A stretch of DNA of 64,000 nt from NCBI RefSeq assembly GCF_002808045.1, contig NZ_CP025000.1, positions 2,294,001 to 2,358,000 on the forward strand, read 5' to 3'. The stretch is from Idiomarina sp. X4 (GTDB lineage: Bacteria; Pseudomonadota; Gammaproteobacteria; Enterobacterales; Alteromonadaceae). Of the stretch, positions 1 through 64,000 are shown piece by piece. The notes beneath the pieces are model-generated. The model was given only the letters and a program-made list of their open reading frames with translations, had not been told where the DNA came from and ran no database searches. The translations under genes were made by a program, and so were the position numbers. Each line of letters starts with the position of its first letter. Positions within the stretch are counted from its first letter, which is position 1.

Positions 1-468
1 ACTGTTGAACTGCCCATGAGAACACAAAGTGGGGCTAGTGCTCATGCGCTTAAAAAAGAGTTACCGAATTTATCCACGCACCGGGTGCTGGTTGTTGATG
101 ACAATAGAGTTAACCAATTAATTATTAAAGAAATGCTGAGATCGCTAGGGCAAAAAGTGGAAATTGTCAGTGATGCTAAGCAGGCGTTTAAATTGTTTGC
201 GACACATTCGTACGATGCACTCTTTATGGATGTACACATGCCGGGGATTGATGGGATGCAGGCGACACAGAAATTGCGGGGGATGAATATTAGGCAACCT
301 TATATCGTGGCGCTAACCGCGGATGCTTTCCCGGAAACACGCAAGCAAGCGATGAACGCCGGTATGGATGATTATGTCACTAAACCCTTTGTTAAAATGG
401 ATATTGCGCAGGCCCTTAAGCGTTACGAAGCTCGTCAGAACTCGCACTTGCACAAACGTTTGCGATAG
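1..468 (+). CDS. Hybrid sensor histidine kinase, C-terminal receiver domain (5' partial)
   Basis: The reading frame is open to the first base of the window, and the codons before the first ATG (base 16) read TVELPM, which resembles the last strand of a histidine-kinase ATPase domain. I therefore read this as the tail of a larger hybrid kinase rather than a free-standing regulator starting at base 16. The visible part holds one complete receiver domain: the acidic pair VVDDN, the phospho-acceptor Asp in LFMDVHMPGIDG, the Thr of ALTAD and the conserved Lys of VTKPF. The frame ends with a short basic tail. The input domain, HisKA and most of the ATPase domain lie outside the window, so the signal is unknown. 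A separate response regulator is the less likely alternative. Confidence 0.75.
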   Translation, partial: TVELPMRTQSGASAHALKKELPNLSTHRVLVVDDNRVNQLIIKEMLRSLGQKVEIVSDAKQAFKLFATHSYDALFMDVHMPGIDGMQATQKLRGMNIRQPYIVALTADAFPETRKQAMNAGMDDYVTKPFVKMDIAQALKRYEARQNSHLHKRLR

Positions 469-512
469 TATGTGCATCACTTTTAAGTCAGAACAGATAA
501 TAGGATCGCCGA

Positions 513-1346
513 ATGGAGTTTAACAGTCGTTCTTACGTCGTATCTAAAGAGCTGGCGACAGCCGTCAATGCAGCAGTAACATTGGAGAAGCCTTTACTAT
601 TAAAAGGCGAGCCAGGTACCGGAAAAACACGTTTGGCTGAAGAGTTGGCCGATGCTTTAAATACCGAATTACTAACATGGTCTATCAAATCAACGACCAA
701 AGCTCAGCAAGGGCTGTATGAATATGATGCAGTATCACGTTTGCGCGACAGCCAGTTAGGCAGCGACAAGGTTCACGATATTAGCAACTATATTCGCCCG
801 GGAAAGTTGTGGCAGGCATTTACCGCTGACAGACGTCCTGTGCTGTTAATTGATGAAATTGATAAAGCCGATGTGGAGTTTCCTAACGATCTACTGCATG
901 AGTTGGACCAAATGGCTTTTCATGTTTATGAAACAGGCGAGCAGGTTAAGGCCAGGGTGCGACCGATTGTACTCATCACCTCTAACAACGAAAAAGCGTT
1001 GCCGGATGCGTTTCTGAGACGCTGTTTCTTCCATTATATTCAGTTCCCTGATGAGGCAACGCTAAAACAAATTGTCGATGTGCATTATCCGGACATTCAA
1101 AAAGAGCTGATAGATGCGGCTTTGTCGCTATTTTTTGACTTGCGTGAAGTGCCGGGGCTTAAGAAAAAACCGTCAACGTCTGAGTTGCTCGACTGGCTGC
1201 GCCTGCTGCTGACGGAAGATATCAATGCTGAACAATTACAGCAAAGTCAGCAAACTGGCGACCTCTTACCGTTGTCTGGGGCGTTATTGAAACACGAGCA
1301 GGACATTGAACGAGTCACTGAACTTGCCCGCATGAAACGCCGGTAG
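513..1346 (+). CDS. MoxR-family AAA+ ATPase
   Basis: A 277-residue AAA+ ATPase of the MoxR type, a cytoplasmic chaperone-like family that usually works with a von Willebrand factor A (VWA) protein to remodel or activate a partner. Walker A is GEPGTGKT (residues 32-39), Walker B is LLIDEID (111-117), a sensor-1 Asn lies in ITSNNEK, and an arginine-finger-like FLRRC follows. The length fits the compact class without extra domains. The next gene, five bases downstream, encodes a VWA protein, the typical MoxR partner, so the two very probably act as a pair. The target of this pair cannot be told from sequence. Confidence 0.9.
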   Translation: MEFNSRSYVVSKELATAVNAAVTLEKPLLLKGEPGTGKTRLAEELADALNTELLTWSIKSTTKAQQGLYEYDAVSRLRDSQLGSDKVHDISNYIRPGKLWQAFTADRRPVLLIDEIDKADVEFPNDLLHELDQMAFHVYETGEQVKARVRPIVLITSNNEKALPDAFLRRCFFHYIQFPDEATLKQIVDVHYPDIQKELIDAALSLFFDLREVPGLKKKPSTSELLDWLRLLLTEDINAEQLQQSQQTGDLLPLSGALLKHEQDIERVTELARMKRR

Positions 1347-1351
1347 TCGCC

Positions 1352-2521
1352 ATGTTTGTTGAGTTTTTCCAAACATTACGGCGTCATGGTTTAAAAACCA
1401 GCATTACCGAATGGCTGGATTTACTGGCGGCCATGAAAGCTAATTTAGCGTTTGCTGATGTTGATCAGTTTTACCATTTGTCGCGATTAATACTGGTAAA
1501 AGACGAGTCTTACTACGATAAGTTTGACCGGGCGTTCGGCGAGTACGTCGAAAAGGTGTCAAAAACTGATGTTGCTGAAAAAATCCCGAACGACTGGCTT
1601 GAAAACGCGTTAAAGCGAGAGCTCAGTGAAGAAGAAAAGCAGAAAATTCAGCAGCTGGGCAGTTTGGAAGAGTTGATTAACACCTTTCATGAACGCTTGA
1701 AAGAGCAGCAAAAACGGCATCAGGGTGGCTCAAAATGGATAGGTACCGGGGGGACGTCTCCGTTTGGCGCTTACGGGTATCACCCTGGCGGTATTCGCAT
1801 TGGTCAGGAGGGCAATCGTAATCGCAGTGCCTCCAAGGTCTGGGACAGGCGTGAATTTAAAGACTTAGATCGAAATGCCAGATTAGAGCAACGAGGGTTT
1901 CAGGTCGCGTTGCGTAAACTCAGGCAGTTTGCTCGCACCGGCGCCGCATCAGAGCTTGATTTGGATGAAACCATTGCTGCAACGTCAAGAAAAGGCGGTT
2001 TGCTTGATTTAAAATGGCGGGCAGAGCGTCACAATGCCGTTAAAATTATATTGCTGTTGGATGTTGGCGGCTCAATGGATGACTACATTTATCAATGTGA
2101 ACAGCTATTTACCGCATTGAAAAATGAGTTTAAGCATTTAGAACTGTTTTATTTTCATAACTGCGTGTACGAAGGGGTATGGCGCGCGAACAGTCGCCGC
2201 CGGGAAGAGCAAATTCCGACCCAACAGCTGATACAAACGTACGGTGAGGATTATAAGCTGTTGTTTGTGGGGGATGCCACCATGGGCCCGTACGAAATAG
2301 CTTATCCGGGCGGCAGTGTCGAGCACTGGAATGAAGAGCCGGGCCAGGCATGGCTGGAGCGTTTAACTCGACATTTTGATAAAGTGGCTTGGCTGAATCC
2401 GCAACCTAAACAATACTGGCAGTACTATATGTCGGTTCGAATGATTAACGACTTAATGGCTGGTCGCATGTACCCGCTGACCATTGAAGGACTTGAAGAG
2501 GCGATGGAAAAGCTACGATGA
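1352..2521 (+). CDS. VWA-domain protein (CoxE/COG3825-like), MoxR partner
   Basis: A 389-residue protein with a C-terminal von Willebrand A domain. The metal-binding (MIDAS) motif at about residue 237 reads DVGGSM, so the first Ser of the usual DxSxS is Gly. The N-terminal half is helical and charged (around residues 85-125), followed by a Gly-rich stretch near residues 128-155. No signal peptide or membrane segment is visible, so it is probably cytoplasmic. It starts five bases after the MoxR gene, and its stop overlaps the start of the phospholipase-D gene (ATGA), so the three genes look like one transcript. By family it should be the effector or adaptor of the MoxR ATPase; the substrate is unknown. 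Confidence 0.85.
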   Translation: MFVEFFQTLRRHGLKTSITEWLDLLAAMKANLAFADVDQFYHLSRLILVKDESYYDKFDRAFGEYVEKVSKTDVAEKIPNDWLENALKRELSEEEKQKIQQLGSLEELINTFHERLKEQQKRHQGGSKWIGTGGTSPFGAYGYHPGGIRIGQEGNRNRSASKVWDRREFKDLDRNARLEQRGFQVALRKLRQFARTGAASELDLDETIAATSRKGGLLDLKWRAERHNAVKIILLLDVGGSMDDYIYQCEQLFTALKNEFKHLELFYFHNCVYEGVWRANSRRREEQIPTQQLIQTYGEDYKLLFVGDATMGPYEIAYPGGSVEHWNEEPGQAWLERLTRHFDKVAWLNPQPKQYWQYYMSVRMINDLMAGRMYPLTIEGLEEAMEKLR

Positions 2522-3906
2522 CATCAAAGGTTAACGTTGCACAGGTAAGTCAGTTTCAGCTGCTGTCAGATGCGCACCAGGCGTTGATCGAGCGGGTGAA
2601 ACTGCTGCGCTCCGCAAAGAAACATATCGCGATGCAATACTACCTGTGGCGGCCGGACACCAGTGGGTTAACCCTCTTGAAGGAACTGCTGAATGCGGTA
2701 GAACGGGGAGTGACTGTCGACTTACTGCTGGATGATCATCACAGCAGACCCATAGAACCATTGTTGCGTGACTTATCCCGCCGTAGCAACTTTAACGTGA
2801 AGTTTTTCAATCCGTTTCGACATCGTCGCTGGCGCTGGGTGAATTGGCTGACCGATTTCAAGCGTATGAACCGACGTATGCATAACAAGGCGTTGGTTAT
2901 TGACCAGCAAATAGCGATAGTGGGCGGGCGTAACGTTGGTGATGAGTACTTCGGAACTCATGCCGGTCAGCTTTTTTCTGATTTGGATGTTATTGCCCGA
3001 GGTCCGGTGGTCGCTAAAGTGCTGGAAGATTGGCGTCATTATTGGCAATGCGCTCTGTCTAAATCGGTTGGTTTGATAAAGCGAACTCATCGCAGTCGAC
3101 TGTTTGAAGAAATATGGAAAGTGTTTGAGTCCAAGCCGGAAACGCAAGATTTAAACAAGTATGTGTTGTCGGACGAACAGTTAAATGATGATACCAAAGC
3201 ATTGCCTGAATTTTCAGCATCAGCGCAGGTCGTCAGTGATGACCCCTTAAAAGCGGACTTGACCTCAAAACCTAAACGTTCGTTAACGCAGCAAATAGCC
3301 AAAACCATCGGCTCTGCGACTCATTCTATCTTGTTAGTCTCGCCATATTTTGTCCCCACGGCAACCGGTGTAAAAGAATTAGAAAGTTTAGCTGAGCAAG
3401 GTGTTGAAGTACGTGTTTTGACAAACTCATTAGCCGTTACCGACGTGCCGGCCGTGCATGCAGGATATCAGCGCCGTCGTCGTCGTTTGTTGTTGGCAGG
3501 CATTAAATTGTTTGAGTTACGCCGAACGGAAGAGAAAAAACTACGAAAAGACATGAAACCTTACTTTCGCCGCTCTGCGTCAAGTCTGCATGCCAAAACC
3601 GTTACTGTAGACGGCAGCAAAGTCTTCGTAGGTTCATTTAATTTCGATCCACGATCAGCGCAGATCAATACAGAATCCGGAATTATTATTGAGTCGGTCG
3701 CTATGGCACAGCGTATTAACTCAATGTTTGATCATGAGCTTCCTATGCGTGCTTATGAAGCAAGATTGAACCGTTTTTATAAACTGTATTGGTTGGATAA
3801 AAGCCAAATTCCGGCGCAAAAGCTCTATAAAGAGCCCGGCGCTGGTATTGGCAGACGCTTAACGGTTTGGTTGACTGCGCGTCTGCCGGTGGACCACTTA
3901 CTCTAA
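2518..3906 (+). CDS. Phospholipase D-family protein, cardiolipin synthase-like
   Basis: A 462-residue protein with two HKD catalytic motifs: HNKALVID at residue 122 and HAKTVTVD at residue 358, each followed by the GG/GS-N pattern (VGGRN, VGSFN). This is the layout of bacterial cardiolipin synthases and related phosphatidyl transferases. It lacks the N-terminal membrane hairpin of ClsA, so it is closer to ClsB/ClsC-type enzymes. The segment between the two halves (about residues 195-260) is variable and polar. The start codon overlaps the stop of the VWA gene (ATGA), implying translational coupling. A different phosphodiesterase activity is possible. The 3' end overlaps the convergent DUF885 gene by four bases. 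Confidence 0.85.
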   Translation: MTSKVNVAQVSQFQLLSDAHQALIERVKLLRSAKKHIAMQYYLWRPDTSGLTLLKELLNAVERGVTVDLLLDDHHSRPIEPLLRDLSRRSNFNVKFFNPFRHRRWRWVNWLTDFKRMNRRMHNKALVIDQQIAIVGGRNVGDEYFGTHAGQLFSDLDVIARGPVVAKVLEDWRHYWQCALSKSVGLIKRTHRSRLFEEIWKVFESKPETQDLNKYVLSDEQLNDDTKALPEFSASAQVVSDDPLKADLTSKPKRSLTQQIAKTIGSATHSILLVSPYFVPTATGVKELESLAEQGVEVRVLTNSLAVTDVPAVHAGYQRRRRRLLLAGIKLFELRRTEEKKLRKDMKPYFRRSASSLHAKTVTVDGSKVFVGSFNFDPRSAQINTESGIIIESVAMAQRINSMFDHELPMRAYEARLNRFYKLYWLDKSQIPAQKLYKEPGAGIGRRLTVWLTARLPVDHLL

Positions 3907-5711
3907 AGCCGTTCGGCTATCCAGCGTCTGACTTTTTGTTCCAGAATGACAAGTGGCACAGCGCCGTCTTCTAAAATGACCCGGTGAAACGCCTTAATAT
4001 CAAATTTGTCGCCGAGTTTGCTTTCGGCACGGCGGCGTAACTCGCTGATTTTTAGTTCACCCACTTTATAGGCCAGTGCTTGCCCTGGTAATGCCATGAA
4101 ACGTTCTGCTTCCGAAACAGCACGTGCTTCAGCAACTGGTGCATTTTCGTACATGTAGTCGAGCACTTGCTGACGCGACCAGCCTTTGAAATGAATACCG
4201 GTATCGACAACTAATCGAATAGAGCGCCACAATTCAGCAGCGAGTTGGCCAAAGCGTTGGTATGGGTCATCGTATAGGCCTAAATCGTAACCGAGTGCCT
4301 CAGAATACAGTCCCCAGCCCTCGGTATAAGCGGTTTCTCGACCGTACTTACGAAACTCGGGTAAGTCTTCAAGCTCCTGTTGAATGGAAATTTGGAAGTG
4401 GTGACCCGGCGCTGCTTCATGCAAAAACAGGGCGGTTTTGGCCCAGTTAGGGCGTGACCCTAAATCATAGGTGTTCAGGTAAAATATTGCCGGGCGTGAG
4501 TCATCTGCAGGTGCTGATTGATAAGAACCTGAACTGGCTGACTGCTCACGAAATTCTTCAACTTTTCTGACTTCGTAGTCGGCTTTCGGAAAAATATTGA
4601 AAAGCTTACTAACACGTTCATCAACTGTGCTGCGTAGTGCTCGGTAGTCCTCGACCATTGCTTCACGACTTTCGTAAATAAACTGAGGGTCGTTGGTCAT
4701 AAAGTCAAAGAATTGTGACAGGTCACCGTCGAATTTAATTTCCTCCATAATGTCTCGCATTTGTGAATGAATGCGCGCCACTTCGCTTTTTCCTATTTTA
4801 TGAATGCGGTCGGCGTTAAGTTGCGTTGACGTATTGGCCTCTATCTTATGTTGGTACCAGGCATCGCCGCCGGGTAATTGGCCAAGACCGAAAGTTTCGG
4901 TGCGAGTATGAGGTAAATAGTGATCTTCCAAATAACTGGCTAACATTTTGTAGGCAGGTATTACGGCATCGCTTAATACCTTTTTATAGCGCTGCTTTAT
5001 CGCCTCTGCTTCTGAGCCTGAAATAGTCTCAGGCATATTGGCTATGGGCGTCCAAAAGAGAGTGTTCTCCACATTATTATCAATATGTGCCGTAATTTGC
5101 GGTATGGCCTTTTCAATTAATACGCGCGGTTGAACAATGTCTTTCTCCACGCCTTTTTTCATGTTGGCAATGGCTTGCTCGAATAGGCGCGGAATTTGTT
5201 CCATTCGCGAGGCCCAATTTTCATAGTCCTGAACCGTTTTAAACGGTTGCGCCGACTCACCGGATCCCAGCATGGCTAAACGACCCGCCAGATTATAAAA
5301 CTGATTAATTGGAATAAGGTGCTCCGGGTACTGCAGCCCTTCAAGCTCTAACTCCATTTTACGTTTGAAAATGTCGTAGCTGATGCGTTGGCTGCGTGAG
5401 AGTTGCTCGGCATTAATGCCGGATATTTTATCCAGGAAGCGTTGGTTTAACTTACGTTGCTTTTCAATGTGTTGTTCGGACAAGTAATTGGGCAGCAGGT
5501 CGTTATAGCGCTTGTCGCCAATGTATGTCGCTAGTAGCGGGTTAAGCTTCAGGTTCTGCTCAAAGTAGTTGTTGTAAATGGCATCAAGCTGTTCAGAGAC
5601 GGACGATTGCTTAATAACGGAACCAGCGCTTTCCGAGCCTGAGTTGTTTGTCGCTTCGCCACAACCGCCTAGAAGTAAAGAAATAGAAACCGCAATCAGT
5701 GTCTTTTTCAT
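3903..5711 (-). CDS. DUF885 family lipoprotein, putative zinc peptidase
   Basis: A 602-residue lipoprotein. I chose the start MKKTLIAV because it gives a clean lipoprotein signal with lipobox LLGGC and has an AAAGG ribosome site nine bases upstream; an in-frame ATG five codons earlier and a longer frame to 5786 fit worse. The mature protein is a DUF885 domain over nearly its whole length. The motif HEAAPGHHFQ (around residue 455) is the HExxPGHH signature typical of this family and looks like a zinc site, with a conserved ETAYTEGWGLYSE segment about 30 residues later. Family members are treated as putative metallopeptidases, but the substrate is not known. It is divergent from the alcohol dehydrogenase gene and probably sits in the periplasm or outer-membrane inner leaflet. 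Confidence 0.88.
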   Translation of the reverse strand: MKKTLIAVSISLLLGGCGEATNNSGSESAGSVIKQSSVSEQLDAIYNNYFEQNLKLNPLLATYIGDKRYNDLLPNYLSEQHIEKQRKLNQRFLDKISGINAEQLSRSQRISYDIFKRKMELELEGLQYPEHLIPINQFYNLAGRLAMLGSGESAQPFKTVQDYENWASRMEQIPRLFEQAIANMKKGVEKDIVQPRVLIEKAIPQITAHIDNNVENTLFWTPIANMPETISGSEAEAIKQRYKKVLSDAVIPAYKMLASYLEDHYLPHTRTETFGLGQLPGGDAWYQHKIEANTSTQLNADRIHKIGKSEVARIHSQMRDIMEEIKFDGDLSQFFDFMTNDPQFIYESREAMVEDYRALRSTVDERVSKLFNIFPKADYEVRKVEEFREQSASSGSYQSAPADDSRPAIFYLNTYDLGSRPNWAKTALFLHEAAPGHHFQISIQQELEDLPEFRKYGRETAYTEGWGLYSEALGYDLGLYDDPYQRFGQLAAELWRSIRLVVDTGIHFKGWSRQQVLDYMYENAPVAEARAVSEAERFMALPGQALAYKVGELKISELRRRAESKLGDKFDIKAFHRVILEDGAVPLVILEQKVRRWIAERL

Positions 5712-5829
5712 CGTTGAACCTTTCATTGTCGTTATTGTTGCTAAAATACTAGGTGTTTGGCTGCTATGGTGCAATCCAAAAGACAAAACGAACAGTAGAA
5801 GTAATACACCGTTTCAAGAAGGAGTTTTT

Positions 5830-6879
5830 ATGACTAAGGCATACGCAGCGGAATCTGAACAGTCAGGTTTAGCCCCTTATGGTATTGAGCGTCGTGAATT
5901 GAGAAGTGACGACGTTGCTATTGATATTCTTTATTGTGGTGTATGTCACACCGACATTCACTATGCTGAAAATGACTGGGGCGGCACCATCTACCCGGTG
6001 GTTCCGGGTCATGAAATTATTGGCCGTGTGACCTCTGTTGGTAAAGACGTCAACAACTACAAAGAAGGTGACTTGGTTGGTGTTGGCTGTATGGTCGATT
6101 CTTGCCGCAAATGCAGTTCTTGCGCTCAGGGCCTAGAGCAGTACTGCTTAAACGGCATGGTGCCAACCTATAACGGTGAAGACCTGCACGATAAAAGCAT
6201 TACCTATGGCGGCTATTCCGAAAAAATTGTGGTCAGCGATCGTTTCGTGGTGCGCGTGCCTGAAAAACTGGATGCGGCAAAAGCGGCTCCTCTGCTATGT
6301 GCGGGCATTACCACCTACTCACCGTTGCGCCATTTTGGCGTGAAAGAAGGCCATAAGGTTGGTGTTATTGGTATGGGTGGCTTAGGTCACATGGGTGTAA
6401 AGTTTGCCAAAGCCATGGGTGCTGAAGTCACCATTTTCACTCGTTCAGAAAGTAAGGTCAGCGAAGCGAAAAAGCAAGGCGCTGATCACGTTATTATCTC
6501 GACCGATGAAAAGCAGATGGAAGCGGCGGCGGAAACGTTCGATTTCTTGTTAGATACGGTGCCTGTTCAGCATGACTTAAATCCGTACATTAACTGCCTG
6601 AAAGTAGACGGCACGCACATTTTGGTTGGTTTACTGGAGCCGGTAGACCCTGCTTTACAAGCTGGCCAACTAGTAATGAAGCGTCGAGTCTTAGCTGGCT
6701 CGCTCATTGGTGGAATTCCTGAAACTCAGGAAATGTTGGACTTCTGTGCCGAGCATGACATTCACTGTGATATTGAAATGCTGGATATTAAGAACATTAA
6801 TGACGCGTTCAAACGAATGAAAAAAGGCGATGTGAAGTACCGTTTCGTCATTGATATGGACACGTTAAAGCAGTCGTAG
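5830..6879 (+). CDS. NAD(P)-dependent zinc alcohol dehydrogenase (YahK/cinnamyl-alcohol dehydrogenase family)
   Basis: A 349-residue medium-chain dehydrogenase, the same length as E. coli YahK, an NADPH-dependent aldehyde reductase. Catalytic zinc ligands are visible in GVCHTDIH and GHE; the structural zinc loop has four closely spaced Cys within CRKCSSCAQGLEQYC; the cofactor-binding loop is GMGGLGHMG. The ATG at 5830 was chosen because it follows an AAGGAG site with ideal spacing and begins at the family's usual N-terminus; a longer frame from 5578 would overlap the divergent lipoprotein gene. The likely role is broad-range reduction of aldehydes in the cytoplasm. It appears to be a single-gene transcript; a short inverted repeat at 6890-6908 follows the stop. 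Confidence 0.9.
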   Translation: MTKAYAAESEQSGLAPYGIERRELRSDDVAIDILYCGVCHTDIHYAENDWGGTIYPVVPGHEIIGRVTSVGKDVNNYKEGDLVGVGCMVDSCRKCSSCAQGLEQYCLNGMVPTYNGEDLHDKSITYGGYSEKIVVSDRFVVRVPEKLDAAKAAPLLCAGITTYSPLRHFGVKEGHKVGVIGMGGLGHMGVKFAKAMGAEVTIFTRSESKVSEAKKQGADHVIISTDEKQMEAAAETFDFLLDTVPVQHDLNPYINCLKVDGTHILVGLLEPVDPALQAGQLVMKRRVLAGSLIGGIPETQEMLDFCAEHDIHCDIEMLDIKNINDAFKRMKKGDVKYRFVIDMDTLKQS

Positions 6880-6880
6880 A

Positions 6881-6910
6881 TTGAATATAAACCGCATTTT
6901 GTGGTTTACT
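6881..6910 (+). promoter_or_regulatory. Putative sigma-70 promoter of the lysC riboswitch transcript
   Basis: TTGAAT (6881-6886) and TTTACT (6905-6910) are separated by 18 bases and lie just upstream of the first riboswitch helix. Transcription would begin near 6917, at the 5' edge of the aptamer. Both boxes are imperfect, so this is a prediction by position and similarity only. Confidence 0.4.
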
Positions 6911-6914
6911 AGAG

Positions 6915-7092
6915 TCTGGAAGAGGCGCGGTACTCAGGCAGCTTAGCAACCATCTACCAAAGAGCTAAGTGAGGGGAGTAACCGCCGAGGCGCAAGTGCA
7001 TGGCATGGCTTGCGTCGGCTGTTGAGTTTGAACACTTGCGGCTGTCACCGTTAGGTGGAGAGCTTCTGGAGACCCTCCTTTTTAAGCTCTCT
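6915..7092 (+). promoter_or_regulatory. Lysine riboswitch (L box)
   Basis: The leader of lysC carries the conserved lysine-aptamer segments in order: AGAGGCGCGG (6921-6930), GTGAGGGGAGTAACCGCCGAGG near 6969-6990 given here by its ends only, a GGCTGT block near 7016-7022, CTGTCACCGTTAGGTGGAG (7042-7060) and CTTCTGGA (7063-7070). Helix P1 can form between TCTGGAAG (6915-6922) and CTTCTGGA (7063-7070) with two G-U pairs. An alternative hairpin, GGAGAGCTT (7057-7065) with AAGCTCTCT (7084-7092), would capture the 3' strand of P1, and inside it GGAG/CTCC (7068-7078) is followed by five T. This is the switching element by position. Whether control is by termination or by translation cannot be settled by eye. 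The gene downstream is the lysine-sensitive aspartokinase, the expected target. Confidence 0.9.
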
Positions 7093-7123
7093 GAACGTTG
7101 TTGTATTCAGTTCAGGGGAAACT

Positions 7124-8479
7124 ATGTTACCCATTCATGTTGCAAAGTTCGGCGGTACCAGTATGGCCAATGCCGAGTCGATACAAGCTTGTGTCGAGGT
7201 TGTCGAACGCCAGAATAACCCAACCTTGGTTGTAGTCAGTGCCTGTGCCGGCGTCACTAATCGGTTAGTGGCAATCAGCCATTCTCACACACAAACTGAA
7301 CGCCAACGTTTATTGGATGAAATTGTCAATATTCATTGGCAGGCAGCGTCAGCATTGCCTAAAGACGATGCGGTGCATCATCATCTTGCACAGTTACATC
7401 AGTTATTAGGTATGTTGGTAGAGCAAGCGCCGGCGGCTTTGGAAAGCCATCAGCGCCAGAGCCGCGATGACATTTTAAGTTTTGGCGAGCGGTGCTCGTC
7501 ACGCTTGTTTTCAGCCTATTGGTCGCGAGCGACTGGTGTAACTACTGATGTGGCAGATGCCCGCTCTTTGCTTGTCACAAACAGTAACTTTGGTAATGCG
7601 CTACCCAATATAGAGAAAACCCGGGAGTACTGCGTTACGTTGCGAGCATGCTTAACGGAAGGTGCCAGGATAGTGACGCAAGGCTTTATTGGTGCTAGCG
7701 AAGACGGCAGCACTACAACCTTAGGCCGCGGAGGTAGTGACTACAGTGCAGCAATACTGGCGGCTGCGATGGACGCGGAGCAGTTGAATATCTGGACGGA
7801 TGTGGCAGGTATTTACACTACTGACCCGCGTATTTGTTCCGAGGCGAGACCCTTAGAGCAAATTAGCTTTGCCGAGGCTGCAGAGCTGGCGACCTTTGGT
7901 GCAAAAGTACTGCATCCTAAGAGTTTAAAGCCGGCCATTGAAAGCGGGATTAAGGTTTTTGTGGGTCACAGTCGTTACCCGGAAAAAGGCGGAACGCTTA
8001 TTTTGCCAGAGCCAGATGAACGTCCCTCGATTCGCGCACTGGCGCGCCGAAAGAACCAGACATTACTAACGGTGAATAGTGTCGATATGCTGCACGCAAC
8101 GGGTTTTTTAGCACGTTTGTTCGACATTCTTGCACGCTATGACATTAGTGTGGATTTGGTGACAACCTCTGAGGTCAGCATTGCTTTAACTCTGGACGAA
8201 GAAGGCTCTCAGGCAAATGGGTTGTCTATGTTACCGGAGGCTATGCTGGATGAGTTGCGAGAATTTGCCACAGTAACGATTGAACGCGGACTGAGCCTAA
8301 TTGCAGTCATTGGCAACGATATTGGGCACTTTGGGGATATCTCTCCGTGGGTGTTAGAAGCGGCATCACCGGTGCCAATACGCTTGATTTGTCAGGGGGC
8401 TAGTCGGCATAACTTGTGCTTTTTAGTCGCTGACGAACAAGCGGAAAACATCATTAAAAAACTTCATGCAAAACTATGA
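7124..8479 (+). CDS. lysC: Lysine-sensitive aspartokinase III
   Basis: A 451-residue aspartokinase (E. coli LysC has 449), which phosphorylates L-aspartate as the first step toward lysine, threonine and methionine. The kinase domain opens with VAKFGGTSMAN (residues 6-16) and holds TLGRGGSDYSAAILAAA and the KVLHPKSLKPA segment; two ACT-type regulatory regions occupy roughly the last 150 residues. It is monofunctional, with no homoserine dehydrogenase domain. The ATG at 7124 follows CAGGGGAA with good spacing and starts at the family's usual N-terminus; an upstream in-frame start at 7055 would lie inside the riboswitch. The lysine riboswitch in its leader and the enzyme type both point to lysine feedback, at expression and activity levels. 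Confidence 0.96.
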   Translation: MLPIHVAKFGGTSMANAESIQACVEVVERQNNPTLVVVSACAGVTNRLVAISHSHTQTERQRLLDEIVNIHWQAASALPKDDAVHHHLAQLHQLLGMLVEQAPAALESHQRQSRDDILSFGERCSSRLFSAYWSRATGVTTDVADARSLLVTNSNFGNALPNIEKTREYCVTLRACLTEGARIVTQGFIGASEDGSTTTLGRGGSDYSAAILAAAMDAEQLNIWTDVAGIYTTDPRICSEARPLEQISFAEAAELATFGAKVLHPKSLKPAIESGIKVFVGHSRYPEKGGTLILPEPDERPSIRALARRKNQTLLTVNSVDMLHATGFLARLFDILARYDISVDLVTTSEVSIALTLDEEGSQANGLSMLPEAMLDELREFATVTIERGLSLIAVIGNDIGHFGDISPWVLEAASPVPIRLICQGASRHNLCFLVADEQAENIIKKLHAKL

Positions 8480-8505
8480 CGTTGGTGTCCAGTTCGGTCT
8501 ATAAT
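8476..8505 (+). promoter_or_regulatory. Putative promoter of uppP
   Basis: A perfect -10 box TATAAT lies at 8500-8505, with ATGACG at 8476-8481 (four of six matches to TTGACA) 18 bases upstream, overlapping the end of lysC. It is positioned about 45 bases before the uppP start. Prediction from sequence only. Confidence 0.5.
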
Positions 8506-8550
8506 GCTCAACAATTTTTGGACAATAAAAGACAAAGAGCGAGTCGTTAA

Positions 8551-9348
8551 ATGGAGCTGTGGCAAGCCATCATACTAGGGATAGTGCAGGGCATTACCGA
8601 GTTTTTACCCATTTCCAGTTCAGCGCACTTAATTCTCATGCCAGTGCTGACCGGCTGGAATGATCAGGGTGTTGGGTTTGATTTATCAGTGCATGTAGGC
8701 ACCTTGCTGGCGGTAATTCTCTATTTCCGTAAAGACGTTGCCGCATTGTTTACGGACGGGCTTCGTTCAATTCCGGCTCGCCAAAATGTCGGACAAAGCA
8801 AATTGGGCTGGATGGTTGTTATTGCCACCATTCCGGCCTGCGTTTTTGGCGTGTTGCTGCTTGACTATATTGACACGGTATTGCGAGCGGTATGGGTGAT
8901 TATCACGACCACGGTGGTGTTTGCAGTACTACTTGCCGTTGCTGACCGGTGGGGACGGGGCCGTCGCCAGCTCGAGTCAATTGGTTTAAAAGACGCCATT
9001 ATTGTTGGTTTAGCACAGGCCGTTGCACTTATCCCTGGCACGTCGCGCTCTGGAGCGACCATTACTGCCGGGTTATTCATGGGGCTTGATCGCGAAACGG
9101 CTTCAAAGTTTTCTTTTTTTATGGCCATACCCATTACGACAGCGGCCGCTTTAATTAAGCTGCTAAGCATCTATAGCGAAGGGATAGCCGTTGACTGGCA
9201 TGGCTTTATTGTAGGCGGTGTGGCTTCGTTTGTAACGGCAATTACAGCCATTCACTTCTTTTTGAAGTGTCTTAACGACTTTGGCATGTGGCCTTATGTT
9301 ATTTACCGCCTGGTGCTTGCGGTTGTCTTATTTTGGGTGTTCGTGTAA
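8551..9348 (+). CDS. uppP: Undecaprenyl-diphosphatase (BacA/UppP)
   Basis: A 265-residue polytopic inner-membrane enzyme that dephosphorylates undecaprenyl diphosphate, recycling the lipid carrier for peptidoglycan and O-antigen synthesis. Both family signatures are present: QGITEFLPISSSAHL near the N-terminus (residues 15-29), with the catalytic Glu, and PGTSRSGAT (about residues 162-170), with the catalytic Arg/Ser. Several hydrophobic spans fit the family's inverted-repeat fold. It is followed three bases later by the cation channel gene and then by ygjP with only short gaps, so the three may be co-transcribed, although no functional link is established. Confidence 0.96.
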   Translation: MELWQAIILGIVQGITEFLPISSSAHLILMPVLTGWNDQGVGFDLSVHVGTLLAVILYFRKDVAALFTDGLRSIPARQNVGQSKLGWMVVIATIPACVFGVLLLDYIDTVLRAVWVIITTTVVFAVLLAVADRWGRGRRQLESIGLKDAIIVGLAQAVALIPGTSRSGATITAGLFMGLDRETASKFSFFMAIPITTAAALIKLLSIYSEGIAVDWHGFIVGGVASFVTAITAIHFFLKCLNDFGMWPYVIYRLVLAVVLFWVFV

Positions 9349-9351
9349 ACC

Positions 9352-10176
9352 ATGTACGAGAATCTAAAAAAACAATTATTTGAGCTTAAAAGTAATCGTA
9401 TTTTTGAGTTTGCGGTTATTGCTGTCATTATCATTTCAGCACTGGAAATTGGTGCGAAAACTTATGAGCTTCCGGGCATCGCTAATAACCTATTGTTGGG
9501 CTTGGACTGGTTTATTACCGTTTTTTTTGTGGTGGAAATTAGTATCCGCTTTATTGCTGACCATGACAAAAAGAACTTCTTTAAAAATGGCTGGAATGTT
9601 TTTGATACCTTAGTTGTTGTGGTCAGCCTGATACCAATAAATGACTCAGAACTGGCGCTTTTAGCCCGCTTAGTGCGAATATTCCGAGTGCTTCGGATGA
9701 TTTCTATTATCCCCGAGCTTCGCACCCTTATTACCTCTCTATTGAAAGCTTTGCCGCAAATGGGCTATGTGGTTTTGCTGATGTTTATTATCTTCTACAT
9801 TTATGCCGCAGTAGGCAGTTATTTGTTTGCAGATATCAACCCGTTTTTATGGGATAACATTGCAACGTCTATGTTAACGCTTTTTAGGGTTATGACGTTT
9901 GAAGACTGGACAGATATTCAATATGAAACCATGGAAGTGTATCCATGGAGCTGGCTGTTTTATATGACGTTTATATTCCTGACGGCTTTTGCCTTTTTGA
10001 ATATGGTTATTGGTATTGTCGTTAATGTTATGGACAAAGAGAGCCAGGCTGAAGCTGAAGAATTGCGTCAGCAGCTTGAGGAAGAGCAGGGACCTGAGCC
10101 AACCATGCGTGAGCTGCAGGACGAAATTCGTGAGCTTAAATTGCTATTGCAATCGCAACGGCAGAACACCGAGTAA
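9352..10176 (+). CDS. Voltage-gated cation channel (bacterial Nav/NaChBac family) with acidic filter
   Basis: A 274-residue six-transmembrane ion channel subunit expected to form tetramers in the inner membrane. S1-S3 span about residues 16-95. S4 is RLVRIFRVLR (106-115), with four Arg at three-residue spacing, the classical voltage sensor. S5 and S6 flank the pore loop at about residues 166-190. The selectivity filter reads TFEDWTD (182-188, bases 9895-9915), against TLESWSM in NavAb and TLESWAS in NaChBac. After S6 come a charged neck and a C-terminal heptad-like coiled coil (about 225-270). The gene lies between uppP and ygjP with 3-base gaps. By family it conducts Na+; the extra Asp residues at filter positions 4 and 7 suggest possible Ca2+ permeation (inference). 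Confidence 0.9.
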   Translation: MYENLKKQLFELKSNRIFEFAVIAVIIISALEIGAKTYELPGIANNLLLGLDWFITVFFVVEISIRFIADHDKKNFFKNGWNVFDTLVVVVSLIPINDSELALLARLVRIFRVLRMISIIPELRTLITSLLKALPQMGYVVLLMFIIFYIYAAVGSYLFADINPFLWDNIATSMLTLFRVMTFEDWTDIQYETMEVYPWSWLFYMTFIFLTAFAFLNMVIGIVVNVMDKESQAEAEELRQQLEEEQGPEPTMRELQDEIRELKLLLQSQRQNTE

Positions 10177-10179
10177 GTT

Positions 10180-10872
10180 ATGCACATCGGCGGCTGCAAA
10201 ATTGAAGTTACCCGCAAGCGCATAAAGCATCTTTATTTAAGGATGAAAGAACCCGGCTGTGTTGAGGTGTCGGCGCCTAAGCACTGGCCGGGTGGTTATA
10301 TTCAGTCAGTTTTAGAAGCGAGAAGTGACTGGATAAAAGAGCAGCAACAAAAGCTATTGCAGCGGCAATTAGCGACCCCTAAATTTCAGTCCTATGAAGA
10401 CCATGCAGAGGTATTTTTTGAAGGGCAAAGCTATCGCTTGAATGCGGTACTTAAAAGCGCCTTTCCTCACCTTGGCGCAGTGACGCTTTGCCAAAAGAAC
10501 AAGACATTAACCTTAAGCCTGTCTGATCCTTCGAACTTAGATGCCCGTAAAAAACAGTTAGATAAATGGCTTCGCGCTCAGTTAAAAGGGCGTATTACGC
10601 AGCTACTGGAACAGTGGCAACCCATTATGGAGGTTGCCGCCAGTGACTTTGGTGTGAGAAAAATGAAGACTCGCTGGGGCAGCTGCAACATTCGTACTCA
10701 TAAGATCTGGTTAAATTTCGACTTGATTGCGAAAGCCCCGGAAAGCTTGGAGTACGTGGTCGTGCACGAACTCACACACTTATATGAGCGTTACCATAAT
10801 AAGCGGTTTTACAGCCTTATGGATCATTATCTCCCCGACTGGCGAGAACGAAAACAGCGGCTCAATAGTTAG
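10180..10872 (+). CDS. YgjP-like zinc metallopeptidase (SprT/M48-like, DUF45)
   Basis: A 230-residue protein of the YgjP/DUF45 family. The C-terminal half holds the conserved MKTRWGSC block, then VVHELTHL with the zinc-binding HExxH, and a downstream His (HNKRFYSLM) that could be the third ligand. This family is annotated as putative cytoplasmic metalloproteases; E. coli YgjP has no firmly established substrate. No signal peptide is visible. It begins three bases after the channel gene stop, so it is probably co-transcribed with it and uppP. Its stop overlaps, tail to tail, the last bases of the small membrane protein gene on the other strand. Confidence 0.88.
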   Translation: MHIGGCKIEVTRKRIKHLYLRMKEPGCVEVSAPKHWPGGYIQSVLEARSDWIKEQQQKLLQRQLATPKFQSYEDHAEVFFEGQSYRLNAVLKSAFPHLGAVTLCQKNKTLTLSLSDPSNLDARKKQLDKWLRAQLKGRITQLLEQWQPIMEVAASDFGVRKMKTRWGSCNIRTHKIWLNFDLIAKAPESLEYVVVHELTHLYERYHNKRFYSLMDHYLPDWRERKQRLNS

Positions 10873-11090
10873 CGAAGATCTTGCCCTAGCTGATTTTGCG
10901 CGATAAGTCTGAAAACATAAGCGACTTTAAATAAGCCCGCTAAAATAACTTGAGATAAGTGCAAAAATACCAGCAGCATAAGTGGCAGGTTTTCTTCCTG
11001 AAACCAGGCCAAATAAAACACAACAATTGAAAGTAGTAAGAACACCACCATAGAGGTGTTAGAGGTTTTTAACAGTGTTAGAGGTTTCAT
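10869..11090 (-). CDS. Small two-span membrane protein, unknown function
   Basis: A 73-residue protein with two hydrophobic segments (about residues 13-31 and 36-58) and short polar ends. I recognise no family. The second ATG (11090) is preferred over 11099 because an AGGA site lies nine bases upstream of it but directly abuts the first ATG. It overlaps the end of ygjP by four bases, tail to tail, and faces away from gloA. The region upstream carries three ATGCAT palindromes that could belong to its promoter or to that of gloA. Confidence 0.6.
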   Translation of the reverse strand: MKPLTLLKTSNTSMVVFLLLSIVVFYLAWFQEENLPLMLLVFLHLSQVILAGLFKVAYVFRLIAQNQLGQDLR

Positions 11091-11104
11091 AATAAACATT
11101 CCTA

Positions 11105-11136
11105 ATGCATGTTTAATAAATGCATCTTATATGCAT
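11105..11136. repeat. Three ATGCAT palindromes in an intergenic region
   Basis: ATGCAT occurs at 11105-11110, 11120-11125 and 11131-11136. The last two sit in an 11-base imperfect tandem (ATGCATCTTAT / ATGCATCTTTA). The cluster lies between the divergent small membrane protein gene and gloA and could be an operator. No known regulator is assigned. Confidence 0.4.
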
Positions 11137-11175
11137 CTTTAATATAGATCAAGAAAAGTGTTCAAGGAGCAGGCA

Positions 11176-11616
11176 ATGCGGTATTTACATACCATGGTTA
11201 GAGTGCACGATTTGGAGCGTTCATTGCACTTCTATTGCAATTTACTCGGCATGAAAGAAGTGTCGCGCAAGGAAGTTGAGAAGGGGCGGTTTACCCTAGT
11301 TTACCTTGCCGCAGAAGATGATTATGAACGTGCTGAAAGCGAACGTTCTCCTGAACTGGAGCTGACCTGTAACTGGGATCCTGAAACGTATAGCGGTGGT
11401 CGTAATTTCGGACACTTAGCGTTCGAGGTAGATAATATTTATGATCTTTGCCAGAAGTTGAAGGATAACGGGGTTATTATTAATCGTCCCCCGCGCGACG
11501 GTCACATGGCGTTTGTCCGTTCACCCGATAATATTTCTATCGAACTACTCCAAAAAGGCGAAAGCCTTCCGGAACAAGAACCCTGGGCGTCAATGGAGAA
11601 TATCGGTACATGGTAA
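11176..11616 (+). CDS. gloA: Lactoylglutathione lyase (glyoxalase I)
   Basis: A 146-residue glyoxalase I, which converts the hemithioacetal of methylglyoxal and glutathione into S-lactoylglutathione in the cytoplasm. Metal ligand candidates are visible: His in RYLHTMVRV (N-terminus), Glu in SPELELTCNW, His in NFGHLAFEV and Glu in SIELLQKG. This two-His/two-Glu pattern is typical of the bacterial enzyme. The ATG at 11176 follows AAGGAGCAGGCA and matches the standard N-terminus; an upstream frame to 11158 lacks a proper site. It appears monocistronic; the next gene, icd, has its own -10 box. Confidence 0.95.
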   Translation: MRYLHTMVRVHDLERSLHFYCNLLGMKEVSRKEVEKGRFTLVYLAAEDDYERAESERSPELELTCNWDPETYSGGRNFGHLAFEVDNIYDLCQKLKDNGVIINRPPRDGHMAFVRSPDNISIELLQKGESLPEQEPWASMENIGTW

Positions 11617-11633
11617 TTGAGGGCTAAATCGCC

Positions 11634-11639
11634 TATAAT
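11634..11639 (+). promoter_or_regulatory. Putative -10 box of icd
   Basis: A perfect TATAAT lies 52 bases before the icd start and just after the gloA stop. I see no good -35 at 16-18 bases, so the call rests on the -10 box and its position. Confidence 0.4.
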
Positions 11640-11670
11640 CTTGCCACCTTTTTTTGCATATTTACTTTAG

Positions 11671-13917
<2,247 letters not shown>

Positions 13918-13940
13918 TTGAGCAGTCTAAGCTAATAAAA

Positions 13941-13965
13941 AAGCAGGCTTTGGCCTGCTTTTTTT
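13941..13965 (+). terminator. Rho-independent terminator of icd
   Basis: Eight-base stem AAGCAGGC (13941-13948) / GCCTGCTT (13953-13960) with a TTTG loop, followed by a run of T to 13965. It lies 24 bases after the icd stop. Confidence 0.92.
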
Positions 13966-14006
13966 ATGCCTATAATTTGTCAATTCGACTTCCGGGAGAG
14001 AGAATA

Positions 14007-14477
14007 GTGGCCAATGGCAATTACTTAATAAACTTATACGAACGCTGTTTAAAAATGCCGTTTGGGCGCAATATATTCTCAACCATGTTTGCCCGAAAAG
14101 CGCCTTATTTTGAAACCATTAAGCCGCTTATTACTGAATTAGAGCCTAATTTTTGTCAGCTTACGTTCAAAAAGCGCAAAGCCGTTCAGAACCACATTGG
14201 TACGGTGCATGCTATTGCGGTGTGTAATGGCATGGAAATGGCCATGGGCGCGGTTGCGGAGGCTTCTATTCCAAAGCATCTGCGTTGGATACCCAAGGGG
14301 ATGAATGTTCAGTATTTGGCAAAAACAAACAGTGACGTGACTATTGAGGCGAAGGCATCAGAGCAGACCTGGCGAGTGGGTGAACAACCGATAACCGTGG
14401 AAGCGAAACGGGATGATGGTACTGTGGTTGCTGCTGGTGAGATTATTATCTACGTGTCGGAAAAGCCTAAAAAATAA
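14007..14477 (+). CDS. DUF4442 family protein, hotdog-fold thioesterase-like
   Basis: A 156-residue protein resembling the DUF4442 family, whose members have a hotdog (PaaI-thioesterase-like) fold. The segment VQNHIGTVHAIAVCNGMEMAMG is typical of that fold, in which a central helix carries the active region. A catalytic assignment is not possible by eye. I place the start at GTG 14007, preceded by GGGAGAGAGAATA. Frames from further upstream would begin inside the icd terminator, and the first in-frame ATG (14055) would remove conserved N-terminal sequence. It lies between two strong terminators and is therefore probably its own unit. Acyl-CoA or acyl-ACP substrates are plausible but unproven. 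Confidence 0.8.
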   Translation: MANGNYLINLYERCLKMPFGRNIFSTMFARKAPYFETIKPLITELEPNFCQLTFKKRKAVQNHIGTVHAIAVCNGMEMAMGAVAEASIPKHLRWIPKGMNVQYLAKTNSDVTIEAKASEQTWRVGEQPITVEAKRDDGTVVAAGEIIIYVSEKPKK

Positions 14478-14490
14478 ATCGGGCATAATA

Positions 14491-14517
14491 AAAAGGGACC
14501 TGAAAGGTCCCTTTTTT
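14491..14517. terminator. Bidirectional rho-independent terminator
   Basis: Stem AAAAGGGACCT (14491-14501) / AGGTCCCTTTT (from 14505) with a GAA loop, A-rich on one side and T-rich on the other. It sits between the convergent DUF4442 and peptide transporter genes and can serve both. Confidence 0.9.
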
Positions 14518-14540
14518 ACATGCTAAATGATTAGCCTCTA

Positions 14541-16094
14541 TTAAGGCTTGCTAACCGGTTCGTTAGCATCAATAACTGCACCTGGGTGCTCGTCTTCACC
14601 GTCGTCCGGCGCCAGCTTTTCCCACTTGCGGGTAAACAGGGCCAGTACGAATACCGCCGCACCAACGCTCACACCGAACACAAAGATAGTCCAGTAAAGC
14701 TCAGGCATCGCCTGTGGGTTGTTCGGGTCAAGACCACCAGCCAACAAGCCGGCAACAACGTTACCGATAGAGTAGGTGAGTACGAAGATACCCATCATCT
14801 GGCCTGCCATGCGCTTCGGTGACAACTTACTCACAGCACTCAGGGCAACTGGGCTTAAGCACAACTCACCAACGGTATGAATAAAGTACACCGCAACCAA
14901 CCAATATGGCGCCACTTTAAGTCCGCTAGCTGCTGCCTGGGACGCAAAGAACATGACAATAAATCCCGTCGCCATAATGATAAGGCCTATCGCACTCTTA
15001 AAACCGTACGATGGGTTGATCATGCGCTTGCTTAGGTTAATCCATAGCGCGGCAAAAAACGGCGACATGATGACCAGGAATATCGAGTTCAGTGACTGGA
15101 ACCAAGTGGTCGGGATTTCAAAATCACCGACCATGCGGTCGGTTAAGTCGCGGGCAAACAGGTTGAATGAAGAACCTGCTTGTTCAAAACCTGCCCAGAA
15201 CATCGTTGACGCAATACACACCAAGAATAGTGCACCGAGTCGCTTCATTTCGTCTCGAGTCAGCTTCCCGAAGATAAAAACGGACAGGTAGTACAGGAAA
15301 AATATCACCGTGAAAATAATGGCAACGTTTCCGGCAACGACGGTTGGATCAATCGTGACGTAGTCATTCAAGGCTAAAAAGGTATAAACCGCTAAACCCG
15401 CTAGTAATAGCCAAATGATGCTCCAGCTACGCTTAGTCGCTTTTGGGCTCATTGGTTTAGGTGGTTTCTCACCAACGCCTTTCAACTTAGACTGAGTCAG
15501 TTTGTACTGAATAAGACCGAATGCCATACCAACAGCTGCTGCACCAAAGCCCCAATGGTAACCTGCATTTTCCATGAGGTAACCGGTGACGAAGTAACCG
15601 ATGATTGAACCAATATTGATACCCATGTAATACAGGGTATAGCCGCCATCTCGACGGTCATCATCGGAGCTGTACAGTTGCCCGACCATAGCGGTAATGT
15701 TTGGTTTCAATAAGCCTGTACCCAGTACCACTAAAATCATGCCAACGAAGAAGCCGGCTTCACTAGGAATGGCCAAAACAATGTGGCCAAGCATAATGAT
15801 GATACCGCCGTACCAAGTGGCGCGTTGACCGCCTAACAAGCGGTCAGCGATCCAGCCACCCGGCAAGCCCATGAAATAGACAGCGCCGGTGTATAGACCG
15901 TAAATAGCCGTTGCAGAGGCAACGGTTATCGCGAGGCCACCTTCTTGCAAACTGGCGGTCATGAATAAAACGAGCAGCGCGCGCATGCCGTAGTAACTCA
16001 TGCGCTCCCACATTTCGGTAAAGAACAGGGTTTGTAATCCCCCTGGCTGTCCGAAAAAGCTTGAGTCTTTATCGACTATATTCTTAGGATCCAT
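14541..16094 (-). CDS. Proton-dependent oligopeptide transporter (POT/PTR2 family)
   Basis: A 517-residue inner-membrane symporter importing di- and tripeptides with protons. The POT signature EMWERMSYYGMRALL near residues 27-41 (ExxER..YYG) is present, followed by about fourteen hydrophobic spans; the central polar loop around residue 210 fits the family. The protein ends in an acidic hydrophilic tail. It shares a bidirectional terminator with the DUF4442 gene and appears to be transcribed alone; its ribosome site (GGATAACAAG) is weak. It fits the peptide-using profile of the window, which also encodes S9, M14 and DUF885 proteins. Confidence 0.94.
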   Translation of the reverse strand: MDPKNIVDKDSSFFGQPGGLQTLFFTEMWERMSYYGMRALLVLFMTASLQEGGLAITVASATAIYGLYTGAVYFMGLPGGWIADRLLGGQRATWYGGIIIMLGHIVLAIPSEAGFFVGMILVVLGTGLLKPNITAMVGQLYSSDDDRRDGGYTLYYMGINIGSIIGYFVTGYLMENAGYHWGFGAAAVGMAFGLIQYKLTQSKLKGVGEKPPKPMSPKATKRSWSIIWLLLAGLAVYTFLALNDYVTIDPTVVAGNVAIIFTVIFFLYYLSVFIFGKLTRDEMKRLGALFLVCIASTMFWAGFEQAGSSFNLFARDLTDRMVGDFEIPTTWFQSLNSIFLVIMSPFFAALWINLSKRMINPSYGFKSAIGLIIMATGFIVMFFASQAAASGLKVAPYWLVAVYFIHTVGELCLSPVALSAVSKLSPKRMAGQMMGIFVLTYSIGNVVAGLLAGGLDPNNPQAMPELYWTIFVFGVSVGAAVFVLALFTRKWEKLAPDDGEDEHPGAVIDANEPVSKP

Positions 16095-16237
16095 TCTTGT
16101 TATCCATTTTGTTATTTAACATCAAATAGTTATGTCTATTTTTAGCTTATTCGACTAAAGTCGGAGTCGAAAAAGGTGGCAATACTTTACTAGTGGTCGC
16201 CATATAATGGAACCGAAAACGACGAATTCGTTAGTTT

Positions 16238-16996
16238 TCACGATGCGTCGCCCGGTATTCCTTTGCGTAATTTGACGGGTTCTCGTTTAGAGCGGCGTTT
16301 TCTAACTTTTATATTTAGCATTTCTACCGTAAGCGAGAACGCCATAGCGAAGTAAACGTAGCCTTTTGGTACGTGGAAACCAAAACCTTCACCTACCAGT
16401 GTCATACCAATAAGAATCAAAAAGCTCAGCGCAAGCATTTTAATCGTTGGGTGTTGGTCGACAAATTCACTCACCGATTTGGCGGCGAGCAGCATAACGC
16501 CGACGGAAATAACAACAGCGATAACCATGACGGATAAATGTTCAGCTAAACCAACTGCTGTAATGACAGAGTCAAGGGAAAAAACAATATCCAGAATGGA
16601 TATTTGAACGATGATGGATACAAAAGACGCTGAAACGATGGCTGTCTTTGTCTCGTCAGGCCCCTCAAGCGAGTGGTGAATTTCTAACGTCGACTTTCCT
16701 AAGAGAAAAAGCCCCCCGAGTAAGAGAATCAAGTCTCTTCCGGATATTTCTTCTGAAAACACAGTGAAGAGCGGTTCGGTTAGAGTCATCACCCAAGTAA
16801 GAGAAAAGAGCAGTAACAAGCGCGAGACCATTGCTAATACGAGACCAAGGGTTCTTGCTTTATCTCTTTGAGATTCCGGTAAGCGACCAACCAGTATTGA
16901 AATAAAGATGATATTATCAATACCTAGGACTATTTCCAGGGCAGTTAAAGTGGCAAGAGCTATCCAAGCCTCTGGCATCGTTACCCATTCAAACAT
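16238..16996 (-). CDS. TerC family integral membrane protein
   Basis: A 252-residue polytopic membrane protein of the TerC/YgdQ family. Characteristic motifs are EIVLGIDNIIFIS in the first span and DIVFSLDSVITAVG in the middle, each placing acidic residues within the membrane. Members have been linked to tellurite resistance and to metal (notably manganese) export, but the role of this one is not evident. The ATG at 16996 is preferred over GTG at 17005. It starts only 21 bases after the stop of the MHYT-GGDEF-EAL gene on the same strand, so the two are probably co-transcribed. The tail is strongly basic. Confidence 0.9.
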   Translation of the reverse strand: MFEWVTMPEAWIALATLTALEIVLGIDNIIFISILVGRLPESQRDKARTLGLVLAMVSRLLLLFSLTWVMTLTEPLFTVFSEEISGRDLILLLGGLFLLGKSTLEIHHSLEGPDETKTAIVSASFVSIIVQISILDIVFSLDSVITAVGLAEHLSVMVIAVVISVGVMLLAAKSVSEFVDQHPTIKMLALSFLILIGMTLVGEGFGFHVPKGYVYFAMAFSLTVEMLNIKVRKRRSKREPVKLRKGIPGDAS

Positions 16997-17017
16997 AAAA
17001 AGCACCCAAGAGAGTTG

Positions 17018-19192
17018 TTATTTGAAGTGCTTACTATGCTTACGAAAGTCAGGTTCTGCAACTGGCTTACTGAATAAATAGCCCTGAAAGTAATCACAGC
17101 CAAGTGAAGAGAGGTAGTCAAAATGTTTCTCTGTTTCTACACCCTCAGCCACCACTTTAAGACCCAGGTTATGCGCCAACTGAACAATAGTTTGTACAAT
17201 GGCTTCTTTCTGTTCGGACTGAAACATATCGCGCACGAAAGACACATCGATTTTGAGCACATCGAACGGCAGCTTCATTAAGTAGGATAGTGATGAATAG
17301 CCTGTTCCAAAATCGTCTAGCGCAAATTGGATACCCAGCTGCTTCAACTCCTTAATTTTATGAATAACGTCATCCAGGTTTTGCATTAGTACGCTTTCTG
17401 TCAATTCAAGCTTAAGTTGACCAGCAGGCACTTCATATTGTTTTAGCAGAGAGTTTAATTTGTCGACAAAATCCATTTGCTGGAATTGTGGGGCACTGAC
17501 GTTAATTGAAAGTACCAAGTCGGTTAGCCCTAATTGTTGCCACTGACGTATAATCTGGCAGGCTTGTTCATTAATTAAGTCACCCAAGCCGATAATAAGT
17601 CCAGTTTCCTCCGCCAGTGGAATAAACTCTGCTGGCGACACCATGCCTCGTTCACTATGATGCCAGCGAATCAGTGCTTCTGCGCCAATGACTTGACGGT
17701 TTGTATCAAGTTGGGGTTGTAAATACAGTTCCAGCCCATCGCGTGTTTCTATAGCCTGGCGCAATTCTGCTTCCAGTTTCACTCGCTTTTCTATCGCGTC
17801 GGCCATTTCAGGATGATACAAGCGAATTTCACCCATACCATTACGTTTTGCCTCTGCTAAGGCCAGCGCAGCCTGAACAAGAATGTCCTCAGACGACTTT
17901 TTAAAACTATCAACAACAGTGACACCAAAACTCATTGAGCACTGGTGACGGTAGTCTTTGAGCGAGTAGGGGGCTTGCAATTCTTGTTGCAACGTTTTGG
18001 CCATACTGAGCGCGTGAGACTGCGCTTGTACCGGATTGTTACTTTTCTGTACCCGGGCGACCACGGCAAATTCGTTGGAGCTGGGGCGAGCCACCATGTG
18101 TACGTTTAATGCAACACGCTCTAGTCGGTGAGTAACGGACTGTAACAATAGATCACCTAAAGTCGGTCCAAGCGTGTTATTCAGCACTTTAAACTTATCG
18201 ATATCGAGTAAGAACAGGACTAAGTGTTCGTTTTCCGGCGTTTCCTGCTGTTGTTGCGATAAGTAATCAAGCAATGAGCGGCGGTTTGGAAGGCCGGTTA
18301 ATGTATCATTAAAGGCTAACTCCCGAATACGCTTATCTGACTGCTTGATAGCCCGGTAGTTGTGCTGGAAACGTTTATCAATAACGGATGATACCCAGGA
18401 AATCAGTGCGATCAGAGTGACAGCAACGACGATGGCGTAGATCAGCCATAAGTGTTGGTGTTGAGAACCTATTGGCAGAATTTCCGTAGAGGCTGTGGGG
18501 TAAAAGCGAGCGGCCAGCATAGCCGCGTAATGCATGCCACTAATTGCTGCAGCGATAATCAACGCGGTAACAAACTGGATTTTACGGAGTTCGTTTTTTG
18601 CACCACGAATTGTGCTCGAGCGGCTGTAGGTGCTCGTGGCGAATATGCCCAGAACGACTGCTATAAGAATTGAGGCGGCGAACCATACCGGTGAGTAGAG
18701 CAGCTCGGCGTTCAGCTGCATGGCTTCCATCCCCATGTAGTGCATTAGGCCAATGCCTGCGCCTAAAATTATGCCGGAGAGAATGTTTGTTTTTAAAGAG
18801 AACCGAGCACGCGCTTTTTTGAAGTTTGCCAACCTGTCTTCTGACAGGTGGAGTGAATACGCGTAATAATTGCCGATAACAGCAGGAACAATAGACGCCA
18901 GGGTTAGTCCCACGCTGTGAGAAACCATAACAGGTAACTGAAAAGCAATCATGCCTATAAAATGCATGCTCCATACGCCAATACCGGCGACTATTGCCGT
19001 AATCAGAGTCCAGGTTTTTTGTTGACTGACAGAGCGGTGCCGGTGCGCACGCTCAAAAATCTTTAATGCGGTAAATGACGCGATAAAGGCAACGAGGTAA
19101 GACAAAACAACCAGCCAGTGATTGTAATTGCCGGGGAGTGGAGCCTGTGCGTATTGCCCCAAATCAAAAAAGTTCATTAAAACGTCATTCAT
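17018..19192 (-). CDS. MHYT-GGDEF-EAL cyclic-di-GMP signalling protein, probable phosphodiesterase
   Basis: A 724-residue protein. The N-terminal 250 residues form a seven-span MHYT sensor, with MHFIGM, MHYMGM and MHYAAM repeats thought to bind a metal and sense a diatomic gas or redox state. The GGDEF domain (about 295-460) is degenerate: the signature reads SSNEF, so cyclase activity is unlikely. The EAL domain (about 470-720) keeps its catalytic residues: EALIRWH, the Asn of SINVSAP, Glu of ELTES, DDFGTGYSS, the Lys of LKID, EGVET and QGYLFSKP. I infer a membrane-bound c-di-GMP phosphodiesterase. It lies just upstream of terC and is divergent from the propionate regulator. The sequence TTGTCGACAA, identical to the prp operator core, occurs inside it at 17460-17469. 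Confidence 0.93.
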   Translation of the reverse strand: MNDVLMNFFDLGQYAQAPLPGNYNHWLVVLSYLVAFIASFTALKIFERAHRHRSVSQQKTWTLITAIVAGIGVWSMHFIGMIAFQLPVMVSHSVGLTLASIVPAVIGNYYAYSLHLSEDRLANFKKARARFSLKTNILSGIILGAGIGLMHYMGMEAMQLNAELLYSPVWFAASILIAVVLGIFATSTYSRSSTIRGAKNELRKIQFVTALIIAAAISGMHYAAMLAARFYPTASTEILPIGSQHQHLWLIYAIVVAVTLIALISWVSSVIDKRFQHNYRAIKQSDKRIRELAFNDTLTGLPNRRSLLDYLSQQQQETPENEHLVLFLLDIDKFKVLNNTLGPTLGDLLLQSVTHRLERVALNVHMVARPSSNEFAVVARVQKSNNPVQAQSHALSMAKTLQQELQAPYSLKDYRHQCSMSFGVTVVDSFKKSSEDILVQAALALAEAKRNGMGEIRLYHPEMADAIEKRVKLEAELRQAIETRDGLELYLQPQLDTNRQVIGAEALIRWHHSERGMVSPAEFIPLAEETGLIIGLGDLINEQACQIIRQWQQLGLTDLVLSINVSAPQFQQMDFVDKLNSLLKQYEVPAGQLKLELTESVLMQNLDDVIHKIKELKQLGIQFALDDFGTGYSSLSYLMKLPFDVLKIDVSFVRDMFQSEQKEAIVQTIVQLAHNLGLKVVAEGVETEKHFDYLSSLGCDYFQGYLFSKPVAEPDFRKHSKHFK

Positions 19193-19259
19193 AAAAGCAT
19201 CTTATCAGATCATTGGAAGGCTTAGACACGCTTAAATTACGAAAAGTTAAGCCATTTAA

Positions 19260-19271
19260 ATTGTCGACAAT
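19260..19271. promoter_or_regulatory. Operator palindrome 1 of the propionate regulator
   Basis: ATTGTCGACAAT is a perfect 12-base palindrome about 90 bases upstream of the GntR-type regulator gene. It has the form expected for FCD-type GntR proteins (TNGT...ACNA). It lies upstream of the proposed -35 box. Confidence 0.65.
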
Positions 19272-19286
19272 ATCAATCAAAACGAA

Positions 19287-19315
19287 TTGAAAAATGCAGT
19301 TATTTCGACTACCCT
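19287..19315 (+). promoter_or_regulatory. Putative promoter of the propionate operon
   Basis: TTGAAA (19287-19292) and TACCCT (19310-19315) are 17 bases apart and bracketed by the two operator palindromes. The -10 box is poor. Prediction by position only. Confidence 0.35.
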
Positions 19316-19321
19316 AGTTGC

Positions 19322-19333
19322 ATTGTCGACAAC
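19322..19333. promoter_or_regulatory. Operator palindrome 2 of the propionate regulator
   Basis: ATTGTCGACAAC shares the 10-base palindromic core TTGTCGACAA with the site at 19260, centre to centre 62 bases apart (about six helical turns). It would overlap the transcription start and lies 30 bases before the regulator gene, so a bound repressor would block initiation. Confidence 0.65.
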
Positions 19334-19362
19334 CAAGACGTTTTTATTAATTGAAATAACCT

Positions 19363-20061
19363 ATGCAGACCTTTTACGATCAGCCGTACTCATTCAGATC
19401 ACCCGTCACGTCAGCCGATCGTGTTTTAGTTGCGGTGCAAAAAGCCATTGTTGAAGGCGATATTGCTGCGGGAAGCAAAATCAGCGAAGCGGGCCTTGCT
19501 AAACAGTTTAATGTGAGTAGGGCGCCGTTGCGTGAAGCACTGGCGCGGTTAGAACGCTGTCATTTGGTGGAACGTACTCCAAACGCCGGCGCTCGCGTTG
19601 TCACGCTGACCTACGAAGGCCTAATTGCCTTGTATCAAATACGGGAGGAGCTGGAAGGGTTAGCCTGTCGGCTTGCGGCAGAGCAAATGGCTAATGATGA
19701 AATTGAGGCGCTGTCTAAGTTGTTAGAGCAGCACTTGGAAAGCCAGCGAGTGCGCGAGGGCGAAAGCTATTATCAAGAAGCGGGCGACGTCGACTTTCAT
19801 TACCGCATTATTCTTGCCAGTAAAAACCAATACTTAATTAACATGTTGTGTGACGAGCTGTATTTTTTGGTTCGCATGTATCGTGTGCAGTTGGGAATGA
19901 ATGGGCCGCGGGTGTCGCGTGCCTTTGACGAGCATAAAGCCATTATTACGGCCATTGCTAACCGCGATGGTGAACTTGCCGATTTGTTGATGCGCCGGCA
20001 TATAAGTGCATCACGCAAAAACATTGAAACAAAACTACAAGCACATAAGGAAGTATCATGA
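19363..20061 (+). CDS. GntR-family (FCD) transcriptional regulator of the propionate operon
   Basis: A 232-residue regulator. The N-terminal winged helix-turn-helix covers about residues 20-85 ([22 protein letters not shown] is its core). The C-terminal FCD ligand domain (about 90-225) has candidate metal-binding residues in DVDFHYRII and [10 protein letters not shown], and a final His in MRRHISAS. It is the first gene of the operon and its stop overlaps the prpB start (ATGA). Its gene is preceded by two matching palindromes, so autoregulation is likely. This differs from enterobacteria, where a sigma-54 activator called PrpR controls these genes. Ligand: probably a methylcitrate-cycle intermediate (inference). 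Confidence 0.9.
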
Positions 20062-20936
20062 GTCATTTAGAAAGCCCAGGCGCTAAATTGCGCCAAGCCG
20101 TAGCCGATGAGAGTCCACTACAAATTGTCGGTACCATTAATGCTTACACCGCCATGATGGCAGAAAAGGTGGGTCATAAAGCGCTTTATCTGTCCGGTGC
20201 CGGTGTTGCTAACGCTTCGTTTGGCTTACCTGACTTGGGTATGACTTCATTGAACGACGTGTGTGAAGACATCCGTCGTATTACCGGTGCCAGCGACTTG
20301 CCACTTTTAGTTGATGCTGATACCGGTTGGGGCGGCGCATTCAACATCGCCCGCACGGTTAAAGAAATGAGCCGCGCTGGTGCTGCTGGCTTCCATATCG
20401 AAGATCAGGTCGCGCAAAAGCGTTGTGGTCACCGTCCTAATAAAGAAATTGTCAGCCAGCAGGAAATGGTTGACCGCGTTAAAGCGGCTGTTGACGCGCG
20501 TATCGATGAGCAGTTCTACATCATGGCGCGTACGGACGCGTTCCAACAGGAAGGTATCGATGCGGCAATTGAGCGCGCACAAGCTTGTGTTGATGTTGGT
20601 GCGGATGCCATTTTTGCTGAAGCGGTGCACACGCTGGAGCACTATAAAGCCTTTACAGACGCATTAGACGTGCCGGTACTGGCTAACATTACTGAGTTTG
20701 GTGCTACGCCACTGTTCAATAAACAAGAGTTGGCCGATGTCGGCGTTGAGATTGTGCTTTATCCATTAAGTGCCTTCCGAGCTATGAACAAAGCGGCACT
20801 GAACGTCTACAATAGTATTCTAGAAAACGGCGACCAAAAAGCCGTTGTTGATGACATGCAAACCCGAGCGGAATTGTATGACTTTTTGAACTATCACGAT
20901 TTCGAAGAAAAACTCGATCAATTATTTAAAAAATAA
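20058..20936 (+). CDS. prpB: 2-methylisocitrate lyase
   Basis: A 292-residue lyase cleaving 2-methylisocitrate into pyruvate and succinate, the last step of the 2-methylcitrate cycle. The active-site motif KRCGH falls at residues 121-125, with the catalytic Cys at 123. Mg-binding acidic residues appear in [11 protein letters not shown] and in EDQV just before the motif. The start codon overlaps the regulator's stop, suggesting translational coupling. It belongs to the same superfamily as isocitrate lyase, but length and context (prpC, acnD, prpF downstream) make PrpB clear. Confidence 0.97.
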
Positions 20937-20959
20937 ACAAAATTAAGAAGGGAAAAATC

Positions 20960-22084
20960 ATGGCAGAGAAGAAACTAAGTGGCGCAGGCTTGCGCGGACA
21001 ATCAGCCGGCGAAACGGCATTATGTACTGTTGGCAAAAGTGGCTCAGGCTTAACCTACCGAGGTTATGACATCAAAGAACTGGCTGAAAAAGTCAGCTTT
21101 GAGGAAGTGGCCTACCTGTTGGCAAAAGGCGAATTGCCCACTCAGTCGCAACTTGACGATTACCGCAAACGCTTAAAATCACTGCGCGTATTACCACAAG
21201 AAGTAAAAGACGTGCTGGAGCGCATTCCTAAATCAGCGCACCCAATGGACGTTATGCGTACCGGTTGCTCAATGCTGGGTAACCTGGAAACGGAAGAAAG
21301 TTTTGATGAAGCCGACGACCACATTGAGCGCTTTCTAGCGACATTCCCGGGTATCGTGCTTTATTGGTATCGTTTCACTCACGACGGCGTTCGTATCGAT
21401 ACGGACTCAGAAGAAGAATCTATCGGCGCGCATTTCTTACGCTTATTGCACGACAAGAAGCCATCGCAATTGCATGCCGATGTAATGAACACGTCATTAA
21501 TTCTGTATGCAGAGCACGAATTTAATGCATCAACCTTTACGGCGCGTGTTTGTGCCTCAACACTGTCTGACATTCACTCGTGTGTTACCGGTGCAATTGG
21601 CTCATTGCGTGGCCCACTGCACGGCGGTGCGAATGAAGCAGCAATGGAGCTTATCGAAGACATGAAAGACGCGGAAGATGCCGAACAAACGTTGATGGGC
21701 ATGTTAGAGCGCAAAGAAAAAATCATGGGCTTCGGTCATGCCATCTACAAAGAGTTTGATCCCCGTAACGACATCATCAAAGCGTGGTCGAAGAAACTGT
21801 CTGAAGAAGTCGGTGACAGCCGTTTATATGACGTGTCTGTGCGTTGTGAAGAAGTCATGTGGCGCGAGAAGAAACTATTCCCGAATGCAGACTTCTTCCA
21901 TGCGTCGGCTTATAACTACATGGGCATTCCAACCAAACTGTTTACCCCAATCTTTGTTATGTCGCGGGTAACCGGCTGGACAGCACACGTTAAAGAACAA
22001 CGTGCGAACAACCGTATTATTCGTCCGTCGGCGGACTACACTGGTCCAGAGGCACGTCCAGTACCTGCAATTGGTGACCGTTAA
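20960..22084 (+). CDS. prpC: 2-methylcitrate synthase
   Basis: A 374-residue enzyme of the citrate synthase family that condenses propionyl-CoA with oxaloacetate. Catalytic segments are visible: a His in GSLRGPLHGGANEAAM, a His in IMGFGHAIYKEFDPR and an Asp in FPNADFFHASAYNYMGIP. At 374 residues it is of the short type, like known PrpC, rather than the roughly 430-residue GltA. An AAGAAGGGAAAA ribosome site precedes the ATG. It lies between prpB and acnD in the operon. Confidence 0.96.
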   Translation: MAEKKLSGAGLRGQSAGETALCTVGKSGSGLTYRGYDIKELAEKVSFEEVAYLLAKGELPTQSQLDDYRKRLKSLRVLPQEVKDVLERIPKSAHPMDVMRTGCSMLGNLETEESFDEADDHIERFLATFPGIVLYWYRFTHDGVRIDTDSEEESIGAHFLRLLHDKKPSQLHADVMNTSLILYAEHEFNASTFTARVCASTLSDIHSCVTGAIGSLRGPLHGGANEAAMELIEDMKDAEDAEQTLMGMLERKEKIMGFGHAIYKEFDPRNDIIKAWSKKLSEEVGDSRLYDVSVRCEEVMWREKKLFPNADFFHASAYNYMGIPTKLFTPIFVMSRVTGWTAHVKEQRANNRIIRPSADYTGPEARPVPAIGDR

Positions 22085-22085
22085 T

Positions 22086-24683
22086 ATGAATAATGAGTAT
22101 CGCAAAAAGTTAGACGGCACGACGCTCGAGTATTTTGATACTCGTGCTGCCGTTGAAGCTATTGAACCGGGCGCTTACGAAAAACTGCCGTACACCTCGC
22201 GTGTATTGGCAGAAAACTTAGTTCGTCGTTGCCCGCCTGAGATTCTAACGCAGTCGCTAGAGCAGCTAATTTACGGCAAAAAAGAGCATGATTTTCCGTG
22301 GTTCCCGGCGCGTGTGGTTTGCCACGATATTTTGGGTCAAACGGCATTGGTTGACTTAGCCGGTCTGCGTGATGCGATTGCAGAGAAGGGCGGTGACCCA
22401 GCCAAAGTAAACCCGGTTGTGCCCACGCAGCTGATTGTCGACCATTCATTGGCGGTTGAACACGCAGGTTTTGAAAAAGACGCGTTTGAGAAAAACCGTG
22501 CCATTGAAGACCGTCGTAACGACGATCGCTTCCATTTTATTAACTGGACCAAAACGGCTTTTAAAAACGTTGACGTGATTCCACCCGGTAACGGGATTAT
22601 GCACCAGATTAACCTGGAGAAAATGTCGCCAGTGGTGCAGGTTCGTGACAATGTGGCCTTTGTTGATACCTGTGTTGGTACTGACAGCCACACGCCAATG
22701 GTGGACGCTTTAGGCGTTATTTCTGTTGGTGTCGGTGGTCTTGAAGCAGAAAGTGTCATGCTAGGCCGTGCCTCTTATATGCGCCTGCCGGATATCGTAG
22801 GTGTTGAGTTAACCGGCAAATTGCGTCCGGGCATTACCGGTACTGATTTGGTTTTAGCGCTGACTGAATTCTTGCGTCGCGAACGTGTGGTTGGTGCTTA
22901 CCTTGAGTTCTTCGGTGAAGGCGCAGAAGCATTGACCGTTGGCGACCGTGCGACGATTTCGAACATGACGCCGGAGTACGGTGCAACCGCGGCGATGTTC
23001 TATATCGATGATCAAACCATCGATTACTTAAAACTGACCGGCCGTGATGATGACCAGGTCGAATTGGTTGAGAAGTTCGCCAAAGAAACCGGCTTGTGGG
23101 GCGACAGTCTGAAAACCGCAGAGTACGGTCGTGTCTTACGTTTTGACTTATCGAAAGTTGAACGTAACTTAGCTGGACCGTCTAACCCGCACGCTTTGCT
23201 ACCAGCAGCAGAGCTTTCTGAGCGCGGCGTAGCTAAGCATATTGAATACCCTGAAAACGGTAAAATGCCGGATGGCGCAGTCATTATTGCGGCGATTACC
23301 AGTTGTACCAATACCAGTAACCCTCGCAATATGATTGCAGCTGGCTTAATTGCGCGTAACGCTAATAAACTAGGCTTAACGCGTAAGCCTTGGGTTAAAT
23401 CGTCTCTGGCGCCTGGCTCCAAAACCGTCAAAATGTACCTGGAAGAGGCTGACTTATTGCCGGAACTGGAAGATTTAGGTTTTGGTGTGGTGGCGTTTGC
23501 TTGTACCACTTGTAACGGCATGAGTGGTGCACTGGATCCGAAAATCCAACAAGAAATCATCGACCGTGACCTGTTCTCGACCGCCGTTTTGTCGGGTAAC
23601 CGCAATTTTGATGGTCGTATTCATCCGTATGCGAAACAAGCATTCCTGGCGTCACCACCGTTGGTAGTGGCCTACGCTATCGCGGGTACCATTCGCTTTG
23701 ATATCGAAAAAGATGTACTAGGGTATGACCATGACGGTAATCCGGTAACGCTTAAGGACATCTGGCCGAGCGACGAAGAAATCGATCGCATCGTCAAACA
23801 GAGCGTTAAGCCGGAGCAATTCCGCAAAGTGTATGACCCGATGTTCAATCTGAGCGTCGACTACGGTGAGAAAAATAATCCGTTGTATGAATGGCGAGAA
23901 ATGAGCACCTATATCCGCCGTCCGCCATACTGGGAAGGCGCTTTGGCTGCAGAAAATAGCTTAACCGGCTTACGGCCTCTGGCGGTCCTGGGTGATAACA
24001 TCACCACTGACCATTTGTCACCGTCGAATGCCATCATGGCAGACAGTGCCGCCGGCGAATATCTGGCCAAGATGGGCGTACCGGAAGAAGACTTTAACTC
24101 GTATGCGACGCACCGCGGCGATCACTTGACCGCACAACGGGCTACGTTCGCTAACCCGAAGTTGTTTAACGAAATGGTGCGCGATGACAATGGCGATGTC
24201 ATTCAGGGCTCGCTGGCGCGGATTGAGCCAGAGGGCAAAGTTGTGCGCATGTGGGAAGCGATTGAGCATTACATGACCAATAAACAACCGCTGATTATCG
24301 TGGCGGGTGCGGATTATGGTCAGGGTTCTTCACGCGACTGGGCGGCGAAAGGTGTTCGCTTAGCGGGTGTTGAGGTCATTGTTGCCGAAGGCTTCGAGCG
24401 TATTCACCGTACCAACTTAATTGGTATGGGTGTGTTGCCATTGCAGTTTGAAGAAGGCACCACACGTAAGACGTTGAATATTGATGGTACGGAAACCTTT
24501 GACGTGAAAGGAACGCCAGCTCCGGGTGCGGTATTGCAGCTGACCATACACCGTAAAGACGGGTCGTCGCAGCAAGTTCCGGTCATTTGTCGTCTGGACA
24601 CCAAAGAGGAAGTCTCTATTTACGAGGCCGGTGGTGTATTACAGCGCTTTGCGCAGGACTTTTTAGAAGCGGAAGCAAGCTAA
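22086..24683 (+). CDS. acnD: 2-methylcitrate dehydratase, iron-sulfur type
   Basis: An 865-residue aconitase-family enzyme that dehydrates 2-methylcitrate; in the acnD/prpF variant of the pathway it replaces PrpD. The three [4Fe-4S] Cys are visible in ITSCTNTSNP and in ACTTCNGMSG. The C-terminal swivel domain has GADYGQGSSRDWAAKG. The start MNNEYRKK at 22086, one base after the prpC stop, gives the family length; a longer frame from 22002 would overlap prpC. The gene order prpC-acnD-prpF supports this call over ordinary aconitase A. Confidence 0.95.
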   Translation: MNNEYRKKLDGTTLEYFDTRAAVEAIEPGAYEKLPYTSRVLAENLVRRCPPEILTQSLEQLIYGKKEHDFPWFPARVVCHDILGQTALVDLAGLRDAIAEKGGDPAKVNPVVPTQLIVDHSLAVEHAGFEKDAFEKNRAIEDRRNDDRFHFINWTKTAFKNVDVIPPGNGIMHQINLEKMSPVVQVRDNVAFVDTCVGTDSHTPMVDALGVISVGVGGLEAESVMLGRASYMRLPDIVGVELTGKLRPGITGTDLVLALTEFLRRERVVGAYLEFFGEGAEALTVGDRATISNMTPEYGATAAMFYIDDQTIDYLKLTGRDDDQVELVEKFAKETGLWGDSLKTAEYGRVLRFDLSKVERNLAGPSNPHALLPAAELSERGVAKHIEYPENGKMPDGAVIIAAITSCTNTSNPRNMIAAGLIARNANKLGLTRKPWVKSSLAPGSKTVKMYLEEADLLPELEDLGFGVVAFACTTCNGMSGALDPKIQQEIIDRDLFSTAVLSGNRNFDGRIHPYAKQAFLASPPLVVAYAIAGTIRFDIEKDVLGYDHDGNPVTLKDIWPSDEEIDRIVKQSVKPEQFRKVYDPMFNLSVDYGEKNNPLYEWREMSTYIRRPPYWEGALAAENSLTGLRPLAVLGDNITTDHLSPSNAIMADSAAGEYLAKMGVPEEDFNSYATHRGDHLTAQRATFANPKLFNEMVRDDNGDVIQGSLARIEPEGKVVRMWEAIEHYMTNKQPLIIVAGADYGQGSSRDWAAKGVRLAGVEVIVAEGFERIHRTNLIGMGVLPLQFEEGTTRKTLNIDGTETFDVKGTPAPGAVLQLTIHRKDGSSQQVPVICRLDTKEEVSIYEAGGVLQRFAQDFLEAEAS

Positions 24684-24695
24684 GGAGTTTGAGCT

Positions 24696-25874
24696 ATGGC
24701 GTTTAAACCACAAATTAAAATTCCCGCCACCTACATGCGTGGCGGGACCTCGAAAGGTGTGTTTTTCCGTTTGCAGGACTTGCCCGAAGCTGCACAGCAA
24801 CCCGGCGCAGTCCGCGATGCAATTTTACTGCGTGTTATTGGTAGCCCCGATCCTTATGCTAAGCACACTGACGGCATGGGCGGTGCGACGTCGAGCACCA
24901 GTAAAACGGTCATCGTTTCTAAGAGCGAACAGCCGGATCATGATGTTGATTACCTGTTTGGTCAGGTGTCGATTGATAAGCCATTTGTCGACTGGAGTGG
25001 TAACTGCGGTAACTTATCGTCAGCGGTAGGCCCTTTTGCCATTGCGAATGGTTTGGTAGCGCCTGAACGCATCCCCGAAAACGGTATTTGCGAAGTCCGT
25101 ATTTGGCAGGCGAATATTGGCAAAACGATTGTTAATAAAGTGCCTATGGTGGATGGTGAAGTACAGGAAACCGGTGACTTTATTCTGGATGGGGTTACTT
25201 TCCCGGCAGCGGAAGTGCCGGTGGAATTTATGGACCCATCAGCAGATGGCGAGTCGATGTTTCCGACCGGTAATCTGATCGATGATTTAGACGTTCCTGG
25301 TATCGGTACCTTAAAAGCAACGTTGATTAACGCCGGTATCCCAACCATTTTTCTGAATGCGGAAGAAATTGGCTACGACGGTACCGAATTACAGGAAGCC
25401 ATTAATGGCGACTCTGTGGCTTTGGAGCGTTTCGAAACTATTCGTGCGTACGGTGCCGTAAAAATGGGGCTGATTGACGATGTTTCAGAAGCAGCTAATC
25501 GCCAGCATACGCCGAAAGTGGCGTTTGTCGCGTCGCCGAAAGACTATATCGCTTCCAGTGGTAAGAAGATTAGAGCGACTGAGGTCGATTTACTGGTACG
25601 TGCGATGTCGATGGGGAAACTGCATCATGCCATGATGGGCACCGCAGCAGTGGCTATTGGAGCCGCCGCAGCAATTCCCGGCACGACCGTAAACCTTGCG
25701 GCGGGTGGCAATGACCGTACCATGGTTAATTTTGGTCACCCTTCAGGTACCTTACAGGTGGGCGCTGAGTGCAAACAGGTTAACGGACAATGGACCGCCA
25801 TAAAAGCCATTATGAGCCGTAGCGCGCGGGTCTTAATGGAAGGCAATGTCCGTATCCCGGGTGACGTTCTTTAA
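24696..25874 (+). CDS. prpF: 2-methylaconitate cis-trans isomerase
   Basis: A 392-residue protein of the diaminopimelate-epimerase-like fold. PrpF converts the trans-2-methylaconitate made by AcnD into the cis isomer that aconitase can hydrate. The family signature YMRGGTSKGVFF is at residues 14-25, and DWSGNCGNLSSAVGPFA carries the conserved Cys. An AAGGAG site lies ahead of the ATG. It directly follows acnD and is followed with no gap by a small membrane protein gene. Confidence 0.95.
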   Translation: MAFKPQIKIPATYMRGGTSKGVFFRLQDLPEAAQQPGAVRDAILLRVIGSPDPYAKHTDGMGGATSSTSKTVIVSKSEQPDHDVDYLFGQVSIDKPFVDWSGNCGNLSSAVGPFAIANGLVAPERIPENGICEVRIWQANIGKTIVNKVPMVDGEVQETGDFILDGVTFPAAEVPVEFMDPSADGESMFPTGNLIDDLDVPGIGTLKATLINAGIPTIFLNAEEIGYDGTELQEAINGDSVALERFETIRAYGAVKMGLIDDVSEAANRQHTPKVAFVASPKDYIASSGKKIRATEVDLLVRAMSMGKLHHAMMGTAAVAIGAAAAIPGTTVNLAAGGNDRTMVNFGHPSGTLQVGAECKQVNGQWTAIKAIMSRSARVLMEGNVRIPGDVL

Positions 25875-26126
25875 ATGGAGCAAACCACGCAAGTCAAACT
25901 GCTTAAAATTGCCATGATTACAGGTATCAGCCTGATTTTATTAGGTCACGTCGTGTTGGTAGTAACCTTTGGTAATGATGATATTGATTTTCGTGGTTAT
26001 ATTTTGGGGGCGGCGATGAATGCCATCGGTATTATTTTATCGCTGCCCACCAAAATTTATCTCACCTTAGTGCTTATGGAAAAGGAAGAGCGAGATAATA
26101 AAAATACGCATTGGAGTGATCGTTAA
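25875..26126 (+). CDS. Small two-span membrane protein at the end of the propionate operon
   Basis: An 83-residue protein with two hydrophobic segments (about residues 11-32 and 40-70) separated by an acidic loop (GNDDIDFRG), and a charged C-terminus. I recognise no family. Its ATG follows the prpF stop with no spacer, and a strong terminator follows 4 bases after its own stop, so it is the last gene of the prp transcript. The placement suggests a role linked to propionate use or its transport, but nothing in the sequence shows this. Confidence 0.75.
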   Translation: MEQTTQVKLLKIAMITGISLILLGHVVLVVTFGNDDIDFRGYILGAAMNAIGIILSLPTKIYLTLVLMEKEERDNKNTHWSDR

Positions 26127-26129
26127 TAA

Positions 26130-26158
26130 AAAAGGTCGTCAAAGTATGACGACCTTTT
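26130..26158. terminator. Terminator of the propionate operon
   Basis: Stem AAAAGGTCGTCA (26130-26141) / TGACGACCTTTT (26147-26158) with an AAGTA loop. It is symmetrical and can also stop the convergent S9 peptidase transcript. Confidence 0.92.
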
Positions 26159-26173
26159 GTGCAGACTAGGAAA

Positions 26174-28165
26174 TCATTCACCTATATGTTTATCAAAAAA
26201 CGTTTCCAACTTTTTATATAACTCAAATTTATTGCCTTCTTTTTGGAATCCATGTCCTTCGTCTTCTTTGACGAACGTTTGGTAAGGCTTATTTACACGG
26301 TCTAATGCTTGAGTGAGTGCATTATAATGTTCAATTGGAACACGAACATCTTTTTCTCCGTGTACAAGTAAAATATCAGCTTTCATCTTCTCAACTAGGT
26401 TAACAGGGGAGTTCGCTTTTAATACCTCCATGTCAGTGCCAAGAACTCGCTCTAAATATTTTTCACCTGATTGGTTGCGTGAAATATCACCGGCATCATA
26501 CATTAGAGGAAGTGAATATACGCCTACATAACCAACTCCGCACTGGTATAAATCAGGCTCTTTAGCTATCCCCATCATGGCTGAATAACCACCATAACTA
26601 CCGCCATAAATACAAATGCGTTCGGGATCCGCATAACCTTGTTCAATAGCCCATAGGGTGGCATCAGTTACGTCATCTTGCATTGAACGCCCCCATTCTC
26701 CATAACCGGCTTGGAGAAATTCAGAACCATAACCTCCAGAGCCTCGGAAGTTAACTTGTAAAACTGCATAACCTCTATTAGCAAAAAACTGGTTTTCTGC
26801 GCTAAACCCCCACATGTCACGAGGACCATGTGGACCACCGTGAACATTAACGATCATTGGCAATTTGTCGCCTTTCTCAGCCCCTTTGGGTAACGTGATG
26901 TATCCTGGCAGCTCAAGCCCATCACGCGCAGTAATTGTAAATGGGCGCATTGGAGCTAATTGATTAGGGTTGAGCTTTTTATTAGGTGCAGCGATAAAAC
27001 TGGCTTTCATGGTTTTTGTATTAAATAAAAAGTAAGAACCTGGATTAGTGTCCGAGCGGACATACACGACGGCAAGTTCTCCGTCTTTTGCACTACTGGT
27101 AATGGAGACACGTTGTCCGGGAAATGCGTTATCAAGGTTTTTCATTAACGCTGTACTTTCGCTATTGTCAGTGTACACCCGCTTGATTTTATCGGGCATA
27201 AAGTCAAAACCAATAATATCGCCTTTGACATCAAGTACTGGCGATAATACATCGGATGATGAATTTTTTGTTAAACGCTCGATGTTGTCGGTCTGAGTAT
27301 CAAACTGATAAACCTCAGCAACTTTGCTTTCAAAATCAGTACCGAAGTAGGCATAACGGTTATCAGGAGAGAAACCATAAAAATTCAGTGTCTGACCGTC
27401 TTCGTAACCTTCGAGCTCTAATTTCTTCCATTCTCCTCCAGTAACGGGTTTAAAGTAAATACTTAAGTCCCCTTTACCATAAGCATCTTCGTCATCCTCT
27501 TCATAGGCGAAACTAAGGCGAAGGTTACCATCGTTATCTGCAATGAGTTGATCTGCCTTGGGTGGCTGTTCGCCCATATAATAGGAGCGTGCTGAGTTTA
27601 CGTTAATTCGGTGGGCTTTGGCTTCACCGCGGTCAGAATAATGGTATTTGTTAATCATGATGTGATCAGGGTCATTTGGCATCATGCTTAACAATGAGTA
27701 ACCTGATACTCCCCAACTAAACAATTCACGACGATGGCTTCCATCCGCGTTTATTGCATAAAGGTTTGGTGGCTGTTCTTGCTCATCCCAAAGGCCAACG
27801 CGCTTGCGACTTTCGAAGATAAAACGTTCATCAGTTACCCAGTTTATTTTACTAAAACGTTGATACTGTCCTAATTCAAAACTTGCGGTTAACTCATTGT
27901 CAGACCGTCGAATAACCATTAACTGATCGCGATCTCCTGCGTCGGCTTTTATCGCATAATAAGTGCCTTCTGGAGAAATAACCACATCAGTATAAAGGGT
28001 ATTAGAGAAGAAATCTTCAACAGGGATTTCAGGGACTGAATCAGCTGAATTTTGTGCTATTACTTCAGCTGACGGTAACGCTAAAGTTATTGACAAGCCA
28101 AGCATAAAAGCTGACTTTTGCTTTTTACTCAATAAATCGCTCTGCTTAAATAGTGATAGGAGCAT
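26174..28165 (-). CDS. S9 family prolyl oligopeptidase-like peptidase, secreted
   Basis: A 663-residue serine peptidase. The N-terminus has a basic region, a hydrophobic core and a cleavage-like EVIAQNS at about residue 38, so it is probably periplasmic. Residues 45-390 should form the beta-propeller; the C-terminal alpha/beta-hydrolase domain holds the nucleophile in GGSYGGYSAMM, the Asp in HGEKDVRVP and the His in DEGHGFQ. Family members cleave short peptides, often after proline or as dipeptidyl/acylaminoacyl peptidases. It appears monocistronic, sharing a terminator with the prp operon. It fits a peptide-feeding lifestyle. Confidence 0.93.
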   Translation of the reverse strand: MLLSLFKQSDLLSKKQKSAFMLGLSITLALPSAEVIAQNSADSVPEIPVEDFFSNTLYTDVVISPEGTYYAIKADAGDRDQLMVIRRSDNELTASFELGQYQRFSKINWVTDERFIFESRKRVGLWDEQEQPPNLYAINADGSHRRELFSWGVSGYSLLSMMPNDPDHIMINKYHYSDRGEAKAHRINVNSARSYYMGEQPPKADQLIADNDGNLRLSFAYEEDDEDAYGKGDLSIYFKPVTGGEWKKLELEGYEDGQTLNFYGFSPDNRYAYFGTDFESKVAEVYQFDTQTDNIERLTKNSSSDVLSPVLDVKGDIIGFDFMPDKIKRVYTDNSESTALMKNLDNAFPGQRVSITSSAKDGELAVVYVRSDTNPGSYFLFNTKTMKASFIAAPNKKLNPNQLAPMRPFTITARDGLELPGYITLPKGAEKGDKLPMIVNVHGGPHGPRDMWGFSAENQFFANRGYAVLQVNFRGSGGYGSEFLQAGYGEWGRSMQDDVTDATLWAIEQGYADPERICIYGGSYGGYSAMMGIAKEPDLYQCGVGYVGVYSLPLMYDAGDISRNQSGEKYLERVLGTDMEVLKANSPVNLVEKMKADILLVHGEKDVRVPIEHYNALTQALDRVNKPYQTFVKEDEGHGFQKEGNKFELYKKLETFFDKHIGE

Positions 28166-28297
28166 GGTGGTTTACCCGATTTTAATTTGTAGTTTTTATA
28201 AAATAATGTGCTTTTCCTTTTCTATTATGTCAGTTCTTCACATTAGCTTTAAACGCAAAATGTTACAAATTGTTGCCATTTTGTTGCATTGATAATT

Positions 28298-28903
28298 TTA
28301 ATCAGCATAGCCCCATGGCGTAGGCGGTGTATCAACTGTTTCTGTTAAATCAAAATCAACCCGAAACTCTCTGCCTTCGCGAATTAAGCGGTAAGTAAAA
28401 GTGTCGTCATGAATATACATTTGCCAAATATTCGTGTTCGATTGAGGTACTCCGAGTTCAATAAATAATTCCTTTGAATAGGCGTCAGCAGGGAAAGACT
28501 GAGCAGTTGGGTAACCCTTATCTATCGTATGTCCCCCGTACATCGTTAACGGATCATAATTTCCGTCCGGTTTGCGATGGTCATGCTTAAGGCTAATACC
28601 AGAGCCTGTTTGGGTTAGAATCCAAGTACGTGAATGGTCACTTCCAACGTGAAAAGGAATTTCTATTTTTGCGTCGCCGCATTTGCGCACGTGCATAATG
28701 AGTGGGCCTTCAAAACCGTCGCTGGCCGGCGTATCAACAGTCACCTCACCAGCGTATGAATTCCCGCAATGTTCATTAATGGCCGCAAAAAATTCAGCCT
28801 GGGCTTGGGTTGTCACCTGTGGTGCCGGTTTTATAACTTGAGCAGAGCTAAAAGGGACAAAGCTTGCGACGGCAATTGACGTAAGAAAAACAATATTCTT
28901 CAT
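28298..28903 (-). CDS. Hypothetical exported protein
   Basis: A 201-residue protein with a clear signal peptide (MKNIVFLTSIAVASFVPFSSA, cleavage near residue 21, read from its ends MKN and SSA). The mature part starts with a Pro/Thr/Gln-rich linker, has two Cys (NEHCGN and VRKCGD) that could form a disulfide, and is rich in His, Asp and aromatic residues, as in LKHDHRKPDGNYDP. I recognise no family. It lies between the S9 peptidase and the exonuclease gene, all on the same strand but with gaps of over 100 bases, so it is probably transcribed alone. Confidence 0.75.
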   Translation of the reverse strand: MKNIVFLTSIAVASFVPFSSAQVIKPAPQVTTQAQAEFFAAINEHCGNSYAGEVTVDTPASDGFEGPLIMHVRKCGDAKIEIPFHVGSDHSRTWILTQTGSGISLKHDHRKPDGNYDPLTMYGGHTIDKGYPTAQSFPADAYSKELFIELGVPQSNTNIWQMYIHDDTFTYRLIREGREFRVDFDLTETVDTPPTPWGYAD

Positions 28904-28920
28904 TTTTAGACCATTGGATA

Positions 28921-29070
28921 ATGTTTAATTTTGAATTATATGAGAAAGTAAAACCTGACACGAATCAAAGGCACATGCCAGTATTTTTACGTAAACTTAT
29001 GATACCAAGTGCAGTAACCGAAATTTCCGATCTCCAACATATTCTGGATAGTCTCGACGCTCTCAGATAA
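28921..29070 (+). CDS. Possible small protein of 49 residues
   Basis: An uninterrupted frame of 49 codons fills most of the gap between two minus-strand genes, on the opposite strand. It starts MFNFELYEKVKP, has a second possible start at 28975 (HMPVFLRKL) with AAAGG upstream, and ends DSLDALR. Composition is protein-like, with a mixed basic centre and an amphipathic end. A GGA three to four bases before the first ATG is a weak ribosome site. It has no recognised family and an open frame of this length can occur by chance, so I give it low weight. Confidence 0.25.
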   Translation: MFNFELYEKVKPDTNQRHMPVFLRKLMIPSAVTEISDLQHILDSLDALR

Positions 29071-29077
29071 AAGTAGT

Positions 29078-29815
29078 CTAGGGCAGCCAAATATCTCCAA
29101 TGGCGGTTTCTGGCGAAAAGTGATGCGCAATTTGTGCTTGCAGCAACTCACCACAGGCAAGCGCGTCTGTCATGGCATCATGGGGAGCATAAAAGGGCAG
29201 GTTATAGCGCTGCCGACTGTCAGCTAAACGGATAGATACGGGCTTTTTACCGGTTATTTTGTCCCATAAACTTCGCTTTTGGCGATGGAAGCGTGCTTCA
29301 ATTTCCATCGTATCGATAACTGGAAAATGAATGGTCTCGTTTAAACGTTCTTTAAAGCCCCCTTGTAAAAAAGGGCGCTCAATACCGTTGTAGTGAACCA
29401 CCCATACCTTGCCGGCGACAGCCTCTAGAAGTGGGTCAATGACTTGGGCTAAATCCGGTGCCCGCTCTATTTCACTGTGCGTTATGCCGTGAATAGTGAC
29501 CGATTCTTCGGTTAATAACCGTCGGGGTTTTACCACCCATTGCCTGGCCTGACTCATGTCGATTCGTCCCAGTGTCATAGGAATAACCGCGATACTAATA
29601 ATGCCGTGCTTGTCAGGATCAAGACCGGTCGTTTCGAAGTCAACAGCAACCATCGGCACGTCTTTAATTGGTGTTTCAGCCGCAGCAATTGCGGCTTCGT
29701 AGTAGCGCTTAAGGGCGGGGTGCTTTGCTTTCTCCGCAAGTTCCTGAAATCGCTTTGGCCAGTTTGCCGTGCTTCTTCTCTGCTTATTCTCGGCGTCTGG
29801 TGGCAAATACAGCAT
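29078..29815 (-). CDS. DEDDh 3'-5' exonuclease (DnaQ/epsilon-like)
   Basis: A 245-residue exonuclease. Exo I is VAVDFETTGLD (about residues 57-67), with the two acidic metal ligands; Exo II is around VVHYNGIERPFL; Exo III has the His-Asp pair HDAMTDALA near residues 213-221, placing it in the DEDDh class. It is longer than the bare epsilon domain, with about 50 extra N-terminal residues. It follows the cNMP/CBS/DUF294 gene with a two-base gap and is probably translated from the same message. The same exonuclease/DUF294 pairing occurs in other gammaproteobacteria, often beside acetate uptake genes (from memory). Substrate unknown: RNA, DNA or nucleotides are all possible. Confidence 0.9.
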   Translation of the reverse strand: MLYLPPDAENKQRRSTANWPKRFQELAEKAKHPALKRYYEAAIAAAETPIKDVPMVAVDFETTGLDPDKHGIISIAVIPMTLGRIDMSQARQWVVKPRRLLTEESVTIHGITHSEIERAPDLAQVIDPLLEAVAGKVWVVHYNGIERPFLQGGFKERLNETIHFPVIDTMEIEARFHRQKRSLWDKITGKKPVSIRLADSRQRYNLPFYAPHDAMTDALACGELLQAQIAHHFSPETAIGDIWLP

Positions 29816-29817
29816 AA

Positions 29818-31674
29818 TTAGCCTCCAGAGTATTTATAACGCAGGTATTTCTGCGCATTACTGAGAATTTGGAAAGCATCTTTCAAGTTTTTACGCTCAA
29901 AGTCAGACAGGTCTTCAGGCGCCACATTGTTATCTGGCGTATCACCTGCCTCCAGAGCTAACGCCTGGTGACGAATTCGAACCATAGAAATTAATTCTAA
30001 TGCATCCCGTAAATCAGGACCGCGACCTTTGGGTAAGATATTGGCATCAATAATTTCTTCGAGGCGAGCAAACGAATTTTGCCGTTGTGCACCAATAGCT
30101 AGAGCGTGTACACGAATTAAGTCGGCCACCGGGCCGGTGCCGCGACGCTTTGTGTTTATACTGTCACGGTGCTTACCGTCTTTCTCCATGACAAAGTCTT
30201 TAAAAAAGCCGAGTGGGGGAGTACGGTTTAACGCATTGCGAGCCATCGATCCCAAAAAACGCTTATGTTTCGGCGCCTTTTTTCGAATGAGCTGGTTTAA
30301 TTCTTTTGCAAAACGCATCTCACCACTGACGCCATCTAAGTCGAAGAAAATGGACGAATGCAGAAGCTTTTCTGGTGACGGGTTTTCTATCCAGTCGGTG
30401 AAGTATTCTTTCCATTTTGATAACGGCTGACGCCAATTAGGGTTGGTTGCCATTATATCGCCTGTGCAATACGTATAACCGCAAGCGTTTAACCCGTCAG
30501 AAACAAACTGCGCAATATTTAAAAAGTATTTGTCATGCAATTTAGGTTCAAAGCTGTCATCCAGAACCATTGCATTGTCCTGGTCGGTCACAACGGTTTG
30601 TTCATCACGAGCCATGGAGCCGAGAGCCAGGAAACAGTATGGTACAGGAGGCGGACCATACTTTTCCTCAGCCAACTCTAATAAGCGTTGTTTAAAGCTG
30701 CGCCCAATGGTCGCCATGGCCGACCCGATTATGCGAGAGTTCGCGTCTTCTTCAACCATACGCACAAAGCTTTTGTGGACATCTGGAACTAATTGGGAGA
30801 GTTCTTCAATACTGGTTTGTTTAAAGATACTCGACACAATGTACAGACTGCTTTGTGATTCATGTCTCGCTACGTCTGACAAAGCAATAACACCTATGAC
30901 TTTGGACTGACGTAATACCGGTAAGTGGTGTAAGTTGGTGCGTAGCATCGTCAAGAACGCTTCAAAAACCCGATTATTATGCTGAACAAAAACTAAATTT
31001 TCCGACATAATGTCGGCCACTGGATCGGAGGCGTCTTTGTCCACTGCAAGCACGCGTTTTCGCAAATCTTTGTCGGTTATTATTCCGGTGGGGATATCCC
31101 GTTTTTCATCGTCATAAATGAGCAAAGACGAAACTTTCTCATCGGTCATTAAGCAAGCAGCTTCACGTATTGATGCACTTTTGTTAATCGCGATTGGCTC
31201 GCGTGTAATTAACGTTTCCACTCGAGCGGACAACGTACGATTGCGGCTTTCATGCGTTTTTACCGCGTGACTGACCCGACGTTGCTCTTCAACTTCAACG
31301 GCGTCGGCAAAAGCATCGTATTCATCATAAAAACGATTGAATAAATCGCCTGGGATATAGTAGAGCAAAGTGTCTTCAATGGTTTTTACGGGAAAGCGGA
31401 CTCGGCCTTTGCGAAGTAAGCCGGCTTCTCCAAAAAAACCGCCTTCATCTAAGCGGTTAAACAACGAGCCGTCTTTGTGATAAGTCTCTATAGAGCCACT
31501 TCTGACAACGTGAAGTGCATCAATGTGTTGATTAAATTCAAGGATTTGAGTGTCCGCTTTAAAGTAAGCAACAGAGGTGTTTTGTGCCGTTAATTGAAGT
31601 TCTTCTTCCGGTAGCTCGTTAAAAGGAGAGTACTTGCGTAAGAAGTTCAGTATTTCTACGTGCTCAGCTTCCAT
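29818..31674 (-). CDS. Cyclic-nucleotide-binding / CBS / DUF294 nucleotidyltransferase-like protein
   Basis: A 618-residue regulatory-looking protein. In order: a cyclic-nucleotide-binding domain (about residues 10-130, with GGFFGEAGLLRKGRVRFP in place of the phosphate-binding cassette), two CBS motifs (about 155-275), a DUF294 nucleotidyltransferase-like domain (about 300-440) with GSMARDEQTVVTDQDNAMV, which keeps the GS and paired Asp of the GlnD-like active site, and a DUF294 C-terminal domain. No membrane segment. The layout suggests a GlnD-like uridylyl/adenylyl-transfer protein governed by nucleotides. It is co-transcribed with the exonuclease and lies 50 bases after the BCCT transporter gene on the same strand, which suggests a regulatory link. 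Confidence 0.9.
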   Translation of the reverse strand: MEAEHVEILNFLRKYSPFNELPEEELQLTAQNTSVAYFKADTQILEFNQHIDALHVVRSGSIETYHKDGSLFNRLDEGGFFGEAGLLRKGRVRFPVKTIEDTLLYYIPGDLFNRFYDEYDAFADAVEVEEQRRVSHAVKTHESRNRTLSARVETLITREPIAINKSASIREAACLMTDEKVSSLLIYDDEKRDIPTGIITDKDLRKRVLAVDKDASDPVADIMSENLVFVQHNNRVFEAFLTMLRTNLHHLPVLRQSKVIGVIALSDVARHESQSSLYIVSSIFKQTSIEELSQLVPDVHKSFVRMVEEDANSRIIGSAMATIGRSFKQRLLELAEEKYGPPPVPYCFLALGSMARDEQTVVTDQDNAMVLDDSFEPKLHDKYFLNIAQFVSDGLNACGYTYCTGDIMATNPNWRQPLSKWKEYFTDWIENPSPEKLLHSSIFFDLDGVSGEMRFAKELNQLIRKKAPKHKRFLGSMARNALNRTPPLGFFKDFVMEKDGKHRDSINTKRRGTGPVADLIRVHALAIGAQRQNSFARLEEIIDANILPKGRGPDLRDALELISMVRIRHQALALEAGDTPDNNVAPEDLSDFERKNLKDAFQILSNAQKYLRYKYSGG

Positions 31675-31724
31675 ATAAGCACCTTAAAAGGTGAGCGACA
31701 CCCAGAGGTGCCGCTCGTGGTCGA

Positions 31725-33422
31725 TTATTTTGTGGTTTTACCAACTCGTGGTTCAGAGCGCAAGCCCTGGACTAGCGCAACACACGCCGCGAGTAGAACG
31801 ATCGTAAATGGAAGTCCCGCTGATACCGCCATCGCCTGCAAGGCAACAAGGCCACCGCCAAGGATTAGAGCAATAGCGACTAATCCTTCAAAAGTACACC
31901 AGAATACTTTCTGAGTGGTTGGTGCGTGAACTTTACCGCCCGCACTGATGGTATCAATAACCAATGAGCCAGAGTCAGATGACGTAATGAAGAACACCAT
32001 GACAAGGACAATGGCTACGAAGGATGTGATGCCCGTCCAGGGCAGGCCTTCCAACATCACAAACAGTTGTAATGATAAGTCAACTTCTGCGACCTTTTCT
32101 GCGCCGGCAAGGAATTGCTCAATAGCCGCGGTACCAAATACGCTCATCCAGAACACACAAGCCAGTGATGGAATCAGCAGCACTGAAACTAAGAATTCAC
32201 GTACAGTACGACCGCGAGAAACACGAGCAATGAACATGCCTACAAAAGGTGACCATGCTATCCACCACGCCCAATAGAATGAAGTCCAGCCTTGTGAGTA
32301 GTTTAAGTCTTCCCGACCAACGGGGTTAGACAGTGCAGGTAAGTTCACAACGTAGTTATACAGGTTATCGACGAAACCAGTCAGAATAGCAACCGTTGGC
32401 CCCACTATAATAACAAAGAGCATTAACAGTGCGGCGAGTGTCATATTGATTTGCGATAAACGCTGAACACCAGATTCAAGGCCGGCTAAAACAGAGACTA
32501 AAGCGACAGCGGTAATACCGATAACCAGCAACACTTGCGTTGTACTGCCCTGGTCCCAACCGAATAAAAAGTTAAAGCCGGAAGCCGCTTGAGAGGCGCC
32601 TAAACCCAGTGATGTAGCTAAGCCGAACAACGTAGCCAAAATGGCAATGATGTCAATGATATGGCCTGGCCAGCCCCAAACACGCTCTCCCAAAATGGGG
32701 TAGAAAATAGAGCGAATGGTTAATGGTAATCCCTTATTAAAAGAGAACAGTGCCAAGCCTAAAGCCAGAACTGCGTATATGGCCCAAGGGTGTAAAGCCC
32801 AATGGAAAATGGTTGCAGCCATACCAAGGGCAATGGCTTTTTCTTCATTTCCTCCGGCAGCGCCAAGCGGCGCCCAGTCGGTGCGAATACCATCCGCGTT
32901 AACTTCCGTTCCGCCAAGAGCGGTACTGAAGTGCGTTATAGGCTCGGACACACCATAAAACATGAGTCCAATACCCATGCCTGCCGCAAATAACATTGAG
33001 AACCAGCCCAGGTAAGAGAAGTCAGGTTTTGCTTCTGTACCCCCAATTCGGACTCTTCCTAATGGGGAAAATACTAAGAACAAACAAAGTAAGACAAATA
33101 TGTTTGCAGCCCCAATAAAGAACCAGTCTAAATTCGCTGTTAACCAGTTTTTCGTGCTGGTAAATATTGGCTCTGCCTGATTCTGAAATGCTAACGTAAT
33201 AAATACGAAAGCGATAATGGCTAGCCCTGAAATAGCAAAAACGCGGTTATGAAAATCAAGCCCGAATGGACCTACTTTCATGACCACGTTGTCTTGTCCA
33301 ATTTGGTAGTCCGTATTTATGGGGTTAACTTCCCCGTCTGGAATCATTGGGTCTGACGCTTGGCGCTCTCGTTCTACATCTTTGTCGCCGCGCAGTACCT
33401 CTTCTTCTTTTTTTTTGGTCAT
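31725..33422 (-). CDS. BCCT family transporter (betaine/choline/carnitine type)
   Basis: A 565-residue secondary transporter with twelve expected membrane spans after a charged 45-residue cytoplasmic N-terminus. The family core segment WAWWIAWSPFVGMFIARVSRGR (shown by its parts WAWW and PFVGMFIARVS) is present around residue 370, as is GMGIGLMFYGVSEP in span 3. BCCT carriers import compatible solutes such as glycine betaine by Na+ or proton symport, and could support osmoprotection in a saline habitat. The start has an excellent GGGGAAG site. It is the first gene of an apparent three-gene run with the DUF294 and exonuclease genes. Exact substrate cannot be told. Confidence 0.93.
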   Translation of the reverse strand: MTKKKEEEVLRGDKDVERERQASDPMIPDGEVNPINTDYQIGQDNVVMKVGPFGLDFHNRVFAISGLAIIAFVFITLAFQNQAEPIFTSTKNWLTANLDWFFIGAANIFVLLCLFLVFSPLGRVRIGGTEAKPDFSYLGWFSMLFAAGMGIGLMFYGVSEPITHFSTALGGTEVNADGIRTDWAPLGAAGGNEEKAIALGMAATIFHWALHPWAIYAVLALGLALFSFNKGLPLTIRSIFYPILGERVWGWPGHIIDIIAILATLFGLATSLGLGASQAASGFNFLFGWDQGSTTQVLLVIGITAVALVSVLAGLESGVQRLSQINMTLAALLMLFVIIVGPTVAILTGFVDNLYNYVVNLPALSNPVGREDLNYSQGWTSFYWAWWIAWSPFVGMFIARVSRGRTVREFLVSVLLIPSLACVFWMSVFGTAAIEQFLAGAEKVAEVDLSLQLFVMLEGLPWTGITSFVAIVLVMVFFITSSDSGSLVIDTISAGGKVHAPTTQKVFWCTFEGLVAIALILGGGLVALQAMAVSAGLPFTIVLLAACVALVQGLRSEPRVGKTTK

Positions 33423-33585
33423 TTAGCTTCCCCTTTATTAAAAATAGGCGCTATTACGCATTTGAATTTAAAGCTTTATTTTTAAATTCATGAGTAGAGT
33501 ATAGAAGCTACGGAGAATTCTTAAAGTTAGATCGGTAGGAAATTAGAATTGTTTTTCAAATAACTGATGAATAAAAACCAGATGA

Positions 33586-33616
33586 CTGGCGTATAACCAT
33601 GTATACGCCAGTTTTT
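33586..33616. terminator. Hairpin downstream of the outer-membrane protein gene
   Basis: Ten-base stem CTGGCGTATA (33586-33595) / TATACGCCAG (33602-33611) followed on the plus strand by five T. On the minus strand, where the adjacent gene ends, the T run comes a few bases later, so function as a terminator for that gene is likely but not ideal. Confidence 0.55.
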
Positions 33617-33623
33617 ATGTTAT

Positions 33624-34232
33624 TTAGAAGCTGTAACGGACGCTCGCACCGATGGTATCGATGTCCTGATCAATCTCATCTAAATCATACAATTTATAAC
33701 CAACACCCAGCGATAAGTTGCGCGTTAGGTGAAAAAACGCTGATGCGTCATAACGAATAGCGTTTTCATCTTCAATATCCAGATAGTCAGCTTTGACAGA
33801 GAGTTCGAAAAAGTCGGTTATCATAGAGCGTATACCCAGCCCAGCACCATAGCCAGATTCGTCAAATGACTCTGAGCCAATAGCATCGATAGAGCCGACA
33901 AGTTCAAGCTTCTCATAGGTTACAGTCGCGAAAATGTCGGTTGAGTCGGTAATACCATGATTGAAACCTAAACCTGCATTCAGTGAATCTAAATCCACGT
34001 CACCAAAGTCTGACTCGTCGCCAACTGAGTCGAAGTTGGCTAAAACAAAAACTGAGTCACTGAGTGAAAGCGAGCCAGACACAGCATAACCATCCATTGA
34101 AATGTCTTCATCAAGGGGCGTTTCAATGTCCGTTTCGATATAGGTCGCCTGAATTTTATCCCAGTTAGGAGAGTCCGCTAAAGCGCCTGTTGAAGTTCCA
34201 ATTAAAGCGAGTGCAATGATTGTCTTTTTCAT
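33624..34232 (-). CDS. Small outer-membrane beta-barrel protein
   Basis: A 202-residue protein with a signal peptide ending GALA (residue 19) and a final Phe in GASVRYSF, typical of barrels inserted by the BAM complex. The mature part shows repeated alternating patterns with acidic turns (such as DESDFGDVDLDS) consistent with eight strands. The acidic loops suit a marine or saline organism. It is transcribed alone, ahead of a hairpin. Porin, Ail-like or structural roles are all possible; I cannot choose. Confidence 0.8.
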   Translation of the reverse strand: MKKTIIALALIGTSTGALADSPNWDKIQATYIETDIETPLDEDISMDGYAVSGSLSLSDSVFVLANFDSVGDESDFGDVDLDSLNAGLGFNHGITDSTDIFATVTYEKLELVGSIDAIGSESFDESGYGAGLGIRSMITDFFELSVKADYLDIEDENAIRYDASAFFHLTRNLSLGVGYKLYDLDEIDQDIDTIGASVRYSF

Positions 34233-34333
34233 GATGCTTCCTTACTGTTTGGTTTCTATACATGTTGCTTTTCTTTTCACATCAATAACGCTATAGCCTA
34301 GGTAGCAAAGCTTCAACGGTATTTACGAAACCT

Positions 34334-35509
34334 TTAATCGAGGCGATTTATAAGGGAAATTAAAGCGGCTTCTGCGACACGTTTTATGTTATCGCGATCT
34401 TCGTTGTCACTGACTTCATAGGTCACTGCGTGAGCCGCGAACTTGTCGGTAATAAACTGTTTGAACACACCGCTTTCAGGGTGCGCGCCAGGTTGATAAT
34501 CAAGCTCAACCGAGTCGACTATTTCAGTGACTTCTTCTATCCAGTTATAGACCCTCTGAGGATCCCGTAGGGGTGCTCCAGAAATAGGCTCATAGCCTTT
34601 GGGAATGGTGTAAAAAACGTTGCGGCGAGTCGAGTGAAAATCAATCGCAAATTCAATTTTTCCACCATCTTCTGCCACATTTTCTAGGTATTTTGTCAGG
34701 GCTTGAGTCTCTGGAAGCGTTTGGTTCTTCCAGTCCCTGTTCATATCAACTCCAGCGGCGGTTAAGCGCCAATTGCCATGATATACCCCGTCGGGATTCA
34801 TGTTAGGAACAAGCAGTATGTTGTAGTTTTTTCGGAAGTCTGAAACGTATTTCTCATCGCTGAATAACAGTTCCCCAAAGTGAAGAAGCGCGATTGCACC
34901 AGTGACTTCTGGTGGGTGTTGACGGCCGATAAGTATCAGCCACTTATCGCTTGAAGAGACCGTATGCTCTAAGGCTGCCAGGTTTCTCCCTTCGCTGGAG
35001 ACCCCTAGAGAAATGACTTTTGAGCGTTCTGGCTCTTTAATTAAACTACTTAACCATTCTATATAGTGGACGTTATCGATGATTTCTTGCCCAGCGATAA
35101 TTTCCTTCTCTTTTGCGGGCAGAGTAACCTCAAACTTTAACCAGCCATCGCCTTCTGAAAAAGGAATAGGGTGCCACATGTCTTCACCGATACCGCTACG
35201 TTTCGGCTTATACCTAGAAATACCTTTTTCTGCGAATAGGGTAATAGTAAAGGTCTTGCTTTTATCCGTCATGTTTTCAACTGCAAACGCATACCAAGGG
35301 CTGGGGTTTATGTCTTTTTTCTCTGGTCTTAAGTAGAGTTTAAATTGACCTTCCTGTTCTCGCTCACAATGATGTAAACGTCCCGCAGCAAAGTCAGTTG
35401 TAAACTTGACTTGCTCGAACGAGCAGCCATCAGGATTCCTCGGTTTGTCGTCCTGAGGCTGCTGAAGCGTTAATTGACTGAATAACGCAACGCTGGCTAA
35501 AGAGAGCAT
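34334..35509 (-). CDS. M14 family zinc carboxypeptidase
   Basis: A 391-residue metallocarboxypeptidase. An N-terminal beta-sandwich-like domain (about residues 25-150) precedes the catalytic domain, as in cytosolic carboxypeptidase-like M14 members. Zinc ligands are GRQHPPE (His and Glu) and the His of DFHST; NMNPDG and GVDMNRDW carry the substrate-binding Asn-Arg pair; the catalytic Glu is likely in VTYEVSD. The first 20 residues are hydrophobic and may be a signal peptide, though they lack basic residues. It starts eight bases after the TonB-dependent receptor gene with a GAGGAA site, so the two form an operon. It probably trims peptides related to what the receptor imports (inference). Confidence 0.9.
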   Translation of the reverse strand: MLSLASVALFSQLTLQQPQDDKPRNPDGCSFEQVKFTTDFAAGRLHHCEREQEGQFKLYLRPEKKDINPSPWYAFAVENMTDKSKTFTITLFAEKGISRYKPKRSGIGEDMWHPIPFSEGDGWLKFEVTLPAKEKEIIAGQEIIDNVHYIEWLSSLIKEPERSKVISLGVSSEGRNLAALEHTVSSSDKWLILIGRQHPPEVTGAIALLHFGELLFSDEKYVSDFRKNYNILLVPNMNPDGVYHGNWRLTAAGVDMNRDWKNQTLPETQALTKYLENVAEDGGKIEFAIDFHSTRRNVFYTIPKGYEPISGAPLRDPQRVYNWIEEVTEIVDSVELDYQPGAHPESGVFKQFITDKFAAHAVTYEVSDNEDRDNIKRVAEAALISLINRLD

Positions 35510-35517
35510 TTATTCCT

Positions 35518-38500
35518 CTAAAATGCCCAGGACAAGGTTGCGTAAGTGTAACGTCCGCGATTTGAATGGACGTCTGAGAAATAACCAAAGCTTTCATCGG
35601 CAATAGGCGGTTTCTTGTTGGCTATGTTTCGGGCGCCTAATCGGATACTGAGCCCGTCGAGAGATCTTTGGCTGAAGTGGTAGTCGAGATAGATGTCGGT
35701 TGTTGTCCAGCTATCTATCGGCATCATATCTCCTTCGGATGTGGTGACACTGGTTTCGTAAAAGTCATCAATGTAGTTGACTCGAACACCCGCGCCCCAG
35801 TTCCCCAGGTCCCAATCTAGACGAGCAAATGCACGCCATTTAGGATTACCGTTTATTTGCCGTAAGTCACCCGCACCAACTACTGGTATGTCAACGGGGA
35901 CAGCTGGGTTTCCACTTTTTTGAGCCTCCAAAACGATAGCACTGATAGGATCTGGAGTTTGCATAAACTTACGTAAATGAGCGGCATTGATGGAGAAATC
36001 AAAAAGGCCATAGTTATCACTGTTTACTTGATAGCCGACACTAATATCTGTCCCCGAGATTTCTCGGACTTCTAAGTTATCGTATTGGTTATTGACATAA
36101 ACGACTTCTAGTTCGTCATTACGAATCACCGCAGGGTTTGACTCATCCTGGGAACGAAGCAGTGAATCGTATAGCAGGTGAGTTTGGCTATTTAGAATAC
36201 CGACGACGCCTTCTTGTTTAATTCGCCATCTGTCAACGGTAATGAGAAAGCTATCGAATGGAGTAATCGCAATGCCGAAATTATATATTTCGTCATCTTC
36301 TGGTTTGAGGTCGCTGTTGCCACCTCGTACTTCCGTTATGCTGTACCTATCATCAATGACGGGATCTGTTCGGGTGTTTGTGCGGGAGACACTTTCTTCA
36401 ACTACCTGAGGAAGATTGGGGGCTCTGAAGCCACCGGAATAAGAAGCTCTTAATTGAAGCCACCCGACAGGGAGCCAGCTTAACGCCAGCTTAGGTTTGG
36501 TCACGCTGCCGACATCGGAAAAACTTTCATAGCGCAACGCCACCTGCATATCGAATGTTTCATGGAAAGGGACAAGCAGTTCTGTATAGGCGGAAAATAT
36601 ATTACGACTGCCTTGTGCATCGGGTGTCGAACTGCTGCCAAGCACGTCAGAATTTGTCATTAGTTCGCCGGTTACCTGATCATAAAATGGTGCCGAGCCA
36701 TCCAGAAGTGGGTGTCTGTCGTCAGCGTAGGATTCATAGCGATACTCAACTCCGGCTGCAAGCCCAATGTCTCCGGCATACCAGTTGGCAAGTGTGGGGT
36801 TTGAGAGTTTAAAGTCCCATTGAGCAAGCTCAGTAGAACTATCCCGGGTAATATTATCGGTTAAGTTTGCTATCACGTCAGGCGCGTTGTAAGCGCTCGT
36901 TCCACTGTTTAGATTATTTGGGTCTCCACCTATAAATGGATTATAGGCCTCTTCTGGATTGGTTGAGTTTATTGCTTGCTGTAATGCGCTGACGCGTATC
37001 CTGTTATAACCGGTATCCAGAGTGTCCGCTCTGGAATAAAGCAAGGCTGATTCCCACTCCCAGGTTTTTGTGTAACCACGCAGTCCCGCTAAAAGGCGGT
37101 AGCTGGAGTCTTCAACTTCAATTCTTCTCGGGCCAACGTCCATTGGTCGAATATTGCGTAATGTAACGGTTTCTCCAAAGGGGTTGTATGCAGCATCTTC
37201 GCTAATGGTAAAACGTTGTGCGGTTAAATTAGCGTTCTGTTCTCTACGGCGTTTTGATATAGCGTCATAGTAAAGCGCTTCACCGAACAACTCGAGATTT
37301 GGGCTAAGGGAGTGGGTGTAATAGGCGAATAAGTTAACCCGGTCAACAGCGGAAGTCATGCTTTGATCCTGAAGCGCAGAGTCATAACGCATTTCTCGTG
37401 GGATAGGGCCTTCAGCGGCGCAGACGCCGTCAGAAATGACCTGAAAACAGTCACCCATTGACTCAGGGCGAATATGGAAGCGCCCAATGTTTTCACCGTC
37501 AAAAATTGCCCACGGGCTGGAAAGAGAACGATTGTCTAATTGTGTATCGCCTATAAACTCCGGTGGAACCCTACCATTAAAACGCCTATCTTCGCTTGCT
37601 GAGTAAGACCGTTCATTAGCGCCAATTTCATCTCGGGTATAATAGGCAAATGATAGGCTTAAATGACTTTTATTATCATTGAAGTAAAAGCCTGTCGATC
37701 CGCTTGCCAAGTATTGTTGCATTGAGGTGCCTTCAGCATTACCGGCGTTAAGCTTTAATTCTGACTGAGTTACTTCCTTTTTGAGAACATAATTAACAAC
37801 GCCAGCAACGGCGTCAGTACCATAAAGCGCGGATGCTCCGTCCCTAAGTACCTCCAGTCGACGCAGCCCCGATACCGGTAACGTGTTTGAATTGACGGTT
37901 GTGACTGGAACAAAGTTTTCCGTTTGGGTCCCCGGGTGCAACACTAAGCGGCGACCGTTCAAAAGGGTGAGCGTGTTACCAGTACCTATGCCTCTTAAAT
38001 TGATGGAAGCAACATCCCCTCGGGCGTCATTAACACCACCAATGGCTCGTTCGTTATTAAAGCTAATGTCTCCCACTTGAGGCACTGATCGTAATAACTC
38101 GTCCCCGGTTACTGCTCCAGTATTGGTTATGTCGTCGGCATTGAGGACTGTAACTGGTAGTCTTCCGGCAGCTTGTGCGCCTCTAATATTGCTGCCCACG
38201 ACAGTAATTTTTTCCATAGATTCTGCTTGATCAGAACTGGGCTGAGATTGTTTTTCTATTTTGCGTTGAATAATAAATGTATTCTCAGACTGACGTATAA
38301 CCTCAAGGTCAGTTCCTGTTAGTAACCGCTCTAGTGCCTCTAGAGGTGCGAAGTCCCCCTCTAAGGGCGCAGCACTGTAACCATCAACAACCTCTGGAGA
38401 GAATATAACTTGCGTGCCTGTTTGCTCGGCGAGATCAAGTAACGACGCGCTTAACGGTTGTTCTGCAAGCGATATTGACTGGTCGGGGTCTTGAGGAATA

Positions 38501-38586
38501 ATCGGCGCTGCTTGAGCTGATAGGGAAATACAGCTTAAGGCCGCGCAGGTACAAAGTGCGATGTAACTTTGTTTATGCTTAATCAT
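35518..38586 (-). CDS. TonB-dependent receptor with N-terminal STN signalling domain
   Basis: A 1022-residue outer-membrane receptor. A signal peptide ends at SAQA (about residue 27). Residues 35-115 form an STN domain (SLAEQPLSASLLDLAEQTG is its start), which in FecA-type receptors contacts a FecR anti-sigma protein in the periplasm. The plug domain (about 125-270) has LRGIGTGNTLTLLNGRRL and ALYGTDAVAGVVNY. The rest is a 22-strand barrel ending in Phe (LSWAF). The genes upstream encode a FecR-like protein and an ECF sigma factor; downstream lies a carboxypeptidase. This is a substrate-sensing transducer; substrate unknown, with peptides more likely than iron given the neighbour. Confidence 0.94.
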   Translation of the reverse strand: MIKHKQSYIALCTCAALSCISLSAQAAPIIPQDPDQSISLAEQPLSASLLDLAEQTGTQVIFSPEVVDGYSAAPLEGDFAPLEALERLLTGTDLEVIRQSENTFIIQRKIEKQSQPSSDQAESMEKITVVGSNIRGAQAAGRLPVTVLNADDITNTGAVTGDELLRSVPQVGDISFNNERAIGGVNDARGDVASINLRGIGTGNTLTLLNGRRLVLHPGTQTENFVPVTTVNSNTLPVSGLRRLEVLRDGASALYGTDAVAGVVNYVLKKEVTQSELKLNAGNAEGTSMQQYLASGSTGFYFNDNKSHLSLSFAYYTRDEIGANERSYSASEDRRFNGRVPPEFIGDTQLDNRSLSSPWAIFDGENIGRFHIRPESMGDCFQVISDGVCAAEGPIPREMRYDSALQDQSMTSAVDRVNLFAYYTHSLSPNLELFGEALYYDAISKRRREQNANLTAQRFTISEDAAYNPFGETVTLRNIRPMDVGPRRIEVEDSSYRLLAGLRGYTKTWEWESALLYSRADTLDTGYNRIRVSALQQAINSTNPEEAYNPFIGGDPNNLNSGTSAYNAPDVIANLTDNITRDSSTELAQWDFKLSNPTLANWYAGDIGLAAGVEYRYESYADDRHPLLDGSAPFYDQVTGELMTNSDVLGSSSTPDAQGSRNIFSAYTELLVPFHETFDMQVALRYESFSDVGSVTKPKLALSWLPVGWLQLRASYSGGFRAPNLPQVVEESVSRTNTRTDPVIDDRYSITEVRGGNSDLKPEDDEIYNFGIAITPFDSFLITVDRWRIKQEGVVGILNSQTHLLYDSLLRSQDESNPAVIRNDELEVVYVNNQYDNLEVREISGTDISVGYQVNSDNYGLFDFSINAAHLRKFMQTPDPISAIVLEAQKSGNPAVPVDIPVVGAGDLRQINGNPKWRAFARLDWDLGNWGAGVRVNYIDDFYETSVTTSEGDMMPIDSWTTTDIYLDYHFSQRSLDGLSIRLGARNIANKKPPIADESFGYFSDVHSNRGRYTYATLSWAF

Positions 38587-38662
38587 AATCAGTACCTTTT
38601 TATTTATTGAAGGTTTACTGCGTCTTTAAAGGCATATACGCACTGAACTTGAATGTCCTCCA

Positions 38663-39667
38663 TTATTTTTTGGAAAGCTCAATAGCATGCTCTGTTTCGT
38701 GAACTTTAACTGGAAGAGTTGCTGTGATGGCGTTTAAAACACTATCATCGTCACTCAGTCGGAATACGCCACTAATGCGGAATTGCTCTTGTTGAGCAAA
38801 ACCCATTTTAATTTGCTTCGAGCGATAACGATTCAATTCAGAGATGACTTCACTTAAAGGGGCATTATCAAACCGAAGAACGCCCTTAATCCAACCCGGC
38901 TGCTGATTGTTGCTGTTTGTGCGAGTTAATGAGATTTTTTTGTGTTTGTTCTCGTACGTTGCGATATCACCTGATGTTAATAGGCGAATGGTTTTGTTTG
39001 TGTTGGTTTTAAGGGTATCAAATTCAACGACACCCTCTATAACCGATATTTTTAGTGAGTCTTCAGCGGTGTTCTTACGAACAGTGAAGCGAGTGCCCAG
39101 AACGGTTATTCTTTGTTCCCCGGTGTTAATAATGAAAGGTCTGGAATTTTCCTTTTGAATGTCAAAGAACACTTCACCCCGGTGCAGTTCAACCAAACGT
39201 TGTTCACTGGTTAGCATAACGGAAATTTCGCTATCGGTATTTAAAGTAACCGTTGAACCATCCGGCAAGTCAACCTGACGAACTTCACCTACGCTGGACT
39301 GAAAGGCTTTAGTCATGATGATTGGGTTGTGAACCTTATTTGTTAAAAGCTGGTTCCTCTTAACTTCTTGAGAAGCGGGTGAAAAATAGGGAAGGGCGTT
39401 TATTAAAAAGTAGACAGTGATAGCGGTTATAAGAATAGATGCAGCGAATGAGAAAGATCGTTTTAAATGAGAAGCACGTTTAGTTGAACGGTATGCCACT
39501 TCACTGTGTTGCCAAATTGCGAGTATCGCATTGAATTCTCGCTTATGAGAGATGTCTTCATTAAGCCACTTTTGTATCTCGCGCTCTTCACTGGCGGTTA
39601 ACTCACCGGAAAATAACCGCGTGACATAGTAGGCGGCTTGTTTTTGCACTTTTTCGTCACGGTTCAT
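38663..39667 (-). CDS. FecR-type anti-sigma factor / transmembrane signal relay
   Basis: A 334-residue inner-membrane protein. The cytoplasmic N-terminus (DUF4880-like, about residues 5-60, QAAYYVTRLFSGELTASEE) should bind the sigma factor. One membrane span lies at about residues 70-92. The periplasmic FecR domain (about 115-230) has QSSVGEVRQVDLPDGSTVTLN. The C-terminal part (about 260-330) resembles an STN/DUF4974 domain, which pairs with the receptor's STN domain. Its start overlaps the sigma gene stop, and it ends about 75 bases before the receptor gene. It relays receptor occupancy to the sigma factor. Confidence 0.92.
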   Translation of the reverse strand: MNRDEKVQKQAAYYVTRLFSGELTASEEREIQKWLNEDISHKREFNAILAIWQHSEVAYRSTKRASHLKRSFSFAASILITAITVYFLINALPYFSPASQEVKRNQLLTNKVHNPIIMTKAFQSSVGEVRQVDLPDGSTVTLNTDSEISVMLTSEQRLVELHRGEVFFDIQKENSRPFIINTGEQRITVLGTRFTVRKNTAEDSLKISVIEGVVEFDTLKTNTNKTIRLLTSGDIATYENKHKKISLTRTNSNNQQPGWIKGVLRFDNAPLSEVISELNRYRSKQIKMGFAQQEQFRISGVFRLSDDDSVLNAITATLPVKVHETEHAIELSKK

Positions 39668-40239
39668 AACTTAATCTCACCATTTGCCGACTCAAGACCT
39701 TCCGTTGCCTTCCTTATTTCACGTAAAGCGGAGGAAATGTATTTTTCTACGGTGCTAACTGAAACATCCAGTTGATCACTTATTTCTCTGTAACTCATTC
39801 CGTTAATTCTACTCAATAAAAACGCTTGCCTGTGTTCTTGCTTCAGGTGACCTAAAGCTAGCTCGATACGCTCTAACATGGCTTTGTTGGTATAAGCACG
39901 CTCAGGTGATGTTAAATCTGTAAAGTGAAGCTCTTCAATTTGAGAAATGTGGTCTGAGGCGCACCGTGAAGCACTACGACGAGCTCTGTCAATAATGACG
40001 TGGTTAGCAATTTGTAATAGGTAATTTTTTACTGTCGACATTCTGCCTGACAGCCGTTTGTGAAGATCTGAAATTTGACTGAGTTTTACATATATTTCCT
40101 GCATTACGTCATCGTCCTCATCAAACTGACCCGTTCTTACACGAACAAATCGACGCAGGGTAATATCGTACTCATTGACAAGCCGCTCGATGAGTTTGTT
40201 ACTTGCTGTTGTTGAAAATATCGCTTTAGATTTAAACAA
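39664..40239 (-). CDS. FecI-type ECF sigma factor
   Basis: A 191-residue ECF sigma factor. Region 2 covers about residues 18-90 (EDDDVMQEIYVKLSQ and NYLLQIANHVIIDRAR), and region 4 about 125-178 (QAFLLSRINGMSYREISDQLDVSVSTVEKYISSAL, of which MSYREISDQLDVSVSTVEK is the recognition helix pair). It heads a sigma / FecR / TonB-receptor / carboxypeptidase run, with the FecR start overlapping its stop (ATGA). By family it should activate the receptor gene and perhaps itself. It is divergent from katG with 230 bases between; I find no clear ECF-type promoter motif by eye. Confidence 0.92.
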   Translation of the reverse strand: MFKSKAIFSTTASNKLIERLVNEYDITLRRFVRVRTGQFDEDDDVMQEIYVKLSQISDLHKRLSGRMSTVKNYLLQIANHVIIDRARRSASRCASDHISQIEELHFTDLTSPERAYTNKAMLERIELALGHLKQEHRQAFLLSRINGMSYREISDQLDVSVSTVEKYISSALREIRKATEGLESANGEIKL

Positions 40240-40467
40240 AGTGACAAGATGCCTTATTCAAGAAGCGTGTTATCTATAGATATATACGTAGCGTGATATT
40301 TTTACCTCCACATTTATTTTTCCTTAACATTTGGAAGAATTTCAGGGGTAAATAAGAACCTTCCGATTAACCCAATCTGTTTTTCGAATCTATCTGAACC
40401 TACCGAAATTGTTGGTTTGGTCTATTATTATTTGCGCCCAAACTGGTGTTTAACAAAAAGGTAATAA

Positions 40468-42726
<2,259 letters not shown>

Positions 42727-42747
42727 GCCAAAATACTCAAAAAACGG

Positions 42748-42779
42748 AAGCGGCGCTATTTTTTAGCGTCGCTTTTTTT
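42748..42779. terminator. Terminator of katG overlapping the 3' end of the DUF502 gene
   Basis: Stem AAGCGGCGCTA (42748-42758) / TAGCGTCGCTT (42764-42774), one G-T pair, loop of five T, then T to 42779. The last codons and the stop of the convergent DUF502 gene lie in the hairpin, so it is shared by coding and termination functions. Confidence 0.85.
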
Positions 42780-43367
42780 GTGGTTTTTACCAATCCCCGC
42801 ACTAATGGTTAGCTGCAGGGCTTCGGCTGGCTTCATATCGAGGGATTCCACGCAATCCTTTGGCACCATAATCATGTAACCACCAACGTTATAGCTCATT
42901 GGCAAAAAGACGGCGACTTGTTCGTCATCGAGAATTTCCGATAATTTGTCGTCGCTAGCACCTGCTTTTTTCGTCACAATGCCTATCAGTTTTGTATTGC
43001 TGTTTGGTAATGTCACCATAACGACGGATTCGTCAGCAAAATCTTTACCCGACATCATTTCAAACACGTCATTAACCGTGCCGTATAAGCTTCGCAGCAG
43101 CGGCATTTTGTTCATGAGTTTGCCCGGCAACTGCCAAATAGAATTGAACAGGTTCCAACGAGAACTAAAGCCAACGAGTAGGGCAAGTACTAAGAAACTT
43201 ATAAACGCGAGGCCTGGGAAATAGTAAGCGTCACCACCAAGCGCCATCCAAACCGGTTTTAAGGACTGTTCAATAGTGACCAGCAACCAGCGAATGAGGT
43301 AAACAGTAATGACTATCGGCAGTAAGATCGCCAAGCCCTTCAGAAAGTAATTCAGTATTTTTTTCAT
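42756..43367 (-). CDS. DUF502 family membrane protein
   Basis: A 203-residue protein with two membrane spans near the N-terminus (about residues 8-28 and 50-72) and a soluble C-terminal domain with the family segment VMVTLPNSNTKLIGIVT and AVFLPMSYNVGGYMIMVP. Family members are inner-membrane proteins of unproven function. It ends in a Lys-rich tail encoded in the katG terminator. The upstream gap of about 215 bases contains two hairpins but no gene. Confidence 0.88.
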   Translation of the reverse strand: MKKILNYFLKGLAILLPIVITVYLIRWLLVTIEQSLKPVWMALGGDAYYFPGLAFISFLVLALLVGFSSRWNLFNSIWQLPGKLMNKMPLLRSLYGTVNDVFEMMSGKDFADESVVMVTLPNSNTKLIGIVTKKAGASDDKLSEILDDEQVAVFLPMSYNVGGYMIMVPKDCVESLDMKPAEALQLTISAGIGKNHKKSDAKK

Positions 43368-43492
43368 AAGCCCGCTTTTTTATGAGGTTCGGATACAAGC
43401 TTAGCGGTTTTTTACCGTTCGTGAAATTCTTTACGGTTTGTTAATGTAAGGGGATATTAATACACAAATTAAAAAGGACAGGCTATGAGTTA

Positions 43493-43544
43493 GCGCTGTT
43501 CAGCGCCGAGCGGTTACTGATAGCCCGCACGTAAAATGCGGGCT
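43493..43544. repeat. Two adjacent hairpins in the DUF502/CurA intergenic region
   Basis: GCGCTG/CAGCGC (43493-43506) and AGCCCGCA (43522-43529) / TGCGGGCT (43537-43544). Neither is followed by a T run on either strand. They lie downstream of the CurA-like gene and upstream of the DUF502 gene, both on the minus strand. Otherwise I see nothing in 43368-43584. Confidence 0.45.
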
Positions 43545-43584
43545 GTTCATGAACAAGATGGTGGTAAAACCTCGATTAATAATA

Positions 43585-44583
43585 TTACAGCTTAACCAAC
43601 AACTTCCCTTTATTATCCCCTCTAAAGAACAGGTTCAGACCGTCGATGGCCGACTCAAGGCCTTCCAGCGTGTGCGCACGGTATTTAATTTTGCCGTTCA
43701 TGACATACGGGGTGAGTTTCTCCAGTAAGCTAGGCACTTCGTGGAAGTGATCCGGCATGGTGAAGCCCTGAATGCTTAAACGCTTTTTAATGATAGGCAC
43801 CCAGCTTGGACCGGGCGCGGGCTCGGCTTTGTCGTAGTCGGCGATCATGCCACACACCACAATGCGTCCGTGGGCATTCATATTCTGCATCACATGGTGC
43901 TGAATAGGGCCACCGGTATTTTCAAAGTATAAATCGATGCCATTAGGTGTGAGTTCTTGTAGTTTGGCACTTAAGTCGTCGGTTTTGTAGTTTATAGCGC
44001 CGTCAAAGCCTAATTCGCTGGTTATCCACTCGGCTTTTTCGTCACTGCCGACGACGCCAATGACGCGTAAGCCATCGGCTTTGGCAAGCTGCCCAACAAT
44101 AGAGCCGACTGAGCCAGCGGCTCCTGTAACCACCAGAGTCTCGCCAGACTTTGGCTTGCCAACGTTGAACAAACCTTGGGTGGCGGTTAAGCCGGGTAGG
44201 GCGAACACGGACAGAACCATTTCGTCGGGCACGTCAGCTTGTACTTTATTAATGCCTTGGCCGTCGCTCAGCGCGTATTCTTGCCAACCCATCATGCCCA
44301 TTACGCGGTCGCCTTTAGCAAAGTCCGGATGCTTGCTTTCCAAGACTTCACCAACGCCCGAGCTGCGCATGACAGTATTGAGCTCAACCGGCGGAATGTA
44401 ACTTTCGGTATCGGGACTCATCCAGCCAAACATGGCCGGGTCTAACGACATGTGAGTTTGCTTAATTAAAAACTGACCGTCGTTAACTGTTGGTAGTTCT
44501 TTTTCCACCACTTCAAAAATATCCGCACTGACTGGACCCGGATTCGGGCGCTTAACCAAGTTAATTGCTTTGTAAGTTGTCAT
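43585..44583 (-). CDS. NADP-dependent zinc-free oxidoreductase (CurA/leukotriene B4 dehydrogenase-like)
   Basis: A 332-residue medium-chain reductase without zinc ligands. The nucleotide-binding loop is VTGAAGSVGSIVGQLAK (about residues 148-164). It resembles E. coli CurA and plant/animal alkenal reductases, which reduce alpha,beta-unsaturated carbonyls with NADPH. The start MTTYKAIN at 44583 follows AAGGAA; an upstream frame to 44616 has no site. It appears monocistronic. The exact substrate cannot be told from sequence. Confidence 0.9.
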   Translation of the reverse strand: MTTYKAINLVKRPNPGPVSADIFEVVEKELPTVNDGQFLIKQTHMSLDPAMFGWMSPDTESYIPPVELNTVMRSSGVGEVLESKHPDFAKGDRVMGMMGWQEYALSDGQGINKVQADVPDEMVLSVFALPGLTATQGLFNVGKPKSGETLVVTGAAGSVGSIVGQLAKADGLRVIGVVGSDEKAEWITSELGFDGAINYKTDDLSAKLQELTPNGIDLYFENTGGPIQHHVMQNMNAHGRIVVCGMIADYDKAEPAPGPSWVPIIKKRLSIQGFTMPDHFHEVPSLLEKLTPYVMNGKIKYRAHTLEGLESAIDGLNLFFRGDNKGKLLVKL

Positions 44584-44800
44584 GTTGTTCCTTATTACGC
44601 CTTTATTGTGTGCCATTAGCTTAACGCTGTGGCTTGCCTGGGTAAAAGGAAAATAAACGGGTGTTTGAATTGATTGAACTCTGTTTAGACAAAATTATTT
44701 AGCAGGAGAAGTCCGACATTGCCCGAGGTTATTACTGTTTGTTTGAATAGAAACGTTAAAAATGAATTTAAAAGAAGCCTGATGGTAAAGCTTAGAAAAG

Positions 44801-44877
<77 letters not shown>

Positions 44878-44909
44878 ACATTTTGGGGTGTGTCGTGAAG
44901 ACGGGCGGT

Positions 44910-44938
44910 ATATTAGTTATTTGCGGCCGCTCGTGCAA
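44910..44938 (-). promoter_or_regulatory. Promoter of tRNA-Val
   Basis: On the minus strand TTGCAC (44933-44938) and TAATAT (44910-44915) are exactly 17 bases apart. A GC-rich discriminator (ACCGCCCG) follows, as in stringently controlled stable-RNA promoters. Transcription would start about 25 bases before the mature tRNA. Confidence 0.7.
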
Positions 44939-44974
44939 GTCATTTTTTGCAAAAAGTCACTGTTTGTCGAATTT

Positions 44975-46018
44975 CTAGTCAGGCGCAGGGGTGAAATTAC
45001 ACGCGCTGTAAAACCGCTGCCAGGGGCGAACAAAGTGGACAGTGGCATCGGTTAACACTTTGCTGAGCTTACCGAGCTCTGCAATATAGCTTTTTAGCGC
45101 TGGTTGCGGAGCTATTCCTTGTAAGTTTTCAAGGGTCATTAATAGCCGCTGATGTTGTTCAATCACTTCGGCAATGTCGCCCTGCATTTCTTTTATGTAT
45201 ATGTTGTTAAATGCGTCGCGCAATTGCTCGGCTTTTTTCGGAACGTTTCCATTAGGACAGTGCAGGAACTCTGGAATTTCCGGTAACTGTTCACGCATGG
45301 CCTCTAGCTTGTGTGCATAGTCCAGCATGGTTCTGAATAAGTCGGGTAAATAGTTACTGCGTTCAAGTCGGCCCAGCATTTTTATCATCTCGGACGGATC
45401 ATCCGCTTCTTTTGTGTAATTCCAACGCTCTAAAATTCGGGTGAAGCGCTCTAGCGCGTTAACGGCATAGTTGTATTCGGTGACATGAATTTGTGGCAGT
45501 GAATTGTTGCCAATAGACAGCGCTTTACGCAGGCCTTCTTCGTAGGCAAAGGCATTGGCGAGGCTGGCATTTAACTGCGACTGTTTGTGTGTTAACGCTT
45601 CTTCTAACTGGGGTTTAATATCGCCAGACTCAGGGTGTTCAATGCACTCTTTTAGTGCTTGTATCATGGTTAAGTCGGCATGATACCTGCTGAAGCCGTC
45701 TTTTAATTTGCCCAGCGAGCTGTTGTTTTCAGCAATTTCCTGACCCAGTCTACAATGATTCAGACGCATACTGTCCATAAAACCAAGGCTGGTGCGCGAG
45801 ATGTCACGTTTGAGTTCACTTTTTGCCGGATACTGAAGTGCTGGCTTTTCAGGTGTTATAGAACGCGCAGGTAACTCGAGTGTTTGGTTTACTTCACTAT
45901 GTAGCGTGTCTGCGTATTCGGTTAAGCCGGGTTTGTCGGAGCAGGCGGCCATACTCAGTACGCTAAAGGCAATGAGTGCATAGCCAACGGGCTTAAAAAT
46001 AAGTACACTTCGAGTCAT
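44975..46018 (-). CDS. DUF3080 family lipoprotein
   Basis: A 347-residue protein with a lipoprotein signal (hydrophobic core then SMAACSD, lipobox Cys at about residue 26). The mature part is helical and charged and matches the DUF3080 family as I recall it from Vibrio and Shewanella; its function is unknown. It is divergent from riboflavin synthase, with only 30 bases between the starts, so the promoters overlap. Confidence 0.82.
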   Translation of the reverse strand: MTRSVLIFKPVGYALIAFSVLSMAACSDKPGLTEYADTLHSEVNQTLELPARSITPEKPALQYPAKSELKRDISRTSLGFMDSMRLNHCRLGQEIAENNSSLGKLKDGFSRYHADLTMIQALKECIEHPESGDIKPQLEEALTHKQSQLNASLANAFAYEEGLRKALSIGNNSLPQIHVTEYNYAVNALERFTRILERWNYTKEADDPSEMIKMLGRLERSNYLPDLFRTMLDYAHKLEAMREQLPEIPEFLHCPNGNVPKKAEQLRDAFNNIYIKEMQGDIAEVIEQHQRLLMTLENLQGIAPQPALKSYIAELGKLSKVLTDATVHFVRPWQRFYSACNFTPAPD

Positions 46019-46048
46019 TTCTCCGGTTCCTTGTCACATGGGTGGTTC

Positions 46049-46657
46049 ATGTTTACAGGTATTGTTCAAACACAAGCTACGATATTTTCAGTCTCTGACC
46101 AAACTTCTTTTCGACATATTGTGGTCGAAACTGAACCTAAATTCTTAAAAGACTTAGCTATTGGTGCCAGTATAGCGATTAACGGTTGCTGTTTAACGGT
46201 CGTTGAATTCAGTGACAGACAGGTGCATTTTGATGTTATCGATGAAACCCTGCGTCTAACCAACTTAGGCAAGTTGAAAGAAGGTGACAAGGTTAATTTC
46301 GAGCGTTCACTGCGGGTTGGTGATGAAATCGGCGGCCACGGCGTGTCTGGGCATATTCACTGTAAGGGCGAAGTAACTGAAGTACAGCTGTCAGAAAACA
46401 ATTGCGCGATGTGGATACAAATACCGGAAAAGCACAGTCGCTACCTGTTTGATAAGGGGTTTATCAGCGTCAACGGTGCCAGTTTGACCATTGGTCAGGT
46501 TGAAAACAACCGCTTTTCCTTACACCTTATTCCAGAAACCTTACGCATTACAAATTTAGGTGAATGTGAAGCTGGCTCAGAGGTCAACATTGAGCTTGAC
46601 CAGCAGACGATAACAACGGTTGATACGGTAGAGCGAGTGTTGGCGAAACGTCAGTAA
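46049..46657 (+). CDS. ribE: Riboflavin synthase, alpha chain
   Basis: A 202-residue enzyme that dismutates two molecules of 6,7-dimethyl-8-ribityllumazine to riboflavin. It has the two tandem lumazine-binding repeats: MFTGIVQ with GCCLTVVE in the first (residues 1-95) and GGHGVSGHIH with GASLTIGQ in the second (96-195). I start at MFTGIVQ, the invariant family N-terminus, rather than six codons upstream. It stands apart from other rib genes, and no FMN riboswitch is seen upstream. Its end overlaps the CPXCG gene tail to tail by seven bases. Confidence 0.96.
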   Translation: MFTGIVQTQATIFSVSDQTSFRHIVVETEPKFLKDLAIGASIAINGCCLTVVEFSDRQVHFDVIDETLRLTNLGKLKEGDKVNFERSLRVGDEIGGHGVSGHIHCKGEVTEVQLSENNCAMWIQIPEKHSRYLFDKGFISVNGASLTIGQVENNRFSLHLIPETLRITNLGECEAGSEVNIELDQQTITTVDTVERVLAKRQ

Positions 46658-46860
46658 AATTGCTCATCGTTACCGTCGACTTTAATGCGCGCCTGTTGGT
46701 TAATTTCATCGACTTGTAATTGCACATGAATGAGATCACCACAGGCCGAGCACTCTTCCTGATAGTCCTGGTTTCCCTCTGACGCATCAATATCCAAAAA
46801 GGTATTGTGACCACAATGCGGGCATTTCACGGGGACGCTTTTTAAATTTTCTTCGTTCAT
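46651..46860 (-). CDS. CPXCG-motif cysteine-rich protein
   Basis: A 69-residue protein with two Cys pairs, CPHCG (residues 13-17) and CSACG (about 39-43), forming a probable zinc ribbon, and an acidic C-terminus. The start is set by an AAGGAG site six bases upstream of 46860; a longer frame to 47058 would overlap the transporter gene. It matches small CPXCG proteins of gammaproteobacteria with no known role. It follows the EamA transporter gene by 23 bases on the same strand. Confidence 0.85.
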   Translation of the reverse strand: MNEENLKSVPVKCPHCGHNTFLDIDASEGNQDYQEECSACGDLIHVQLQVDEINQQARIKVDGNDEQFY

Positions 46861-46883
46861 ACAGAGCTCCTTATTTCCTTTTA

Positions 46884-47774
46884 CTATAGAAATAAAATAG
46901 CTATTCCGCCTAATGATACCAAGGCACCAGTGGCTGAGCGCACGGTAATACGTTGTTTTTTCAGTAAAGAAATCGGTATTAAAAAGAGAGGCGCGGTAGA
47001 GAGCAGTGTTTGGGTGAGGCCCGGGTTGATATTGGCAATAGATACCTGTTGTAACCAAATAGCCAGGAAGGTGCCAAAAACAATGGCGCCTAGCAGTGGC
47101 AAGGGGTTAATGGTGCGAAACTGTTTGATGATAGCTTTGTAGGCTCCTTGTTTTGACAGGCCGACAATGGCAGCAAGTAAAATAGAGCCTGCAGCAAGTC
47201 GAACAAAGGCAGCGTCAATGGCATTCATTTGTTCGGCCTGTAATACGGAAAAAGCCATGACCAGTCCGGTTGCCTGACACAATGCCGCGCCGCACCCGAA
47301 AAAAATCCCTGACAAGGAAAGAGCCGGCTGTTTGTCTGGTGCTTTTTCAGTAACCACCCATAGCACGCCACTTAACGTGATAACAGCGCCGGTTATTTCA
47401 AGGGTAGAGAGGTTATCGGCTAAAAAGACCCAGGCCATAAAAGCAGCGAGCGGCGGAGCCAAATACTCAAGTAACATGGCGTGCCACGGACCAAGTCTGC
47501 GCAGTGCCGCAAAATGACAGCTGTCCCCAACGGTAATGCCAATAACGCCGCTTAGCGCTAATACCCAGAACCCGGAGCTTATTACCAGCGAATTACCCAG
47601 CAACAAACTAACAATAAATAACAGGGGCGTAGCGATAACCCCTTTTACCAAATTCATTTGTAGTGGCGAAAAGTGACTACCGGCGCGATGATACAAAACC
47701 GTAGCGACCGCCCAAAAGCTGGCAGCTAATAAAGCGGCTAATTGGCCGGTGATTTCGGCGGTAAACTCAGACAT
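46884..47774 (-). CDS. DMT superfamily transporter (EamA family)
   Basis: A 296-residue inner-membrane protein with ten expected spans formed by two EamA repeats (about residues 8-142 and 155-292). Such carriers export amino acids or other metabolites. The substrate cannot be told from the sequence. It probably shares a transcript with the small CPXCG gene downstream. Confidence 0.9.
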   Translation of the reverse strand: MSEFTAEITGQLAALLAASFWAVATVLYHRAGSHFSPLQMNLVKGVIATPLLFIVSLLLGNSLVISSGFWVLALSGVIGITVGDSCHFAALRRLGPWHAMLLEYLAPPLAAFMAWVFLADNLSTLEITGAVITLSGVLWVVTEKAPDKQPALSLSGIFFGCGAALCQATGLVMAFSVLQAEQMNAIDAAFVRLAAGSILLAAIVGLSKQGAYKAIIKQFRTINPLPLLGAIVFGTFLAIWLQQVSIANINPGLTQTLLSTAPLFLIPISLLKKQRITVRSATGALVSLGGIAILFL

Positions 47775-47789
47775 TGGAAGGCTCTAAGG

Positions 47790-47818
47790 TTGCTCTAAAG
47801 GAAGCGGTCGATTATAGT
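47790..47818 (+). promoter_or_regulatory. Putative promoter of thrS
   Basis: TTGCTC (47790-47795) and TATAGT (47813-47818) are 17 bases apart. Transcription would start near 47825, giving a leader of about 90 bases that begins right at the first operator hairpin. Confidence 0.6.
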
Positions 47819-47825
47819 AGCGTCT

Positions 47826-47892
47826 TGCGTTCGATGGTACCGAACGCACCAAATTTCAATAAATAGAGCATGTGGCACTTGGTAGGTGTCAC
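47826..47892 (+). promoter_or_regulatory. thrS translational operator with two tRNA-Thr anticodon-arm mimics
   Basis: Hairpin A: TGCGTTCG (47826-47833) / CGAACGCA (47841-47848), seven-base loop ATGGTAC. Hairpin B: GTGGCAC (47872-47878) / GTGTCAC (47886-47892), seven-base loop TTGGTAG. In both loops GGT occupies the third to fifth positions, where the anticodon sits, and loop B differs at one base from the tRNA-Thr(GGU) loop TTGGTAA. A 23-base A/T-rich linker separates them, and the ribosome site AGGAAGGAAG follows hairpin B. In E. coli, ThrRS represses its own translation by binding a leader with this layout (two hairpins, single-stranded linker, ribosome site). The match in order and loop sequence is strong; function here is inferred. 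Confidence 0.8.
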
Positions 47893-47914
47893 CACTGGAT
47901 AGGAAGGAAGTTTC

Positions 47915-49828
47915 ATGCCTGTAATTACTCTCCCTGACGGAAGTCAACGCGAATTTGAACAACCGGTTTCAATCATGGATATCGCTATGGATATCGGGCC
48001 TGGTCTGGCGAAAGCGACTGTTGCTGGTCGCATCGACGGCGAGTTGGCCGATGCCTGCGATAAGATTGAACACGACGCCAAAGTAGAAATTGTCACACCG
48101 AAAGACGACGATGGCGTTCATATTATTCGCCACTCGTGCGCTCACTTAATGGGTCACGCAGTTAAGCAGCTGTGGCCTGATGCGAAAATGGCGATTGGTC
48201 CGGTTATCGATAACGGTTTTTACTATGATATCGACGTTGACCATACCTTCACCGACGAAGACTTAGAAAAAATTGAAAAGCGAATGAAAGAGTTGGCTAA
48301 AACCAACTATCAAGTCGTTAAAAATAACGTCAGCTGGAAAGAAGCGCGTGAAACCTTTGTTGACCGTCATGAGCCCTACAAAATTGAGATTTTAGACGAG
48401 AACATTCCAACCGATTCTCGACCGGCGCTCTACCACCATGAAGAATACATTGATATGTGCCGGGGACCGCATGTGCCTAGCATGAAATTCTGCGAACACT
48501 TTAAAGTCATGAAAATGGCTGGCGCGTATTGGCGCGGCAACTCTGACAACAAAATGTTACAGCGTATTTACGGCACTGCCTGGGCAGACAAGAAACAGTT
48601 AAAAGCTTATTTGAAGCGCTTGGAAGAAGCGGAAAAACGCGATCACCGTAAAATTGGTAAGAACCAGGACTTGTTCCACTGGCAGGAAGAAGCGCCGGGC
48701 ATGGTGTTCTGGCACCACAACGGCTGGACGATTTTCCGCGAGCTGGAAGAGTTTGTACGCGAAAAGCTGCGTGAATACGATTATCAGGAAGTCAAAGGTC
48801 CAATGATGATGGACCGTGTGTTGTGGGAAAAATCAGGCCATTGGGAGAAATTCTCTGACCTGATGTTCACAACGGCGTCAGAAAATCGTGAGTATGCCGT
48901 TAAACCGATGAACTGCCCGGGACACGTACAAATCTTTAACCAGGGGTTAAAGTCTTACCGTGATTTGCCTTTGCGTATGGCAGAATTTGGCTCGTGCCAT
49001 CGAAATGAACCTTCGGGCGCATTGCATGGTCTGATGCGTGTACGTGGCTTTACTCAGGATGACGCGCACGTTTTCTGTACTGAAGACCAAGTACAGCCCG
49101 AGGTAGCAGCCTGTATTAAGATGGTTTACGAGACCTATGAAACCTTTGGTTTCGACAAAATCGATGTAAAGCTGTCGACGCGTCCTGAAAAGCGTTTAGG
49201 CGATGATGCAACTTGGGATCGTAGTGAAAAAGCCTTGGCTGACGCGCTGAAAGCGCACGATATCGACTTTGAATACTTGCCAGGCGAGGGCGCATTCTAC
49301 GGCCCGAAAATCGAATTCACGTTATTCGACTGCTTAGGTCGTGCTTGGCAGTGTGGTACTATTCAGTTGGACTTTGCCCTACCAGGGCGCTTAGGTGCGA
49401 CTTACGTAGGTGAAGACAACGAGCGTCATACGCCGGTAATGATTCACCGTGCTATTTTAGGCTCACTGGAGCGTTTCATGGGTATTCTGATTGAAGAATA
49501 CGCAGGGCATTTCCCGGTTTGGTTAGCACCGACGCAAGTCGTTTTGATGAATATCACCGATAATCAGAGCGATTATGTGAAAAAGGTGGTAAAATCACTG
49601 AATGAAAAGGGAATTCGTGCCACGGCTGACTTGAGAAATGAGAAGATTGGCTTTAAAATCCGTGAGCATACTCTTAAACGAGTTCCTTATTTGCTGGTTG
49701 TCGGCGACAAAGAAGTCGAGGCTGGCGAGGTTGCGGTTCGTACTCGTAGCGGTGAAGACCTGGGTAAACTGGCTCTGGAAGACTTCATTGCAAAAATTGA
49801 AGACGAAGTACGGACTCGCAAAATTTAA
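47915..49828 (+). CDS. thrS: Threonyl-tRNA synthetase
   Basis: A 637-residue class II synthetase. In order: TGS domain (residues 1-62), the editing (SAD) domain with [11 protein letters not shown], the catalytic core with the zinc Cys in KPMNCPGH, a His in TQDDAHVF and a His in [11 protein letters not shown], and the anticodon-binding domain (about 535-637). Full length, as in E. coli (642). The leader carries a candidate autoregulatory operator. It is followed 22 bases later by infC with its AUU start, the usual order in gammaproteobacteria. Confidence 0.98.
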
Positions 49829-49850
49829 TAATTACTTGGAGGAATAAACC

Positions 49851-50396
49851 ATTAAAGGCGGAAAAAGAACTCAAAAAGCTGCAGATAAAAACCGTATCAA
49901 CGACCAAATTACCGGTGTTGATGAAGTTCGCTTAATCGGAACCGATGGTGAACAAGCTGGTGTCGTCAGTATTAACGAGGCTCTTGATGCAGCAGCGGAA
50001 GCTGGTGTTGATTTGGTGGAGATGAGCCCTAACGCGGAGCCACCGGTCTGTCGCTTAATGGATTACGGTAAGTTCCTCTTCGAGAAGAGTAAAGAACAGA
50101 AAGAACAGAAGAAAAAGCAGAAACAGATTCAGGTTAAGGAAGTGAAATTCCGACCTGGCACAGATGAGGGCGACTACCAGGTAAAACTGCGCAACCTGCG
50201 TCGCTTCCTCGAGGGAGGTGACAAAACGAAAGTCACTATCCGTTTCCGTGGCCGGGAAATGGCACACCAAGAGTTGGGTATTGACCTGCTAAACCGTGTT
50301 AAAGCGGATTTAGAAGAAATCTCAACTGTTGAGTCGTTCCCTAAAAGGGCTGAAGGTCGCCAGATGATTATGGTTCTGGCACCGGTTAAGAAGTGA
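49851..50396 (+). CDS. infC: Translation initiation factor IF-3 (AUU start)
   Basis: A 181-residue IF-3. The start is an ATT codon at 49851, eight bases after a strong GGAGG site; the protein then reads [10 protein letters not shown], matching the E. coli N-terminus, which also starts at AUU. The first in-frame ATG (50013) would remove the whole N-terminal domain. Domains: IF3-N (to about residue 85, with MDYGKFLFE) and IF3-C (about 95-180, with [16 protein letters not shown]). AUU starts let IF-3 repress its own translation by rejecting non-canonical start codons, so the same feedback is expected here. Confidence 0.97.
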
Positions 50397-50469
50397 TCGT
50401 GGTCTACAAGTAGGCAGCTTGCTGTCTCACCCTTTCACACTTTCAATCAACAATGCGGAGTTTAATTTC

Positions 50470-50667
50470 ATGCCAAAAATGAAATCAAACAAAGGCGCTT
50501 CTAAGCGCTTCAAAAAGACTGCTTCAGGCGGTTATAAGTGCAAGCAATCTCACTTGCGTCACATTCTGACTAAGAAAACTCCTAAGCGTAAGCGTCAGCT
50601 GCGTGCTAAGAGCATGGTCCACGAAGCGGACATTAAATTAGTCGATCGTATGTTACCGTACGCATAA
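50470..50667 (+). CDS. rpmI: 50S ribosomal protein L35
   Basis: A 65-residue, very basic protein beginning [14 protein letters not shown] after the initiator Met, typical of L35. The start at 50470 follows GCGGAG; a longer frame to 50419 is not needed. In E. coli rpmI and rplT are repressed by L20 through a leader structure; I cannot define that structure here by eye. Confidence 0.97.
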
Positions 50668-50681
50668 GGGGAGATTAGCAA

Positions 50682-51035
50682 ATGGCACGAGTAAAACGTG
50701 GTGTAATCGCGAGAGCGCGTCACAAAAAAGTCCTGAAGCAGGCGAAAGGTTATTATGGTGCCCGTAGTCGCGTTTATCGCGTTGCGGTACAGGCAGTCAC
50801 TAAAGCAGGTCAATATGCATACCGTGACCGTCGCAACAAGAAACGTCAATTCCGTCAATTATGGATTGTTCGTATCAACGCTGCGGCACGTCAAAACGGT
50901 TTGTCTTACAGCCGCTTTATCAACGGCCTTAAAAAAGCATCAGTAGAAATCGATCGCAAGATCCTTGCTGATATCGCAGTTCACGATCAAAACGGCTTTG
51001 CTGCTTTGGTTGAGAAGGCGAAAGGCGCACTGTAA
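50682..51035 (+). CDS. rplT: 50S ribosomal protein L20
   Basis: A 117-residue, strongly basic ribosomal protein starting [16 protein letters not shown], as in other L20 proteins. It binds 23S rRNA early in large-subunit assembly. It follows rpmI by 14 bases with a GGGGAG site. A strong terminator lies 35 bases downstream, before pheS. Confidence 0.98.
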
Positions 51036-51070
51036 ACAACGACTTTTTAAGTTCGTTTAAACAGATTTCA

Positions 51071-51096
51071 AAGGGAGCCATTAGGCTCCCTTTTTT
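51071..51096 (+). terminator. Terminator between rplT and pheS
   Basis: Stem AAGGGAGCC (51071-51079) / GGCTCCCTT (51084-51092) with an ATTA loop and six T. In E. coli this interval holds the pheM leader peptide and attenuator. I see no Phe-rich short frame here, so this may be a plain terminator, with pheS having its own promoter. Confidence 0.9.
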
Positions 51097-51127
51097 GATC
51101 GTTTTTCTGATAGAATAACGCCTTTAA

Positions 51128-52150
<1,023 letters not shown>

Positions 52151-52176
52151 TAAAGAATTCAGAAGGCATTTGCAGA

Positions 52177-54564
52177 ATGAAATTAAGTGAACAGTGGTTA
52201 AGAGAATGGGTTAACCCGGCCGTAGACAGCAATGAACTTAGCGAGCAATTGAGCATGGCTGGCCTTGAAGTCGACGGTGTCGAGCCAGTTGCAGCAGACT
52301 TCCATACGGTTGTGGTGGGTGAAGTGGTTGAGTGTGGACCACACCCGGATGCGGACAAGCTGCAAGTCACTAAGGTGAACACTAACGACGGTGAGCTGCT
52401 AGACATAGTATGTGGTGCGCCAAACTGTCGTCAGGGTATTAAGGTGGTTGTCGCTAAAGTTGGTGCCGTTTTGCCGGGCGACTTCAAAATTAAAAAAGCG
52501 AAACTACGTGGGCATCCGTCGCACGGTATGCTTTGCTCGTTCAAAGAGCTGGGCTTAATTGACGAACATGAAGGCATCATTGAACTGCCGGAAGATGCCC
52601 CAGTTGGCAAAGATTACCGTGAGTACTTAGGTCTTGAAGATCACAGTATTGATATCGACTTAACGCCAAACCGCGGTGACTGTTTGAGTGTTCGTGGTAT
52701 AGCTCGTGAGCTAGGTGTATTGAATCGACTGGATGTTAACGAGCCCGAAATTAAGGACGTTGCAGCCAAGGTTGATGATCAAAAAGCAATTCATTTAGAC
52801 GCGCGGGAGCAGTGCCCGCGTTATTTAGGTCGCGTGATAAAAGGCATTGATGTGTCACGTCCAACGCCTATCTGGATGAGTGAAAAACTGCGTCGGAGCG
52901 GCATCCGCAGTATTGACCCTGTGGTCGATATTACCAACTATGTATTACTTGAGTTGGGGCACCCAATGCACGCGTTCGACTTAGACGCGCTACAAGGTGA
53001 TATCCACGTGCGTTTGGCTGCAACTAAGGAAAAGCTGACGCTGCTAGATGGTGAAGAAGTTGAGCTCGATGAAGACGTATTAGTGATAGCCGACGAACAA
53101 AAAGCATTGGCAATGGCAGGTGTCTACGGCGGTAAAGAAAGTGGTGTGACCGTTGAAAGCAAAAACATTTTCTTAGAAAGTGCGTTTTTTGCGCCGGACG
53201 CTATTTTAGGTAAAGCACGCCGTTTTGGTCTGCATACGGATGCATCTCATCGCTACGAGCGTGGTGTTGACCCGCAATTGCAACGCACTGCTATGGAGCG
53301 TGCAACGCAGTTATTGCTAGATATTTGTGGTGGCGAAGCAGGGCCGGTTACTGAAGCGGTGTCTGAGAAACACCTGCCGGAGCGCGCTAACGTCAAATTA
53401 CGCAGCGCTCGTTTGAGCAAAGTTCTGGGCGTGCAAATTGCCGATGACGAAGTTACGGAAATTCTGCAGCGTTTGGGTCTGGACGTTGACTACAATAATG
53501 GCGAATGGCAGGTTCAAGTGCCGTCATACCGTTTTGACATTGCCATTGAGGAAGACTTAATTGAAGAAGTGGCGCGTGTGTACGGTTACAACGCTATTAA
53601 AGCAGCGGCACCCGCGGCACAGCTTCGCATGACTGATCGCAAAGAAGCTTCGGTTAGTCGCCATACCTTAACGAATGCGCTGGTTGAGCGTGGTTATCAA
53701 GAAGCCATTACTTACAGCTTTGTGGATCCAAAACATCAGGCGATGCTGTTTAATGAAACGGCCGCGCTGACGTTGCCGCATCCAATCTCCGTTGATATGT
53801 CGTCTATGCGTGTAAGCCTTTGGCCAGGTTTGTCAGGAGCGGTGGCACACAACCAAAAACGTCAGCAGGCGGTATTAGCGTTTGTTGAAACCGGTTTACG
53901 TTTTATTCCAGATGAAAGCGCTGAAAACGGTGTGCGACAGGAGCCTGTATTGGGCGGTATTCGTGCTGGTAAAGCGCATACTGAGCACTGGTCAGAAGGT
54001 GAGCGCGCCGTCGACTTTTTCGATGTAAAAGGCGATGTTGAAGCTCTACTAGAAAAAACCGGCGAAGCGCATTTATTCCGCTTTGTGGCTGACCAGCACG
54101 ATGCGTTGCACCCAGGGCAGTCTGCGGCGATTTATAAAGGAGAACGTAAAGTCGGCTTTATGGGCGCTTTGCATCCACAGCATGAAAAAGCGTTAGGTTT
54201 AAACCAACGGGCTTTTGTGTTTGAAATTGAATTGGATGCTATCGCTGTTCGTCGTATTCCTGTAGCGCAGCCGGTGTCGCGTTACCCCAGCATTCGTCGT
54301 GACTTAGCCGTCATTGTTGATAAGCATGTTGCGGCAGGCGAACTGTTGGCTGCGATGGAAAATATTGGCGTAAAACAGTTAGTTGACCTAAACTTATTTG
54401 ACGTATACGAGGGTGACGGCGTGCCTGAAAACAAACGTAGCTTGGCGCTGTCTGTAACATTACAGGACGCTGACAAGACGTTAGAAGAGGCCGACGTTAC
54501 CGATATTATGACTCAATTTATAGACACCTTAAGAAGTGAGTTTAATGCAACACTGAGGGATTAA
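52177..54564 (+). CDS. pheT: Phenylalanyl-tRNA synthetase beta subunit
   Basis: A 795-residue beta subunit, the same length as in E. coli. Domains in order: an EMAP/OB-like tRNA-binding domain (about 40-150), B3/B4 editing domain (about 210-375, with GHPMHAFDLDAL), B5 (about 400-475), the catalytic-like core, and the C-terminal ferredoxin-like anticodon-binding domain (about 700-795, with RYPSIRRDLAVIVD). It ends three bases before ihfA. Confidence 0.97.
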   Translation: MKLSEQWLREWVNPAVDSNELSEQLSMAGLEVDGVEPVAADFHTVVVGEVVECGPHPDADKLQVTKVNTNDGELLDIVCGAPNCRQGIKVVVAKVGAVLPGDFKIKKAKLRGHPSHGMLCSFKELGLIDEHEGIIELPEDAPVGKDYREYLGLEDHSIDIDLTPNRGDCLSVRGIARELGVLNRLDVNEPEIKDVAAKVDDQKAIHLDAREQCPRYLGRVIKGIDVSRPTPIWMSEKLRRSGIRSIDPVVDITNYVLLELGHPMHAFDLDALQGDIHVRLAATKEKLTLLDGEEVELDEDVLVIADEQKALAMAGVYGGKESGVTVESKNIFLESAFFAPDAILGKARRFGLHTDASHRYERGVDPQLQRTAMERATQLLLDICGGEAGPVTEAVSEKHLPERANVKLRSARLSKVLGVQIADDEVTEILQRLGLDVDYNNGEWQVQVPSYRFDIAIEEDLIEEVARVYGYNAIKAAAPAAQLRMTDRKEASVSRHTLTNALVERGYQEAITYSFVDPKHQAMLFNETAALTLPHPISVDMSSMRVSLWPGLSGAVAHNQKRQQAVLAFVETGLRFIPDESAENGVRQEPVLGGIRAGKAHTEHWSEGERAVDFFDVKGDVEALLEKTGEAHLFRFVADQHDALHPGQSAAIYKGERKVGFMGALHPQHEKALGLNQRAFVFEIELDAIAVRRIPVAQPVSRYPSIRRDLAVIVDKHVAAGELLAAMENIGVKQLVDLNLFDVYEGDGVPENKRSLALSVTLQDADKTLEEADVTDIMTQFIDTLRSEFNATLRD

Positions 54565-54567
54565 ACT

Positions 54568-54861
54568 ATGGCGCTAACCAAAGCAGAATTGGCGGAAGTC
54601 CTGTTTGAGAAACACGGTATTAGTAAGCAAGACGCAAAAACGCTTGTTGAAGATTTTTTTGAGGAAATACGCACTGCTTTGGAAAGTGGTGAGCAGGTGA
54701 AGTTATCGGGCTTTGGTAATTTCGAGTTGCGAACCAAGGGCCAACGTCCGGGAAGAAACCCGAAAACCGGTGAAGAAATCCCAATTAAGGCTCGCCGAGT
54801 GGTAAGCTTTAAGCCAGGTCAAAAGTTTAAGAGTCGTGTAGAGAATGCAGAGCCTGAGTAA
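54568..54861 (+). CDS. ihfA: Integration host factor alpha subunit
   Basis: A 97-residue HU/IHF-family DNA-bending protein, with LTKAELAE at the N-terminus and the beta-arm signature [21 protein letters not shown]. The pheT-ihfA order separates it from HU and IHF-beta. It follows pheT by three bases and is probably transcribed with it. Its stop codon lies inside the loop of the following terminator hairpin. Confidence 0.97.
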
Positions 54862-54878
54862 AATCAGGCTCTTTTTTT
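54849..54878. terminator. Terminator of the pheST-ihfA operon
   Basis: Stem AGAGCCTGA (54849-54857) / TCAGGCTCT (54864-54872), loop GTAAAA, then T to 54878. It overlaps the last codons of ihfA and may also act on the convergent chrR-like gene. Confidence 0.9.
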
Positions 54879-54888
54879 ATCGCTGAGG

Positions 54889-55569
54889 TTAAGCTCTAAA
54901 GAATAAGCTGCTGAATGGGTTAAGCAACCGGCTGATGCCAGAGGTGAAATGCAGTGGGGCATCCAAAGTTGCTAACGTCAGACAGTCCTGCTCCTGAGTT
55001 TCTGGTGTGTGTGTTTTTGATGGATCAAGCAACACAAAGTCACCGTCTTTATACTCATCTTTTTCATCATTAAACACACCGTCCAATACCAGTGTTGCTT
55101 CCTGACCCTTGTGTGTATGCTCAGGAACTCTGGCACCAGGTGCCATATAAATTAGGTTCGTCTGATTACCATTTTCCAGCGTCAGCGGAGCTCTCCACAA
55201 TTTCCCAACCAATTTTGACCAGTCGCCAATACGGTGACTGTTGTGTGCTAAGGTTCTAGGTAGTGTGAAACGTCGACCTTCAAGATATAAAATATCGTTA
55301 GGCTCGTTTTCTACTTTGTTGCAAACCGAAGACTCAAAAATAGCTTCAAGCATTTTGTCGCACTGACTTTTGGTCATAGCCTGGTTAGCCACATTGACAA
55401 TAGTGTCCAGGTTATCCTCACACAATTTTTGTTCAATGTCGCACACCGTCCGACGACATGCCTTACACATATCAATATGAGTCCCCACGACTATCGTCAT
55501 GGCTGCGCTGAGGTCACCTGCAGCGTATTGGTATAACAGGGCTTCGCCCGGGTGCGATTTAATCATCAT
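54889..55569 (-). CDS. chrR: ChrR-family zinc anti-sigma factor with C-terminal cupin
   Basis: A 226-residue cytoplasmic anti-sigma factor. With the start at 55569 the N-terminal zinc ligands fall at His6, His31, Cys35 and Cys38, the same numbers as in Rhodobacter ChrR. The C-terminal cupin domain has the metal site in PEHTHKGQEATL (two His and a Glu) and a His in PSKTHTPE. In the known system ChrR holds the ECF sigma RpoE until singlet oxygen or organic peroxide frees it. Its start overlaps the end of the sigma gene by about ten bases, so both are made together. Confidence 0.93.
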   Translation of the reverse strand: MMIKSHPGEALLYQYAAGDLSAAMTIVVGTHIDMCKACRRTVCDIEQKLCEDNLDTIVNVANQAMTKSQCDKMLEAIFESSVCNKVENEPNDILYLEGRRFTLPRTLAHNSHRIGDWSKLVGKLWRAPLTLENGNQTNLIYMAPGARVPEHTHKGQEATLVLDGVFNDEKDEYKDGDFVLLDPSKTHTPETQEQDCLTLATLDAPLHFTSGISRLLNPFSSLFFRA

Positions 55570-56140
55570 TGACTATCAACTCTTTCAATTTCTTAAGTGC
55601 TAAACGAGTTCGGGATTTGATGGTCCCTAAAGGCACGCCAAGAGCATCAGAAACTTCTTGCTGTGACTTACCTTCAATGTAAATTTTCTCAATGACAATA
55701 CGTTGAGCGTCTGGAAGTTGTGCATAATATTGCGATATTTCCTGCATCAACACGTCGTTATCCAAACTGTAGCCATCGTCTAAGCTATCGTTTTGTTCGG
55801 ACAGAATAGGCCATAGCTCGTCGGCACTAATGTCGTCTTTGCGCTTTTTGTTTTTACGTAAGAGATCAAAGCGAATATTACGAGCAATGGTGAATATCCA
55901 AGTCGATGGCGAGCCTTTGTCCGGCTTAAACAAATGCGCTTTATGCCAAACATTCGTCATGGTTTCCTGAACCAGATCCATGGCGGTTTGCTCATTGCCA
56001 AATTGCCGCGTTGCGTAAGATTGCAGTTTGGGCGCAAAATGTCGAAACAGTTCACTGAAAGCCGCTCGGCTTCGAGTTTCAGCTATACTTGCAAGCAGTT
56101 CGGCTGCACGTTCTGCAGCGTCTGTTTGGGTGGTATTCAT
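55559..56140 (-). CDS. ECF11-type sigma factor (RpoE of the RpoE-ChrR pair)
   Basis: A 193-residue ECF sigma factor. Region 2 covers about residues 20-95 (GNEQTAMDLVQETMTNVWHKA and STWIFTIARNIRFDLLRK), region 4 about 135-188 (LPDAQRIVIEKIYIEGKS and VPLGTIKSRTRLALKKLK). I place the start at 56140 after GGGGG; an alternative ATG at 56173 would add eleven residues. It is paired with ChrR and preceded by a TGATCC/TAAGTA promoter matching this sigma class, indicating autoregulation. The photolyase and lipid-modification genes nearby are its likely targets. Confidence 0.93.
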   Translation of the reverse strand: MNTTQTDAAERAAELLASIAETRSRAAFSELFRHFAPKLQSYATRQFGNEQTAMDLVQETMTNVWHKAHLFKPDKGSPSTWIFTIARNIRFDLLRKNKKRKDDISADELWPILSEQNDSLDDGYSLDNDVLMQEISQYYAQLPDAQRIVIEKIYIEGKSQQEVSDALGVPLGTIKSRTRLALKKLKELIVNDD

Positions 56141-56216
56141 AGACCCCCGAGTCGATGTTCTTCCTGACACCATCTGCATAATTAGACCTGCTATCTTTCC
56201 ACAATGTACCAATTAA

Positions 56217-56242
56217 TACTTAAGCTCCGAGCATTCGGATCA
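56217..56242 (-). promoter_or_regulatory. ECF11 (RpoE-ChrR) autoregulatory promoter
   Basis: On the minus strand TGATCC (56237-56242) is followed after 14 bases by TAAGTA (56217-56222), close to the Rhodobacter RpoE promoter (TGATCC ... TAAGA). It is in the gap between the LON-domain gene and the sigma gene, with a start about 70 bases upstream of the proposed sigma start codon. Confidence 0.75.
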
Positions 56243-56261
56243 CTCGATGACAGAAATTTAT

Positions 56262-56843
56262 TTATTTGCCCATTAAGTCTAGCAAATATTCCTGTGTTTT
56301 TAGACAACTTTCCTCTTTTATTAAAGATTGTTTTGTGTCTGTGTCGAGTGGGAGAATCTCAAGCCAGCGAGAACACAGCCAATCAAGCCTTTCATAGCTT
56401 AAATCTGGCAGTAATTCAGAGAGTTCAGGATAGGTTTCGTAAGCTTCCTGAAGTTTTTCTTTTAGGTTTATACAAGAGTCCGGCAACGCTGCTTGTGGCC
56501 AAGCTGGTAAGTGTTCAATGTTGCCAACTCTTAAATTATCAGACTCTAGCCAGTGACCAAGAATACGGACGCGGCTCTGGCCTTCGACAGTAATTCCAAG
56601 CAAACCGTCGTCGCGTGGCTCAAAGTCGATGATTTTTACCGAAGTGCCATAAGGACGAATGTAGTCGTCTTCTGACGGTGACTTGTCGTTATCAAACATG
56701 GCTATGACAAACTCTGCGTCGCGTTGCAATGAGTCCTTAACCAAACGAATATAGCGAGGCTCAAATATACGCAGCTTCATACGCCCCTCAGGTAATACTT
56801 GAGAGGTGAGGGGAAAAATCGGTAACTGCTCAGACAACGACAT
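56262..56843 (-). CDS. LON substrate-binding domain protein
   Basis: A 193-residue protein made only of the Lon N-terminal (LON) domain: LPIFPLTSQVLPEGRMKLRIFEPRY at the start (LPIFPL and IFEPRY are the recognisable parts) and GLLGITVEGQSRVRIL in the middle. There is no ATPase or protease domain. It may bind substrates or act as an adaptor. It lies upstream of the sigma gene on the same strand but is separated from it by the ECF promoter. It diverges from the DUF523/DUF1722 gene. Confidence 0.88.
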   Translation of the reverse strand: MSLSEQLPIFPLTSQVLPEGRMKLRIFEPRYIRLVKDSLQRDAEFVIAMFDNDKSPSEDDYIRPYGTSVKIIDFEPRDDGLLGITVEGQSRVRILGHWLESDNLRVGNIEHLPAWPQAALPDSCINLKEKLQEAYETYPELSELLPDLSYERLDWLCSRWLEILPLDTDTKQSLIKEESCLKTQEYLLDLMGK

Positions 56844-57001
56844 AACACCTCTTTCCGCTGAACTCTTGTGAATTAACTCCTTCTACGTGCGTTTAGTCAA
56901 AGTTGGATCTATTTTTGTTAAAAGGAACGAAACTATTTTTCATAAAGAATCGTAAATTAAAACAGCACAACACCGGAATGACGTTATAAGAGGGAGTCAC
57001 A

Positions 57002-57949
57002 GTGCGTTTAAAAGTTGGTATTAGTTCATGCCTTATGGGCGATGAAGTGCGTTTTGATGGCGGTCATAAACGTTCAGCGTTTGCAACCGATGAGCTGACT
57101 CGTCATATTGATTTAGTCCGCTTCTGTCCAGAAGTAGGTATTGGCATGCCAGTACCCAGACCCACGATTCGACTGGAAAAGCACGGTAACGATGGCAGCG
57201 AAACCGTTGAAGCGGTAGTGCCTAAAACTGGTGAAATAGTCACAACGAAGCTGTCTGACTTTGCTGATAAAATTCAGATTAAGGCAAAAGATCTGAGTGG
57301 CTACATTCTTTGCGCAAAGTCACCCAGTTGTGGAATGGAGCGTGTGAAGCTTTATGATCCCGATACAGGACATGCCCGCAAAGAAGCTACTGGTATTTTT
57401 GCTTCTCGTCTGCAAGAAAATAACCCGGCCATGCCACTAGAGGAAGACGGTCGTTTAAATGATCCGCATCTGCGTGAAAATTTTATTATGCGGGTTTATG
57501 TCTACGGTCAATGGAAGCAAATTGAAAGTAATCCGACGAAAAACAACCTGTTGAGCTTTCACAGCTCTTGCAAACTATTGCTTTTAGCGCACAACCAGCA
57601 ACGTTACAGAGAGCTCGGCAAACGGCTCGGCGAGGCCGATACTGTTGATGCTGAATTCGCTACTCAGTACATCCGCGATGTCATGGCAGCACTTTCTGAA
57701 CCCGCTTCACGGCGTAATCACACCAATGTGTTGCAACATATACAAGGGTATTTTAAGGGTGACTTAGAACACCAACAACGCGAGGAGCTCAGCGATATTA
57801 TTTTGCAGTACCATGACGGTGTTCTGCCGTTAATGTCTCCGCTAACGCTTATCAAACACTACCTGCGCGAGTTCCCGAAAGAGTATCTCGAGAACCAGTG
57901 GTATCTGAACCCGTATCCAGTCGACTTGAAGCTTCGTTACGGTTTGTAA
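57002..57949 (+). CDS. DUF523-DUF1722 protein (YbgA-like)
   Basis: A 315-residue protein with an N-terminal DUF523 (about residues 1-150; GISSCLMGDEVRFDGGHKRS and KSPSCG contain conserved Cys) and a C-terminal DUF1722/YbgA domain (about 185-305). The start is GTG at 57002 after GGGAG. In E. coli, ybgA also sits beside the photolyase gene, and here phrB starts four bases downstream, so a role with light or DNA damage is likely but unproven. It heads the long plus-strand run of the photostress cluster. Confidence 0.9.
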   Translation: MRLKVGISSCLMGDEVRFDGGHKRSAFATDELTRHIDLVRFCPEVGIGMPVPRPTIRLEKHGNDGSETVEAVVPKTGEIVTTKLSDFADKIQIKAKDLSGYILCAKSPSCGMERVKLYDPDTGHARKEATGIFASRLQENNPAMPLEEDGRLNDPHLRENFIMRVYVYGQWKQIESNPTKNNLLSFHSSCKLLLLAHNQQRYRELGKRLGEADTVDAEFATQYIRDVMAALSEPASRRNHTNVLQHIQGYFKGDLEHQQREELSDIILQYHDGVLPLMSPLTLIKHYLREFPKEYLENQWYLNPYPVDLKLRYGL

Positions 57950-57952
57950 GGA

Positions 57953-59368
57953 ATGAGCACATTGAAAAAAGCAATTTGGTTTCGCAGTGACTTGCGGACA
58001 CTGGACAATGAAGCATTGTACCTTGCATGTCAGTCAAAGAGTGCTCCTGAAGCGATTTTTCTGGTGTGCGATGACACTTGGCAGCGTCACCATTGGGCGC
58101 CGATTAAGCAGGACTTTTTGTGGCGTACTCTCGAAGTGCTCAATGAAAAGTTGGCTGCATTGGGCATTAAACTCCATATTAAAAATATCGGTAAGTTTTC
58201 AAAAGCAGGTGGTGCGCTTCGCGAATTTTGTAAAACGCATAATATCAATAAGCTGTATTTTAATGCCGAATACGCGCTAGATGAAAAAAACCGCGACAGG
58301 GCAGTAACAGCGGTTTTAGAAAATGACGGTGTTGAGGTGAGTAAGCACCATGGCAACCTGCTTATTAAGCCGGGAATGGTGAAAACTCAGCAGGGTGAGT
58401 ACTATAAAAAGTTCACGCCTTTTAACAAGCGCTGGCGAGCGGTTTTAGCTCAAGAAATAGACGTCACACCGTTTAAGCCGAACTCATTCCCGAACATTAA
58501 CACCGAACCTTTACCGAACGTTTTGCTGAAAACTCAGGACTCATCACGTTATCCAGCGGGTGAAGAGGCGGCTTTAAGTAAGCTGGGACAGTTTGTAGGG
58601 CATTCGGTAGAAGTTTACCAGGCTGGGCGCGACAGGCCCGATCAAAATCATACGTCAGAACTTTCAGCGTATCTTGCTATTGGCGCGATTTCACCAGTAA
58701 CTGCAGCCAGAGCATTGCAGCAGTTCTCGCCGGAATTTCCGTACGGGTTACCGGAAGGTCCCGATACCTGGCTGACCGAACTGGCCTGGCGCGAGTTTTA
58801 TCAGCACTTAATAGACTTTGAGCCTAGACTGTCAAAAGGGGAAAGCTTCCAGCGAGAAACCAACAGTATCCAATGGCGCGATGACGAAAAAGGTTTTGCC
58901 GCATGGTGCGAAGGAAAGACCGGGTACCCGATTGTTGATGCGGGTATGCGTCAGCTGAATGAAACCGGTTGGATGCATAATCGCCTACGTATGATAACGG
59001 CTAACTTTTTGGTCAAGGACTTACTCATTGATTGGCGCAAAGGCGAAGCTTATTTCATGCAAAATCTAATAGACGGAAGCTTTCCGGCTAACAACGGAGG
59101 ATGGCAGTGGAGCGCGTCTGTAGGTACCGATGCGGTGCCTTATTTTCGTGTGTTTAACCCGGTTAAGCAGAGCGAGAAGTTTGATCCGCAGGGGGCCTAT
59201 ATTCGTAAATGGGTTAAAGAGCTTGATAGTGTGCCGGATAAGCACATCCATTGGCCACATGAGTGGCTCAAGAATAGGAGTAATACTGAGTATTATCCGC
59301 CAATCGTCGAGCACAAAGCGGCTCGGGAACGTTTTTTAACAACCTTTAAGCAGGTGAAACATGGATAA
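57953..59368 (+). CDS. phrB: Deoxyribodipyrimidine photolyase (CPD photolyase)
   Basis: A 471-residue FAD-dependent photolyase that splits cyclobutane pyrimidine dimers with light. The N-terminal alpha/beta domain begins IWFRSDLRTLDN. The C-terminal FAD-binding domain has LTELAWREFYQHL, MRQLNETGWMHNRLRM and NNGGWQWSASVGTDAVPYFR with the Asp and Asn next to flavin and the Trp relay. It overlaps the next gene by eight bases. Photolyase is a known target of RpoE-ChrR in Rhodobacter, which fits its location. Confidence 0.96.
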   Translation: MSTLKKAIWFRSDLRTLDNEALYLACQSKSAPEAIFLVCDDTWQRHHWAPIKQDFLWRTLEVLNEKLAALGIKLHIKNIGKFSKAGGALREFCKTHNINKLYFNAEYALDEKNRDRAVTAVLENDGVEVSKHHGNLLIKPGMVKTQQGEYYKKFTPFNKRWRAVLAQEIDVTPFKPNSFPNINTEPLPNVLLKTQDSSRYPAGEEAALSKLGQFVGHSVEVYQAGRDRPDQNHTSELSAYLAIGAISPVTAARALQQFSPEFPYGLPEGPDTWLTELAWREFYQHLIDFEPRLSKGESFQRETNSIQWRDDEKGFAAWCEGKTGYPIVDAGMRQLNETGWMHNRLRMITANFLVKDLLIDWRKGEAYFMQNLIDGSFPANNGGWQWSASVGTDAVPYFRVFNPVKQSEKFDPQGAYIRKWVKELDSVPDKHIHWPHEWLKNRSNTEYYPPIVEHKAARERFLTTFKQVKHG

Positions 59369-59795
59369 CAAAGAGTTGGTCGACGCATTAAAGTCTTTTT
59401 ACGACGAGTTAAAAACCGACAACCTTGATGACATGGACGATATGTATCACGACGAGGTCAGTTTCACTGACCCGATTCATCAGGTTGTTGGACTAGAGGA
59501 TTTAAAAAAGTACTTTAAAGGCACGATGGAGAACGTCGAGTACTGTCATTTCACCTTTGATGATGAGTGCGTGAGTGAAGAAAGAGCATACTTGTCGTGG
59601 CAGATGCGCTATTCACACCCCAAGATTGGCAATGGTATGGAAGTTATTTTGCCGGGCGTTTCTTATATTAGCTTCGAAGACGGCAAAATTCGTGAGCAGC
59701 GCGACTATTATGACTTGGGTGCAATGCTTTATGAACACGTGCCGCTGGTTGGCTACGTTATTGATAAAATTAAAAGCAGGTTGGTCAGCGAATGA
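59361..59795 (+). CDS. NTF2/SnoaL-like protein of the photostress cluster
   Basis: A 144-residue protein of the nuclear-transport-factor-2/SnoaL fold: an N-terminal helix pair with DLDDMDDMYHDEVSFTDPIHQVVG-like spacing (conserved parts MYHDEVSFTDP and VVG), then beta-strands including SYISFEDGKIREQRDYYDLG. Such domains serve as isomerases, cyclases or binding proteins. It overlaps phrB by eight bases and the SDR gene by four, so it is part of one tightly packed operon. Enzymatic role unknown; it is likely to work with the lipid or flavin enzymes downstream. Confidence 0.87.
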   Translation: MDNKELVDALKSFYDELKTDNLDDMDDMYHDEVSFTDPIHQVVGLEDLKKYFKGTMENVEYCHFTFDDECVSEERAYLSWQMRYSHPKIGNGMEVILPGVSYISFEDGKIREQRDYYDLGAMLYEHVPLVGYVIDKIKSRLVSE

Positions 59796-60517
59796 GCATT
59801 CTAATTACCGGCGCGTCGTCAGGTATCGGCCGTCAACTGGCATTGGACTACGCCGCAAAAAGTGAACAGGTCATTGTGTGTGGACGCAATCAGGACGCGC
59901 TTGAAGAAGTACAGTCTGAATACCCTGAGTTTATCGACACATTGGCGTTTGATATTACCGATAAGAACGCGACTATTGAAGCTTTGAGTACTGTTGAGAC
60001 GCTAAACAGCGTTATTCTGTGTGCCGGCGTCTGTGAGTACCTCGATACCAATAACTTTGATGCTGATATGTTTGAACGGGTTTTCCGTGTGAATGTATTT
60101 GGCACCATGAACTGCGTGGAAGCGGCTTTACCGAAAATAGCGCAGGGCTCAAAGCTTGTCATTGTGGATAGTTTGGCACGGTTGCTACCTTTCACCAAAG
60201 CACAGGCTTACGGTGGTTCGAAAGCGGCCATGCACTACATTACGCGCAGCCTGGAAGTGGATCTGAAAAAACGCGGTATTCGAGTGCAAAGTGTCTCGCC
60301 CGGTTTTGTTAAAACACCGATGACCGATGCGAACGACTTTGAAATGCCGATGCGCGTAACCGTAGAAACCGCATCGAAAGCCATTATTAATGGCATTGAG
60401 AAAAACAAAAGAGATATCGCATTCCCGAAACTTTTCAGTGGTATGCTTAAGTTTATGGGGCTTCTTCCGGAAGGCATGCAAGTGAAGCTTTCCGAATATA
60501 TGGCAAGGAAGCAGTAA
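59792..60517 (+). CDS. Short-chain dehydrogenase/reductase
   Basis: A 241-residue SDR. The cofactor loop GASSGIG is at residues 6-12, the Ser of the triad in VIVDSLAR and the YxxxK pair in AYGGSKAAMHY; a PGFVKTPM segment follows. Its start overlaps the SnoaL-like gene (ATGA) and it abuts the FAD-oxidoreductase gene with no gap. SDR genes occur in the equivalent cluster of other RpoE-ChrR regulons. Substrate unknown. Confidence 0.9.
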   Translation: MSILITGASSGIGRQLALDYAAKSEQVIVCGRNQDALEEVQSEYPEFIDTLAFDITDKNATIEALSTVETLNSVILCAGVCEYLDTNNFDADMFERVFRVNVFGTMNCVEAALPKIAQGSKLVIVDSLARLLPFTKAQAYGGSKAAMHYITRSLEVDLKKRGIRVQSVSPGFVKTPMTDANDFEMPMRVTVETASKAIINGIEKNKRDIAFPKLFSGMLKFMGLLPEGMQVKLSEYMARKQ

Positions 60518-61792
60518 ATGAAAATAGCAGTTATAGGTAGTGGTATTGCAGGGCTAACCTGCGCCTATTATTTAAGTCGAGAACATGAAGTAAGTGTGTT
60601 TGAGAAGCGAGACCGCATTGGCGGGCACACCTGTACTAATGACGTAAAAATCAATAATACGATGTACGCGGTGGATACTGGTTTTATTGTCTTTAATGAC
60701 AAGACGTATCCACGTTTTAAGCGTTTATTGCGTGAGTTAAAAGTGGCGTGGCGAGACACCGAAATGAGTTTCAGTGTGACTGACCCCGAATCGGGGCTTG
60801 AATACAACGGTCACAATTTAAACACGCTGTTTGCGCAACGCAGTAACCTTTTCAGCCCTAAGTTTTACCGTCTGGTGTTGGGTATATTGGCTTTTAACAA
60901 AGCAGCCAAAAAAGCGTATGGGCAAGACAGCGAGACGCTGGATCAAGTCACTTTGGGTGAGTTTTTAAGAAAAAACGATATTCCACAGGCGGTGTCGGAC
61001 TATTATCTGCTACCCATGGTGTCAGCCATTTGGTCGTCCACATTGGCAGACGCAGAAGCGTTCCCGTTAGGCTTTTTTCTGCGCTTTTTTAATAACCATG
61101 GTTTGTTAAACGTGAGCGACAGACCGCAATGGCATACGCTTGTTGGCGGTTCAAAAGCCTATATTCCCATGCTTACAGAGCCTTATGCGGAGCGTATACA
61201 CCTGGGCAGCGAAATTACCGCGGTCACGCGTCAGTCCGATCAGGTGACGTTGACGTTTTCTGACGGCAAGCAACAGTTTTTCGATGAGGTTGTTTTTGCT
61301 TGTCACAGCGATCAGACATTGCAATTACTGGGCGACGCAACGGATGATGAAAAGGCGATTCTCGGTGGTATTCCTTATCAACCGAATGAAGTGGTGTTGC
61401 ATACAGATACCACTTTGTTACCGAAGAAAAAGCGCGCATGGGCAAGCTGGAACTATTTGCTGAGAACCGATGAGGGTGCAGAGCAGCAACCCAGCTCGGT
61501 GACCTACAACATGAATATTCTTCAGGGCATTCAGTGTGAGGATACCTTGTGCGTAACGCTCAATAACACGGCAATGATAGACCCTGAAAAAATCATAAAA
61601 ACCATGACGTTTGACCATCCACAATATTCAGTGTCGTCAATGAAAGCTCGCGGGCAGCGTGACAGAATTTGTGGTAAGCGCAATACGCATTTTTGTGGCG
61701 CATACTGGTACAATGGGTTTCACGAAGACGGGGTACGCAGCGCCATCGATGTTGTTAACCGCTTGAATAGCGAGCAGGTTCCCAACCAATGA
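60518..61792 (+). CDS. FAD-dependent amine-oxidase-like oxidoreductase
   Basis: A 424-residue flavoprotein. The dinucleotide-binding loop is [16 protein letters not shown] (residues 4-19), followed by [12 protein letters not shown], and a conserved tail motif [17 protein letters not shown] binds FAD. It resembles amine oxidase/phytoene-desaturase-like proteins that occur next to DUF1365 and CFA-synthase genes in many proteobacteria. It may oxidise or desaturate a lipid (inference). Abuts the SDR gene and overlaps the DUF1365 gene start. Confidence 0.9.
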
Positions 61793-62508
61793 AAAGTGGC
61801 ATTTATTGGGGGGATTTATTCCACGCCCGATACAAACCTAAAAAGCATGAGTTCCATTATAAATTCTTTCAGTGGGCAATTGATCTGTCGGAGCTGAAAG
61901 AAGCTCATCAGTTGAGTCGTTGGTTTTCGTGTAAAGGTTTTGCTCCGCTGTGGTTTCGCCGAAAAGACTACCTTAAAAAAGAGCCTGGCACCTTACATGA
62001 GGCAGCGCTGTCTAAAATGTCAGCGCTGGCGGGAAGAAAGCTAGATGGCCGGGTTATGTTTGTCGGCAACATTCGAACCTTCGGTTTGTTTTTCAGCCCA
62101 GTTAACCTTTACTTTTTAGATCAGCAGGGCACTTATACCTATATGCTGGCTGAAGTCAGCAATACCCCCTGGCTGCAGAGGCATTATTATTTAGTCGATT
62201 TAAGCGAAAAGGAACCCACAAGCCAAAAGGTGTTTCATGTATCGCCTTTTAACCCCATCGATATGACCTACCACTGGCGCATTCTGCCGCCTGCAGAAAA
62301 ATTGTTTGTGCAAATAAGTGCGCATCAGGAAGAAAAGGACTTCGTGGCCGGTATGAATTTATTACGTTCACCGCTAAACCAAGAAAGTATCCACAGCGTA
62401 TTAAAGAAAACGCCTGTTATGGCTTTGAAAATAATCGGCGGTATTTATTGGGAAGCGTTAAAGCTATTTATAAAACGGGTACCGTTCTACGGTCATCCAG
62501 GAAAATAA
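61789..62508 (+). CDS. DUF1365 family protein
   Basis: A 239-residue DUF1365 protein; recognisable segments are [20 protein letters not shown] at the N-terminus, [10 protein letters not shown] and [17 protein letters not shown]. Function unknown, but it is almost always found beside the amine-oxidase-like and CFA-like genes, suggesting a shared lipid-modification pathway. It overlaps the flavoprotein gene (ATGA). Confidence 0.92.
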
Positions 62509-62528
62509 TCTTAGTAAAGGAAAGTATT

Positions 62529-63764
62529 ATGCCTGGCAGTGAAGTGGCATTGGAAACTCAAGTTCAGCGCGGGTTTTGGAATAATCAATTTCGCAACGTG
62601 GCGTTTAAGTTATTAAGTCATTTAAAAAAAGGCGAGTTGGTTATAGCTGAAAACGGACGCACGATAGAGCGTTTTGGTGAGAAAAACTCTGACTTAAGCG
62701 CGACAATTAACGTGCTGTCTGCAGACTTTTATCGCCGCTTAGTAACGGGTGGAAGTATCGGTGCAGCTGAGCTTTATATTGATAGCAGCTGGGAGACTGA
62801 TGATCTCACCTCTGTCATTCGTGTGTTTGCTCGCAACCTGCCAGCACTAGACAAACTGGAAACGCGGTTGGCGTGGCTTACGTACCCGTTTAATAAATAC
62901 CAACATTGGTCAAATAGAAACCATAAGTCACAAGCGAAGAAAAACATCTCTGCGCACTATGATTTAGGTAATGAGCTGTACACCCGTTTTCTGGATGACG
63001 CGATGCAGTATTCCAGTGCATTGTTTTTAAGTGAAAAAGACACCTTAGATACAGCGCAGCAAAACAAAATGAAACGTCTGTGCGATGCTTTAGAGCTGAC
63101 AAAAGACGATCATTTACTAGAAATTGGTACCGGCTGGGGCGGTTTGGCCGTTTTTGCGGCCAAAAACTACGGTTGCAAAGTAACCACCACGACCATTTCA
63201 GAAGAGCAGTTCCAGTATGCAAAAGCTCGAGTTGAGAAAGAAGGCTTAGAAAAGCAAGTGACTTTGCTCAAAAGCGATTATCGGGACTTAAAAGGTCAGT
63301 ACGACAAGTTAGTGTCGGTTGAAATGATAGAGGCGGTGGGTAAGCAGTATTTGCCAACCTTCTTCAAAACTTGCAACCGGTTATTAAAACCGCACGGTAA
63401 AATGGCGTTGCAAGCTATTACCATAGCGGATCAGCGTGAAAAGGCTTATGCGCGCTCCGTTGACTTTATTCAGAAGCACATATTCCCGGGTGGCTTTCTA
63501 CCGTCTCTGAGCCAGATGACTCAGTTGTTTAAAAAGCATACCAATATGGTGGTGAGAGATACGTTTGACTTTGGTCTAAGCTACGCGAAAACGCTGAACA
63601 TCTGGGCGGAGAACTTTAATGCAAAGGCAGATGAGTTAACCAAGTTTGGTTATGACGAGCGTTTCTCAAGACTGTGGAACTATTACTTTAGTTATTGCGA
63701 AGGTGGCTTCTTGGAAAAACGCGTGTCGGTGGTACAAGTTGTTGCGGACAAGAGTCAGCTTTAA
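62529..63764 (+). CDS. Cyclopropane-fatty-acid synthase-like SAM methyltransferase
   Basis: A 411-residue methyltransferase of the CFA synthase family. SAM motif I is LLEIGTGWGGLAVFAAK (about residues 197-213); the lipid-domain segment SAHYDLGNELYTRFLDDAMQYSSALF is typical (recognisable by AHYDLGNELY and MQYSSALF). Compared by eye with E. coli Cfa, the active-site Cys139 position is Ser (YSSA) and the His266 position appears to be Gln (LQAIT), while Glu239 (SVEMIEAV) is kept. This may point to a methyl transfer different from ring formation. The start at 62529 follows AAAGGAAAG. In Rhodobacter a CFA-like gene belongs to the RpoE-ChrR regulon. Confidence 0.9.
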   Translation: MPGSEVALETQVQRGFWNNQFRNVAFKLLSHLKKGELVIAENGRTIERFGEKNSDLSATINVLSADFYRRLVTGGSIGAAELYIDSSWETDDLTSVIRVFARNLPALDKLETRLAWLTYPFNKYQHWSNRNHKSQAKKNISAHYDLGNELYTRFLDDAMQYSSALFLSEKDTLDTAQQNKMKRLCDALELTKDDHLLEIGTGWGGLAVFAAKNYGCKVTTTTISEEQFQYAKARVEKEGLEKQVTLLKSDYRDLKGQYDKLVSVEMIEAVGKQYLPTFFKTCNRLLKPHGKMALQAITIADQREKAYARSVDFIQKHIFPGGFLPSLSQMTQLFKKHTNMVVRDTFDFGLSYAKTLNIWAENFNAKADELTKFGYDERFSRLWNYYFSYCEGGFLEKRVSVVQVVADKSQL

Positions 63765-63788
63765 TCAAGACCTGGGCGGAAGGTATTT

Positions 63789-64000
63789 ATGCACAAGATT
63801 ATTAGTTTTGTTTTGTTCAATGGTATTTGGTTCAGCGCGGTTGTCGGGCGTGGCGATTACCTTTGGCTGACAGTCGCGTTAGTGCTGATACAAGTCGTCT
63901 ATAGCTTACGTATTGGCAATACTCACTGGACAGTTATGGCTCGCCTGTTTGCGGTGGGCCTTTTATTGGAAGCTATTAGCATTAGTTTGGGAGTCATTGA
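63789..64000 (+). CDS. DUF2878 family membrane protein (3' truncated by window end)
   Basis: About 70 residues are visible, starting MHKIISFVLFNGIWF after GGAAGGTATTT, with two or three hydrophobic spans and the GRGDYLWLTV segment. It matches the start of DUF2878 proteins, inner-membrane proteins often encoded after the CFA-like gene in this cluster. It continues beyond the window, so the photostress operon is not complete here. Confidence 0.75.
   Translation, partial: MHKIISFVLFNGIWFSAVVGRGDYLWLTVALVLIQVVYSLRIGNTHWTVMARLFAVGLLLEAISISLGVI

Follow-up and report, generated by a model that had tools for sequence, protein, structure and literature searches.

An anticodon-arm-like pair of hairpins in the thrS leader of Idiomarina, a probable version of the Escherichia coli thrS translational operator

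The thrS locus and its leader

The window, the whole stretch of 64,000 nucleotides that was analysed, comes from a chromosome of Idiomarina type. All features described here lie on its forward strand. The open reading frame of thrS (47915-49828) encodes a threonyl-tRNA synthetase (ThrRS) of 637 amino acids with the domains TGS, tRNA_SAD, tRNA-synt_2b, and HGTP_anticodon. The closest named protein is the ThrRS of Idiomarina zobellii (99% identity). Aligned with E. coli ThrRS, the window protein is identical in 467 of 642 columns, and its N-terminal part in 160 of 224 residues; the N-terminal TGS and tRNA_SAD domains, which are needed for repression in E. coli, are present. The best-matching solved structure was E. 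coli ThrRS itself (1qf6), and 1kog, which we take to be the ThrRS-operator complex, was listed with the E. coli core.

Downstream of thrS lie infC, rpmI, rplT, pheS, and pheT, in the same order as in E. coli; these genes were read from their open reading frames, the domain scan having been applied to thrS alone. The upstream neighbour is a divergent gene for an EamA transporter. The start codon of infC appears to be AUU (49851-49853), and E. coli infC likewise starts with AUU. A terminator-like hairpin, AAGGGAGCC-ATTA-GGCTCCCTT followed by a run of T, was recognised by eye between rplT and pheS (51071-51096), and a lysine riboswitch (Rfam RF00168, 64.9 bits) lies at 6912-7073.

The predicted promoter of thrS consists of a -35-like element, TTGCTC (47790-47795), a 17-base spacer, and a -10 element, TATAGT (47813-47818), and sets the predicted +1 near 47825, one base upstream of the first of two hairpins. 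The first-pass annotation had described this promoter as good. The -35-like element matches the consensus at only three of six positions, and a consensus promoter scan found no promoter; nevertheless, the -10 element is identical, and the arrangement TTG-N17-TATAGT retained, in 19/19 Idiomarina leaders.

Both hairpins were found where the annotation had placed them. The distal arm, D (47826-47848), has an 8-bp stem (UGCGUUCG/CGAACGCA) and the loop AUGGUAC (47834-47840; GGU at 47836-47838), and the proximal arm, P (47872-47892), a 7-bp stem (GUGGCAC/GUGUCAC) and the loop UUGGUAG (47879-47885; GGU at 47881-47883). The 23-base A/T-rich linker that had been reported between them (47849-47871), which by analogy with E. 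coli may serve as a ribosome standby stretch, is real in the window, although linkers differ in length: with the D stem taken as 7 bp, they range from 24 to 83 bases among the 19 Idiomarina leaders, and the idea of a fixed distance between the arms was rejected on this variation. In one fold of the window leader the linker is unpaired, and in the minimum-energy fold its last bases pair with the start of the leader. Directly after arm P comes an unpaired CACUG (47893-47897), conserved in an alignment of 109 sequences, and then a Shine-Dalgarno stretch, AGGAAGGAA (47901-47909). The letters C-A-C-U were invariant across the 109 aligned sequences, whose rows had been selected for at least four of five matches to CACUG, and in the aligned leaders this motif is more constant than the stem of P that precedes it. 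As a whole, the window leader is no more stable than its shuffles (z -0.20). Searches with Rfam 15 gave no match to the leader in the window; the leader loci of Idiomarina and of E. coli likewise gave none at E values up to 10.

Arm P and its spread

Leaders were read from (i) 19 Idiomarina genomes, (ii) 80 named loci, (iii) 89 others of the order, out of 103 other genomes with thrS, and (iv) 89 others of the class, out of 104. Draft assemblies are included both here and among the genomes read for tRNA genes. The sets overlap: 12 of the 80 named loci come from genomes already in the genus set, and the family leaders L353, L354, and L356 from genomes already in the order set. We called arm P strong where at least six of its seven pairs and at least four of the five letters of CACUG were present. 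By this rule it was strong in all 19 Idiomarina leaders, in 79 of the 80 named loci (the exception, L092, has an 8-base loop), in 72/89 leaders of the order (5 weak, 12 none), and in 31/89 of the class (4 weak, 54 none), so that most of the sampled leaders outside the order are without P.

Folding energy could not be used as evidence for arm P: with a z score of -1.19, it was equalled in stability by 23 of 200 shuffles. Moreover, the minimum-energy fold of P alone adds two pairs, yielding nine base pairs and a GGU triloop; the 7-base loop rests on the relatives. In an alignment of 109 distinct sequences, that of E. coli among them, 97.0% of the cells of the P stem were paired and 150 cells showed two-sided change. 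The covariation score was 0.680, whereas shuffles scored 0.228 (sd 0.014) and slid controls no more than 0.159; two weaker measures, the number of pairs with two-sided change and the number of extra pair types, were reached by 45/500 and 26/500 shuffles, respectively. Because these rows had been chosen partly by pairing, the selection was repeated on CACUG and a GU at fixed distance only. Six or seven of the seven P pairs were then present in 19/19 leaders of the genus, 79/80 named loci, 71/71 of the order, and 30/31 of the class, against 2.4% at randomly chosen places. Arm P is a real RNA element, and chance is excluded as its origin.

An RNA model built on P, R1, gave one match each in 58 of 59 family genomes, some of which were in the training set; the only family genome without a match is an 81%-complete assembly. 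In a search of 299 Pseudomonadota genomes, 55 had a match, 51 of these in Gammaproteobacteria, a count that gives no frequency for the class, and thrS lay directly downstream in all 46 match loci examined (20 from the Pseudomonadota survey and 26 from the family survey). Spread beyond Gammaproteobacteria was rejected, as the four outside matches were weak and all fell in one family (f158), and the stretches retrieved from their surroundings encode no thrS by tblastn. Also rejected was a second operator in the window's own genome, where the next R1 match (E 0.126) lies within an open reading frame. In three leaders from other families of the class (L259, L249, and L276, the last read by eye), a second anticodon-like arm stands close beside P, like a tandem copy.

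Arm D, its presence and absence

Arm P is conserved in many related bacteria; the outer arm, D, comes and goes. In the window D is marked by its stability (z -4.05), none of 200 shuffles being as stable. It is present in 19/19 Idiomarina genomes, its foot 0-5 bases 3' of the predicted +1, and when each genome was compared with its shuffles, p was 0.05 or lower in 16 of the 19. Within the genus only two of seven pairs show two-sided change. A 10-bp version of the stem was rejected, having no covariation excess.

Comparison within the wider family was based on 54 leaders, one of the original 55 (L378) having been left out as an Idiomarina genome already counted. A hairpin with a 7-base NGU loop occurred upstream of P in 17 of the 54, against 1.15 expected. 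In 11 of these 17, the arm stands 5-13 bases downstream of a TTG-N16/18-TATNNT promoter that was read by eye; the top promoter chosen by script was the same in ten, and in L385 the script preferred a site adjoining P. When the family arms were aligned with those of Idiomarina (15 distinct of 17 rows), 23 cells showed two-sided change and covariation was 0.713 compared to 0.243 in shuffles, a score reached by 0/500; the weaker measures were reached by 24/500 (pairs with two-sided change) and 32/500 (extra pair types). As the family rows had been selected for a stem, the weight of this result rests on the shuffle control, not on the percentage paired. A chance origin of D is very unlikely.

Close relatives lack D. 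In the 13 named genomes of Pseudidiomarina, P is preceded by a predicted 14-17 nt of leader, which cannot accommodate D and so leaves one arm; D-like matches in several of these leaders were discounted by eye, as they overlap the predicted -10 box or sit upstream of it. In the 15 rows of the Aliidiomarina group, P follows 31-106 nt of leader, and the D candidates in L098, L107, and L109 were weak (p=0.44 each) and not counted. A ThrRS tree of 55 rows gathers Idiomarina in a single clade (99/93), places Pseudidiomarina (94/85) next to it, and leaves the Aliidiomarina group outside, a topology that both two losses of D and one regain would fit. In a narrow scan, a D-like arm reached p<=0.05 in 30/72 order leaders with P and in 4/31 leaders with P outside the order. 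The single-armed relatives indicate that two arms are not universal.

The first-pass annotation had read the leader as carrying, much as in E. coli, two mimics of the tRNA-Thr anticodon arm, and the covarying stems and retained G-U support that reading. On the evidence of the arms' sequence, structure, and covariation, their linkage to thrS, and the domains of ThrRS, we consider it highly probable that P and D together are the counterpart, in Idiomarina, of the translational operator of E. coli thrS; the transcription start, the binding of ThrRS, the repression, and the share that falls to D we infer.

It is rather unlikely, but deserves weight, that only P is the ThrRS operator and that D is a 5'-terminal hairpin guarding the mRNA from decay or holding the linker open, with its anticodon likeness due to descent or chance. 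The position of D at the predicted +1 would suit such a role, as would its absence from Pseudidiomarina for want of room, the at most weak candidates of the Aliidiomarina group, and the scarcity of D-like arms outside the order. The loops argue otherwise: G-U-A is retained in the D loops of all 19 Idiomarina, and A-N-N-G-U in those of 11 other family leaders despite stems that have changed in compensating pairs. Further, E. coli uses its second arm, according to two reviews (PMC7373986, PMC9976931).

A DNA palindrome at +1, serving as a transcription factor site rather than as an RNA arm, is a very improbable identity for D. Its stem sequence is nearly constant in Idiomarina and overlaps the predicted start site, consistent with such a site, but the D pattern is found only at thrS in 12 of the 19 genomes, with at most two further sites in each of the other seven, and in the wider family paired letters of the stem change together.

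Loop letters and the isoacceptor question

The genome's own tRNA-Thr(GGU) has the arm CACCC-UUGGUAA-GGGUG. As the annotation had stated, the loop of P is one base away from this loop; that of D is two bases away. G35-U36 was present in 187/187 leaders (89 distinct sequences) chosen by hairpin and CACUG with the loop letters left free. Base 34 of P, counted over 108 distinct sequences, was C in 53, G in 49, A in 5, and U in one, and the base preceding it is not always U. Among the 19 Idiomarina leaders, P has GGU in all, and D has GGU in 16, UGU in two, and AGU in one. The tRNA-Thr genes of the window's genome cover just GGU and UGU, and a pattern search gave the same set in nine other Idiomarinaceae genomes. 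The same approach detected no CGU tRNA-Thr gene in 15/15 Vibrionaceae genomes with CGU in P, three pattern matches without the usual GGTC of the variable loop having been set aside; the pattern does match E. coli thrW.

These data do not bear out the earlier proposal that both loops mimic the GGU isoacceptor. That the loops are specific sensors of this isoacceptor, both arms competing with tRNA-Thr(GGU) in particular, would accord with the GGU found in both arms of 16/19 Idiomarina genomes and with a tRNA-Thr gene set of GGU and UGU only, but we hold it to be still less probable than a palindrome, as base 34 drifts in P and in D and the 15 Vibrionaceae genomes with a CGU loop show no corresponding tRNA gene. 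Isoacceptor matching was rejected on the base-34 counts and the tRNA gene sets. Since base 34 drifts while G35-U36 stay, the loops keep the identity bases of ThrRS, not an isoacceptor. A comparison of relatives' leaders had been the annotation's own suggested test: the stems of both arms covary and the loops keep G-U, although the full GGU is not invariant. Chance hairpins can be dismissed almost entirely, for while the whole leader folds no better than its shuffles, covariation and occurrence at thrS contradict them.

Terminator-like hairpins in the leaders of relatives

A terminator-like hairpin was found upstream of P in 15 of the 54 family leaders, against 0.25 expected (14/54 against 0.3 under another rule). 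In ten of the 11 leaders with D at the promoter (L365, L373, L374, L384, L385, L387, L388, L392, L397, and L400), its place is between D and P, and its usual form is AACACCC...GGGUGUU followed by a run of U. In L408 (genome G037), the terminator-like hairpin also mimics an anticodon arm, ACACCC-CUCGUAU-GGGUGU followed by a run of U, and starts 50 nt upstream of P. Of the 58 class leaders in which P is not strong, 11 also have a terminator near thrS, probably that of an upstream gene; the ten leaders are set apart from these by a promoter and D that precede the terminator. The window leader has no terminator-like hairpin between D and P. In the leader of Idiomarina xiamenensis (L019), a terminator-like hairpin, AACTCGC-GTTA-GCGAGTT followed by a run of T, was seen upstream of P.

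The arrangement in the ten leaders hints at transcriptional control (attenuation) or at a separate small RNA. One doubtful scenario, to which we give only a small probability, is that in the wider Alteromonadaceae-type family either ThrRS on the nascent D sets read-through or promoter, D, and terminator make up a ThrRS-binding small RNA; loss of the terminator would then have left Idiomarina with D as a second translational arm, and Pseudidiomarina, losing D as well, would have become one-armed.

The proposed operator and known systems

As the hairpins resemble the anticodon arm of threonine tRNA, ThrRS can probably bind its own message and shut it off. Under the two-armed operator that we favour, transcription would start at the foot of arm D. 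Whenever ThrRS is in excess of free tRNA-Thr, its anticodon-binding domains would take P, and probably D, in place of tRNA, and free tRNA-Thr would compete and lift the block. G35-U36 would be the part of the loop that is recognised, base 34 not serving as an isoacceptor code. Arm D may add affinity through the second ThrRS subunit, while P, as the arm retained in evolution, would be expected to exert the larger part of the control.

For E. coli, two reviews (PMC7373986, PMC9976931) describe an operator with two anticodon-like stem-loops, a clash of the ThrRS N-terminus with the 30S subunit, competition by tRNA-Thr, and a switch of specificity when the operator loop is changed; the idea of one arm per ThrRS subunit is therefore not new, the two-arm operator being described there. 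The ribosome site of E. coli thrS is bipartite (PMC3858243), and one paper (PMC2965389) mentions, in passing, the control by E. coli ThrRS as transcriptional. A comparative account of the thrS leader was not found in the literature searched, which is weak evidence of absence as most subscription papers were beyond reach, and the accessible text of a survey of Shewanella leaders (PMC2659441) contains no match for "threonyl".

The present comparison extends a textbook case of molecular mimicry from E. coli to a wide range of Gammaproteobacteria, and with R1 it supplies an RNA model for searches, which Rfam 15 lacks. Evolution has kept G35-U36, the stem of P, and the CACUG tail, and has let go of base 34, arm D, and the length of the linker. 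Comparing one-armed Pseudidiomarina with two-armed Idiomarina offers a natural way to ask whether repression requires an arm on each subunit of the ThrRS dimer.

Compared with the E. coli thrS operator (domains 1-4), P is the counterpart of domain 2, with 7 bp and a 7-base NGU loop followed by CACUG and the Shine-Dalgarno stretch, and in both leaders a second anticodon-like arm lies further upstream across an A/U-rich linker. They differ in that the P loop has GGU in the window and CGU in E. coli, and in that the window's D, placed at the predicted +1, combines a short stem free of mismatches with a 7-base loop; the predicted leader in the window is about 90 nt long. The distal arm picked by our scan in E. 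coli has a stem mismatch and an 8-base loop with UGU, and D is likened to it by position and loop, not by homology with domain 4. The T-box leaders of Firmicutes synthetase genes are similar in that a leader RNA matches the output of a synthetase to tRNA; unlike the proposed operator, T-boxes bind the tRNA itself, and no Rfam family matches the thrS leader. The mRNAs of yeast AspRS and other yeast synthetases offer a further parallel, as the synthetase binds its own mRNA via an anticodon mimic, according to one review (PMC9976931); these systems are eukaryotic and differently built, and are likened to the Idiomarina leader by mechanism, not by sequence.
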